In this document: positions 1 to 64,000 of the stretch, in pieces
How the letters are laid out: each line of letters starts with the position of its first letter
How positions within the stretch are numbered: position 1 is the first letter of the stretch
NCBI GenBank assembly: GCA_016785015.1
Contig: JADHTJ010000001.1
Span: 41,028 to 105,027, forward strand
From: Anaerolineales bacterium
GTDB taxonomy: Bacteria > Chloroflexota > Anaerolineae > Anaerolineales > UBA11858
Direction: 5' to 3'
Length of the DNA stretch: 64,000 nucleotides
Translations under genes and position numbers: made by a program
Notes under the pieces: generated by a model
Database searches by the model: none
Told to the model about the DNA's origin: nothing
Seen by the model: only the letters and a program-made list of their open reading frames with translations

Positions 1-2
1 GC

Positions 3-1424
3 CATCATACCAACTTTAGCCGTTGGCTAAAAGAAAACCTGCTAAGTTCTGTTTCCAACATCTTGCTTACATTATTAGTCGGTTTGCTGATTGCCTCTGC
101 GTTTATAGGTGCCTTGCAATGGGGTATCTTGAACGCAACTTTTGACCCAGCAGCAACTGCTCCTGAATTACAGCCTGAAGATGGGGCTACCTGGGGGGTC
201 ATCGTGGGTGCTCGAAAACTGCTGGCGACCGGGGTACTCGGACCAGAATACTCGTGGCGTGTTTGGACAGCGCTGTTTTTTATCTTGGGTATGTGGCTGC
301 TTACTTATATAAGCAGCCGCCCAGTGTTGAAAGATAAATTGCGCGTTGTTCGCAATGTCATCAACGGACTATGGTTGCTCTCACCTGTTATCCTGTATAT
401 ATTCCTGGCCGGTGTAGCCAACGCTCCCTATAACTTTACAGGGGCGCTGACCGGCGGGGCTGTTTTGCTAGCCATTTACGCCTTGCTGTGGTGGCAAAAA
501 GTGATCCCCTTCAGATGGACAGGCCTGATCGCTACAGTTGCAACCTGGCCTGTGCTATACACAATTTGGTGGGCAATTGGAAATAGTGAAACTTTCACTC
601 CGATCAATGTAGATGAGTGGGGTGGGCTTCTCCTGACCCTCATAATCGCCAGTTCGGTGATTGTGCTTTCATTGCCTTTAGGCATGGTGCTAGCACTTGC
701 GCGGCAAAGTGATGTTTTCGGTATTCCCGCTTGGATTATCTGGCCTGCAGGCATCGGCGCGACCATATGGGGATTTACTTCCACTCCAGAATTGCTCGCA
801 ACATCTCGTAACCTTGTAGAGCAGTTACTTTCGTTCTGGCCAATTATGATCCTTGCCATAGCCTATCTGATCCATCGAATGTTCAAAGGCAATATGGTAT
901 CTGGTGCCAGTACAATGTTTATCGAGCTGATCCGAAGTGTGCCCCTGATTACACTCTTATTTATGGGAATCAATATGGCGCCCTTCTTCTTTTCAGCTGG
1001 CACAAGCATCGCTAAACCTTGGCCGGTTATCGTAGGCTACACGCTCTTCTCCTCCGCCTACATGGCTGAGACGATCCGCGGCGGCTTACAAGCTATTCCT
1101 AATGGACAATACGAAGCTTCCGATGCGCTGGGTTTCAACACCCTCCAAAAGATGCGCTTTATCATTTTGCCCCAGGCGCTGCGTATCGTCATTCCAGCGA
1201 TCGTCGGCCAGTTCATCGGCGCGTTCAAATCATCTTCATTGGTATCTATCGTCGGTCTCTTCGATTTCTTGGGGATCAACCGGGTGATTAGCTCCAACCC
1301 CCAGTGGCTGGGGCTGCGTGTCGAACTGTACGTGTTTATGGGATTAGTTTACTTCCTGGGCAGCTTCTTAATGTCATCTTATAGCCGAAGACTCGAAGCT
1401 CAATTGGGAGTTGGTGAACGATAG
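3..1424 (+). CDS. Amino-acid ABC transporter permease (AapM/HisM-like), 5' end outside the window
   Basis: Frame is open from base 3 (HHTNFSRWLKENLLSS...). Contains the EAA loop AETIRGGLQAIPNGQYEASDALGFNTLQKMRFIILPQALR; followed by an ABC ATPase. Confidence 0.9.
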   Translation, partial: HHTNFSRWLKENLLSSVSNILLTLLVGLLIASAFIGALQWGILNATFDPAATAPELQPEDGATWGVIVGARKLLATGVLGPEYSWRVWTALFFILGMWLLTYISSRPVLKDKLRVVRNVINGLWLLSPVILYIFLAGVANAPYNFTGALTGGAVLLAIYALLWWQKVIPFRWTGLIATVATWPVLYTIWWAIGNSETFTPINVDEWGGLLLTLIIASSVIVLSLPLGMVLALARQSDVFGIPAWIIWPAGIGATIWGFTSTPELLATSRNLVEQLLSFWPIMILAIAYLIHRMFKGNMVSGASTMFIELIRSVPLITLLFMGINMAPFFFSAGTSIAKPWPVIVGYTLFSSAYMAETIRGGLQAIPNGQYEASDALGFNTLQKMRFIILPQALRIVIPAIVGQFIGAFKSSSLVSIVGLFDFLGINRVISSNPQWLGLRVELYVFMGLVYFLGSFLMSSYSRRLEAQLGVGER

Positions 1425-1499
1425 AATTAAGTCATCAGTGAATAATAGTCAACGGTCAGATACATCTATCGACTGAAGATTAAAAGGAGAACGACAATC

Positions 1500-2267
1500 A
1501 TGGAATTCGAAGGCCCAGCACAAAGCTTTGTAGACGAGATTATCATCGTCGAGAATGTCCATAAATGGTTTGGTGAGTTCGAGGCGCTGCGCGGTGTAGA
1601 TCTTAGAGTAAAACCTGGCGAGGTGATCGTGATCATCGGACCCTCGGGATCAGGCAAATCCACTTTTATCCGTTGCCTCAACCGCTTGGAAGAACACCAG
1701 GAAGGCCGTATCATCATCGATGGCACCGAACTTTCCCACGACATTCGTAACATCCAGGAAGTTCGCCGTGAGGTTGGGATGGTGTTTCAGCAATTTAATC
1801 TCTTCCCACACCTGACCGTCTTGGACAATATAGCCTTGGCGCCGATCAACGTGCGTAATTGGACGCGTGATCGCGCCGAAGAGATTGCCATGAAATGGCT
1901 GACGCGGGTCGGCATTCCAGAGCAAGCAAGCAAATTCCCTGGGCAGTTATCAGGCGGTCAACAACAGCGCGTTGCCATCGCGCGCACGCTGGCGATGCAG
2001 CCCAAGATTCTGCTGTTTGATGAGCCTACATCTGCCCTCGATCCAGAAATGATCAGTGAAGTATTGGACGTAATGCGCGACCTGGCTCGTAGTGGATATA
2101 CCATCTTAGCCGTGACACACGAGATGGGGTTTGCCCGCGAAGTAGCCAACCGTATCATCTTTATGGATGCAGGTAAAATCGTCGAGGAAAATAACCCCGA
2201 AGACTTCTATAACAATCCCAAGGAAGATCGCACCAAACTCTTCTTGAGCCAGATCTTGCACCACTAA
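1500..2267 (+). CDS. Polar amino-acid ABC transporter ATP-binding protein (GlnQ/AapP-like)
   Basis: Walker [10 protein letters not shown], signature [16 protein letters not shown], Walker [15 protein letters not shown]. Confidence 0.95.
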
Positions 2268-2289
2268 GATTCTCGAAAACACTTTTACT

Positions 2290-2335
2290 AGTGAACAACT
2301 GGGGAGCAGCGCGTCTGCTCTCCAGTTTTCATTTA
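2290..2335 (+). terminator. Rho-independent terminator after the ABC operon
   Basis: ACTGGGGAGCAG-cgcgt-CTGCTCTCCAGTTTTCATTT hairpin plus T-tract. Confidence 0.7.
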
Positions 2336-2466
2336 ATCACTGTGCTAAAATCCGCTTGAAACAAAAGAAAACAGGCTCATTGAGATATTGTGGGGCGTGG
2401 GACACGGATCGCACGGATTTCCACGGATTTTTTATGCTTCTATCGGTCGAATCCGTGTTGATCCGT

Positions 2467-2587
2467 GACTCTACTGCAAAAAGCCACCAAGCGAGTTTCC
2501 CGCCGGAATATATGGGAGTGGTTGCGGAGCAACTACCCCCATATATTCCGGCGGGAGCCATCGTCTGGTAGTTTTTTCAGTGGAGTC
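2467..2587 (-). mobile_element. MITE-like palindromic element, 121 bp, copy 1 (family A)
   Basis: GACTC...GAGTC terminal inverted repeats (GACTCTACTGCAAAAAGCCACCA / TGGTAGTTTTTTCAGTGGAGTC). Flanked by ATCCGT direct repeats (2461-2466 and 2588-2593). Same length as the copy at 24205-24325, in opposite orientation. Confidence 0.8.
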
Positions 2588-2653
2588 ATCCGTGTACAAA
2601 AAAGTTTGACCACATATAATATCAAAGAGCCAGAAAACAAAGCAGGCACAAAT

Positions 2654-4849
2654 ATGAAAACCTCACCAAGAATTCAGCTCTTCCCCCACACAACTCGAAA
2701 CAAAACAACGCGAAGTGGCAATCAACTAACCATTGCTGGTTGTGACCTCACAGAATTAGCAGATCAGTACGGCACCCCGCTCTATGTCTACGATGCCGCC
2801 ACATTGAATGCAGCGGTGCAATCTTATCAACTAGCCCTGACCCAGTTTTACCCAGGCCATGCAGGCATCACCTACGCGGGCAAAGCCTTTTTGAGCCTGG
2901 CAATCGCCCAATGGACGCAGCGCCACAATCTTTGGGTGGACTGTACTGGTCTCGGCGAACTGCGCATTGCCGCAGCCGCGGCTGTTCCGAAAGAGCGAAC
3001 GCTCATCCATGGAGTCAACAAATCGCCACAAGTTCTCTCCACCGGGATCTCTCAAGCTGGAACGATTGTGGTCGATAATCTCACCGAACTGGAGCGCCTC
3101 AAAACACTCGCGCAGAGCAATCCCACCAACATACCAGATATATGGCTGCGCTTCCGACCAGGAGCAGCTGTAGAAACACACGCTCATATTCAAACCGGGC
3201 AGCACGACAGCAAGTTCGGCATGAGCGGCCAGGAAATTGTACAAGCAGCTCACATATGCCGTGCTAACAAACTGCCCTTCAACGGGCTCCATTTCCATCT
3301 CGGTTCACAGTTCCATATCCCCGACCCCATTGAGCACGCCATTCGACGAACGCTGGATCTTGCAGAAGAACTGCAAATGGGGGCGGATTGGACTCTTTGT
3401 TTGGGGGGTGGATGGGGCGTCCCTTATCATGAGGATGATCTCCCACACGCATCTATCGAAGATTTCGTTCACTTTTCGGCTGGAATTGTAGTGGATGGCT
3501 GCACCCAGAGAGGGATCCCGCTCCCGCGCCTGCAACTGGAGCCGGGGCGCAGTTTGGTAGCCCAGGCCGGGGTCGCCATTTACCGCACAGGAACAATCAA
3601 GCACACCCCCGAAAGGAGATGGATTCTGCTCGATGGCGGCCTGGCAGACAACCCGCGTTTCGCTCTCTACCAGGCACGCTACTCAGCTTTGCCAATTGTC
3701 GAACCCTTGCGCCCAAATGCTGACTCTGCTTGGTTAGCAGGCCCCTTCTGTGAAAGCGGCGACGTGCTCATCGAGGCCCTACCCTTCCCCGAAATCGACC
3801 CTGGTGAACTGATTGCCATTCCAGTAAGTGGGGCATACCAACTCAGCATGGCCAGCAATTACAATGGGGCCACGCGCCCCGCGGTGCTCTGGCTCGAAGA
3901 TGGTCAGGCTACAGTAATTCGAAATCGAGAAAGTCCTGATGATCTAATTCGTCATGACAAACCCCTACCCAATTCCAGCACAAACTTCTCATCGGTATTG
4001 TTCCACAAATTCCATGGCTTGGGAAACGACTATATCGTGGTCAGAGAAGACGATTTGGAAACACCGTTCACCCCAGCCCAGATCCAACAGATTTGCGACC
4101 GCCAGTATGGGTTTGGCTCTGATGGCATCGCCCTTGACTGCTCAAAACCTAAAGATGATTTTTTCACTGTGCGCTTTTTCAACCCCGATGGCAGCGAAGC
4201 TGAAAAGAGCGGCAATGGTCTGCGCATCTTCGCCCGCTATCTTTGGGATGCGGAACGGGTTGGCCTAGAAGCATTCCAAATCATGACACCGGGGGGAGAG
4301 GTCAGAGCACTGGTTCATCAGGGCGGCGAGAGCGTGACAATTGAGATGGGAAAAGCGGACTTCGACAGCCGTCAAATTCCAACTGAGGGCGCACACCGCG
4401 AGTCCATCAATGAGATGATGCTCATAGATGGGCAAGAACTCACTTATTGTGTGGTGAGCATGGGTAACCCACACTGCGTCGTTTTGTGTGATGAAATCTC
4501 AGTCGAAGATGCAAAGAAATGGGGGCCCTTAATCGAAAAAGAAGCGCGTTTTCCTAATCGCACCAACGTGCAGTTTTTGAAGGTAATAGATCGAGATAAT
4601 ATTCAAATCGAGATTTGGGAGCGCGGCGCCGGATACACCCTGGCATCAGGGAGCAGCAGTTGCGCGGCGGCGGCAGTTGCACATCGGCTGGGATTATGCG
4701 ATGGGGATATTACGGTTCATATGCCAGGAGGAGAATTAGAGATTTCCATCGGCGAGAATTTCGATATTAATATGGCGGGTCCAGTTGCCAAAGTTTGGCA
4801 AGGGAATATCTCAGAAGAAGTTTTTGATGATCTAACCACAGATAAATAG
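2654..4849 (+). CDS. Fused diaminopimelate decarboxylase (LysA) - diaminopimelate epimerase-like (DapF) protein
   Basis: N-terminal LysA: YAGKAF (PLP Lys), HFHLGSQ, LEPGRSLV, CESGDVL. C-terminal DapF: FHKFHGLGNDYIVV, YGFGSDGI, FFNPDGSEAEKSGNGLR, MGNPHCV, ERGAGYTLASGSSSCAAAA. ORF opens at 2465 inside the MITE, but ATG 2654 (MKTSPRIQLF) is the likelier start. Confidence 0.9.
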   Translation: MKTSPRIQLFPHTTRNKTTRSGNQLTIAGCDLTELADQYGTPLYVYDAATLNAAVQSYQLALTQFYPGHAGITYAGKAFLSLAIAQWTQRHNLWVDCTGLGELRIAAAAAVPKERTLIHGVNKSPQVLSTGISQAGTIVVDNLTELERLKTLAQSNPTNIPDIWLRFRPGAAVETHAHIQTGQHDSKFGMSGQEIVQAAHICRANKLPFNGLHFHLGSQFHIPDPIEHAIRRTLDLAEELQMGADWTLCLGGGWGVPYHEDDLPHASIEDFVHFSAGIVVDGCTQRGIPLPRLQLEPGRSLVAQAGVAIYRTGTIKHTPERRWILLDGGLADNPRFALYQARYSALPIVEPLRPNADSAWLAGPFCESGDVLIEALPFPEIDPGELIAIPVSGAYQLSMASNYNGATRPAVLWLEDGQATVIRNRESPDDLIRHDKPLPNSSTNFSSVLFHKFHGLGNDYIVVREDDLETPFTPAQIQQICDRQYGFGSDGIALDCSKPKDDFFTVRFFNPDGSEAEKSGNGLRIFARYLWDAERVGLEAFQIMTPGGEVRALVHQGGESVTIEMGKADFDSRQIPTEGAHRESINEMMLIDGQELTYCVVSMGNPHCVVLCDEISVEDAKKWGPLIEKEARFPNRTNVQFLKVIDRDNIQIEIWERGAGYTLASGSSSCAAAAVAHRLGLCDGDITVHMPGGELEISIGENFDINMAGPVAKVWQGNISEEVFDDLTTDK

Positions 4850-5092
4850 GATGAATTAGATAGTGTAATGATCAATCTATGTTCATCCTATTATGACAGC
4901 ACAAGGTTGGTGATTTATATCATTTTTCTAACTTGCTAAGGCTGGTCTCGGCCTAATATTCTCCGATCTTACGTTGGAATACGATTCATCTGTGAGATTT
5001 TTTATGCAACTTTGTTTTCACCCGCTCCACAGTGATCCCCTCGTGGGGATATTCTACAACCCAAAATGGGTCATAGAGCGCCAACCGACGCC

Positions 5093-5125
5093 AGAAGCTA
5101 AACTTCTGCCAGAAGTTTAGCTTCT
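5093..5125. repeat. 33-bp perfect palindrome, copy 1
   Basis: AGAAGCTAAACTTCTGCCAGAAGTTTAGCTTCT (16+1+16). Confidence 0.8.
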
Positions 5126-5154
5126 TCACATTCAAAATCGACTCTTTCCTGGAG

Positions 5155-5310
5155 AGGTTGCACGGCTGGGATTTCGATGAAGGAATCACAGTTCGTATGC
5201 AGGGGGTAAACTGGAGATTGCCATCAACGAAGATTTCGAAATCAGCATGAACGGACCGGTCGTCAAAGTGTGGCAAGGGTATCTTTCAGAAGAAGGTTTC
5301 AAAGAATAAT
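5155..5310 (+). pseudogene. Frameshifted 3' remnant of a second dapF-like gene
   Basis: DEGITVRMQG-(+1 frame)-GKLEIAINEDFEISMNGPVVKVWQGYLSEEGFKE* matches the intact gene's CDGDITVHMPGGELEISIGENFDINMAGPVAKVWQGNISEEVFDD. Confidence 0.8.
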
Positions 5311-5317
5311 CACAGAT

Positions 5318-5391
5318 GACGCCACTGAAAAAACTACCACCCTCATATATCCCGTCGGGAAACTCACTTGGTGGCTTTTTGCAGTAGAGTC
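5318..5391 (+). mobile_element. Internally deleted MITE-like element (family A), 74 bp
   Basis: GACGCCACTGAAAAAACTACCA...CGTCGGGAAACTCACTTGGTGGCTTTTTGCAGTAGAGTC. Both ends match family A; the central hairpin is mostly lost. Confidence 0.75.
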
Positions 5392-5416
5392 TCAGATGAA
5401 TGGGATGATTTGAAGA

Positions 5417-5449
5417 AGAAGCTAAACTTTTGACAAAAGTTTAGCTTCT
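5417..5449. repeat. 33-bp perfect palindrome, copy 2
   Basis: AGAAGCTAAACTTTTGACAAAAGTTTAGCTTCT (16+1+16), with a compensated substitution relative to copy 1. Confidence 0.8.
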
Positions 5450-5528
5450 CATATGCCCAGGACGCCAAGATCGCAAAGTTTATTCAATGAATTCTCTGCG
5501 TTCTTCGCGCTCTTCGTGGTTCAACAAA

Positions 5529-6821
5529 TCATTGATAAGTTGGATGATTTTGGCAAATCTTAGCCACCCGCGCTCTAACGCGCTCAACAACATCCGCATC
5601 AGGCTCATCTTTCCCCACTAAAGCATCTAAAACATCTGCAATCAAATTACCGATCACCGTAAACGTTTCTGCATCCATCCCGCGCGTGGTGCCCGCGGCT
5701 GTACCCAGGCGCAGACCCGTCCACTGCTTAGGATTTGGGGGGTCAAAGGGGATCGGATTCTTATTACAGGTGATATTGGTATCCTCTAAAAAATTCACTG
5801 ATTGGGTGCCTAATAATCCTTTGGGCTTCAGATCTACCAAGACAATATGCGTGTCTGTACCACCGGTGCAGATTCCAAACCCGCGCTGTTCCAAAGAATC
5901 AGCCAATGCGCGGGCATTTTCCACAACTTGCCCCGCATAATCCTTGAAAGAAGGCCGCAGCGCTTCGCCCAGGCAGACTGCTTTAGCAGCAATCGTATTG
6001 GGGTGCAGGCTTCCCTGCATCCCAGGGAAGATGGATGAATCTATTTTCTTTGCCAGTTGGGGGTCATCGGTGAGTAATAATCCACCGCGCGGCCCGCGCA
6101 GCGTTTTGGTGGTTGTGCAGCTAACGATATGGGCGTGGGGTATGGGGTTGGGATGCACGCCGCCCGCCACCAATCCAGCGAAATGAGCCATATCTACCAG
6201 GAAAGTAGCCCCCACACGATCAGCCACCGAACGGATAAATGGGAAATCAATCACGCGAGGATACGCCGACCCTCCTGCGATGATCAATTTGGGTTTATGT
6301 TCTATTGCCAAGCGTTCAAGTTCATCGTAATCAAGTAATCCAGATTGCGGATCAACCCCATACTGCACGGCATTGAACCACTTGCCAGACATATTCGGCG
6401 GCGCGCCATGACTTAAATGTCCGCCGGCCGTTAGGGCCATACTCATCACCGTATCACCCGGTTTGAGTAAGGCCACGAAGACAGCCTGATTTGCCTGTGA
6501 TCCAGAATGGGCTTGCACATTTGCGTATTTACACCCAAACAAATCTGTCGCCCGCTCGATGGCGGCGCGTTCCGCTTCGTCAAGGATCTTCGCCCCTCCA
6601 TGATAGCGCGCCCCGGGATAGCCTTCGACAGTCTTGTTGGTGATCGTATCTCCGAGCGCTTCTAATACTGCCCGGCTGACGATGTTCTCTGAGGCGATCA
6701 ATTCAATTTGATCTGCCTGGCGTTTTCCTTCTCGATCTAAAATATCTGCTAGTAATGGGTCATTTTGAGTAAGAGATTCTGTAAAATGGGCACTGATTTC
6801 AGGGGATTGTCTTGAGCTCAT
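5529..6821 (-). CDS. glyA: Serine hydroxymethyltransferase
   Basis: Full-length SHMT: RQADQIELIASENIVSRAVLEALG, YPGARYHGG, MAHFAGLVAGG, VSCTTTKTLRGPRGG. Confidence 0.97.
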   Translation of the reverse strand: MSSRQSPEISAHFTESLTQNDPLLADILDREGKRQADQIELIASENIVSRAVLEALGDTITNKTVEGYPGARYHGGAKILDEAERAAIERATDLFGCKYANVQAHSGSQANQAVFVALLKPGDTVMSMALTAGGHLSHGAPPNMSGKWFNAVQYGVDPQSGLLDYDELERLAIEHKPKLIIAGGSAYPRVIDFPFIRSVADRVGATFLVDMAHFAGLVAGGVHPNPIPHAHIVSCTTTKTLRGPRGGLLLTDDPQLAKKIDSSIFPGMQGSLHPNTIAAKAVCLGEALRPSFKDYAGQVVENARALADSLEQRGFGICTGGTDTHIVLVDLKPKGLLGTQSVNFLEDTNITCNKNPIPFDPPNPKQWTGLRLGTAAGTTRGMDAETFTVIGNLIADVLDALVGKDEPDADVVERVRARVAKICQNHPTYQ

Positions 6822-7063
6822 ATTTTCTCCAATTGGTTGGGGCAGGGAGTCATGAATCTAAAATTAGTATACAACATCCTCTCGCCATATTTCAAAGCGA
6901 CTCCTCAGTTTTACATATTCGTCGAATGATCTTCTCAAGCAGTCCAAATGGAATATTCTAAAGATATTCTCAATATTTAGGTATGTTAATTCGATAATTA
7001 CTACTATACACTTAATAATCATTGACTTTTTTGCACAATTAAGATATTTTATTAAACAATATT

Positions 7064-7534
7064 ATGACGAACAGCATTCTTGACGATCTCGACAAATTGA
7101 TTCTGGCCGAATTACAAGCCGATGCCCGCATCAGCAACACCGAATTGGCTCGGCGCGTAAACCTGTCGCCGCCTGCCACACACGCGCGCGTGCGTCGGCT
7201 TGAAGAAAGTGGCCTCGCTGACCGCTACGTGACATTAGTGAACAAAAAACAGGCCGGGTACGATATGCTTTGCTTTGTGCGCGTCCGGCTGCAACTGCAT
7301 GATACTGAACAAGTGGAAGGCTTTCACAAAGCTGTTCACGAAATACCTGAAGTGCTTGAATGTCATTTTGTCACCGGAGATCATGATTATCTTCTCAAAG
7401 TGTTAGCACGCAATTCAGAAGACTTAGAAGATTTCCTGGTCAATCGTTTGACTCCAATTCCGGGAGTCGCACAAATCCATACCAGCCTTGTTTTAAGAGA
7501 AGTAAAAAATTCGACAATCATCCCCTTGAAATAA
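7064..7534 (+). CDS. Lrp/AsnC-family transcriptional regulator
   Basis: LDDLDKLILAELQADARISNTELARRVNLSPPATHARVRRLEESG, AsnC-type HTH plus RAM domain. Confidence 0.93.
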   Translation: MTNSILDDLDKLILAELQADARISNTELARRVNLSPPATHARVRRLEESGLADRYVTLVNKKQAGYDMLCFVRVRLQLHDTEQVEGFHKAVHEIPEVLECHFVTGDHDYLLKVLARNSEDLEDFLVNRLTPIPGVAQIHTSLVLREVKNSTIIPLK

Positions 7535-7562
7535 AAGGATCAACTCAACTCTAGGAGGCAGC

Positions 7563-8978
7563 ATGTCCAATCACAAATTTCAAACCATGGGTCAGCAATT
7601 TGGCCGCCGTTCTTGGGCCGAACCGTGGAAGATTAAAATGGTAGAGCCTATCCGCATGGTCACAGCGGAAGAACGCACAAAGGCTTGCAAGGAAGCTGGC
7701 TACAATACTTTCCTAATGCGCTCTGAAGATGTGTATATCGATCTGCTGACAGACAGCGGCACTAGTGCCATGAGCGACCGTCAATGGTCTGGCATGATGA
7801 TGGGCGACGAGGCTTACGCGGGCAGTCGCAACTATTACAACCTGGAAAATGCAATCCAAAAGTATTATGGCTATAAGTATGTGGTGCCCACCCATCAGGG
7901 ACGCGGGGCGGAGCACCTGATTAGTCAGGCCGTGATCAATGAGGGTGATTACATTCCTGGCAATATGTATTTCACCACCACCCGCCTGCACCAGGAGTTG
8001 GCTGGGGGTACCTTTGTGGATGTGATCATCGACGTGGCCCATGACCCCACAGATCAACACCCCTTCAAGGGCAACGTGGATCTCGACAAAATGCAGGCTC
8101 TGGTAGATAAAGTCGGCGCCGACAAAATTCCTTATGTCAGCCTGGCGGGCACGGTTAACATGGCCGGTGGGCAACCGGTCAGCATGGCCAATGTCAAAGC
8201 TTTGAAAGAATTTTGCGACAAACATGGCATCCGCGTTTATCTCGATGCCACACGCATGTATGAGAATGCCTTCTTCATCCAAGAACGCGAGGAAGGCTAC
8301 GCCGATAAATCTATTGCCGAAATCTTGCTGGAGTTCTGCAGTTACACAGACGCAGCCTGGATGAGCGCCAAGAAAGACAATCTGGTTAATATTGGCGGCT
8401 GGCTGGCAGTCAATCAGGCAGAGGTTGCCGAGAAAGCCCGCAATATGGTGGTGGTCTACGAAGGGCTGCACACCTATGGCGGCATGGCCGGACGCGATAT
8501 GGAAGCGCTGGCCATCGGTATTGCAGAGGGCGTGCAGGATGATCATGTCGCCTCGCGCGTCCGTCAAGTTCGATACCTGGGCAAATTACTCTTGGATTGG
8601 ACCATCCCCATCATGGAGCCCATCGGTGGACATGCCATCTTCGTGGATGCTAAGCGATTTTACGATCATATCCCCCAGGATCAATTCCCTGCCCAAACGT
8701 TGGCCGCGCAACTTTATTTGGACTCAGGTGTGCGCTCGATGGAACGCGGCGTCGTCAGCGCGGGACGTGACCCCAAAACAGGGCATCATCGTTTCCCGGC
8801 CCTGGAGTTGACTCGCCTGACAATCCCGAGGCGTGTCTACACCCAGGCACATATGGATGTGGTCGCTGAGAGTCTCAAAGCTGTTTATGACAACCGCAAA
8901 CAAACCAAGGGCTTGAAGATGGTTTACGAACCAGAATATCTGCGCTTTTTCCAGGCGCGCTTTGAAGCCATTGAGTGA
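7563..8978 (+). CDS. tpl: Tyrosine phenol-lyase (beta-tyrosinase)
   Basis: Colinear with TPL/TnaA. Carries the TPL-type residues in MYFTTTRLHQE and SMERGVVSAGRD rather than the tryptophanase-type ones. Confidence 0.85.
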   Translation: MSNHKFQTMGQQFGRRSWAEPWKIKMVEPIRMVTAEERTKACKEAGYNTFLMRSEDVYIDLLTDSGTSAMSDRQWSGMMMGDEAYAGSRNYYNLENAIQKYYGYKYVVPTHQGRGAEHLISQAVINEGDYIPGNMYFTTTRLHQELAGGTFVDVIIDVAHDPTDQHPFKGNVDLDKMQALVDKVGADKIPYVSLAGTVNMAGGQPVSMANVKALKEFCDKHGIRVYLDATRMYENAFFIQEREEGYADKSIAEILLEFCSYTDAAWMSAKKDNLVNIGGWLAVNQAEVAEKARNMVVVYEGLHTYGGMAGRDMEALAIGIAEGVQDDHVASRVRQVRYLGKLLLDWTIPIMEPIGGHAIFVDAKRFYDHIPQDQFPAQTLAAQLYLDSGVRSMERGVVSAGRDPKTGHHRFPALELTRLTIPRRVYTQAHMDVVAESLKAVYDNRKQTKGLKMVYEPEYLRFFQARFEAIE

Positions 8979-9002
8979 CTAAAGTACAAATTTCCCCAAG
9001 TA

Positions 9003-9047
9003 AACGAAAAGGTGCGTACGGAATTATCGACCGTACGCACCTTTGTT
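9003..9047 (+). terminator. Rho-independent terminator after tpl
   Basis: AAAGGTGCGTACGG-aattatcga-CCGTACGCACCTTTGTTTT. Confidence 0.85.
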
Positions 9048-9099
9048 TTACAGAACATGGATGACGCGGATATATCGAATTATCACGGATAAATTAATA

Positions 9100-9207
9100 A
9101 CTCATGTTACGCACACGTAGCGAGGTTTCCCTGGGAATAGGGGGTCGGGGGCGAAGCCCCCACCCCCTATTCCCAGGGAGGTTCTCTTTAGGTTGCGTAA
9201 CATGAGT
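9100..9207. mobile_element. MITE-like palindromic element (family B), 108 bp
   Basis: 14-bp perfect terminal inverted repeats ACTCATGTTACGCA / TGCGTAACATGAGT. Internal hairpin CCCTGGGAATAGGGGGT...ACCCCCTATTCCCAGGG. TAATA on both sides. Confidence 0.7.
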
Positions 9208-9252
9208 TAATAATCTGCGTAAATCCGAATAATCAGCCTTGCCGCAGTCCAT

Positions 9253-9480
9253 TTAGGATTTTTGTTCTTGAAGTTCGATGGCCTTCTGAAGCTTATACAG
9301 AAATTCATCGAGTGGGACCCTGTGAATTTGGGCAGCTCGCTCGACACTGATGGCTTTTGTAAGGAATCTGCGGAATGAGTAGCGGGCTACTCGTTTGATG
9401 CCGAGCACCTCCATGACGTCAGCAATATCACCATACTCTTGCAGGATTTCAGACACTTTTGTATCTTTAGTGATTTCCAT
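9253..9480 (-). CDS. Small DUF1858-like domain protein
   Basis: MEITKDTKVSEILQEYGDIADVMEVLGIKRVARYSFRRFLTKAISVERAAQIHRVPLDEFLYKL. Confidence 0.6.
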   Translation of the reverse strand: MEITKDTKVSEILQEYGDIADVMEVLGIKRVARYSFRRFLTKAISVERAAQIHRVPLDEFLYKLQKAIELQEQKS

Positions 9481-9519
9481 TATTTTTCTCCTGATATACC
9501 AATAAATTTGTATTCCTCG

Positions 9520-9909
9520 TTACGCTCGCCAGGCGGCAATCATCAAGGCGAACCAACCAAAAACGAAAAAGACACCACCAATAGGGGTCAGAATTCCCAG
9601 GCTGATGCCGTTGTAAGCCAATTCCCCATTGGCAACCAGGTAATACAAACTGCCAGAGAACAAGATAATGCCCAAGACGAAGAACCAACTCGCCGCTCGG
9701 AGCGTGTTACTCCTGCTCCACCAATGGGTCGTTGCCCAAGAGATCATGATCAATGTTAGTGCGTGATACATCTGATAACGGACTGCTTTCTCCCAAATGG
9801 CGATCCGATCGGGTGTGACAATATCTTCCAGCCCATGCGCGCCGAAAGCTCCTGCCGCAACAGCTAAACCTGCCAAAAAAGCACCGAAGACAAAGAAATA
9901 TTTTTCCAT
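9520..9909 (-). CDS. DUF423-family small membrane protein
   Basis: AAGAFGAHGLE...WEKAVRYQMYHALTLI is typical of the DUF423/YgdD family. Confidence 0.85.
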   Translation of the reverse strand: MEKYFFVFGAFLAGLAVAAGAFGAHGLEDIVTPDRIAIWEKAVRYQMYHALTLIMISWATTHWWSRSNTLRAASWFFVLGIILFSGSLYYLVANGELAYNGISLGILTPIGGVFFVFGWFALMIAAWRA

Positions 9910-9944
9910 GGATCATCTCCTGAATAATGCGACTTACCTGGATT

Positions 9945-10418
9945 TTACTTGGATTTGTTTGATCTTTCGAGCAAAGTGCGATAATAAAGAAAACTTGCCA
10001 AGAATAAACTACCACCAATCCCCAAGTACATAGCGGCCAGATATGGTTTGGGGATGGGGGAATACTTGCGCAGAAAAATACCCAAAGAGATCATGAATAC
10101 CACTAAAGGGTAACTTGTCCAACTTTGAAAAGCGAACATGCAAACCCGATCGTTTGCATATTGGTTGATGCGTTGGATATTTCGATTGGCAAATCTAGAA
10201 AATCCAAAAGCGTTAATGGCTATCGCCAGCAACACTCCGATTGTCGCCATGCCCAACCCAGTAATCCAATCGGTAGATTTCAGCCATCCGTAGGCAAGAT
10301 AACTCAGCCATATGCCAACCCCTGACCAAATTATTCCAGCTATTAAGTAAAGCCAACCCTTACGGACAGCGGGATTCAATTTTTTAGCAAGAGAGTTTTT
10401 CACTGATAAATTAGACAT
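9945..10418 (-). CDS. Membrane protein of unknown function
   Basis: 157-aa ORF with several hydrophobic segments. Confidence 0.6.
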   Translation of the reverse strand: MSNLSVKNSLAKKLNPAVRKGWLYLIAGIIWSGVGIWLSYLAYGWLKSTDWITGLGMATIGVLLAIAINAFGFSRFANRNIQRINQYANDRVCMFAFQSWTSYPLVVFMISLGIFLRKYSPIPKPYLAAMYLGIGGSLFLASFLYYRTLLERSNKSK

Positions 10419-10465
10419 CAGCGAAATTGTATCAGGGATTCATTAGATCGAACTTAGATTTCCCC

Positions 10466-11110
10466 TTATTTTCCTATCCCAGCATCTCGTGCTCGTAGGA
10501 TGGCTTGCGTGCGATTGCTGACCTGAAGTTTGCCAAAAATTTTCGAAACATGGTTGCGAACCGTTTTTGGCGAGAGTACCAATCTCTCTGCAATGGCGGA
10601 ATTGGTTAAACCATGAACAACGAGATCCAGAATTTCCAGCTCTCTCTCAGTGAGTTCAGGAAAGTAATTAGGTTTAGAATTTGGTTTGTGCTGCCTAAAA
10701 TAGTTGATCAAGCGCTCAGCAACTTGTGGGCTGAAAATTGCCTCGCCGCTGGCCACAGCGCGGATTGCACGTTCTGTCTCTTCGGGATCAGCGCCCTTGA
10801 GAATGTATCCCAATGCACCAGCTTGCATGGCGTGGAAAATTGTTTCGTCATCGAACATTGTAATGATCAATATGGCAGTTTCAGGCCGGTTCTCCAATAT
10901 TATGCGAGTGGCCTCGATGCCATTGATACCTGGCATATTGATGTCCATCAAAATGATGTCTGGGCACAATTGAGCGGCTTGCTGAACAGCATCTTGACCG
11001 GTTTCCGCTTCTCCAACTACTTCCATATCAGGAAGCGAGGTTAGCAGTGAACGCAATCCGAAACGATATACCGGATGGTCATCAGCGATCAGAACGCGGA
11101 TTTTCCCCAT
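10466..11110 (-). CDS. NarL/LuxR-family response regulator
   Basis: VLIADDHPVYRFGLRSLL...DIILMDINMPG receiver; LTERELEILDLVVHGLTNSAIAERLVLSPKTVRNHVSKIFGKL HTH. Confidence 0.95.
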   Translation of the reverse strand: MGKIRVLIADDHPVYRFGLRSLLTSLPDMEVVGEAETGQDAVQQAAQLCPDIILMDINMPGINGIEATRIILENRPETAILIITMFDDETIFHAMQAGALGYILKGADPEETERAIRAVASGEAIFSPQVAERLINYFRQHKPNSKPNYFPELTERELEILDLVVHGLTNSAIAERLVLSPKTVRNHVSKIFGKLQVSNRTQAILRARDAGIGK

Positions 11111-13199
11111 ATATGCTCCTGGGTAGTTTTAGCGGCAGCCGTACAATAACTTGAGTTCCACATTCTGGTGAAAACTCGATATTGAAAGTGCCGCCCAATT
11201 CTTCGGCACGCTGGCGCATAGAATGGAGTCCCACACCTGTGCTGTGCTCCGATGGAATACCTTGTCCATCATCCTGAATTTCTATCTCTAGAACATCATT
11301 CAGGTGAAGAGTAAGCTTGCAATTTGATGCACCGGAATGCTTTAACACGTTGTTGATTGCTTCCTGACATATCAAATAGCTAGCAACTTCCACCGCAGCA
11401 GGTAAGGGTGGCATTGTATCGGGCGCGATTAAACTTAGTTGAACTTTGCCAGTTTCGTATCGTTGAATGTGGGCTTTGAGTGCCCCAACCAATCCAAAGT
11501 CGTCAAGCGCTGGAGGGCGCAGGTCATAGACCACTCGCCGCACATCTTCGACTGCGTGTTGGGCATGACTTATCGCTTCCGACAGCAAGTCTTCAGCGGT
11601 CTTAGGATCATCTGCGAGCATCCGCTGGGCAGCGGTCAAGGTTAAAGTCTGGCTGGCAAGTTGAGGGCCAAGGCCATCGTGTAGGTCACGACGGATGCGG
11701 CGACGCTCTTCCTCACGGGTGGTGACCAGGCGTTGTCGAGCATTTTGCAAATCTGTAGTTAGGCGTGCATTGTACGCTGCTGCGCCAGCCTGACGAGCGA
11801 TGTTTTCGAGAAGTTGCATTTCTTTGAGGCTGAATGATTCCTCCCGGGCGCGCCGGGCAACCACAAAGTGGCCGACTGATTCTCCCTGGTAAATCAAAGG
11901 TATGCGTACACCTTGATTGATGGGCACCCCGTAGCTGGCAACGATCTGCTCTTCAGCGCCTAGTTCGATGGCCACATAGGGCAGTTTGAGGGTTTGCGCG
12001 ACAGTCTCAACGATGCCTGCCAGGATGGCCTGGGGTGTGCCCGTATTTTCAATCTGCGCTCCCAACTTGGAGAGCACTGCCACGGGGTCATCGCGTTCCC
12101 CGTACATCAGGCGGTTGACACCACGCTGCAGGCGGTCTCGGATGGGTTGAAAGAGGATTGCCACCAGGCCGGTGGTGAGGAAGGCAATAAATGAGTTGTT
12201 ACCCAGGTGGAGCAAATTGCCCAGGGCGCCAACCATCAGGATATACAAGAGCATCGTGGCCAGCGTCAGGGCGCCATACACCAGGGTGCGGTTGATGACG
12301 ATATCGATATTCCACAGGCGGGCGCGGGTGATGGCGATCGCCAAAGTCACTGGGATGATATTTAGGGAAGCCCACCAACCCACTTCAGAAAGCGAAGCCC
12401 ACCAGGGACGCGGTGTGCCGGGTGGCATGCTTGTGAGATAGAAATAGGGATACGTCGAAATCAGGATATAGCCCAGCCAAAGCGCGAAGCCGAACAAAAC
12501 CCATTTGGTCTGCTGGCGTTCATCCTGCGTTGAGACCCTTCGATAACGGTAGATCTGGGCGTACAGCCCTAACCCTAAGAGCGTGACCCAAAGTGATCCC
12601 AGGATCACCAGGCCAGTCATGTTCTCTGTAGAGATGGGAAAGAAGAGTGTCAGCAGGTTCCAGGGGATCGAGGCGATCAGCAGCCAGCGCGTCCAGTCTG
12701 GCACGAACCTTCCATTGGGGAACAAGACCAACAGTGCCACGGTGGGGGTTGCCATCAAAATGGCTTGTACGTCCACAGCAAAGTCGCTACTCCCCAACCA
12801 ATAGAACCCCCAGTGTTCCAGAGGGCCGGTCATCACCACGCCGTACAACAGCAGATATATGGAGACCGCCGCCACCGCTGGATTCTCGAACTTGCGCCGG
12901 AAGAGCACCCATGACAATGCCAGCGAAAGCCCTCCTGATATCAGCGATATCAGACTGTTGAAAATCTGCAGGGCGATGAAACCCTGGGAGGGGTCTGCGA
13001 CGGTGCCATGTGCTGGAGCGCCCGAGGTGATTCTTGACGCATATCCAGGTATGGAAGTGATAAAGATAAAAAGCGCGCCTACAGCCAGGGTGATCCATCC
13101 AATACGAGCAATCATCAGCCATTTTCCATGCAAATGCGAGCTAGCAAGAGCTTGATCGGTGGATTTTTGAAAAATTCTTACTTTTGTTGTCTGATTCAT
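11082..13199 (-). CDS. Membrane sensor histidine kinase with GAF region (HisKA_3 type)
   Basis: EEERRRIRRDLHDGLGPQLASQTLTL (HisKA_3), QDDGQGIPSEHSTGVGLHSMRQRAEELGG (HATPase); overlaps the response regulator. Confidence 0.93.
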   Translation of the reverse strand: MNQTTKVRIFQKSTDQALASSHLHGKWLMIARIGWITLAVGALFIFITSIPGYASRITSGAPAHGTVADPSQGFIALQIFNSLISLISGGLSLALSWVLFRRKFENPAVAAVSIYLLLYGVVMTGPLEHWGFYWLGSSDFAVDVQAILMATPTVALLVLFPNGRFVPDWTRWLLIASIPWNLLTLFFPISTENMTGLVILGSLWVTLLGLGLYAQIYRYRRVSTQDERQQTKWVLFGFALWLGYILISTYPYFYLTSMPPGTPRPWWASLSEVGWWASLNIIPVTLAIAITRARLWNIDIVINRTLVYGALTLATMLLYILMVGALGNLLHLGNNSFIAFLTTGLVAILFQPIRDRLQRGVNRLMYGERDDPVAVLSKLGAQIENTGTPQAILAGIVETVAQTLKLPYVAIELGAEEQIVASYGVPINQGVRIPLIYQGESVGHFVVARRAREESFSLKEMQLLENIARQAGAAAYNARLTTDLQNARQRLVTTREEERRRIRRDLHDGLGPQLASQTLTLTAAQRMLADDPKTAEDLLSEAISHAQHAVEDVRRVVYDLRPPALDDFGLVGALKAHIQRYETGKVQLSLIAPDTMPPLPAAVEVASYLICQEAINNVLKHSGASNCKLTLHLNDVLEIEIQDDGQGIPSEHSTGVGLHSMRQRAEELGGTFNIEFSPECGTQVIVRLPLKLPRSIYGENPRSDR

Positions 13200-13235
13200 C
13201 CCATAAAATTATACCGCTCGTCTAGAGAGCGCAGA

Positions 13236-13928
13236 TTAGTGGATATTTAGATTTGAATTGGACAAACCGCCCCATTTTGAAAGTATCCATCCCAGGTAAC
13301 CCCCTCCTATGAGTGCAGCGCCAACATTTCCAACCGCCAGCACAGTCAACATGGTTGCGCGTTCGGCAGCCCCTGGCGCGCCGACCACCCAACCAGCGGC
13401 TTCCATAATTAGATTGATCACCAAAAACGTGATTCCAGCGGTCAATCCCACCTGCCAGGATAACCGCCAGGCCAGATGAGATTGTCTTAAGCCCTTTCCG
13501 ATGGCCCAAGAGCTGATACCTGCAATCAGGAATGCAGACGGCACAAAAAGCAGTGTAAAGACTCGATGAATTGGCTGTCCTACGGAAGCAAATTTGGCAA
13601 CGATGGATTGTTCAGCTATGCCCAAACCAACTGCAAGAATAATTGAAATGGGCCCGAAACCCAACATACCAGCCCACATCATGCGTCGTGAATTATGCTC
13701 CCCCGCAATTCGCCCCATCATGACACCCCAAACTGCGCCGCCAGCTAAAAATCCAATCAGCGCAGGAACAGCTGCAATTGCAGCATGGCCGAGCTGGACA
13801 TTGTCAACACTGCTGCCAGGGATGATCTCAAAAGTCAGGCTACCAGCCAAAAGTCCATGTGCCAAACCCCCAAAGAGGGTCGAGATTGTGAAGAGTGCAC
13901 CTCGAAGTGCGGGTGTAAATCGTTGCAT
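13236..13928 (-). CDS. Multi-pass membrane protein, unknown
   Basis: 230-aa hydrophobic ORF. Confidence 0.6.
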   Translation of the reverse strand: MQRFTPALRGALFTISTLFGGLAHGLLAGSLTFEIIPGSSVDNVQLGHAAIAAVPALIGFLAGGAVWGVMMGRIAGEHNSRRMMWAGMLGFGPISIILAVGLGIAEQSIVAKFASVGQPIHRVFTLLFVPSAFLIAGISSWAIGKGLRQSHLAWRLSWQVGLTAGITFLVINLIMEAAGWVVGAPGAAERATMLTVLAVGNVGAALIGGGYLGWILSKWGGLSNSNLNIH

Positions 13929-13952
13929 TTACGGAATTCCTTTATTCGACTA

Positions 13953-14350
13953 TTACTTTGACCAGTCTCGCATATCCATGATAATCAATTGCCGGATAGC
14001 GCCCATATTGAAAGGCAATCGTATCCAAGTGTCTCCGTAATCCAGTGTATGCCAGACATCGCCATTACTCAACCCGGCATAAAGATGTCCAGGCGTTGTG
14101 AGGTCAGTGACCAGTGCGAAAGCCATATAGTCCAGGGGTTCAGGTAATCCGCCAGAGAGCTGTTCCCAGGTTGCGCCCCCAACAGAACGGTAGATGTGGG
14201 ATTTTGCCTGCCATTCGTTGTGAGCTGGGGGACTGAATTCGCCGCGCAGCAGGTTTGGCTGTGCAGATGCAGAGAGGTACCATACCTCCGGGTGGGCAGG
14301 ATCAGCGTCGACAGTAAACTCATATTTGCTCGCCAGGCCAGCAACGCCTG
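13953..14350 (-). pseudogene. Truncated C-terminal duplicate of the BNR/YVTN-type protein at 15440-16468
   Basis: GLASKYEFTVDADPAHPEVWYLSASAQPNLLRGEF...GGATWEQLSGGLPEPLDYMAFALVTDLTTPGHLYAGLSNGDVWHTLDYGD is near-identical to the C-terminus of the 15440-16468 product; the N-terminal ~210 aa are absent. Confidence 0.8.
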
Positions 14351-14377
14351 AGGCGACGCCTGCGAGCAAGTGGGCTT

Positions 14378-15268
14378 TTAAGCAAAGCCTCCATTGCGCT
14401 TGATCTTCAACCAACTTTCCATGTCTAAAAGTTCAGGACACACTTCCCGAGAATTATCCACGGTCTCCATGAGGCCTTCAAGGCCAATTTCTGCCATCCA
14501 ATCCACCATCCAACGCCACATCATGACGAACTCATCTCCAGCCATTTTGTTGAACAACCCCAGCGGTAGGGGCAATCGCAAGGGTTTCTTGCCGTCGATG
14601 GCGGTAAAAATGGCCCGACACTCGGCCAGAGTCTTCACATCACCGAACAGCTCTACTTCGCGCCCGATCCAACGATCAGGGTTTTCAAAGATATTGGCGA
14701 TGGCGATGGCGATATCTCGCACAGCCACCCAGGGCGTGGGTGTATCCCAGCCAAGCAACTTCGGTTTTACCCCCCAGGGTCCAAGTGCTGGGCAAAATTC
14801 CTTCTCTGAAAGCAACTCCATGAATGGAGCCGGGCGCACAACGCTAAACGGAAGGCCCAGTTTGCGCATGTAGGCTTCAACTACGAGTTTGTTATTGAAG
14901 TGGGGGATGCCCGTGTGCGGATCCCCTGTCCCGGCAGAGCCATAGACCAGGTGCGTTACACCGGCCGACTGAGCGACATCAGCAACCAATTTGCCTTGCC
15001 GAATCTCGCCTTCTACGCCGCTTGATGTCCAATTTTGCACGCTTAACAACCGCGCCATGCAATCGAAAACCTTCTCAAGAGAATCTCGATCGTCCATATC
15101 ACCCTGAACGACTTCTGCGCCAAGTTCGGCCAGGGTGAAAGCTTTCTCGCTTTCAGGGTTGCGCGTCACGGCCCGTACCTGCCAGCCGCGTTTCAGAAGT
15201 TCTCTTGCAGCAGCGCCGCCGATATTTCCCGTTGCGCCGAAGATCAACACTTGTTTATTTAAACTCAT
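14378..15268 (-). CDS. NmrA-like NAD(P)-binding protein
   Basis: VLIFGATGNIGGAAARELLKRGWQVRAVTRNPES Rossmann motif. Confidence 0.88.
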   Translation of the reverse strand: MSLNKQVLIFGATGNIGGAAARELLKRGWQVRAVTRNPESEKAFTLAELGAEVVQGDMDDRDSLEKVFDCMARLLSVQNWTSSGVEGEIRQGKLVADVAQSAGVTHLVYGSAGTGDPHTGIPHFNNKLVVEAYMRKLGLPFSVVRPAPFMELLSEKEFCPALGPWGVKPKLLGWDTPTPWVAVRDIAIAIANIFENPDRWIGREVELFGDVKTLAECRAIFTAIDGKKPLRLPLPLGLFNKMAGDEFVMMWRWMVDWMAEIGLEGLMETVDNSREVCPELLDMESWLKIKRNGGFA

Positions 15269-15439
15269 TTTTTTCTCCTATAAATTGTTGATGTGACAAA
15301 CCCGAATGCCCCTTCGACTTCGAAACAGGATCATTCTGAGTAAAAGTTATTGAAGTCGAAGGCTTAGTCGTGATCCAGCTTGGTAAGCCAGAACGGACGC
15401 TCCTGTTACTTCACTTAGTGAACAGTGGAGCATGAGCTG

Positions 15440-16468
15440 TTAAATCATGATCATGGTATGGTGGATGCCGCCCAGATTGAAGGGCAGCTGTTCCCACGAG
15501 TCGCCATAATCCTGAGTGTGCCAGACATCGCCGTTAGCCAGGCCGGCGTACAGGTGTCCGGTTTTTTGTAGATCAGGGATCAAGGCATAGGCCATATAAT
15601 CCAAAGGTTCAGGCAAGCCGCCGGAGAGCTGCTCCCAGGCTGCGCCGCCCACCGAGCGGTAGATATGCGCCCGGGCCTGGCCGTCATTGTGAGCCGGTGG
15701 GGTGAATTCCCCGCGCAGCAGGTTAGGCTGCGCCGATGCCGAGAGATACCACACCTCCGGTCGGGCAGGATCAGCGGCGACAGTAAACCCATATTTGCTC
15801 GCCAACCCTTCTCTGGGTTGCTCCCATGTGTAGCCTCCATCCCGACTGTAGGCAGCGCCGCTCCTCAGTCCCGCACCGCCCTGGTAGACCCACTTGCCAT
15901 CGCTGTGATGGAAGGTCAGTGAGTGGCAGTCCAACAGCGCCCCCCGACGGTGCTTGGACCAGGTCCGGCCGCCATTTTCGGAACGCAGCACACCGCCCAA
16001 CTCGATTCCTGCCATGAGCACGTTAGGATCCGTGGGTGAATTCGTCAGGGCCATCACAAATGGGTCCCATTCGGGCGGTTCGGCTGGAGAGAACCACCAC
16101 CAGCGCCGGGCACGCCGCAATCCGGTGAGTTCCTCCCAGGATCCCCCACTATCCTGGGAGACATACAGGGATACCGGCTTGCACCCGGCAAAGATGGTCC
16201 CAGGGAAATGGCGACTTATTGCCAGGGACCGTACTGGGGCCCCCGCCAGGCCTGCAGAGCGCCAGGTTTTTCCGGAATCCTCCGAAACCAGAAGCCCATC
16301 CCCCTGAGTCCCGGCGTACAACTGCGGGGGTTTCAAGGGGTCAGCAGCCAGACAGGTGATACGCGTACCTGAGAGTAAGGTCTCGATCTGCCAGGTACCA
16401 GCCAGGTATTCTGCGCGAGCTAACGATTTGCCCGTCGTTGCCAGGAAGATGCGGTTATCAGACATCAC
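15440..16468 (-). CDS. BNR/Asp-box repeat (sialidase/YCF48-like propeller) protein
   Basis: Repeated SEDSGKTW / SQDSGGSW / SENGGRTW / SRDGGYTW Asp-box motifs. Confidence 0.85.
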   Translation of the reverse strand: MMSDNRIFLATTGKSLARAEYLAGTWQIETLLSGTRITCLAADPLKPPQLYAGTQGDGLLVSEDSGKTWRSAGLAGAPVRSLAISRHFPGTIFAGCKPVSLYVSQDSGGSWEELTGLRRARRWWWFSPAEPPEWDPFVMALTNSPTDPNVLMAGIELGGVLRSENGGRTWSKHRRGALLDCHSLTFHHSDGKWVYQGGAGLRSGAAYSRDGGYTWEQPREGLASKYGFTVAADPARPEVWYLSASAQPNLLRGEFTPPAHNDGQARAHIYRSVGGAAWEQLSGGLPEPLDYMAYALIPDLQKTGHLYAGLANGDVWHTQDYGDSWEQLPFNLGGIHHTMIMI

Positions 16469-16486
16469 AATTCACCTTGTTTTACT

Positions 16487-16924
16487 CTATGCTTTGGCTT
16501 TGGAGGCACTGACGGATTTTCGAGCCGCGCTCCCAAAGAGTTGGATTCCCATTGTGCCGGCAGCCAGCAGGCCCGCCACCAGGCTGGCCCAGATCAAGAT
16601 CTCACCCACCGGCCAGCCGGTGCGGCAGGGCGAGGGGCAGTAAGATACCAGGGTGCCCACGGCAATGATGAGCAGGAAAAAGAGGTTGAAACCGAAGGCA
16701 GCACCCAGGCCGCGGCGGCTGCCCTGCACTGCCGAAAGCAGCGCCCAAATCCAACCGCCGAACAAGGCCAGGTTGGCCAAAATAGTCAAGCCAACCATGC
16801 TAACGCTGAGAGCCATCTCTTCATAGACGAAATAGAAATCGAGGAACGTGCGGCCCAGAAAGACCATCAAGGAAATCACCGAAAGTGTGATGGCGCCGTT
16901 GAGTGAAGTGAAGATGTTTTTCAT
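16487..16924 (-). CDS. Membrane protein, unknown
   Basis: 145-aa hydrophobic ORF in a same-strand run. Confidence 0.6.
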   Translation of the reverse strand: MKNIFTSLNGAITLSVISLMVFLGRTFLDFYFVYEEMALSVSMVGLTILANLALFGGWIWALLSAVQGSRRGLGAAFGFNLFFLLIIAVGTLVSYCPSPCRTGWPVGEILIWASLVAGLLAAGTMGIQLFGSAARKSVSASKAKA

Positions 16925-16956
16925 TTTGAACTCCTGTGTTATGACTTTGAAACTTT

Positions 16957-17052
16957 AGGACTTACGCAGTTTGAATGGGAAATCGCCGGGAATAGGGGCG
17001 ACGCTCCCGCCCCCTATTCCCGGCGCACCAAAGCATCAAGTGGGCAACTCCT
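16957..17052. mobile_element. MITE-like palindromic element, probably related to family B
   Basis: Imperfect ends AGGACTTACGCA / TGGGCAACTCCT with hairpin CGCCGGGAATAGGGGC...GCCCCCTATTCCCGGCG; core resembles 9137-9179. Confidence 0.5.
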
Positions 17053-17056
17053 GAAC

Positions 17057-17671
17057 TCATTGTGCAAGCGCGTGGTGCTCAACAGATGAATCGCTTAACC
17101 GCTGCCCAACTAGCCAGCACCAGACCGGATAGAGCAGCCACCCCGTCCCTGCGCCAGTATAAGAGATCCAAACCAGCGGTCCCTGGCTGAAATTCACCCC
17201 GCTGACCAGCATTGGGCCGGCCAGCAGGCCGAACAACATGGCGATGGCAGCGATGGTGCCCAGACGCACAATCCCAGAGGTCAGGAAAGGCTGTTGCTGG
17301 AGCAAACGATTGACAGCCAGCAGCCAGATGCCCTGAAGACCAAATCCAATCGCTGTATACATGCCGCCGGTCATCCAGCCCATCTGCCCGAAGGCCACCA
17401 GTACGGAGTTGCCAATGATAGCTGCGGCGCCAGCCCAAGCCACCAGCAGATAAAGCATGGCTGTGCGCGGAGCGTGCTGGCGTAACAAGGCCTGAAACTG
17501 CCAGACCAGCAGGGCGCTTAACAGTCCGTTGAGTGCGTTGGTCAGGTCGTTGATCGGACCGAAAACCGGCAGCCCCGCATAGAGCAGGGCCAGGGTAATG
17601 ATGGATACTACGGCTGTGATGGCGATGGCAATGGCGTTTTGGCCAGTAATTTGTACTTTGAAAGTGTTCAT
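17057..17671 (-). CDS. Membrane protein, unknown
   Basis: 204-aa hydrophobic ORF. Confidence 0.6.
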   Translation of the reverse strand: MNTFKVQITGQNAIAIAITAVVSIITLALLYAGLPVFGPINDLTNALNGLLSALLVWQFQALLRQHAPRTAMLYLLVAWAGAAAIIGNSVLVAFGQMGWMTGGMYTAIGFGLQGIWLLAVNRLLQQQPFLTSGIVRLGTIAAIAMLFGLLAGPMLVSGVNFSQGPLVWISYTGAGTGWLLYPVWCWLVGQRLSDSSVEHHALAQ

Positions 17672-17680
17672 GTGTGGTTG

Positions 17681-18112
17681 CTATTCCTCCAAAACTTGCT
17701 TGAGCTTGGCCAGATCTTTCTCCATCTGGCTTTGCTGCTGATTTGCGATCACTGGCTCAGCCAGCTTGAAGAAGCCACCCGGCTCGACATCAACGGTATC
17801 GGTCACGCGCACCTCTTTAGGGGTTGGCTCAAAGGCAGTTCCGCCGGACAGGGGGAAAGGTCCTTTAGTGGACTTCCAGGCATAGCGCACATGCGGCTCA
17901 TAGGCTGTAATCTCGCCCTGTGTTTCAATCTTGCGCCCCATCACCTGGACGATGTACTGGTACGTTGTCCCAACGCCAATTGAGCCATTTGAAATAGCTT
18001 TGGCTGCGATGATGCCTGACTGCCACCGGGCAGCATTGTTGACATCGGTCACGAAGTCGAATATTTCCTCGATCGGATGGTTTATTATGATATTTGCTTC
18101 TATTGTAGCCAT
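17681..18112 (-). CDS. SRPBCC-family (polyketide cyclase/START-like) protein
   Basis: EANIIINHPIEEIFDFVTDVNNAARWQSGI. Confidence 0.85.
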   Translation of the reverse strand: MATIEANIIINHPIEEIFDFVTDVNNAARWQSGIIAAKAISNGSIGVGTTYQYIVQVMGRKIETQGEITAYEPHVRYAWKSTKGPFPLSGGTAFEPTPKEVRVTDTVDVEPGGFFKLAEPVIANQQQSQMEKDLAKLKQVLEE

Positions 18113-18132
18113 ATAAATTCTCCTTTATTTCC

Positions 18133-18195
18133 AACCTGAAAGGTCTTGCGAAGCGCTTTGAACAAAGCGAACAGCTGAGACCTTTCAGGTTTTTA
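18133..18195 (-). terminator. Hairpin between cytochrome c and SRPBCC genes
   Basis: AACCTGAAAGGTCT...AGACCTTTCAGGTT inverted repeat just downstream of the minus-strand cytochrome gene. Confidence 0.5.
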
Positions 18196-18207
18196 GTAAT
18201 GACAGTG

Positions 18208-19110
18208 TTATTTCGAAGGTGTTTCCAACGCGGGCAGCGATTGCAGGTACATGAACATGGCCGTGAGATCGTCATCGGTCATGTTCGCAATCGATTTCCA
18301 GGGCATAAAGGCGGGGTCCAACTGGCGGCCGTAGGGCGTGGTTCCAGTACGCATGGTCTCGATGAACTCTTCTGCTGTCCAGATGGCCAGCACGCCGCCA
18401 GGGGTCAGGTTTGAACTGAATGGCGATCCAGGTTCTGGGGATTGCTGTCCAGCGAGATCGGGCCCATGACAGGTTGAGCAGTCCCCGGTGTTGACCAGGT
18501 ATTCGCCATATTCAGTGGTCACGCCACGCGCTGGCGCTGAGGGGCGCGGTGCTTGGTGATCGATGACTTCTGCAGAAAGCACGTCTCCGAAGAGTCCCAG
18601 TGCGATCAAAATTTTGCCCATGGGTTTGGCTGCGTTCACTCCCAGTTCGTTCTCCACTGGGGGAGCCGATTTCAAGTAGGCAATAATGGCACCCAGATCC
18701 CCGTCGCTGAAATACCAGTATCCTTTAGATGGCATGATCATCAGCGGTCTGCCGTCAGCAGCAATGCCATGGCGGATGGCTCGTACGAAGTCCACATCGC
18801 TGTATGAAATGCCAACGCCACCTTTCCCAGATGTCAGATTGCCGGCTGGGGTATAGCCAATGGCGGGATCATCGAAGATCACTGTCCCTGCCAGGTCATC
18901 CCCATGGCAACCAGCACAGGAAGCAGCATAGAGATAGGCGCCCCGTTCAAGGGCGGCTGCATCCTCGGGGATGCTGATAGCAGCGGGTTGCACAGCATAA
19001 GTTTTGTTCAAGCGTGAGGTACCGATAGTGAACATAACACCGACGAAGATCACTACCAGGCCGACCAACACACCCAGTCCAATGCCTATCCATTTGAGAA
19101 TTTTTCGCAT
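18208..19110 (-). CDS. Diheme c-type cytochrome with N-terminal anchor/signal
   Basis: Two CXXCH motifs (ASCAGCHGDD, GDCSTCHGPD) and an N-terminal hydrophobic segment. Confidence 0.92.
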   Translation of the reverse strand: MRKILKWIGIGLGVLVGLVVIFVGVMFTIGTSRLNKTYAVQPAAISIPEDAAALERGAYLYAASCAGCHGDDLAGTVIFDDPAIGYTPAGNLTSGKGGVGISYSDVDFVRAIRHGIAADGRPLMIMPSKGYWYFSDGDLGAIIAYLKSAPPVENELGVNAAKPMGKILIALGLFGDVLSAEVIDHQAPRPSAPARGVTTEYGEYLVNTGDCSTCHGPDLAGQQSPEPGSPFSSNLTPGGVLAIWTAEEFIETMRTGTTPYGRQLDPAFMPWKSIANMTDDDLTAMFMYLQSLPALETPSK

Positions 19111-19176
19111 GATTTTCCTCCGATAAATGAGATGACCCCATCTTACCGGTCGGATTTCCCTTTGTCATGATGCTGG

Positions 19177-19198
19177 TGTCCCGATTCTGTTCGGGACA
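19177..19198. promoter_or_regulatory. 22-bp perfect palindrome upstream of the cytochrome c gene (operator or hairpin)
   Basis: TGTCCCGA-TTCTGT-TCGGGACA, followed by a further TTTTGTCCCGG. Confidence 0.5.
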
Positions 19199-19277
19199 TT
19201 TTGTCCCGGTTTAAAACAAACAACCCCGACCTTCGAAGCGGCCGGGGCTGCATAAGATTGTTCGAATTCAATCGATA

Positions 19278-19943
19278 TTATGCGATTGAACTGTTTTTGG
19301 CGAGAGATTTAGCAGGCGCAAATATGCTCTTAGCCAACAAACCCATACCAGCAATGATCAGTCCCCAACCGACCACGCTCATCGTCAGGTTGAAGGCATC
19401 GCCGTAGTTGATCCCATTGATGGTGTGAGTCGAGGCCATCATGAATTGGATGGTCAGGCTGAGAGAACCGGTCACGATCGCCGCCGCGCCGCCTGCGGTT
19501 TCAGAATCTTTCTTCTTGGCCTTGGTGAAATCAACTTTTTCCCAAACCCCGGGGATCTTGAAGATCAGGAAGATGATCAAAGTCAGCACCGTGGCGTAAA
19601 CCACCCCATCGACGGGCATGGAGCTGCCGCGCAGGGCGCGCGAGGTAATGATATGGATCACTCCCACAACGGTGGCGCCAATCAGGCTGATCAGGCTGTA
19701 GCGATAAGCATTGTCGCGTCCCTTGATCAACAGCACCACAGCGCGCACCATCATCACACCAAATGCCACTGTGACAAGCACGTACAAAATATATAACCAT
19801 TGGAAATTCGCAATGGCTGCAAATTTCGGGCCATATCCTTTGGGGTTCAAAGCCACGCAAGTTGTCCCCGCGCCCCCGGCAACATTGAAGAGGGCGGAAA
19901 TACTAAGAAACAGAATACCAATGAAACGCAGAAACTTACCCAT
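19278..19943 (-). CDS. Membrane protein, unknown
   Basis: 221-aa hydrophobic ORF containing IPGVWEKVDF (cf. WPGMWEKV in 29698-30477). Confidence 0.65.
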   Translation of the reverse strand: MGKFLRFIGILFLSISALFNVAGGAGTTCVALNPKGYGPKFAAIANFQWLYILYVLVTVAFGVMMVRAVVLLIKGRDNAYRYSLISLIGATVVGVIHIITSRALRGSSMPVDGVVYATVLTLIIFLIFKIPGVWEKVDFTKAKKKDSETAGGAAAIVTGSLSLTIQFMMASTHTINGINYGDAFNLTMSVVGWGLIIAGMGLLAKSIFAPAKSLAKNSSIA

Positions 19944-20010
19944 GATAGTGCCTCCTAAAAGTAATAAACTTAGACCTTTAGGGTTTTGGAAACCCTAAAG
20001 GTCTCTTGAA

Positions 20011-20607
20011 CTAAACAAACGTAAATCCAGCCACAAAGGCCGCCGTCGTCAGCAGCAAAAGACCGGGAAAAACGGCCAGAATGCGCCCGCGTGAGAGCAA
20101 CGGTTTTCCAGCCTTAAGAAACGAGAGCAAGAGCCCACCCAAACCGATCAACATGCCACCGATACCCACCCATGCAAATCCACCTGGGGTTTTAGCCTGG
20201 AATGCTATTACGATGGGGAGAAAGAAGATCGTCAATCCTGCCACCCCATGCACGACTGCCAAAGTGATTACGGCCAACTTTTTAGGTCCGACAAGGCGAG
20301 TAGCCACAATCGCCAGGAAGCCCATCACCGTAAATATACCGTATGGGATCAGGATCGGGCGAATGAATTGAGCGACCAACCCCAAGGCCAGGCTTAGGGG
20401 GATCAGCGTAGAAGCGATGACAACCAGCGGCGAATCGAGCACTTCAAACCCCAAGATGAGCATCATCAAACTGGCGATCACAATCACGCCGAAGCCAATT
20501 GTATAACAAGCAATCGCCATAGAACTCAGGCCAGCAATCCCCTGAACGACCTGGTACGAGGCCAGTAGCGCAGTAATGAGCAGCAGGATGCGGTCGAGTG
20601 GTTTCAT
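20011..20607 (-). CDS. Membrane protein, unknown, HGVAGL family
   Basis: ...VVHGVAGLTIFFLPI...GGFAWVGIGGMLIGLGGLLLS, paralogous to 24510-25145. Confidence 0.7.
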   Translation of the reverse strand: MKPLDRILLLITALLASYQVVQGIAGLSSMAIACYTIGFGVIVIASLMMLILGFEVLDSPLVVIASTLIPLSLALGLVAQFIRPILIPYGIFTVMGFLAIVATRLVGPKKLAVITLAVVHGVAGLTIFFLPIVIAFQAKTPGGFAWVGIGGMLIGLGGLLLSFLKAGKPLLSRGRILAVFPGLLLLTTAAFVAGFTFV

Positions 20608-20616
20608 ATATAAATC

Positions 20617-20646
20617 CCCTCTCCCTTGGGGAGAGGGGCTAGGGGT
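20617..20646 (-). terminator. Hairpin downstream of ctaB
   Basis: CCCCTCTCCCTTGGGGAGAGGGG inverted repeat. Confidence 0.45.
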
Positions 20647-20651
20647 GAGGT

Positions 20652-21560
20652 TTAGATAACATCCAGAACGATCATCACCATCGCCCCTAACATGAAGAGC
20701 GAGGCGTATTTAAACAAGCCAAAATTGACGCGCTCCGAGGGGCGTACCGACATAGCGATGGCCAGACCCAGCAGGCCCACTGAGAGCACGCCGATCAGTC
20801 GCAGATAGCCCCAATCCATGCCAATGCCCACTGCTGCGGCGATCATGGCTACAGCCGCGATCACGCTAGAGATGGCAATGGTTACGCGTGTGAATTGGAA
20901 GCCATAGGTTAATGGGAAGGTCGGCACACCGGCTGTTTTGTAATCATCAAAGTAGCGCATGGAGAAGGTCAGGATGTGTGTGGGGATCCAAAACAGGATG
21001 GCAAAAGTCAACGCCAGGCCAATCCAATCGATATAACCCAGGCCAAGGGCGCGCCCAGCCAACACAGGCATACCACCAGAGATACCGCCCCAAACGATGC
21101 TCCAGCAGGTGCGCCGTTTGAGCCAAATGGTGTAGATGACTACATCGAAGAACAATCCCGCAAAAACAATGGCGCCATAAAGCAGGTCGATGGCCAGCGC
21201 CCAGCCAATCCCCAAGATGGAAATCAACAGTCCAAAACGCAGGGCCTCTGGGGGCGAGATGATCCCCGCGGGCAAAGGGCGCCAGCAGGTGCGGTTCATG
21301 CGGGCATCGATATCGCGGTCGTACCACATGTTCAGCACCGTCGAGCCGCTGATGGAAATAAACAAACTCCCGGTCACGCTTAGTACCGTGCCAATATTAA
21401 AGACCGGACAACGGGCGCTCATATAGCCAGCCAGGCCCGTAAGCAATAATAGAAATGTTTGCAGGCTCTTGATGAGAGGCCAGTATTTGGCCTTCAGGGT
21501 GCGGAGTGCGGAGTACGATTTTGGCATAATGTGTTTGAATGTCGGTTCAGGTATCAGCAA
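20652..21560 (-). CDS. ctaB: Heme o synthase (protoheme IX farnesyltransferase)
   Basis: UbiA family motif NMWYDRDIDARMNRTCWRPLPAG plus multi-TM; start may be 21527. Confidence 0.88.
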   Translation of the reverse strand: MLIPEPTFKHIMPKSYSALRTLKAKYWPLIKSLQTFLLLLTGLAGYMSARCPVFNIGTVLSVTGSLFISISGSTVLNMWYDRDIDARMNRTCWRPLPAGIISPPEALRFGLLISILGIGWALAIDLLYGAIVFAGLFFDVVIYTIWLKRRTCWSIVWGGISGGMPVLAGRALGLGYIDWIGLALTFAILFWIPTHILTFSMRYFDDYKTAGVPTFPLTYGFQFTRVTIAISSVIAAVAMIAAAVGIGMDWGYLRLIGVLSVGLLGLAIAMSVRPSERVNFGLFKYASLFMLGAMVMIVLDVI

Positions 21561-21610
21561 TGTGACACCATTATACCGAACATCTAATATCCAATACCTG
21601 ATTACCTAAA

Positions 21611-22564
21611 TTAATCTTGCGCACAACGGAAACCGGCCGCCGCGCTGTAGTATGTGGGACTGGCGCTGTTATTCTTCCAGACACGCAGGTCAACCTCATA
21701 GCTGTAGAAGCTGCCGCCGCGCAAATAACGGTAATGCTGATCTTCATACACGTCACCTGTCCACTGCCAGACATTCCCAGCCATATCGTAAAGGCCGTAA
21801 GGGCTGTCCGAATCCTGGGTTTCGTACCCTTCGTAGGTTTTGCCATTGTAGAAACCCACCGGGGTCGTATTGCCTAACTTGCCAAACATCTTCTCGAACA
21901 GGTCGAAGGATGAGTAAAAGTTGGCGTTATTGGCTTCGATCTCTGTGCCCCAGGGGAAGGGTAAGGCATAGCCATCTTCGCCGATTTCGGTGCCGCGGGC
22001 GGCCTTTTCCCACTCGACCTCACTGGGCAGACGCAAGCCGTAAAATTCGCAGTAGGCACTCGCACCGAACCAGGAAACCATGGTCATGGGGTGGTTGGCA
22101 TAGGCAGGTATGGCGGCAAAGCTTTGCCCATTATAGGTCAGGCGTAGCCCGTCTTCGTCAAGAGGCACGTAGAGCTTATCGCCGGCTTTGATTTCTTCTT
22201 CGTGCTTGTAGCCATGGAATTCATCACCAGGGTAGTACCCGGCCACACCATCTGCAATATGCACACTTTCCCCGGCTTCTACTTCGACCTCGCCGATGCG
22301 AATTTCGCCAGCGGCTAAGGCTTTGTTGAGGAAGCTGGCATATTGTTCATTGGTCACATTAGTGACCATGATCTGGTATTCATCCACAGGAGTCATATGG
22401 TCGTGCTGCCCGTAGGGGAATTCACCTGTAGGAACAGTTACCCAGGAATCTGGATCAATACCCGTTTCGATATATGGTGGGGTGATAGCGCCAACATTGG
22501 GAGCGGGGGCACAGGCTGATACCAGCACAATGAGCGTCATAATGGTGAAGAGGGCGCGTTTCAT
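21611..22564 (-). CDS. FGE/SUMF1-like (NirV-type) lipoprotein
   Basis: Lipobox LIVLVSAC; PMTMVSWFGASAYCEFYGLRLPSEVEWEKAARG, YDMAGNVWQWTGDVY, YLRGGSFYS, AAGFRCAQD. Confidence 0.9.
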   Translation of the reverse strand: MKRALFTIMTLIVLVSACAPAPNVGAITPPYIETGIDPDSWVTVPTGEFPYGQHDHMTPVDEYQIMVTNVTNEQYASFLNKALAAGEIRIGEVEVEAGESVHIADGVAGYYPGDEFHGYKHEEEIKAGDKLYVPLDEDGLRLTYNGQSFAAIPAYANHPMTMVSWFGASAYCEFYGLRLPSEVEWEKAARGTEIGEDGYALPFPWGTEIEANNANFYSSFDLFEKMFGKLGNTTPVGFYNGKTYEGYETQDSDSPYGLYDMAGNVWQWTGDVYEDQHYRYLRGGSFYSYEVDLRVWKNNSASPTYYSAAAGFRCAQD

Positions 22565-24096
22565 TTTAACTCCTCCTCCAGGGCTGCTTCTAGTTCTTCG
22601 AGTTTGCGTTTGCTCTCAGCGATCTCTTCCTCTGCACGCAGCCTGCGTTCAGTTTTGAGTTCATCCGCCCAGCGGCCATTCGCCAGGAACAGATCGTACA
22701 AGCGCCACAACATAAATACAGCCAGAGCAACTAGCACCGCTGCCAGGCCGATGTCTGTCAGTAGCATGGTCCAATTGACAACATTCTGCTGCTCGATCTC
22801 GGTCACGAACAGGCGCTTCATCGAGAAGACAGTCACCGCCCCAAAGGCCAGATCAGACATGATGATCACAATCCAGCCGAACCACTTGCGGGCTTTGCCT
22901 TTCATCCCGGCAATATCAGCATAATAGAACAAGATGATCGTGGCGATGATGCCGGAGAGGATATGCCAGTGTCCGGTGAGCGTGATGCGTTCATCCCTGT
23001 GGGGCCAAACCCGAAAGATCTCGTCGAGCTTGACAGCCATGAAGATACCCACACCACTTACAGTGAAATTCATGAAAACCATTTGCCAGCCAGCACCGAA
23101 CTTGAGCGGATCACGTAACAAGGCGGTCATTTTTTGGAAGAAATTAGGTTTATCGATGTCGGTTGTGCCTTCTTTGATGAGCACATCCCAGGAGTAAATT
23201 ACATACATCAGCGCTGCGAACATCACCAATACTGACCCTACGTAGATGGTGGTATGCGCCCAGGGCAGCCAAACCACCGAGAGAGCACCGGCTGTGATCA
23301 CAATCGTTCCAATGATCATCATGGGCATAGCAATCTTGTGGTAAATGCCTTTGAATTTCATCCAGTTGCCCACAATCAATGTCAGCGCCACGGCGATGAG
23401 AGTCAGCATGATGTGCAGGTGACCAATGATGGCTTTTTGCAGGGCAGTCTTGTGAGGCACGCGGATCAGGTCTTCCCCGAGGAAGGTTTCGTGGCCATTG
23501 CCCCAATAAGAACCAGTTACCGCGCCAAAGGTAGCAGACAGCAATGTTGCCACCGCCATCACAAAAAAGGCCACTCTTTCCAGGTCAACACCCTTCTTTG
23601 TCTTGGCTTTGGGGGACTCTGGGGGCAAAAGATATTCTTTATTCCAGGGCCACAAGGCTGCTGCGAAGAGGATACCGCCAAAAAACACCAGCGATTGACC
23701 CACCAGGAATAGTCCGTGGAAGACAAAGTTATGCCCAAAATACCCGAAGAGCAAACCAAATATCATTGCTGTCAGATACCCAATGGTAATCGTGGCATTA
23801 ATAGTGGTCTGCTGATGCTTTTTCATGGGCAGCATGCCGGTAATGAAATAAACTTCTACAGCGACAACGGTCATGGCAATAGTGTGATAGAGCATGATGA
23901 TGCGGCCCTCGCGTTCAGCTTGGATTAGAACCATGCCAAACAGGCGTACCACGACATCTCTAACACCCCATTCGACCATGGGACCGGAGAGCATGCCCCA
24001 GATGGCTGTTACCAGCGAAATCATGGCGATGGCAACCAACGCTAACCCTTTAGTCGAGCTAAAGAGGTAATTCCAACGTTGTTTCAATGCTTGCAT
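22561..24096 (-). CDS. Divergent heme-copper-oxidase-like subunit I (NorB/cbb3-like)
   Basis: About 12 TM segments with intramembrane His in IIMLYHTIAM, IIGHLHIMLTL, LPWAHTTIYV and TGHWHILSGI. ORF opens at 24150; M at 24096 (MQALKQRW) is the likelier start. Confidence 0.6.
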   Translation of the reverse strand: MQALKQRWNYLFSSTKGLALVAIAMISLVTAIWGMLSGPMVEWGVRDVVVRLFGMVLIQAEREGRIIMLYHTIAMTVVAVEVYFITGMLPMKKHQQTTINATITIGYLTAMIFGLLFGYFGHNFVFHGLFLVGQSLVFFGGILFAAALWPWNKEYLLPPESPKAKTKKGVDLERVAFFVMAVATLLSATFGAVTGSYWGNGHETFLGEDLIRVPHKTALQKAIIGHLHIMLTLIAVALTLIVGNWMKFKGIYHKIAMPMMIIGTIVITAGALSVVWLPWAHTTIYVGSVLVMFAALMYVIYSWDVLIKEGTTDIDKPNFFQKMTALLRDPLKFGAGWQMVFMNFTVSGVGIFMAVKLDEIFRVWPHRDERITLTGHWHILSGIIATIILFYYADIAGMKGKARKWFGWIVIIMSDLAFGAVTVFSMKRLFVTEIEQQNVVNWTMLLTDIGLAAVLVALAVFMLWRLYDLFLANGRWADELKTERRLRAEEEIAESKRKLEELEAALEEELK

Positions 24097-24204
24097 AAAG
24101 AGACTCCTACGCGAGAGAGCGTCGCTTAGCGTACCTAAGTACGTCCACACGCTCTCTTGCTGCCCCGACGCAAGTGCGTCGGAGCGCTATTCGATTTCAT
24201 TTGT

Positions 24205-24325
24205 GACTCTACTGCAAAAACTACCAGATGAAGGCTTCCGCCGGAATATATGGGGGTGGTTGCTCCGCAACCACCCCCATATATTCCGGCGGGAAACTTG
24301 CTTGGTGGCTTTTTGCAGTAGAGTC
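24205..24325 (+). mobile_element. MITE-like palindromic element, 121 bp, copy 2 (family A)
   Basis: GACTCTACTGCAAAAA...TTTTTGCAGTAGAGTC. Central 55-bp perfect hairpin CCGCCGGAATATATGGGGGTGGTTGC-TCC-GCAACCACCCCCATATATTCCGGCGG (24238-24292). ATTTGT direct repeats at 24199-24204 and 24326-24331. Confidence 0.85.
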
Positions 24326-24509
24326 ATTTGTGCAAAAGATAACATACTGCGCGCAAGTTGTCTTTGACAAAAGGCAAGTTCACAGGAGTCATTCTGAACA
24401 AAGTAAAGAATCCCCGCCCCGCTAAAAGCGCGCCTACGGCGGGGCGGGAGATCTTTCGCTCGCCACAGGCGCGCCTCCGGCGGCTCAGGATGACAACTTA
24501 TTATTCAAT

Positions 24510-25145
24510 TTATGCCTTCAAATCCTTCATGAAACCGAAGGTGAATGCCAGGGCCATCAGGAAGAGCAGCGGAGCCAGGATGGTGAAAACCAACTCTTTG
24601 GTAAAAATGCCAAACAGCGCTGCCCCGGTGATGGTCAGAGATGCCAAGGCGAGGCCGCCGATGCCGATCAGCGCGCCGCCAATGCCCACCCAAAAGAAGC
24701 CTTTGGGAGCACCTTTAGCCAGGAATGGGCCTAAGAAAATCACTAATCCAGCCACTCCGTGGAAAATCGGCACAGCAAATTTCTTGATGCCCGCCATACC
24801 GCCAATGCTTGTCACAGCAATCGCCAGAAAGCCCACCAGGGCGAACCAGGCGAAGGCCTTCTTCCAAGAGGGGAAGAATTGGTTAGCAATGCCCAACGAG
24901 ATGCCCAAAGGGATCAGGCTGGCAACTGGCAATATAAATGGTGACAATGCAGTGCCGCCCAGGCCCAAGATGCCGTAACCCAAGAAGATCAACAGCAGGC
25001 CGGAAACTAATAGAACAATAAAGCCCAGCAGATAGTAGACATCATGCAGGGCTTTGCCTTTGGAGTAACGAGTGTAAAATCTCCAAATCAGGTAGATGGC
25101 CAGCAGGCCGGTAAGTAATAGAAAAAGATTGTCTAGCGTAAACAC
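24510..25145 (-). CDS. Membrane protein, unknown, HGVAGL family
   Basis: IFHGVAGLVIFLGPFLAKGAPKGFFWVGIGGALIGIGGLALA, paralogous to 20011-20607. Confidence 0.7.
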   Translation of the reverse strand: MFTLDNLFLLLTGLLAIYLIWRFYTRYSKGKALHDVYYLLGFIVLLVSGLLLIFLGYGILGLGGTALSPFILPVASLIPLGISLGIANQFFPSWKKAFAWFALVGFLAIAVTSIGGMAGIKKFAVPIFHGVAGLVIFLGPFLAKGAPKGFFWVGIGGALIGIGGLALASLTITGAALFGIFTKELVFTILAPLLFLMALAFTFGFMKDLKA

Positions 25146-25254
25146 AGAAAGCTCCTTTCAAAAATATAGAATGGGATGATTCTTCACGCGGGGATACCAC
25201 AAAATGCCCCGCCTAGCGTAGGCTATCATTGTGCCAGATTCCACAATCCAGGTC

Positions 25255-25270
25255 TGTGATTTAAGTCACA
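25255..25270. promoter_or_regulatory. Perfect Crp-type palindrome upstream of 24510-25145
   Basis: TGTGATTTAAGTCACA (TGTGA-N6-TCACA). Confidence 0.7.
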
Positions 25271-25512
25271 TTATGGCCCCAAATATACTCCATCCTGGGG
25301 CAATTTTTGGAATACGCCGAAAGCACGTAGAGGAGATTCCCCCAAGGAACTCGGCTTACATTCATACGAAACTCGACCGCTGGCCAAAATTATTCTTCAG
25401 ATTTATGATATGATAACAAGACAAGCTCATTCCAGCCCAATCCAAACACCCCAACTGATTCAATAATATTGCAGTCGGGAATGTACCGTTGGGTCAACTG
25501 GAGAATATACTC

Positions 25513-26148
25513 ATGAATGAAAATCAGAATAACGCTCCTAATGCATCCAGGCACGCTGCTTTTGAAATTGTAGCCCTGGCCTCCTCGGCGGGCGGATTGA
25601 ACGCCTTAAGCGTGGTGCTTTCTGGCCTACCAGCGGATTTCCCAGCCGCGATCGTTATCGTGCAGCATCTCGACCCGCGTCACCGCAGCCTGATGGCGGA
25701 TATTCTCAGCAAGCGCACATCGCTGCCCGTCAAACAAGCTGAACGGGGAGATTTATTGGAGCCTGGGAAAGTTTTCATTGCCCCTCCAAATTACCATTTA
25801 CTGGTAAATATCGGCAACACCCTCGATCTGACTCAAACTGAATTGGTGCACTTTGTGCGCCCATCAGCCGACCTGCTATTCGAATCGGCGGCTGGCTGCT
25901 ACAAAGAGCGTGCTATTGCCGTGGTGTTGACTGGCAGCGGCAGTGACGGTTCGATGGGCGTCAAGGCCATTCATAAGATGGGCGGCTCAGTCATCGCCCA
26001 AGACGAAGCCAGCTCCGAATTCGCCAGCATGCCCCGGGCCGCTATTGCCTCGAAATGCGTTGATTTTATTTTGCCCTTAGATGAAATCTCCTCTGCTTTG
26101 GTCTCACTTGTCACAGGAGGGGAGTTTCTCAACGATCCACCTGAGTAA
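25513..26148 (+). CDS. CheB-type methylesterase domain, no receiver domain
   Basis: ALASSAGGLNAL, VQHLDPRHRSLMADIL, VVLTGSGSDGSMGVKAI. Confidence 0.93.
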   Translation: MNENQNNAPNASRHAAFEIVALASSAGGLNALSVVLSGLPADFPAAIVIVQHLDPRHRSLMADILSKRTSLPVKQAERGDLLEPGKVFIAPPNYHLLVNIGNTLDLTQTELVHFVRPSADLLFESAAGCYKERAIAVVLTGSGSDGSMGVKAIHKMGGSVIAQDEASSEFASMPRAAIASKCVDFILPLDEISSALVSLVTGGEFLNDPPE

Positions 26149-26226
26149 TCTCGTCGGGTTATGATCCCGGCCTACAAAGCCGGGCACACGCAGTAACCCA
26201 AGCATCATTTGTTGAGGAGAAACACC

Positions 26227-28077
26227 ATGGTCGAAGATACTGATCTAAAACTTGAAATCCTGCTCGATTATCTGCGGGTCAACCGCGGGTTCGATTTCAC
26301 CGGTTATAAACGCTCGAGTTTGCAGCGCCGTATCGAAAAACGCATGCACATGGTTACCATCAAAGATTATGATGCATACCTGGATTACCTGGAAGTGCAC
26401 CCCGATGAGTTTGCTGAGTTATTCAACACCATCCTGATTAATGTCACCAGCTTCTTCCGCAATAAAGCAGCCTGGGAATATTTAGCCGCGGAAACCATCC
26501 CGACCATTCTCGCTGAAAAGAAGAATCATGATTCAATTCGGGTCTGGTGCGCGGGCTGCGCCTCGGGAGAAGAAGCCTACGGCCTGGCCATCTTGTTAGT
26601 CGAAGCCATAGGGGAAGAAGTTTTCCGTGATAGAGTGAAGATCTATGCTACCGATGTCGATGAGCAGGCTCTGACCGAAGCTCGCCATGCCCGCTACACT
26701 GCCACAGACCTGAAACCAATTGGCGATGAGCTGCAAGAAAAATATTTCGATCAGGTTGGCGACGAATATACATTTCGGAGTGACCTGCGCCGGCAGGTTA
26801 TCTTCGGTCGCCACGACCTGGTGCAAGATGCCCCCATCTCGCGCCTCGATCTGCTCTCCTGCCGCAATACCCTGATGTACATGAACGCCGAAACCCAGAC
26901 CCGCATTCTCTCCCGCTTCCACTTCGCTCTGAAGGAAACGGGCTTTCTCTTTTTGGGCAAAGCGGAAATGCTGCTCACCCGCACCAATATGTTCATCCCT
27001 GGAGAACTCAAACATCGCATTTTCAAGAAGGTTTCCCGTGCAATGATCGGCCAATTTGACCCTCCTGTTTTGCTCCTCAACGAACGTGACAGAGATATAA
27101 AAATCTCCCACCAGGTGGAATTATGGGAGGGAGCGCTGAACACCATCGATTTAGCCGCCATTGTCGTCAACCGCGACGGCACGCTGTTGATGGCCAATAC
27201 CAGTATGCAGGCTATGTTCGATATCGACCAGCGCGACCGGGGCCGCCCGCTGCAAGATTTAGAGGTCTCCTACCGTCCCTTGGAACTACGATCGCTGATC
27301 GACCGGGCTTATGAGACCGGCATGCCGGTGCTGACAGAGAATGTCGAACGGCACACGTCCTCTGGGGTGCTGCAGTATCTGGATATCAAGGTGGTTCCGT
27401 TACCCTTGGGAGCCACTGAAATCTTGGGGGCTGGGATCACCTTCACCGACATCACTCGTTTCCACCTTTTGCAAGAGCAGCTCGAGAATTCCAACCAGGA
27501 TCTGGAAACAGCCAATGAGGAATTACAATCCAGCAATGAAGAGTTAGAGACCACCAACGAGGAACTGCAATCCACCAACGAAGAACTGGAAACCACCAAC
27601 GAAGAGCTGCAATCCACCAATGAAGAGCTGGAGACGATGAACGAGGAACTGCAATCATCTAACGAAGAATTGGAAACCCTTAACGTGGAGCTGCGCCAAC
27701 GTACCGAGGCGCTGAATATGAGCAATACCTTCTTGGAATCGATCCTGGCCAGTCTGGATACGGGAGTGATCGTGGTGGATTTGGGTTTGAATGTGATCAA
27801 TTGGAACAACCTGGCCGAAGATACCTGGGGCTTGCGCCGTGACGAGGTCATTAATACATCCTTCTTGGGTCTGGATATCGGGCTGCCAGTAGAGAAATTG
27901 AAAGCGCCGTTGAAGGATTGCTTGAAAACCAGTCAACCCTGCGATCTGAGTCTCGATGCGATCAATCGGCGCGGGCAAAAGATCAAATGTATCGTGCGCT
28001 GCTCCCCCCTGATTTCAAGTGATGACGAAAATGTGGGTGCCATCCTAATGATACAGGCGCTGGATTCAGAGGATTAA
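26227..28077 (+). CDS. CheR-type methyltransferase with PAS domains and long heptad coiled-coil
   Basis: VTSFFRNKAAWEYL, VWCAGCASGEEAYGLAILL, LDLLSCRNTLMYM; repeated (N)EELQSTNEELETTNEE; C-terminal PAS. Confidence 0.93.
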   Translation: MVEDTDLKLEILLDYLRVNRGFDFTGYKRSSLQRRIEKRMHMVTIKDYDAYLDYLEVHPDEFAELFNTILINVTSFFRNKAAWEYLAAETIPTILAEKKNHDSIRVWCAGCASGEEAYGLAILLVEAIGEEVFRDRVKIYATDVDEQALTEARHARYTATDLKPIGDELQEKYFDQVGDEYTFRSDLRRQVIFGRHDLVQDAPISRLDLLSCRNTLMYMNAETQTRILSRFHFALKETGFLFLGKAEMLLTRTNMFIPGELKHRIFKKVSRAMIGQFDPPVLLLNERDRDIKISHQVELWEGALNTIDLAAIVVNRDGTLLMANTSMQAMFDIDQRDRGRPLQDLEVSYRPLELRSLIDRAYETGMPVLTENVERHTSSGVLQYLDIKVVPLPLGATEILGAGITFTDITRFHLLQEQLENSNQDLETANEELQSSNEELETTNEELQSTNEELETTNEELQSTNEELETMNEELQSSNEELETLNVELRQRTEALNMSNTFLESILASLDTGVIVVDLGLNVINWNNLAEDTWGLRRDEVINTSFLGLDIGLPVEKLKAPLKDCLKTSQPCDLSLDAINRRGQKIKCIVRCSPLISSDDENVGAILMIQALDSED

Positions 28078-28095
28078 GCTTAGGCATTATTCTAT

Positions 28096-28239
28096 GGTAG
28101 GACGGTACTTAAGCGTGGACACTAAAATTTGCTATTAAGTTGTCATTCTGAGGAGCGCAGGAAGCGAAGCGGTTGAAGTGACGAAGAATCTTGCTCTTTG
28201 TGTGACAAATTTAGAGCTTCTTCGCTCCCACCGATGGTG
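28096..28239 (+). repeat. Dispersed ~144-bp repeat, copy 1
   Basis: GGTAGGACGGTACTTAAGCGTGGA...GTCATTCTGAGGAGCG...CGACGAAGAATCTT...GCTCCCACCGATGGTG; same order and orientation at 40651-40794. Confidence 0.75.
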
Positions 28240-28345
28240 TGTCGCTCACGCCACAGGCGGGCCTCTGGCCAAGACATATTGATAAACCTAAGACCGATAA
28301 AAATTTAGCGAACCATTTTAATAGGAATCAGATTAGAGGTACTTT

Positions 28346-36300: not shown

Positions 36301-36962
36301 TCGAGCTGTTATCCCAAAACCCCATCTTTGCCAACCTTAGCAGTCAGGACCAAGAATCTCTCGCGAAATCAGCTATCACCCGCAATTACCAGAAAGGTGA
36401 ATGGATTTCCCATCTGGGTGATGTCTGGCCTTATATCTTTGTAGTAGAAGAGGGGTGCGTTACACCGCTCAAAGAGTCTTCTGAGCGCAGCTTAATTGTA
36501 GTTGAATTAGGAGTGGGTGAAGTGTTCTGGGGGTTGAGTTTCTTTCTGGAAGCAGCACTGATGCCGGTAGCATTAGTCGCCAAGGATGTCTGCCGCATCT
36601 CCATGTGGCCGATCGATCATATCAAACCGCTTTTGCTGAAAAATGGGCAAATGTCCTGGGAACTAACGCGCCTGATGGTGCAGCGCATGCAATATGCCAG
36701 CGATATCCTTGACGAATTCGCCTTCCAACCCGTAACTGGCCGCCTGGCGCGCCTGTTATTAGAGCATTTTGATGATGCCGTGGGGGATTACGTAGCCCGC
36801 GATATGACCCTGGACGAAATGGCAGCGCGCATTGGCACCACACGTGAGATGGTCTGCCGACAGCTATATAAATTTGCTGATCAGGGGACTATTCAGATCA
36901 ACCGCACGGAGTTTATGATCTCAGACCAGGAACGTTTGGAGAATATCGCTGGGAAAATATAG
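36291..36962 (+). CDS. Crp/Fnr-family regulator (paralog 2)
   Basis: HTH MTLDEMAARIGTTREMVCRQLYKFADQGTIQINR; overlaps paralog 1 by 10 nt. Confidence 0.92.
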   Translation: MQLIELLSQNPIFANLSSQDQESLAKSAITRNYQKGEWISHLGDVWPYIFVVEEGCVTPLKESSERSLIVVELGVGEVFWGLSFFLEAALMPVALVAKDVCRISMWPIDHIKPLLLKNGQMSWELTRLMVQRMQYASDILDEFAFQPVTGRLARLLLEHFDDAVGDYVARDMTLDEMAARIGTTREMVCRQLYKFADQGTIQINRTEFMISDQERLENIAGKI

Positions 36963-37049
36963 CCCCCTGATTCGCCCTGAATAATTTTGTTTAGGTATTT
37001 GCTTTATTCTTCCCCCATCTCCCCGTCCCCTCTGGAATGGGGGGGGTGT

Positions 37050-37102
37050 AAAAAATAGGTGTGTGTGGCGCACGGCGCCAGCACACACCTATTTTTTACT
37101 AT
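37050..37102. terminator. Bidirectional terminator-like hairpin between convergent genes
   Basis: GTAAAAAATAGGTGTGTGTGGCGCACGGCGCCAGCACACACCTATTTTTTAC. Confidence 0.7.
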
Positions 37103-38222
37103 TTCCCCTCACCCCATTGCTAACAAAATCCAAGATTTCTTGCACAGAAAAGCCCCCCAGCCCTAAAGATTCGACCGTGCGTCCGGTTTGGCGATAATCC
37201 GTCTGATTTACCACACTGGAGAGGGTGATAATGGCATCCATCGTGGGGGTTGGCACACCCGCCAATCTTCCGAAAGAAGCCAGCGGAACTAAACCGAAAG
37301 GCACATCCTCGGTCAGCAGTCGGCTGTTTGTGGAATGTGGGCCTTTGGCGTGCCCATGAATGGGGGAATCCCTGAACATCTCATGCAGGTTATCGCCGGA
37401 CATGCCCTGATGCCCGTAGTATTTATCTAATTCTTCAAGAATTGAAGTTGCTGGGATAGCATAGGCTTTGGCAATGGCCAAACGTTCTTCGTCAAGCCTA
37501 TCGCCAATTCTCCCTGTCCCCGGTGTGTACCCATCCGGGTAAAAATGCCATACTTTCTGATCAGGGTTTTCCGTAAATCCCAAGTTCATCAAAACCCCTG
37601 GGGGATGAACAACGTGATTGAGATTGTTGAAACTGGTTTCTAAAACATTGCCCACTGGAGAGAACTGGGGGAAAATGGGCGTAAGTTGATCAATGACCCT
37701 TTGCGTATGATGAACTGGCAGCGCCGCCAGGGGCAGATGTTTCTTAAACCCACGCGCCCAGACTCCATTGCCATTTTCTTTTTTTACGGCATACATCAAA
37801 GATGTGGTCTCAGCCAGAATGACTTCATCTGAGCCGCCATGTTTGAGTAGTTCTTGGCGAAACTCTAGAGCACCACAAACGCAGCCCGGAACCAGCACCA
37901 CAGTTTGACCTTTCCCTAAAAATGGCACGCAGGCGCGGGCGATGGGTTTGTGTCCTTGGGCAGTTGTGATCACCAAAATGATTTCGGCGCCCATTAATGC
38001 AGTCCCAATATCAGTGGTTACCAACGCTGGTTGTGCGAAGCCTTCCCCGGCAACACCGCGCAAGGCAATGCCCCCCTTTTTGAGCACAGGCTCGATGTTA
38101 TCCGCAAATTCAGGGCTTTCATAAAGGCGGACTTCATATCCGCGTAAGGTCAGATCGGCGGCAGTGCAAAAACCACCATTGCCTGCGCCGATAATCGTAA
38201 AGACCGGTTTATCCATAATCAA
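37089..38222 (-). CDS. NAD/NADP octopine/nopaline dehydrogenase family protein
   Basis: FTIIGAGNGGFCTAADLTLRGYEVRLYE Rossmann; NHVVHPPGVLMNLG family signature. Confidence 0.88.
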   Translation of the reverse strand: MIMDKPVFTIIGAGNGGFCTAADLTLRGYEVRLYESPEFADNIEPVLKKGGIALRGVAGEGFAQPALVTTDIGTALMGAEIILVITTAQGHKPIARACVPFLGKGQTVVLVPGCVCGALEFRQELLKHGGSDEVILAETTSLMYAVKKENGNGVWARGFKKHLPLAALPVHHTQRVIDQLTPIFPQFSPVGNVLETSFNNLNHVVHPPGVLMNLGFTENPDQKVWHFYPDGYTPGTGRIGDRLDEERLAIAKAYAIPATSILEELDKYYGHQGMSGDNLHEMFRDSPIHGHAKGPHSTNSRLLTEDVPFGLVPLASFGRLAGVPTPTMDAIITLSSVVNQTDYRQTGRTVESLGLGGFSVQEILDFVSNGVRGNSKK

Positions 38223-39375
38223 TGCTAACTCCAGTGTTGGCCAGGGAATCTCTTATTTCTAAAGCCATTTTTTTGACAGTCCGTCCGGAAAGGCGGAAAT
38301 CTTCATCTAACAAATCACAAGCTTCATCAACAAACATCGAAACGGTTGGACAGGGCACACCGAGAAGTTTTGCCAGTCCTTCCAGGGGTACCATACCATA
38401 AGGAATATCTTCCTCGATGAGACGAACATGGGTGGTTGTGGGGCCGGGCACTGCTTCGAGGTGAATTTGTCCGCTACGAGAGCGCATGCGCGAGCGGAAC
38501 CACTCATAAAGATTGGTCACTTCTACGCCCTCGAATGGTGGGTAGGCGTTTACCAGGAATTTATACAAAGGCATCATCTCCACATTGCAAGCATGGGCGA
38601 TTGCAATGCGTTCTTGATCGACGATCTCCATCAGTTCACCCACTTCAGGCGTTATACCTTCTGCGTACAGTGCCCAGGCTTTTCTACCACGCACTTTGTC
38701 CAAATTGCGCAATACTACCACAGGATGCACAACCATGTTAGCGCCGGAAAGGCCCGTATAGAGCACATCCGGGAACAGGTTGATGTGCGGATAAACCTTG
38801 TATAACCAGCGCCTGAATTCACCCGGCAGCTTGTCAGAGGGAGAAAAAGACGCATCCAATGCTCCCTTTACACCGCGCACCCATACGCGACCTTGCACCT
38901 CTTTATCCAATTTAGTGGCGTAAGGCAAGATATTAAATTCACCAACGATGGGTAATTCGGTGCAGCCACCCGCGCGCAAAGAAGCCTGCATTTCCCAGGT
39001 CGATCCCAGGGTACCAGAGCCAATCATCATGATTTGGCTGGGTTTGATATGCTCAGCGATGGCTAGCCCAAGATGGTCAATAGCCGGTTGAGTGCCCGCC
39101 ATTATGATCAGATCAACACCCTGAATAGCTTCCACGGGGTCATTTGTGACCACGGCTAATGGATATTCCCGCCCCTCGTCTCCGCCAATTTCACCGCGGG
39201 CGAAGATGCGGTTCTGATTTTCTCGGATAGGGTCCAGACGATAGGAACTGCGGTTATAGAGGGAAACCCACTCAACGTCACCTTTTTCTAAGAAATGGGC
39301 TGCAAAAGTAATACCGCCGTTGCCGGCACTCAACACCGCTACTCTTTTAATCTCACCATGCGCTGTTTTCTCCAT
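38209..39375 (-). CDS. NAD/NADP octopine/nopaline dehydrogenase family protein (paralog)
   Basis: VAVLSAGNGGITFAAHFLEKGD; ANMVVHPVVVLRNLDKV; overlaps the previous gene by 14 nt. Confidence 0.85.
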   Translation of the reverse strand: MEKTAHGEIKRVAVLSAGNGGITFAAHFLEKGDVEWVSLYNRSSYRLDPIRENQNRIFARGEIGGDEGREYPLAVVTNDPVEAIQGVDLIIMAGTQPAIDHLGLAIAEHIKPSQIMMIGSGTLGSTWEMQASLRAGGCTELPIVGEFNILPYATKLDKEVQGRVWVRGVKGALDASFSPSDKLPGEFRRWLYKVYPHINLFPDVLYTGLSGANMVVHPVVVLRNLDKVRGRKAWALYAEGITPEVGELMEIVDQERIAIAHACNVEMMPLYKFLVNAYPPFEGVEVTNLYEWFRSRMRSRSGQIHLEAVPGPTTTHVRLIEEDIPYGMVPLEGLAKLLGVPCPTVSMFVDEACDLLDEDFRLSGRTVKKMALEIRDSLANTGVSIDYG

Positions 39376-39384
39376 GACTTACTC

Positions 39385-40518
39385 CTAATCAATTTTCAAC
39401 CAATAATCACCAACCTTGTATTTCGACATCTTTTTTTCATCTAATTCTGCGCCCAAGCCCACGCGATCTTGCGGCACGATGATCTCTGCCCCATCGTAAA
39501 GCACCGGCTCTTTGAGAATATCATCCTTGAGGCGGCGCACCGATGTCAGCGCGTGACCGATTTCAAACAAGCCAGGAGTCGATGCAGCAAAATGCAGCCC
39601 AGACATCACGCTGACACCCATTTCGATCATCGAGTTGATGAACATCTTTCCACCAGATGCATCCACAAGGGCAGCAATCTTTTTGGCGTTGAGCAGGCCG
39701 CCCTGTTTGGTGGTTTTGATGCTGTAGAAATCGGCCGCACGCTTTTTGATGATGCGCAAAGCATCCTGGGTGCTAGAGAGACTCTCGTCAACGCCAACGG
39801 GGATATTAACAGAGCGAACAATCTCGGCCATACCATCCAGATCGTGGCGGGGAACCGGCTGTTCGATCATGGCGACGTTATATTCTTCGAGTTGTTTGAT
39901 CGTGTTGATGGCTGTCCCCACAGTCCAGCCCTGGTTAGCGTCACAGCGGATATGGACATCTGTTCCAACCTCGTTGCGGACTGCTGCCACCCGGGCAATG
40001 TCTTGCTCTGGAGGCAAGATGCCCAATTTCAAGCCAATGGTGCCATAACCTTCCTCGGCTTTGGCTGCGGCTTCGCGGGCATTGACATCGGGCGGCTCGC
40101 TGCCCAAGGACCACATAATTGGAATGCGCTCACGTACCAACCCGCCCAGTAATTGGTAGACTGGAACCCCCAGTGCTTTACCCAAAAGATCATGACAGGC
40201 CAGATCAACGGCGGCTTTGGCGAAAGGATTTCCCACACAAACAGCATCCATGCGTTTGTGGATAGCCTCGATTGCTAATGGATCCATGCCCAAGACCGCC
40301 GGACCGAGGTGATGCCTTAGCATGGTCATCACAGTGTGCTGGCTCTCACCGGTGAACATCAAAGCTGGATCGGTTTCCCCAACCCCAATTAACCCCTCGT
40401 CCGTATAGATTTCTAGAATAATGGATTGTGTGCTGGTTATTGTTCCCATCACCGCGATGTGATAGCTTTTCAGCGTGGGGATATTGACAGCACTAATGTT
40501 GAGAGCGGTAATTCTCAC
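39385..40518 (-). CDS. Enolase superfamily, mandelate racemase/muconate lactonizing enzyme-like
   Basis: GLKLGI, IRCDANQGW, MIEQPVP, GVDESL, YSIKTTKQGG. GTG start at 40518 (VRITALNISAVNIP) is preferred over the 477-aa ORF start. Confidence 0.9.
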   Translation of the reverse strand: MRITALNISAVNIPTLKSYHIAVMGTITSTQSIILEIYTDEGLIGVGETDPALMFTGESQHTVMTMLRHHLGPAVLGMDPLAIEAIHKRMDAVCVGNPFAKAAVDLACHDLLGKALGVPVYQLLGGLVRERIPIMWSLGSEPPDVNAREAAAKAEEGYGTIGLKLGILPPEQDIARVAAVRNEVGTDVHIRCDANQGWTVGTAINTIKQLEEYNVAMIEQPVPRHDLDGMAEIVRSVNIPVGVDESLSSTQDALRIIKKRAADFYSIKTTKQGGLLNAKKIAALVDASGGKMFINSMIEMGVSVMSGLHFAASTPGLFEIGHALTSVRRLKDDILKEPVLYDGAEIIVPQDRVGLGAELDEKKMSKYKVGDYWLKID

Positions 40519-40650
40519 AGGTAGCTCCCTTGGCAATGGGAGCATTCTACTACATTTATATTGTCCAGACAGATGTTTGCAGAATAGTTGTAGGGCGTAT
40601 GTCCTTACACGCCGAGGTTTTATGAAAAATCTCGGCGGATATCGAAATCC

Positions 40651-40794
40651 GGTAGGACGGTACTTAACCGTGGATATTGAACTCAGCCGCAGAACTGTCA
40701 TTCTGAGGAGCGAAGGAAGCGAAGCGGCTGAAGCGACGAAGAATCTTACTCTTTGAGTGACAAATACATAGATTCTTTGCTCCCACCGAAGGTG
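40651..40794 (+). repeat. Dispersed ~144-bp repeat, copy 2
   Basis: See 28096-28239. Confidence 0.75.
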
Positions 40795-40825
40795 AAAGTG
40801 TTTGGGGACAGCCAACAACCAGAAC

Positions 40826-41095
40826 TTAGTTTGAAGATCCGCTCAAAGGGTTCTGTCTCTTGAATAATAATTCTAATCCCCTGGCGCGTTCGGCTCTGGT
40901 TTCAAAGGTATCCAGGTATAACAGCAGAGCCTTACCATTGTGCGGGTCATTATTGAGCACAGTCAGCAAGAGCTTACGTGCATCAGCCTTTTTCCCTGAG
41001 TCGGATAACATCAAGGCCTGATTGAGCAATCTTTTGGTGGATGGCATAAACATCACCCCCTTCCCTTTGATTCGATTTAGAAATCTAAACTCCAT
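40826..41095 (-). CDS. Small hypothetical (TPR-like) protein
   Basis: RLLNQALMLSDSGKKADARKLLLTVLNNDPHNGKALLLYLD resembles a TPR helix pair. Confidence 0.55.
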   Translation of the reverse strand: MEFRFLNRIKGKGVMFMPSTKRLLNQALMLSDSGKKADARKLLLTVLNNDPHNGKALLLYLDTFETRAERARGLELLFKRQNPLSGSSN

Positions 41096-41157
41096 ACTCT
41101 TTCCCCTTTAATGGCAAGGGAGGGATCCCCCTCACCCATCCCTCGCCCTAGTACTAG

Positions 41158-43074
41158 TTATTTGTTGGCAGCCTGATTCTCCCAAATGATGACCATCGAT
41201 TGCGCTGCGATAACCACATCCAAGTCGCCATCTCCGTCCATATCTCCAGCATCTAGCCATCTGGGTGACTCGCCGATTTCGCCAACATAGTCCTTTTGCC
41301 ATAACCCCACGAAAGGTTCGGCATTACCTCTCCACAAGATCAATTCTGGGGCATCGTCCCGATTGTTGCTACCTGAGAATACATCCAAGAATCCGTCGAG
41401 ATTGAAGTCTGCAATCGCGAAGGTACTGGCGTGAACATCGGTCTCACCGACATCTGTGCTTTGCCACAAGCTATCGAAGGGTTGACCATTGTTACGCCAA
41501 ATCATGATTTCGTAATCCTCGCGGAAGTCACTGCTAGCTGCCAGGTCAGGCCAGCCATCCTGATCGAAATCGGCCATTATTACTTCCTGGATATCCCCCT
41601 CACTTATGCCAACATTGTTGGGCAGCCACATCCCATCAAAAGGGGCGCCATCATTTTGCCAAACAATGATTTCGAAATCTTCATCGCGGCGGCCACCTGT
41701 AGCAATATCTAAATCTCCATCCTGGTCGAAGTCGGCGGCTTCGAGATCGAAAACACTGTCGTCGGTGACGCCCAAGTCATATCCTGACCACTCGCCAGCA
41801 AATGATCCTCCAGGATTTTCCCAGAGACGCAACTCCACTTCTGCTTCGCCCGCCGCACCGGATACCAGATCAATATCACCATCGCCATCGAAATCCCCTG
41901 ATGTTATGGTGCCCACATCATGGGTAGTCGCGCCAACATCGGTTGCGTTCCAGATTGCGTCAAAGGGAGAGCCGTTATTTTCCCAAAGGCGCACCTCGAA
42001 ATCCGCCGGTTTCGTGTTCCCAGAAGCAATATCCAGGTCACCATCCTGATCAAAGTCGGCGATGGAAAGTTGGATAAAAACAGCGTTACTTTTACCAATA
42101 ATGTGCTCATCCCAAGGGAATCCAATCAGTTCGCCAGGGTTTTCCCAGACCAGGATACGATTACGGCTACCACTATTCCTGGTGGTGATAATGTCCTGAT
42201 CGCCATCGTTGTCGAGATCTGCCAGGGTAATAAAACGTGCTGGGTCTAAACCCGTAGCTACGACATGCCCAAGGGAGAAAGAATCTGAAAGGCTCTCAAA
42301 TTCGAGTTGCGGTGGGGTGGTGATCACACCATAAACAGCTACATTATCCACGAGCATCTGGGTGCTGACAGATGACCCGCCGATGGATAAAGCCTGCTGT
42401 TTGTACACATCAAAATCTATTTGCGAAGTAGATGTATATTTATGCTCGCCATCGCGGAAGAAACTGATCGTACCATTTTCATTAACCTGAATACGATAAT
42501 GGTGCCAGCTATCATTAAGCGGCTCGAACGATTCGAATTCTCTGTCACCAACCCCAAGCCGGTATTCCACATAATTGAAATCGCTTTCTGCCGCAATATA
42601 GATCTCGGCGATGTTCTCAGCCTGGCTGTCGATGCCCGTATAGCCCTTTGAATTTGTTTGACTGATGCCAATGTGAAGACTTTGATGAGTCGCTTCGCTG
42701 GTCTGACCTTTGGCCCAGAATTCAATTGCCGTACCCCCTACCAAATCCAAATTGAAGCGGGACACAACCCCACTGAGGTATTCAACATCACCGTTGGGGT
42801 TCAATGCCGTGCTGCTTTCGTAGCCCATTTCATTGCGCAGCGCCGGGCTTGGGGAACCCCAGGGCTTCCACATCACTCTGTCGAAGCCATTATCCCAACC
42901 TTCTTCGAATACCAGTGGCAGATCGCTGGGCTCATTAACACCAAAATCGATCAATCCGCTTTGCTCATCTTGACTTGATGAGGGTCTGACCCCGGCATTG
43001 AAGACGCAGGCGGAACTGATCAACGTGAGTAAAATGGATGTGATTAGAATTGAAAGGCGGACATATTTTCGCAT
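41158..43074 (-). CDS. FG-GAP/VCBS-repeat lipoprotein with LamG-like region
   Basis: Lipobox LISSAC; repeated ADFDQDGDLDIASG / GDFDGDGDIDLVSG motifs. Confidence 0.9.
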   Translation of the reverse strand: MRKYVRLSILITSILLTLISSACVFNAGVRPSSSQDEQSGLIDFGVNEPSDLPLVFEEGWDNGFDRVMWKPWGSPSPALRNEMGYESSTALNPNGDVEYLSGVVSRFNLDLVGGTAIEFWAKGQTSEATHQSLHIGISQTNSKGYTGIDSQAENIAEIYIAAESDFNYVEYRLGVGDREFESFEPLNDSWHHYRIQVNENGTISFFRDGEHKYTSTSQIDFDVYKQQALSIGGSSVSTQMLVDNVAVYGVITTPPQLEFESLSDSFSLGHVVATGLDPARFITLADLDNDGDQDIITTRNSGSRNRILVWENPGELIGFPWDEHIIGKSNAVFIQLSIADFDQDGDLDIASGNTKPADFEVRLWENNGSPFDAIWNATDVGATTHDVGTITSGDFDGDGDIDLVSGAAGEAEVELRLWENPGGSFAGEWSGYDLGVTDDSVFDLEAADFDQDGDLDIATGGRRDEDFEIIVWQNDGAPFDGMWLPNNVGISEGDIQEVIMADFDQDGWPDLAASSDFREDYEIMIWRNNGQPFDSLWQSTDVGETDVHASTFAIADFNLDGFLDVFSGSNNRDDAPELILWRGNAEPFVGLWQKDYVGEIGESPRWLDAGDMDGDGDLDVVIAAQSMVIIWENQAANK

Positions 43075-43257
43075 TGTGGTCTCCTATCCACCGGATCCAG
43101 CATACCCACAAGAGAGTCGCTATCCCCCCAAGGGGGCTCATCCCCTCTCTTGCTGAGCCCCACATATACTCTGAATAAGGCAATTGCCAATCCAGTACTA
43201 GAGTACTCGAAACATCATGTTCAAGTCTTTACAGTTATATAGCAGATTATAACTTTT

Positions 43258-44205
43258 TTATTGCCGATTTTTATGGTTATAGTCGCTTATTCCCCCATTA
43301 TCACGAAATTCGTCCTTCTCTTGCTCGAGTGTTTCAGAAATCGGCGCTTTGGGCAGATAAAACGTGACGATGGATCCTTGCCCAAAAACACTAGAAATTT
43401 GGATTGCTCCGCCATGCTGTTCAACGATTCGCTGGACGATGGGGAGTCCTAATCCGCTGCCAGGTCGCTGGTTTGTGCGGGCATCTGGTACTCGATAAGC
43501 CTGATCGAAGATATGTGGCAGCATTTCATCAGATATCCCCACACCATCATCAGATACTGAAACCTGAAGGGAAACTTCTGTTGGGCTGATACTGATGATG
43601 ATCTCGCGACTGCCTAGGCGCGAATATTTCAAACCATTATCGACCAAATTCTCAACCACTCGTGTGATCCAATCTCGATTAGCCAAAACTCTTGGCGGGT
43701 GATCGGGGCCGTGGTAAGTCAATTCGATCCCCTGATCAGCAGCGCGATCGGCTTGCGACATGATCACACTGGCAATAACTGCGCGCATTTGCACCGGCTG
43801 CAATTTGATATGTAAGCCGGGGTTTTCGAGTTGAGCCAACATGCGCAAGTCGGCGGTCAGGCGCGAGAGGCGTTGGGTATCTGATTCTATCTGGTCAAGA
43901 TAAATCTCACTGGGATCATCCACCCCAATAACCTGGCGCAGGTTTGCCAAACCACCAAGAATACTCTGCAGAGGGTTCGATACTTCGTGAGAAATATATC
44001 TCATGAAATCGAGATAGGCTTGTTCTGTTCTAGAAACGGGGCGATTTGAGCCAGCATAGTATTCCCCCAGTTCTCTTAGGTGTTTTTGAGCGCGGCGGGA
44101 CCTGTTGAAGAAAATCCAGGTTGAGATAATCAATGTTGGAATAGCTATCAAGGCCAAGATGATAATCAGCAAACCAGGGAAAGCGAACTCAACATAAAAT
44201 GGCAT
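43258..44205 (-). CDS. Sensor histidine kinase
   Basis: MRYISHEVSNPLQSILGGLANL; VSDDGVGISDEMLPHIFDQAYR; GSGLGLPIVQRIVEQHGG. Confidence 0.95.
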   Translation of the reverse strand: MPFYVEFAFPGLLIIILALIAIPTLIISTWIFFNRSRRAQKHLRELGEYYAGSNRPVSRTEQAYLDFMRYISHEVSNPLQSILGGLANLRQVIGVDDPSEIYLDQIESDTQRLSRLTADLRMLAQLENPGLHIKLQPVQMRAVIASVIMSQADRAADQGIELTYHGPDHPPRVLANRDWITRVVENLVDNGLKYSRLGSREIIISISPTEVSLQVSVSDDGVGISDEMLPHIFDQAYRVPDARTNQRPGSGLGLPIVQRIVEQHGGAIQISSVFGQGSIVTFYLPKAPISETLEQEKDEFRDNGGISDYNHKNRQ

Positions 44206-44910
44206 CTATAGGTCCTTGAATTTATAACCCCAACCATGTGCTGAGAAAATATACATCGGCCTATCAGGTTCAGGTTCTATCTTTCTGCGCAATCTTGCGA
44301 TGCAGGTGTTGACAGCCATATCGGAAACATTGCCAGTAGTATCTTTCCAAACAAATTCAATCAAATCATCTCTGGTGCATGGCGCCCCAGCGTGATCCAA
44401 CAGATAGAGCAATAAGTCAAATTCGAGCACGGTTAGGGAGGGATCATTATCGCCAGCCTTGATTTCCCTGCGATCGCGATGAATATGTAGGTAATCATCG
44501 ATTTCCAGCCAGCCAGCCGTTTTCCCAGAACTATTCATACTGCGTGCCAGACGCAATAAGGCACGTACCTCAGCGACTAATACCGGTAATTCAAAGGGCT
44601 TGGTGATATATTTATCCGCCCCAACTTCTAGCCCCACCACCTGATCCAGGGTTTCCTTCTTCTCCCCAGAGATCATAATGATAGGGATGTAGTGCGCACG
44701 CCGACGGATCTCCCGGCAGACTTCCAAGCCATCGACTTTGGGCATGCGCACATCGAGGATAACAATATCAGGCGAAAGACTCTCCAAACAATCGAGGGCT
44801 TCTTCGCCATCAACTGCCAAGGTGACTTCGAATCCTTCACGCTGAAGATAATCGCCAAGAGAAGAGCGGATATTTTCTTCGTCGTCGACGAGTAGAACTT
44901 TGGCTTCCAT
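44206..44910 (-). CDS. OmpR-family response regulator
   Basis: VLLVDDEENIRSSLGDYL...DIVILDVRMPKVDG; C-terminal winged-helix. Confidence 0.95.
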   Translation of the reverse strand: MEAKVLLVDDEENIRSSLGDYLQREGFEVTLAVDGEEALDCLESLSPDIVILDVRMPKVDGLEVCREIRRRAHYIPIIMISGEKKETLDQVVGLEVGADKYITKPFELPVLVAEVRALLRLARSMNSSGKTAGWLEIDDYLHIHRDRREIKAGDNDPSLTVLEFDLLLYLLDHAGAPCTRDDLIEFVWKDTTGNVSDMAVNTCIARLRRKIEPEPDRPMYIFSAHGWGYKFKDL

Positions 44911-45527
44911 CAGGAGATGAGTTTTTCTAAATTAGCTTTAGATTTCTCTTCAACCACAGCATGCAGGCTGTTGTTGTGCGAGTCCATAGTCACGACGACG
45001 GGGAATTCCTTGACCTGCAGCACCCAGATGGCTTCGGGAACCCCAAAATCCATTTTATGCACACCCAAAACCTTTTCCACAGATTTGGCGATTAGTGAAG
45101 CTGCTCCGCCAACTGCGTGTAAGTACACGCCAGGGACTTCATTACAGGCTTGTAACGTTAGCGCACCCATACCGCCCTTGCCAATGACACCTTTCATATT
45201 GAAGTGGCGCATCACATCACCCTGGTATGGTTCTTCGCGAATGCTTGTGGTTGGGCCGGCGGCGACAAATTTGTAGTCACCCGTATCCAGGCCAGAAACA
45301 ACCGGTCCACAGTGATAGATCACCCCGCATTCCAGGATGGGTTTGATGGCTTCATAAACTTCCAGGTCATCGCCCTGGGGTTCGCGGGTCTTTTTGATAA
45401 AAGTTTCGATCATCCATTTGTGGACGGCATCGCGGCCAGTCAGCATCTGGCCGGTCAGGGCAATCGTATCGCCGACTTTCAAGCTGTGGATAACTTCATC
45501 AGAAATGGGGATATTGACTTTGCGCAT
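44910..45527 (-). CDS. Class I fumarate hydratase / tartrate dehydratase beta-subunit-type protein
   Basis: LKVGDTIALTGQMLTGRDAVHKWM; IYHCGPVV; AAGPTTSIREEPYQ; VIGKGGMG. Stop overlaps the downstream ATG (TGATG). Confidence 0.88.
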   Translation of the reverse strand: MRKVNIPISDEVIHSLKVGDTIALTGQMLTGRDAVHKWMIETFIKKTREPQGDDLEVYEAIKPILECGVIYHCGPVVSGLDTGDYKFVAAGPTTSIREEPYQGDVMRHFNMKGVIGKGGMGALTLQACNEVPGVYLHAVGGAASLIAKSVEKVLGVHKMDFGVPEAIWVLQVKEFPVVVTMDSHNNSLHAVVEEKSKANLEKLIS

Positions 45528-45620
45528 GGTATTCTCCTACGATTTATTGCCGCAGAGACGCTGAGTGCACAGAGCAATTCAAAATGAAATCTCAGCGAAC
45601 GCTGTGTCTCTACGGTGAAA

Positions 45621-46490
45621 CTACTTCCGTAAATATTTGCTTACCAACAATCCTAGCTTGTCCTTCGTTTCATCAGGAATAACTTTTGGATCCGTGATCA
45701 ATGCCGATGCCAGGGTTTCTCCGCAATCACAATCTCGCGCTGCTTTGAAGTTGCGTGCCAAATTTCGCACCGCTTCCTGCGCAAGCTCGGCATTTTGAAA
45801 AAGGGTCGCGATCAGCATTTCTACATTGACAGGTTCCTCGGTCACATGCCAGACATCGTAATCGGTAACATGGTTCATCACCGCATAGCACATCTCAGCT
45901 TCTTTAGCCAGAAAAGCTTCGGGAGCAGTACTCATGTTGATGGCCGACATGCCCCACGAACGGAAGATGTTCGATTCCGCACGCGTGGAGAAGCGCGGTC
46001 CTTCGATGGTGATCAGTGACCCGCCTTTATGGATCGTTCCTCCCGCTGATTTGACTGCGTTATAAACATCATTCCCTAAATCGCTGCAAAACGGGTCGGC
46101 GACGCTAATATGGGCAACCATCCCGCCCTCAAAGAAAGTGCGGCTACGGTCTTTGGTGAAATCGAAAAGTTGGTCTGGGATGACAATTTCACCGGGGGCA
46201 TAATCTTCTCGCAGCGAACCACAAGCACTGACGCTGACCACGCGCTCGACGCCCAGGAATTTCAAAGCATAGATGTTGGCACGGAAGTTGATCTCGCTGG
46301 GGGCAATATGATGGCCTATGCCATGCCGGGCTAAGAATGCCAAACGCTGGCCTTCCAGCGTGCCCACAACAATAGGAGCACTGGGTTTGCCAAAGGGGGT
46401 ATCGATATCGAACTCTTGCGAATCTTCAAATCCGGGCATATCGTAAAGGCCAGACCCACCTAAGATAGCAAGAACGGGATTTTCACTCAT
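45621..46490 (-). CDS. mtnP: S-methyl-5'-thioadenosine phosphorylase
   Basis: LAILGGSGLYDMPGF; LARHGIGHHIAPSEINFRANIYALK; TIEGPRFSTRAES; INMSTAPEAFLAKEAEMCYA. Confidence 0.93.
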   Translation of the reverse strand: MSENPVLAILGGSGLYDMPGFEDSQEFDIDTPFGKPSAPIVVGTLEGQRLAFLARHGIGHHIAPSEINFRANIYALKFLGVERVVSVSACGSLREDYAPGEIVIPDQLFDFTKDRSRTFFEGGMVAHISVADPFCSDLGNDVYNAVKSAGGTIHKGGSLITIEGPRFSTRAESNIFRSWGMSAINMSTAPEAFLAKEAEMCYAVMNHVTDYDVWHVTEEPVNVEMLIATLFQNAELAQEAVRNLARNFKAARDCDCGETLASALITDPKVIPDETKDKLGLLVSKYLRK

Positions 46491-46507
46491 TAATTTTCTC
46501 CAAGGGG

Positions 46508-46942
46508 TTAATCGTCATCTTCTTTGCCATTGAACAAATCTAAATAACCATCCAGCTTTTCGAGATCAGTTGAATCCGTAGGACCCGTTTTGGTATCAAT
46601 GGGTCTTGAAATATCAATCGGGCTATCGGGTATTCCCAAACCGAAGATGATCGGCACACCACCAATCGAGATCACATCTCCAGGTTTTAGAATGGTTGTT
46701 TGGCTGCGCTTGCCATTGACCGATGTGCCCACAGTTGAATCTAGATCAAAGAGAACATATTTTTTATCGATAAAGCGAATTCTGGCATGATGACGTGACG
46801 TGTGGGGGTTATCGATAATGATATCGTTGTCCTTCTTACGACCAATGTTGAGAGATTCCGTATCAAAGACAATTACTTTAACGCCATCGACGATCAGGAA
46901 TGCCTCGGGGAGATTCAATTGGGTTTTATTCTGAGCAGACAC
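46508..46942 (-). CDS. FHA-domain protein
   Basis: LNIGRKKDNDIIIDNPHTSRHHARI...DLDSTVGTSVNGKR. Confidence 0.92.
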   Translation of the reverse strand: MSAQNKTQLNLPEAFLIVDGVKVIVFDTESLNIGRKKDNDIIIDNPHTSRHHARIRFIDKKYVLFDLDSTVGTSVNGKRSQTTILKPGDVISIGGVPIIFGLGIPDSPIDISRPIDTKTGPTDSTDLEKLDGYLDLFNGKEDDD

Positions 46943-46968
46943 GATGTTTTTATTCCTCGTTTGCGAAA

Positions 46969-47388
46969 TTATTCTTCGATGGTGATTGTTGTCTCACCGC
47001 AGCGCAACTGATCACCAGGGGTCACAACTGTGGGTATCGAGACCCGTTCCTGATTGAGCAGCGTTCCATTGGTCGATTCGAGATCTTCCACCCACCATTG
47101 ACCGCGGTCGAAATTAAGCCGGGCATGATGTGTGGAGACTGTTTTCGAGTCGATAACGCATTGCACAGTGGGGTCGCGCCCAATAATAATTTCAGGTGAA
47201 GAAAATTCTTGTTTACGTTTTGCACTATCAATTTCAATTACGACATTCAGCGGGGTGATTTGTTGTGCAACCAACGTATTCTGCTGATTTTTGAGATCAC
47301 GCCAAAGCAACCAAAGCGCCCACCCTAGAAAAGCATACAGTGCAATTGTCATCGCTGCTCTCAATACCAGCAAGACAATGCCACTCAT
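46969..47388 (-). CDS. FHA-domain protein with N-terminal TM helix
   Basis: EIIIGRDPTVQCVIDSKTVSTHHARLNF...DLESTNGTLLN. Confidence 0.9.
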   Translation of the reverse strand: MSGIVLLVLRAAMTIALYAFLGWALWLLWRDLKNQQNTLVAQQITPLNVVIEIDSAKRKQEFSSPEIIIGRDPTVQCVIDSKTVSTHHARLNFDRGQWWVEDLESTNGTLLNQERVSIPTVVTPGDQLRCGETTITIEE

Positions 47389-48188
47389 ATCATGTCCCCT
47401 TTAGTGGGGTGTTCATCATCATGTCCCGTCGGCAGGTTGTACTGCTGTGTTTCATCGGCGGCTAATTCATCCTGGGCATAAACCAACGGCACCCCGGCCA
47501 ACGAGATCACATCCCTGGGTTGCAGCGTACTTTGCGTGACTCGGTGTCCATTGACAAAGGTACCACCCGTAGAATCGAGATCAAAGATCACATAACGTCC
47601 CCGCGTGGCGCGCAGTTGGGCATGTTGGCGCGAAATGCGCGGATCGTCGATGATCAATTCGTTGTCGGACTTTCGGCCAATATTAATAACCGTATCTTCC
47701 AGGTTGAACACTTGGCTGCCATTGACGATTATAAAGGCATTTTGGGGGATATTCGCAGCCGCATCATCACCAGTTTCCATATCGATCGCCAGCGTGTCAT
47801 CGTAAACGCTTTTGCTGATGCGCGCCAAAATGTCGCTATCTTCAAGATCCATTTCAGGTTCAGCAACCAGGTTAATCGTTAGGGGGTGCATGAATTCAAA
47901 ATCAGCTTGATCCCCGGCTTGCTGAAGTAGATTGGCCAACTCTTCGAGCAGAGAGTCTTGTACGGGAAGTCCAGTGATATGTTGCGGATTCAATTGGATA
48001 AAAAATGTGTCCGGCGCTAAGTAATCTCCATCTTCTCCCTGTCGAGCCCCCGCTTGCATGGCTGCAATCAGCTTTTGCATCAGATCATCTCGCGATAATT
48101 GGGCTGGAAGTAAACGAGCGATATGGCCTTCAATCAGGGTCTGTAAACGAGCTTCGAGTTGGTCAAGTTTGTTTATGATGCTGTTCAT
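47385..48188 (-). CDS. FhaA-like protein (DUF3662 plus FHA)
   Basis: N-terminal MNSIINKLDQLEARLQTLIEGHIARLLPAQLSRDDLMQKLIAAM; C-terminal VINIGRKSDNELIIDDPRISRQHAQL. Start corrected to 48188. Confidence 0.9.
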   Translation of the reverse strand: MNSIINKLDQLEARLQTLIEGHIARLLPAQLSRDDLMQKLIAAMQAGARQGEDGDYLAPDTFFIQLNPQHITGLPVQDSLLEELANLLQQAGDQADFEFMHPLTINLVAEPEMDLEDSDILARISKSVYDDTLAIDMETGDDAAANIPQNAFIIVNGSQVFNLEDTVINIGRKSDNELIIDDPRISRQHAQLRATRGRYVIFDLDSTGGTFVNGHRVTQSTLQPRDVISLAGVPLVYAQDELAADETQQYNLPTGHDDEHPTKGDMI

Positions 48189-48247
48189 GGTGCACTCGTG
48201 ATGGAGCAAATCAATTATAGAAGAGAGGTGGCTATTGGGCAAGTAAT

Positions 48248-48679
48248 ATGGTGTATACTGAGATTATGGAGCGTAAAACCGCAGGATTCCGAGAGATCGA
48301 ACACACTGCTGATTGGGAATTACACGTCTGGGCGCCAGACATGGTCACGTTGTTAGAAATGGCCGCCCAAGGGATGTATGAACTTTCCCATACCCACTTA
48401 TCGGATGCCCAACAAGTAGATCGAAGCATCACCATTCCCTTCACCGACCGGGAAACTTTACTGGTCGATTTTCTCTCTGAGTTACTTTTTTATGCCGAGG
48501 ATGAAAATCTGGCTTTCGATGATTTCCAACTCAAATTTGATGGTACTGAACTCAAAGCACAGATTAGCGGCGCATCCATCGCAAATCAGGCCAAAGAAAT
48601 CAAAGCAGTGACATATCACCGCATGGCAGTGTGTGAAATAGAAAACGGCTTAGAAGTTAATATTGTCTTTGATGTTTGA
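48248..48679 (+). CDS. Archease
   Basis: GFREIEHTADWELHVWAPDMVTLLEMAAQGMYEL...YHRMAVCEIENGLEVNIVFDV. Confidence 0.93.
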   Translation: MVYTEIMERKTAGFREIEHTADWELHVWAPDMVTLLEMAAQGMYELSHTHLSDAQQVDRSITIPFTDRETLLVDFLSELLFYAEDENLAFDDFQLKFDGTELKAQISGASIANQAKEIKAVTYHRMAVCEIENGLEVNIVFDV

Positions 48680-48693
48680 ACGGAGGTTGAACC

Positions 48694-50145
48694 ATGGTTA
48701 CGCGGAGAGATTTGAAGAAAATAAATGACTTTGAATGGGAAATTCCTAAGACCTTTCGGGCTGATATGCGGGTCTCGGTGAGGATTTTTGTCTCCGAGCA
48801 TTTGCTCAATGAAGCCATGCGTGATAAATCCTTAGAACAGGCCGTCAATGCAGCCACTCTGCCAGGTTTGGTAGGACATGTGACCGTAATGCCAGATATG
48901 CACCAGGGCTACGGCTTCCCCATCGGCGGCGTAGCAGCGACTCGTTATCCGAAGGGAGTCATCTCCCCAGGTGCCATCGGTTACGATATCAACTGCGGCG
49001 TGCGCCTATTGGGTTCGCAAATAACTTTCGAAGAAGCGCGCCCCTATCTTGGCGATCTGGCCACCGCGCTGGATCGCAATTGTCCCAGCGGCGTAGGCAA
49101 AGGGGGTCAGCTAAGATTGAGCGAAAAGGAAATAAATCGGCTGTGCGTCGAAGGCTCGCGCTGGGCTTTGGGAAAAGGCTATGCCACCCAGGCCGATGTA
49201 CGCCGCACCGAGGAACAGGGGCAGCTAAAAGGGGCTGATCCCAGCATGGTCAGTGAGCGCGCCAAAAAGCGCGGCCGCCCCCAGGTTGGCACGTTGGGCG
49301 CGGGGAATCATTTCATTGAAGTGGATTTAGTCGAAGAAATTTTCGATCCCCACGCTGCGCAGGTCATGGGCTTAGAAAAGGACAACCTGGCATTACAAAT
49401 CCACTGCGGTTCGCGCGGCTTTGGGCACCAGATCTGCTCGGATTATGTGCGTACTTTTCAAGGAGCGGTCAAGCGCTACGGCATCACACTTCCAGACCGA
49501 GAGTTGGTTTGTGCACCAATGGATTCGCCTGAAGGAGAAGCCTATCTGGGAGCCATGCGCTGCGCGGCCAATTATGCCTTTGTCAATCGTCAGGTATTGG
49601 CACATTGGGCCAGAGAAGCCTTCGATGAAGTTCTAGGTCGAAGAGTGCGCAACGCCAATCTACATCAAATTTATGATATCGCCCACAACATGGGCAAGAT
49701 CGAAACGCACAAGGTCGATGGCAAAGAGATGAAAGTCTGTGTCCATCGCAAGGGCGCTACGCGTGCTTTCGGCCCCGGTTATCAGGGGCTGCCGGAAGAG
49801 TACCGTGAGATCGGTCAGCCTGTGCTGGTGCCTGGCAGTATGGGCACTGCTTCGTGGGTGCTCGTCGGCACTGAGGCCAGTATGCAACGCTCCTTTGGGT
49901 CATCCTGTCATGGTGCTGGGCGCACGATGAGCCGCAGCAAGGCCAAGAAAACTATCTGGGGCGAAGACCTGCGCAAAGGATTGGAAAGCGAAGGCATTCA
50001 CATCCGGGCTGGTTCGATGGCCGGTTTGGCAGAGGAGGCCCCCGCGGCATATAAAGATGTCGACTCAGTAGTCGATACCGTTACGGGCGCAGGGATTGCC
50101 AAGAAGGTGGCGCGCTTGAGACCAGTGGCGGTGATAAAGGGTTAG
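48694..50145 (+). CDS. rtcB: RNA-splicing ligase RtcB
   Basis: [59 protein letters not shown]. Confidence 0.97.
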
Positions 50146-50297
50146 ACAGTGGCTGGTTGGCAGTGGCTGGTTGACAGTGATTCGTGAACAGTAATTGTTT
50201 TGCAGTTTATAAGACCATTGTCTCACACAGCAGAATTAAGCGGCGAGGGAGGGACAAAAGCGTTGAATTTTTATGTATATAATGATAATATACAATT

Positions 50298-50597
50298 ATG
50301 GAAGATTTCCGAAACCTTAAAGGCTTTGATTGGGATGATGGAAACCGAGAAAAGAACTGGATCAAACATCAGGTTTCATCAATCGAATGCGAGGAAATCT
50401 TCTTCAATACTCCGCTCGTTTTGGCAAATGACAAGCTACATTCAGTAGATGAGACAAGGTATTATGTTTTAGGTCAGACAAATCGAGAAAGGCGTTTATT
50501 TATAGTTTTTACCGTTCGAGATGAAAAAATTCGAGTAATTTCTGCCCGAGATATGAGCAGAAAGGAACATGAGATTTATGAAGAAGCCAATTCCTGA
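50298..50597 (+). CDS. brnT: BrnT-family toxin
   Basis: FDWDDGNREKNWIKHQVSSIECEEIF...VLGQTNRERRLFIVFTVRDEKIRVISARDMSRKEHEIYEE. Confidence 0.9.
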   Translation: MEDFRNLKGFDWDDGNREKNWIKHQVSSIECEEIFFNTPLVLANDKLHSVDETRYYVLGQTNRERRLFIVFTVRDEKIRVISARDMSRKEHEIYEEANS

Positions 50598-50901
50598 ATT
50601 TCAAAATGAAGATGAAGAACGTGCATTTTGGTCAGAACATGACTCCTCGGAATATCTTGATTGGAGCCCAGCTGAGCACACTATATTTCCCAAACTGAAA
50701 CCAGCGACCAAAACCATTTCACTGCGCATATCGGAGTCAATGCTGGGTGAATTAAAAGTATTAGCCAACAAGTGGGATGTACCCTATCAGTCATTGATCA
50801 AAATATTTTTACGTGAGCGACTTGATACAGAATTACAAGTGAATCCAAAACAGTTTGCAGTACGCGATGACAATGATTCAGAGTATCAAATTCAAGAATA
50901 A
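50578..50901 (+). CDS. brnA: BrnA-family antitoxin
   Basis: MKKPIPEFQNEDEERAFWSEHDSSEYLDW...TKTISLRISESMLGELKVLANKWDVPYQSLIKIFLRERL; overlaps brnT by 20 nt. Confidence 0.88.
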   Translation: MKKPIPEFQNEDEERAFWSEHDSSEYLDWSPAEHTIFPKLKPATKTISLRISESMLGELKVLANKWDVPYQSLIKIFLRERLDTELQVNPKQFAVRDDNDSEYQIQE

Positions 50902-50906
50902 ATTAT

Positions 50907-50955
50907 GAAAAAAACTGTGCCCGAACCCATTTGGGTAAAAAGCACAGTTTTTCTA
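50907..50955 (+). terminator. Terminator after brnTA
   Basis: AAAAACTGTGC...GCACAGTTTTT. Confidence 0.75.
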
Positions 50956-51133
50956 AATTTACACCAGCAGTAGCCTAGAGTTCCATTCCACTGTGTTCAG
51001 CCGCACACTGCTGCTAAAGATTTTTCTGTTTCGGCATTTTGAATATTAGAAAAAGTACAGGCGATAAAGGTCTTGGTTTTTTTTCCATCCCCATTGTACG
51101 AGTCATATACGTAGTATATGGCCAAAAAAATAC

Positions 51134-52102
51134 TTAAGCCCCAATCGTTACCCGATTTCGCCCTTCCCTTTTTGATTGATAAAGGGCCTGATCTGCCTGA
51201 TCCAGCAATTCATCAAAGCTAAGATCTGAGTCAGCATCAATACAGGAAATACCCATACTAATCGTGATCGACAAAGTAATTTGATCAAATTGCATATTTG
51301 TGTTGGCAACAATTTTTCGAAGCCGCTCAGAGATGAGTTTGCAGTCTTGGATATCAGTTTCAGGCAACATGGCGATAAATTCCTCACCGCCGTAACGAGC
51401 CCATATATCGTATTTTCTGAAATTAATGAGGCATAATTCGGCTAATCGAACAAGCACTTGGTCTCCAACCAGGTGTCCATAAGTATCATTAACTTCTTTG
51501 AATTTATCTATATCCAGTAGAATTATACAAATAGGGCGGTTTTTCCGTTCCGCGCGTGATAGCTCCCGTTCTGCAAGATCAAAAAACTGGCGGCGATTAT
51601 ATAATTTTGTTAATGGGTCTGTTGTGGCCTGAACCATTAATTTTTGTTCAACCGATTCTCGGCGGAGTATCTCTGCTTCTAATGCTAAATTTCTCTGCTC
51701 CAATTGCTTTTGCATATTCCGGATCGATAAATGGTTCTCGACGCGCATGAGAACATCTCTGGCCTCAATAGGCTTGGTGATATAGTCGACACCTCCGACA
51801 GAAAAGGCCTTTTCTTTATCTAACGTACCGTCTAATGCGCTGATAAAAATAATTGGGATATCTCTTAATGTCGGAGTGTCTTTGAAGCGCTGACATACTT
51901 GATATCCGTCAACTTCAGGCATTGAAATATCCAACAATACTAAATCTGGAGGGTCTTTTTCAGCTAATTGAAAAGCAGTGAGTCCATTATCAGCCATGCT
52001 AACACCATAATCGGACTGCGTAAGAAGACGCATCAACAAAAGCCGGTTATCATCCACATCATCAACAACCATTATTTGGTATTGGTGTGCTTGGTTACTC
52101 AT
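51134..52102 (-). CDS. Response regulator with GGDEF diguanylate cyclase
   Basis: Receiver LVLLDISMPEVDGYQV; YGGEEFIAMLPETD. Confidence 0.95.
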   Translation of the reverse strand: MSNQAHQYQIMVVDDVDDNRLLLMRLLTQSDYGVSMADNGLTAFQLAEKDPPDLVLLDISMPEVDGYQVCQRFKDTPTLRDIPIIFISALDGTLDKEKAFSVGGVDYITKPIEARDVLMRVENHLSIRNMQKQLEQRNLALEAEILRRESVEQKLMVQATTDPLTKLYNRRQFFDLAERELSRAERKNRPICIILLDIDKFKEVNDTYGHLVGDQVLVRLAELCLINFRKYDIWARYGGEEFIAMLPETDIQDCKLISERLRKIVANTNMQFDQITLSITISMGISCIDADSDLSFDELLDQADQALYQSKREGRNRVTIGA

Positions 52103-52166
52103 CTCTTCACCCTACCTCCACTTTTCTACTTTGGTAATCATGTGGAAGAAAACATCATCTGGATGA

Positions 52167-53081
52167 TCAATTCAACACCTCGATATTCGGTTCCAGGGGA
52201 ATGCGTTCGATCAAATCCAGGAAATCAGCCTCGGTGACTTCAGACTGCGGTTTATCCATCAGAGCCAATAAGGTAGCTTCCATCACATTTGTACCAAAGC
52301 TGCGCCCTTCCAAGCGCGGTGTGGTGGTAACCAGAATATGCAAATTACGCTGGCGTAATTCTTCAACATTCTCAGCAGTGGTGGTATTGGTAATGACGAT
52401 CTTGCCACTCAAATCGTCAGGCATATGCGTGCGAATAGAGATAAAATCTCCGGCCAGCACATCAGATTCCTGGTAGTATTTTTCCCATTTCGGTTCTGGG
52501 GCTTTGTCCTGTTCTGTTCCCAACGTATACAACCAATGAAAGGGAAATTGTGAAATCACCGGCAACAAAACTGCCGCCAATAGCCTGACAGACGCCAAAC
52601 TGCGGATGGGAATTGGCAAACCAAAAGCGAACATAAAATCACAGGCTGTAACTTCACAACCAGCTTCGCCCAGCGCAGCAGCCATAACGTAACGATCGAC
52701 TGCGTTGGTTTTCATGGCTTTCATGCCGCGCAGTGTTTTACCTTCTGTGTTGAGATGTTCCTCGAGCGCGATCAGAGCACGTTTCACCAACAAACCCTTG
52801 ACCCCATTGCCATCGCCAACTTTGCTGATCTGAACCGCTTTGCGAATTCGCTTTGCTTCACGCAGGTAATAACGTTTATCACCAACCCCTAAATAGAACT
52901 CCAAACCGCCGACTCCAAAGGCATCTACTTTGCCATCATAGGCTTTATACATCTCAATGGCTTTATCTAAATCTCCATTGGTGCCTTGTCGGGAAAGTTC
53001 TACTTCTTGCCCGAAAAATTTTCTCCTTGTAGTATGATCCCGTGATGTTGAACCAATACTAACCGAGAGAGCCCTTTTCAT
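52167..53081 (-). CDS. Conserved protein (family often labelled quinate 5-dehydrogenase; function uncertain)
   Basis: MKRALSVSIGSTSRDHTTRRKFFGQEVELSRQGTNGDLDKAIEMYKAYDGKVDAFGVGGLEFYLGVG. Confidence 0.55.
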   Translation of the reverse strand: MKRALSVSIGSTSRDHTTRRKFFGQEVELSRQGTNGDLDKAIEMYKAYDGKVDAFGVGGLEFYLGVGDKRYYLREAKRIRKAVQISKVGDGNGVKGLLVKRALIALEEHLNTEGKTLRGMKAMKTNAVDRYVMAAALGEAGCEVTACDFMFAFGLPIPIRSLASVRLLAAVLLPVISQFPFHWLYTLGTEQDKAPEPKWEKYYQESDVLAGDFISIRTHMPDDLSGKIVITNTTTAENVEELRQRNLHILVTTTPRLEGRSFGTNVMEATLLALMDKPQSEVTEADFLDLIERIPLEPNIEVLN

Positions 53082-53184
53082 GATCTCAGCCTCCTAAAGA
53101 ATTGGAATGCTCCATCCTACCATGAAAAGATTGTATTCAGGGTAAAATAAATAAACGGTTTCGAAAGTAAAAAATCGAAAGAGA

Positions 53185-54048
53185 TTGATCATGAAAAATA
53201 CTAACAAATCTAAGGCCTTTTATCTTATTGTTATGGGGATATTCCTCGTTCTGAGTGCCTGCAATCTTCCAGTTGGTGATTCGAATCTGGAACCCGAGTT
53301 GATTGCAGCTCCCGATGAGATTTCCATGCTCCCCAGCGTTACCCAACAAACAGAAACGGCCACACGGACTCAAACTCCTATTCCACCCTCACCAACTGCC
53401 ACAACGACCCTCACCCCAACATTTACAGAGACACCGCTGCCAACCGATACCCCCACTCCAACGGAAACCTTCACCCCAACAATTACACCAACCTATGCTA
53501 TCTTGCGCGGCAAAGTCCTCCCCGAGCGCGCCAACTGTCGCTACGGACCCGGCGCGGCCTATCTCTATAAATATGGCTTGGTCGGTGGTAGCAATTTAGA
53601 AATCATCGGGCGCAACCAACTGGGTACCTGGGTGCTGATTCAGGCCATCGGCGGTGACAATCCCTGTTGGGTCAAGGGGGAACTGATGGAGATCAAAGAT
53701 GATGTGATGAGTGTAGAGCCGGTTCCGCCACACATCATTCAGGCCTGGTCACCGTACTACGCCCCTTTGACCAATGTATATGCTAGCCGCGACAAAAACG
53801 ATCCCAGTAAAGTCACTATATCCTGGTCACCTTTAGTGCTGCGCGCTGGCGACGACGCCGAGCAGGTGCCCTACGTGATCGAGGCGTGGATTTGTCAGGA
53901 TGGAGAGATCGTCTTCAACCCCATTGGCGCATATGAAACGATTGTTCTTGTGATCGACGAGCCTGGCTGCAAAGAGCCATCACACGGACAAGTGTTAGGC
54001 GCAGAAAAACATGGCTACACAAAACCAGTCATAATCGTCTGGCCGTGA
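53185..54048 (+). CDS. Lipoprotein with Thr/Pro-rich linker and SH3-like domain
   Basis: Lipobox LVLSAC; PTATTTLTPTFTETPLPTDTPTPTETFTPTITPT; RANCRYGPGAAYLYKYGL. Confidence 0.8.
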   Translation: MIMKNTNKSKAFYLIVMGIFLVLSACNLPVGDSNLEPELIAAPDEISMLPSVTQQTETATRTQTPIPPSPTATTTLTPTFTETPLPTDTPTPTETFTPTITPTYAILRGKVLPERANCRYGPGAAYLYKYGLVGGSNLEIIGRNQLGTWVLIQAIGGDNPCWVKGELMEIKDDVMSVEPVPPHIIQAWSPYYAPLTNVYASRDKNDPSKVTISWSPLVLRAGDDAEQVPYVIEAWICQDGEIVFNPIGAYETIVLVIDEPGCKEPSHGQVLGAEKHGYTKPVIIVWP

Positions 54049-54059
54049 TGTATAAAAAA

Positions 54060-54112
54060 ATAACTGGGGTGTGCACTGGCGCAAAGCACCGTCCACACTC
54101 CAGTTATTTACC
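54060..54112. terminator. Bidirectional terminator-like hairpin between convergent genes
   Basis: AATAACTGGGGTGTGCACTGGCGCAAAGCACCGTCCACACTCCAGTTATT. Confidence 0.7.
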
Positions 54113-54131
54113 GTCCCAGAAAAGTAAATAA

Positions 54132-54296
54132 TTATTCTGAGTCGATCTCTTGCAACATTTCTAAATCCGCTTTAAGATTCTTGAAACGCACAAAGTAGCT
54201 GACCAGATATACTAACATCACACCGAAGAAGACAACAAATCCACCGATCATATAGCTGGTGGTATCAGGGGGGGCTTGGAATAAAGACATCAACAT
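54132..54296 (-). CDS. ccmD: CcmD-like heme exporter subunit
   Basis: Small single-TM protein MLMSLFQAPPDTTSYMIGGFVVFFGVMLVYLVSYFVRFKNLKADLE at the expected place next to ccmC. Confidence 0.7.
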   Translation of the reverse strand: MLMSLFQAPPDTTSYMIGGFVVFFGVMLVYLVSYFVRFKNLKADLEMLQEIDSE

Positions 54297-54432
54297 AATT
54301 ATTTCTCCAATAGAGTAATCCATCTACATAACTTATTCTTGCCATCATTGCGAGCGGAGCTAGCGTCGCGAAGCAATCTCTACCCCAAAACAGGGGATTG
54401 CTTCGGCGGCCTCCTCGCACTGAATTCTTGAA

Positions 54433-55131
54433 CTAAGCCGAAACCTTCAAGCGCAGTTCTTCGACTTTAGCAGCCAGTTTACCCATGCGAACTCGGTGCC
54501 AGAATAAATCCACAAAGATCACAGAGAAAACGAACAAACTGTAGAAAAAGGTGGTTTTCATCGGACCGGTCATGCTGAAGCTGCCTTCACCGCTGGGGTC
54601 ACTATTACCAACTACTACGGGGTGAATGGTGCGCAGCAAACGGATAGAGATGAAGGTCAGGGGGACACTGAGGAAGCCTAAAATTGCATACACCGCCCCA
54701 AAGCGAGCGCGGCGGTCGGGATCTTCAATTCCCTGGCGCAGCATCATGTAGGCAGCATAGATAAGCTCGACAATGGTCGCCGTGGTCAGACGGGGATCCC
54801 ATGTCCACCATGTATTCCATACTGGTCGGGCCCAAATAGAACCCAAAATGATGGCGATGAAGAAGAAAACCAGGCTGATCTCAATGGCCGCAAGCCCAGC
54901 GATATCGTATTTGCGCTCATTCTTCACAAGGTAAAGAATGCCCACAACCGCGGCGACCATAAAGCCCAACATACCAACCCAGGCAGTCGCCACGTGGAAA
55001 TAGAATACCTTCTGCACTGCCCCCATAGTGCGCTCAAGGGGGGCGTAGAAGAACACCATCACCACAGCAACCACAAACAGGATCGCCGTGATGGAATCTA
55101 AGATTGAAAGAAAACGGGGTTTTGATTCCAT
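54433..55131 (-). CDS. ccmC: Heme exporter CcmC
   Basis: FYFHVATAWVGMLGF; IWARPVWNTWWTWDPRLTTATI. Confidence 0.93.
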   Translation of the reverse strand: MESKPRFLSILDSITAILFVVAVVMVFFYAPLERTMGAVQKVFYFHVATAWVGMLGFMVAAVVGILYLVKNERKYDIAGLAAIEISLVFFFIAIILGSIWARPVWNTWWTWDPRLTTATIVELIYAAYMMLRQGIEDPDRRARFGAVYAILGFLSVPLTFISIRLLRTIHPVVVGNSDPSGEGSFSMTGPMKTTFFYSLFVFSVIFVDLFWHRVRMGKLAAKVEELRLKVSA

Positions 55132-55253
55132 ATAAATACTCCTATATTTTTACTGTCATTCTGAGAGCGCAAAGCGCTCGAAGAATCTATAGATCAGATG
55201 AAAAGGGAGACTCTTCGTTCCCGTCGGTCACTCAGAATGATACACAATAAGTT

Positions 55254-55946
55254 TTACTCTTCAACAACAAAATCAAATAACATAAATGCGACGGCCACGA
55301 AAATCACGTCATAGACAATTAACAAGTTGATCCAGGTGCTGACTTCGATCCAGGGCAAATCCTGCAGAAAACCACCGCTGGCCTTTACCGCGGCAATCAT
55401 GATTGGCACCACTAATGGGAACAACAAGATCGGCAGCAGAATATCACGCGTGCGAGCTTGAACAGCCATGGTCGATAACAATGTTCCTACAGCAACATAC
55501 CCAATCGAGCCAAGTAATATCACCAATAACAAGCCCGGTCTAAACAAGTTGATATTGTAGAGCACACTGTAAATCGGCAGGACAATCACTTCTACAACGA
55601 ACATGAAAACCAGGTTGCCAATTGCCTTTCCGAAATAAATCGCGCTGCGATCTACCGGCGCTAACAACAAGCCATCCAGGCAGCCGCGATCTTTCTCGGT
55701 AGCCATGGAGCGATTGAGACCTAATGTGCCTGCAAAGGCGAAGGTTACCCACAAGACACCGGAAGTGACGCTGGCGCGGGCTCGGGCATCTAACTCTAAG
55801 GCAAAGTTGAAGATCAAGATTACCAGCAGAGCGAAGACCAGCATTGCAGTGAGCAGTTCACGGCTACGCCATTCAGCAGAGAGATCTTTCCAAACCACAG
55901 CCCAGAGCGCGCGGAAGAAGTTGGCGATTTGAGATTTACGTTTCAT
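55254..55946 (-). CDS. ccmB: Heme exporter CcmB
   Basis: WKDLSAEWRSRELLTAMLVFALLVILIFNFA; LNRSMATEKDRGCLDGLLLAP. Confidence 0.92.
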   Translation of the reverse strand: MKRKSQIANFFRALWAVVWKDLSAEWRSRELLTAMLVFALLVILIFNFALELDARARASVTSGVLWVTFAFAGTLGLNRSMATEKDRGCLDGLLLAPVDRSAIYFGKAIGNLVFMFVVEVIVLPIYSVLYNINLFRPGLLLVILLGSIGYVAVGTLLSTMAVQARTRDILLPILLFPLVVPIMIAAVKASGGFLQDLPWIEVSTWINLLIVYDVIFVAVAFMLFDFVVEE

Positions 55947-55949
55947 ATC

Positions 55950-64000: not shown

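Follow-up and report, generated by a model that had tools for sequence, protein, structure and literature searches.

Among racemases that need no cofactor, diaminopimelate (DAP) epimerase, DapF, serves as the model. Its pair of catalytic cysteines is regarded as essential, and their thiols are the point of attack for antibacterials directed at the enzyme. The DapF proteins of Escherichia coli, Haemophilus influenzae and Arabidopsis thaliana, which belong to the family defined by TIGR00652 and PF01678, carry this cysteine pair (C73 and C217 in E. coli) along with Cys79 of an RC motif. Two H. influenzae variants, C73S and C217S, are reportedly engineered single mutants that were made to block or slow catalysis. 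Elsewhere in the fold, single Cys-to-Ser mutants of PddB keep <0.1 % of activity, and the same study reports this for Mt-DapF of Mycobacterium tuberculosis and argues from pKa that serine is a poor base for the alpha carbon (PMC8225329). The activity of HisR is greatly reduced by Cys-to-Ser mutation, and the catalytic cysteines of the DapF fold sit at helix N-termini (PMC11602996). Natural replacement of a catalytic cysteine is documented within the same fold in the proline racemase superfamily (trans-3-hydroxyproline dehydratase and others), where the Cys-Thr type is a dehydratase and the Ser-Cys type lacks racemase activity (PMC4364671, PMC1964878). These proteins act on other substrates and are 13–18 % identical to the DapF considered here, and cysteine replacement among them goes with lost racemase activity; no Ser/Ser lysine-pathway member is described in the literature found.

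The present analysis concerns a natural DapF domain with serine at both catalytic positions, encoded within a window of 64,000 nt (the whole stretch of DNA that was analysed). The domain resembles the known enzymes in fold, length, tested DAP-binding residues and gene neighbours (dapC, dapD, dapL and lysA), but where they have the cysteine pair and Cys79 it has a serine pair, Ile79 and clade-specific active-site substitutions. It likewise differs from the H. influenzae mutants, which have one serine each, by engineering, whereas here both positions are serine by nature. Judged by sequence, the natural Ser/Ser DapF appears to be what is new, the DapF family itself (its sequence, fold, binding residues and context) being already known. 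The first-pass annotation of this DNA would have been refuted had Ser/Ser DapF proteins already been known as ordinary DAP epimerases; no description of a natural one was found in the open-licence literature.

The LysA–DapF fusion

The fusion ORF occupies positions 2654–4849 of the window on the forward strand, from an ATG at 2654 to a stop codon at 4847–4849, and encodes 731 aa, with a LysA (diaminopimelate decarboxylase) domain followed by a DapF domain; a mechanical ORF finder placed the start further upstream, at a GTG at 2465. The LysA domain (2654–3997, forward strand) exceeds the equivalog cut-off of the NCBIfam lysA model TIGR01048 (346.5 bits against 297.9, residues 22–435), and alignment to solved LysA structures indicates that the motifs YAGKAF (with the PLP lysine), HLGSQ (HxGS), EPGRS and CESGD are kept. 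The 283 aa DapF-fold domain (3998–4846, forward strand) gives an equivalog match to TIGR00652 in a search with the whole protein (243.7 bits against 114.65, residues 449–720). Pfam yields the same two-domain reading, and the fusion proposed earlier is borne out, both NCBIfam models being exceeded in one ORF. Like the Chlamydia bifunctional DapF/glutamate racemase, the window protein is a DapF relative of unusual character, but it scores only 58 bits against the cut-off of 350 for that family's model (NF038284), and it has no Pfam or NCBIfam match to the proline racemase models.

Apart from the Cys-to-Ser positions, alignment of the domain with solved DAP epimerases is straightforward. The first serine (AGC, 4208–4210, forward strand; EAEK-S-GNGLRI) aligns with E. 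coli C73 and the second (TCA, 4646–4648, forward strand; GYTLA-S-GSSSC) with C217, in agreement with the first-pass annotation, which had read serine at both catalytic cysteines. Two nearby residues on the same strand are diagnostic for the clade of 88 proteins described below, namely a lysine just before the first serine (AAG, 4205–4207; equivalent to E. coli Q72, a position where Cys/Cys enzymes mostly have Met; 81 of 88) and a serine at E. coli G220, three residues past the second (AGC, 4655–4657; 87 of 88, one gapped).

A clade of Ser/Ser DapF proteins

By reading of the motif columns, 88 distinct Ser/Ser DapFs were assembled. The window's phylum, most likely Chloroflexota, contributes 35 of them and Verrucomicrobiota 49, and the other four come from metagenome-assembled genomes (MAGs) labelled Desulfobacteraceae, Planctomycetota, Deltaproteobacteria and SAR324. 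The first close relatives came from those four MAGs and a Puniceicoccaceae MAG, followed by others from the window's phylum and then from Verrucomicrobiota, to which the Puniceicoccaceae MAG belongs. Four or five phyla, at the least, are represented in the clade. When the catalytic columns are left out of the tree, all Ser/Ser sequences lie on one side of a single branch (SH-aLRT 99); the tree and the counts exclude one sequence, L075, which has a frame break before the motif and was at first read as Ala/Ser. The window DapF domain is at most 40 % identical to Cys/Cys DapF and 34–61 % identical to other Ser/Ser members, and is assigned on its sequence to a distinct Ser/Ser DapF clade. Under the curated NCBIfam model TIGR00652 they are annotated as ordinary DapF proteins, with the cysteine change unflagged.

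An alignment of Ser/Ser homologues, which the first-pass annotation had proposed as a check, thus comprises 88 distinct sequences in which both serines are invariant. The first serine is encoded by AGY codons in 69 members and TCN codons in 19, and the second by TCN in 86 and AGY in two. Both codon families are used at each position, so serine has persisted while its codons switched from one family to the other. Sequencing error or chance, considered as an origin of the serines, was ruled out on the same grounds and by their presence in all 88 members.

Wider sampling also recovered natural single-Ser DapFs, and the provisional statement that no Cys/Ser intermediates exist was overturned (L176 and L177, Cys/Ser; L168, Ser/Cys). 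The combination Cys73/Ser217 occurs in G280 (L176/L189) and G202 (L177/L190), and Ser73/Cys217 in G248 (L168/L191); each of the three dapF genes is followed by an LL-DAP aminotransferase gene (dapL). Since the tree nests these proteins inside its Cys/Cys part, they are separate events and not steps towards the Ser/Ser clade. Replacement of one cysteine appears from these sequences to have arisen in at least two lineages other than that clade.

Constraint and structure of the active site

Full invariance across the clade is limited to 35 alignment columns, which include both catalytic serines, present in 88 of 88 members. By the catalytic pair C73/C217 alone, neither the window protein nor any of the 88 would count as DapF. 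Residues N11, N64, N157, N190, E208 and R209, which we take to be the DAP-contacting residues of DapF structures (H. influenzae/Arabidopsis), are likewise kept in 88 of 88, and on this score the proteins belong with DapF. The clade-diagnostic residues are, in E. coli numbering, Tyr13, Lys72 (81 of 88), Ile79, Gln192, Ile206 (87 of 88) and Ser220, the last position being Gly in all 56 Cys/Cys sequences. Selection within the clade is strongly purifying, with a median pairwise dN/dS of 0.18.

The AlphaFold2 model of the DapF domain (pLDDT 86, pTM 0.84) has DAP epimerases as its best solved-structure matches in Foldseek (TM 0.84–0.89), including the H. influenzae C73S and C217S mutants (PDB 2q9h and 2q9j). 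Helices 72–84 and 218–230 of the model begin right after the two serines, so that these are predicted to sit at helix N-termini. Model and matches together give the two-domain DapF fold with the catalytic residues so placed.

Copy number and gene neighbourhoods

Whether the Ser/Ser protein is the sole DapF was assessed in 55 genomes, 40 from Verrucomicrobiota and 15 from one family in the window's phylum, with pathway genes identified by family search. In 52 of the 55, no other protein matched PF01678 strongly. In 50 genomes PF01678 matched the Ser/Ser protein alone, as two half-matches, and in two more (G418 and G462, counted within the 52) there was one other match each, below the cut-off. 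The remaining three (G519, G584 and G474) encode a second DapF over the cut-off with a weaker score, which is Cys/Cys where it was read (G519 and G474). LysA-family matches were present in all 55 genomes, 36 of them over the strict cut-off. The bypass enzyme meso-DAP dehydrogenase (Ddh) exceeded its cut-off in only 3 of the 40 Verrucomicrobiota, being absent from the other 37, and a further 41 genomes gave no match above that cut-off. In three nearly single-contig Verrucomicrobiota genomes (G447, G450 and G500), the Ser/Ser gene stands alone and there is no Ddh; if meso-DAP is made there, no enzyme of a known type other than the Ser/Ser protein is available to convert LL-DAP to meso-DAP. A second, Cys-containing dapF in the window genome, a possibility raised in the first-pass annotation, was not found, that genome (81 % complete) having no second PF01678 gene.

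The gene neighbourhoods of relatives also tie the Ser/Ser protein to DAP and lysine synthesis. In G286, dapC (TIGR03537, 475 bits against 453.6) and dapD (NF008808, 330 bits against 204) come after the Ser/Ser dapF, and clusters homologous to this one occur in G201 and G217. In G247 it adjoins dapL (NF006756, over cut-off), a homologue of which is near dapF in G154, and lysA is a neighbour in four genomes of one family. The dapF–lysA fusion itself was seen in the window and in G012, most clade members being unfused. By these contexts, too, the protein sits with DapF. In four Verrucomicrobiota genomes leuA (2-isopropylmalate synthase) lies directly before the Ser/Ser dapF (L007:4286-5983, L081, L083 and L086). 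A conserved histidine-gene neighbourhood (hisG and hut genes near L063, L007 and L073) was considered and dropped as inconsistent across loci.

Proposed function

The reading preferred here, to which we give a probability of about two in three, is that the Ser/Ser DapF is a genuine LL-/meso-DAP epimerase with a thiol-free, remodelled active site in which serines replace the thiols. Such an enzyme is surprising, as engineered single Cys-to-Ser mutants in the fold lose nearly all activity, and a DapF that is Ser/Ser and present in single copy runs counter to the two-thiol mechanism of known DapF. If single mutants are nearly dead, the native clade must have compensated, and the diagnostic residues round the site are candidates for that compensation. 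The two serines would take the place of the thiol/thiolate pair in proton transfer, within a site remodelled mostly by Lys72 beside Ser73, along with Tyr13, Ile79, Gln192, Ile206 and Ser220, whose roles are putative. The narrower account, in which the two serines are activated by the rebuilt site (Lys72, Tyr13 and Ser220) and perform a 1,1-proton transfer, one cysteine having been replaced separately in at least two other lineages, is evenly balanced. In the fused window protein, LL-DAP would be converted to meso-DAP and this then decarboxylated to lysine; one polypeptide could carry out both steps because the epimerase is fused to LysA.

The first-pass annotation had left three options, a Ser-based epimerase, an epimerase of altered substrate or a non-racemising binding domain. 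The first is now favoured over the other two, because the Ser/Ser protein is mostly the sole DapF and lies in DAP-biosynthesis clusters. Confidence is held down mainly by the proline racemase superfamily, in which natural cysteine loss accompanies changed or unknown function. That precedent, with its Cys-Thr branch that became a dehydratase (PMC4364671, PMC1964878), also speaks for altered chemistry, in which the domain would bind DAP or a close analogue without epimerising it, or would act on another diamino acid. The poor quality of serine as an alpha-carbon base (PMC8225329) points the same way, as do the absence of DapB and use of LysX in several members of the window's order. Two MAGs, G355 and G356, moreover encode both a Cys/Cys and a Ser/Ser DapF. 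Against altered chemistry stand the six checked DAP-contacting residues, the invariance of which (88 of 88) specifically weakens the altered-substrate option, the status of the Ser/Ser protein as sole DapF in DAP-making genomes, and the dapC–dapD or dapL clusters and lysA fusions. We consider altered chemistry unlikely.

Less probable still is a catalytically dead scaffold that binds LL- or meso-DAP and feeds or regulates LysA, with another racemase (for example, a PLP-dependent one) making meso-DAP. Fusion and adjacency to LysA, and the retention of substrate-binding residues where the thiols are lost, would suit such a scaffold, but fusion to LysA is confined to a minority of members and invariant serine at both catalytic positions (88 of 88, in both codon families) is unexpected for a dead site. 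Additionally, no alternative epimerase is known in the Ser/Ser genomes, in a search that was not exhaustive. An origin as a pseudogene or through faulty sequencing or assembly, for which only a decayed second copy downstream of the fusion might speak, has a negligible chance given the intact 731-codon ORF, the 88 homologues with the same two serines and the strong purifying selection, which likewise uphold the earlier judgement that the DapF domain is not decaying.

If the epimerase reading is true, the thiol-free clade would represent another solution to deprotonating the alpha carbon of an amino acid. The textbook need for a thiol pair is now directly testable, because a Ser/Ser relative is usually the sole copy in dozens of bacteria, and the natural Cys/Cys, Cys/Ser, Ser/Cys and Ser/Ser sequences form a ready-made set for testing the DapF mechanism.

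As a separate observation on G356, its Cys/Cys dapF lies between lysA and dapB and is split across two frames (L053, G356:C314:3849-4585), with an intact Ser/Ser dapF elsewhere in the MAG; the split gene may be a replacement in progress or an assembly error.

The window locus and its surroundings

DapB is absent from the window genome and from nine tested order-mates, so that this order has no complete DAP pathway for the enzyme to work in, and LysX, of an alternative lysine pathway, is present in most of the nine. Directly before the fusion, on the same strand, is an amino-acid ABC transporter set of a binding protein, two permeases and an ATPase. The ATPase (GlnQ/HisP-like; 1500–2267, forward strand) is encoded by the gene next upstream of lysA–dapF and is preceded by a permease (63–1424, forward strand; NCBIfam polar-amino-acid permease matches), while the solute-binding protein (PF00497, L150:2519-3556) and the second permease (PF00528, L150:3612-5276) lie just outside the window. 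Given the missing DapB and the adjoining transporter, it can be suggested, tentatively and at somewhat less than even odds, that the fusion and transporter salvage imported LL- or meso-DAP to lysine.

What is left of another Ser-type DapF copy, a decayed piece of its C-terminal end 37 codons long, lies at 5196–5306 (forward strand), 350 nt downstream of the fusion (translated search, E 3.8e-8, 59 % identity). Its DNA is 74 % identical to positions 4725–4824, at a spacing of 475 nt, and the frame is broken upstream of it; the remnant points to an earlier duplication or replacement here. It is flanked by two copies of a palindromic 33-nt repeat (AGAAGCTAAACTTCTGCCAGAAGTTTAGCTTCT) at 5093–5125 and 5417–5449, which are 91 % identical, and there is a partial copy at 5075.

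Further from the fusion, a saccharopine dehydrogenase-family gene lies approximately 6 kb upstream on the reverse strand (L150:973-2169). A tyrosine phenol-lyase gene is found at 7563–8978 of the window (TIGR02618, 765 bits, over cut-off), with a gene for an Lrp-like regulator before it.
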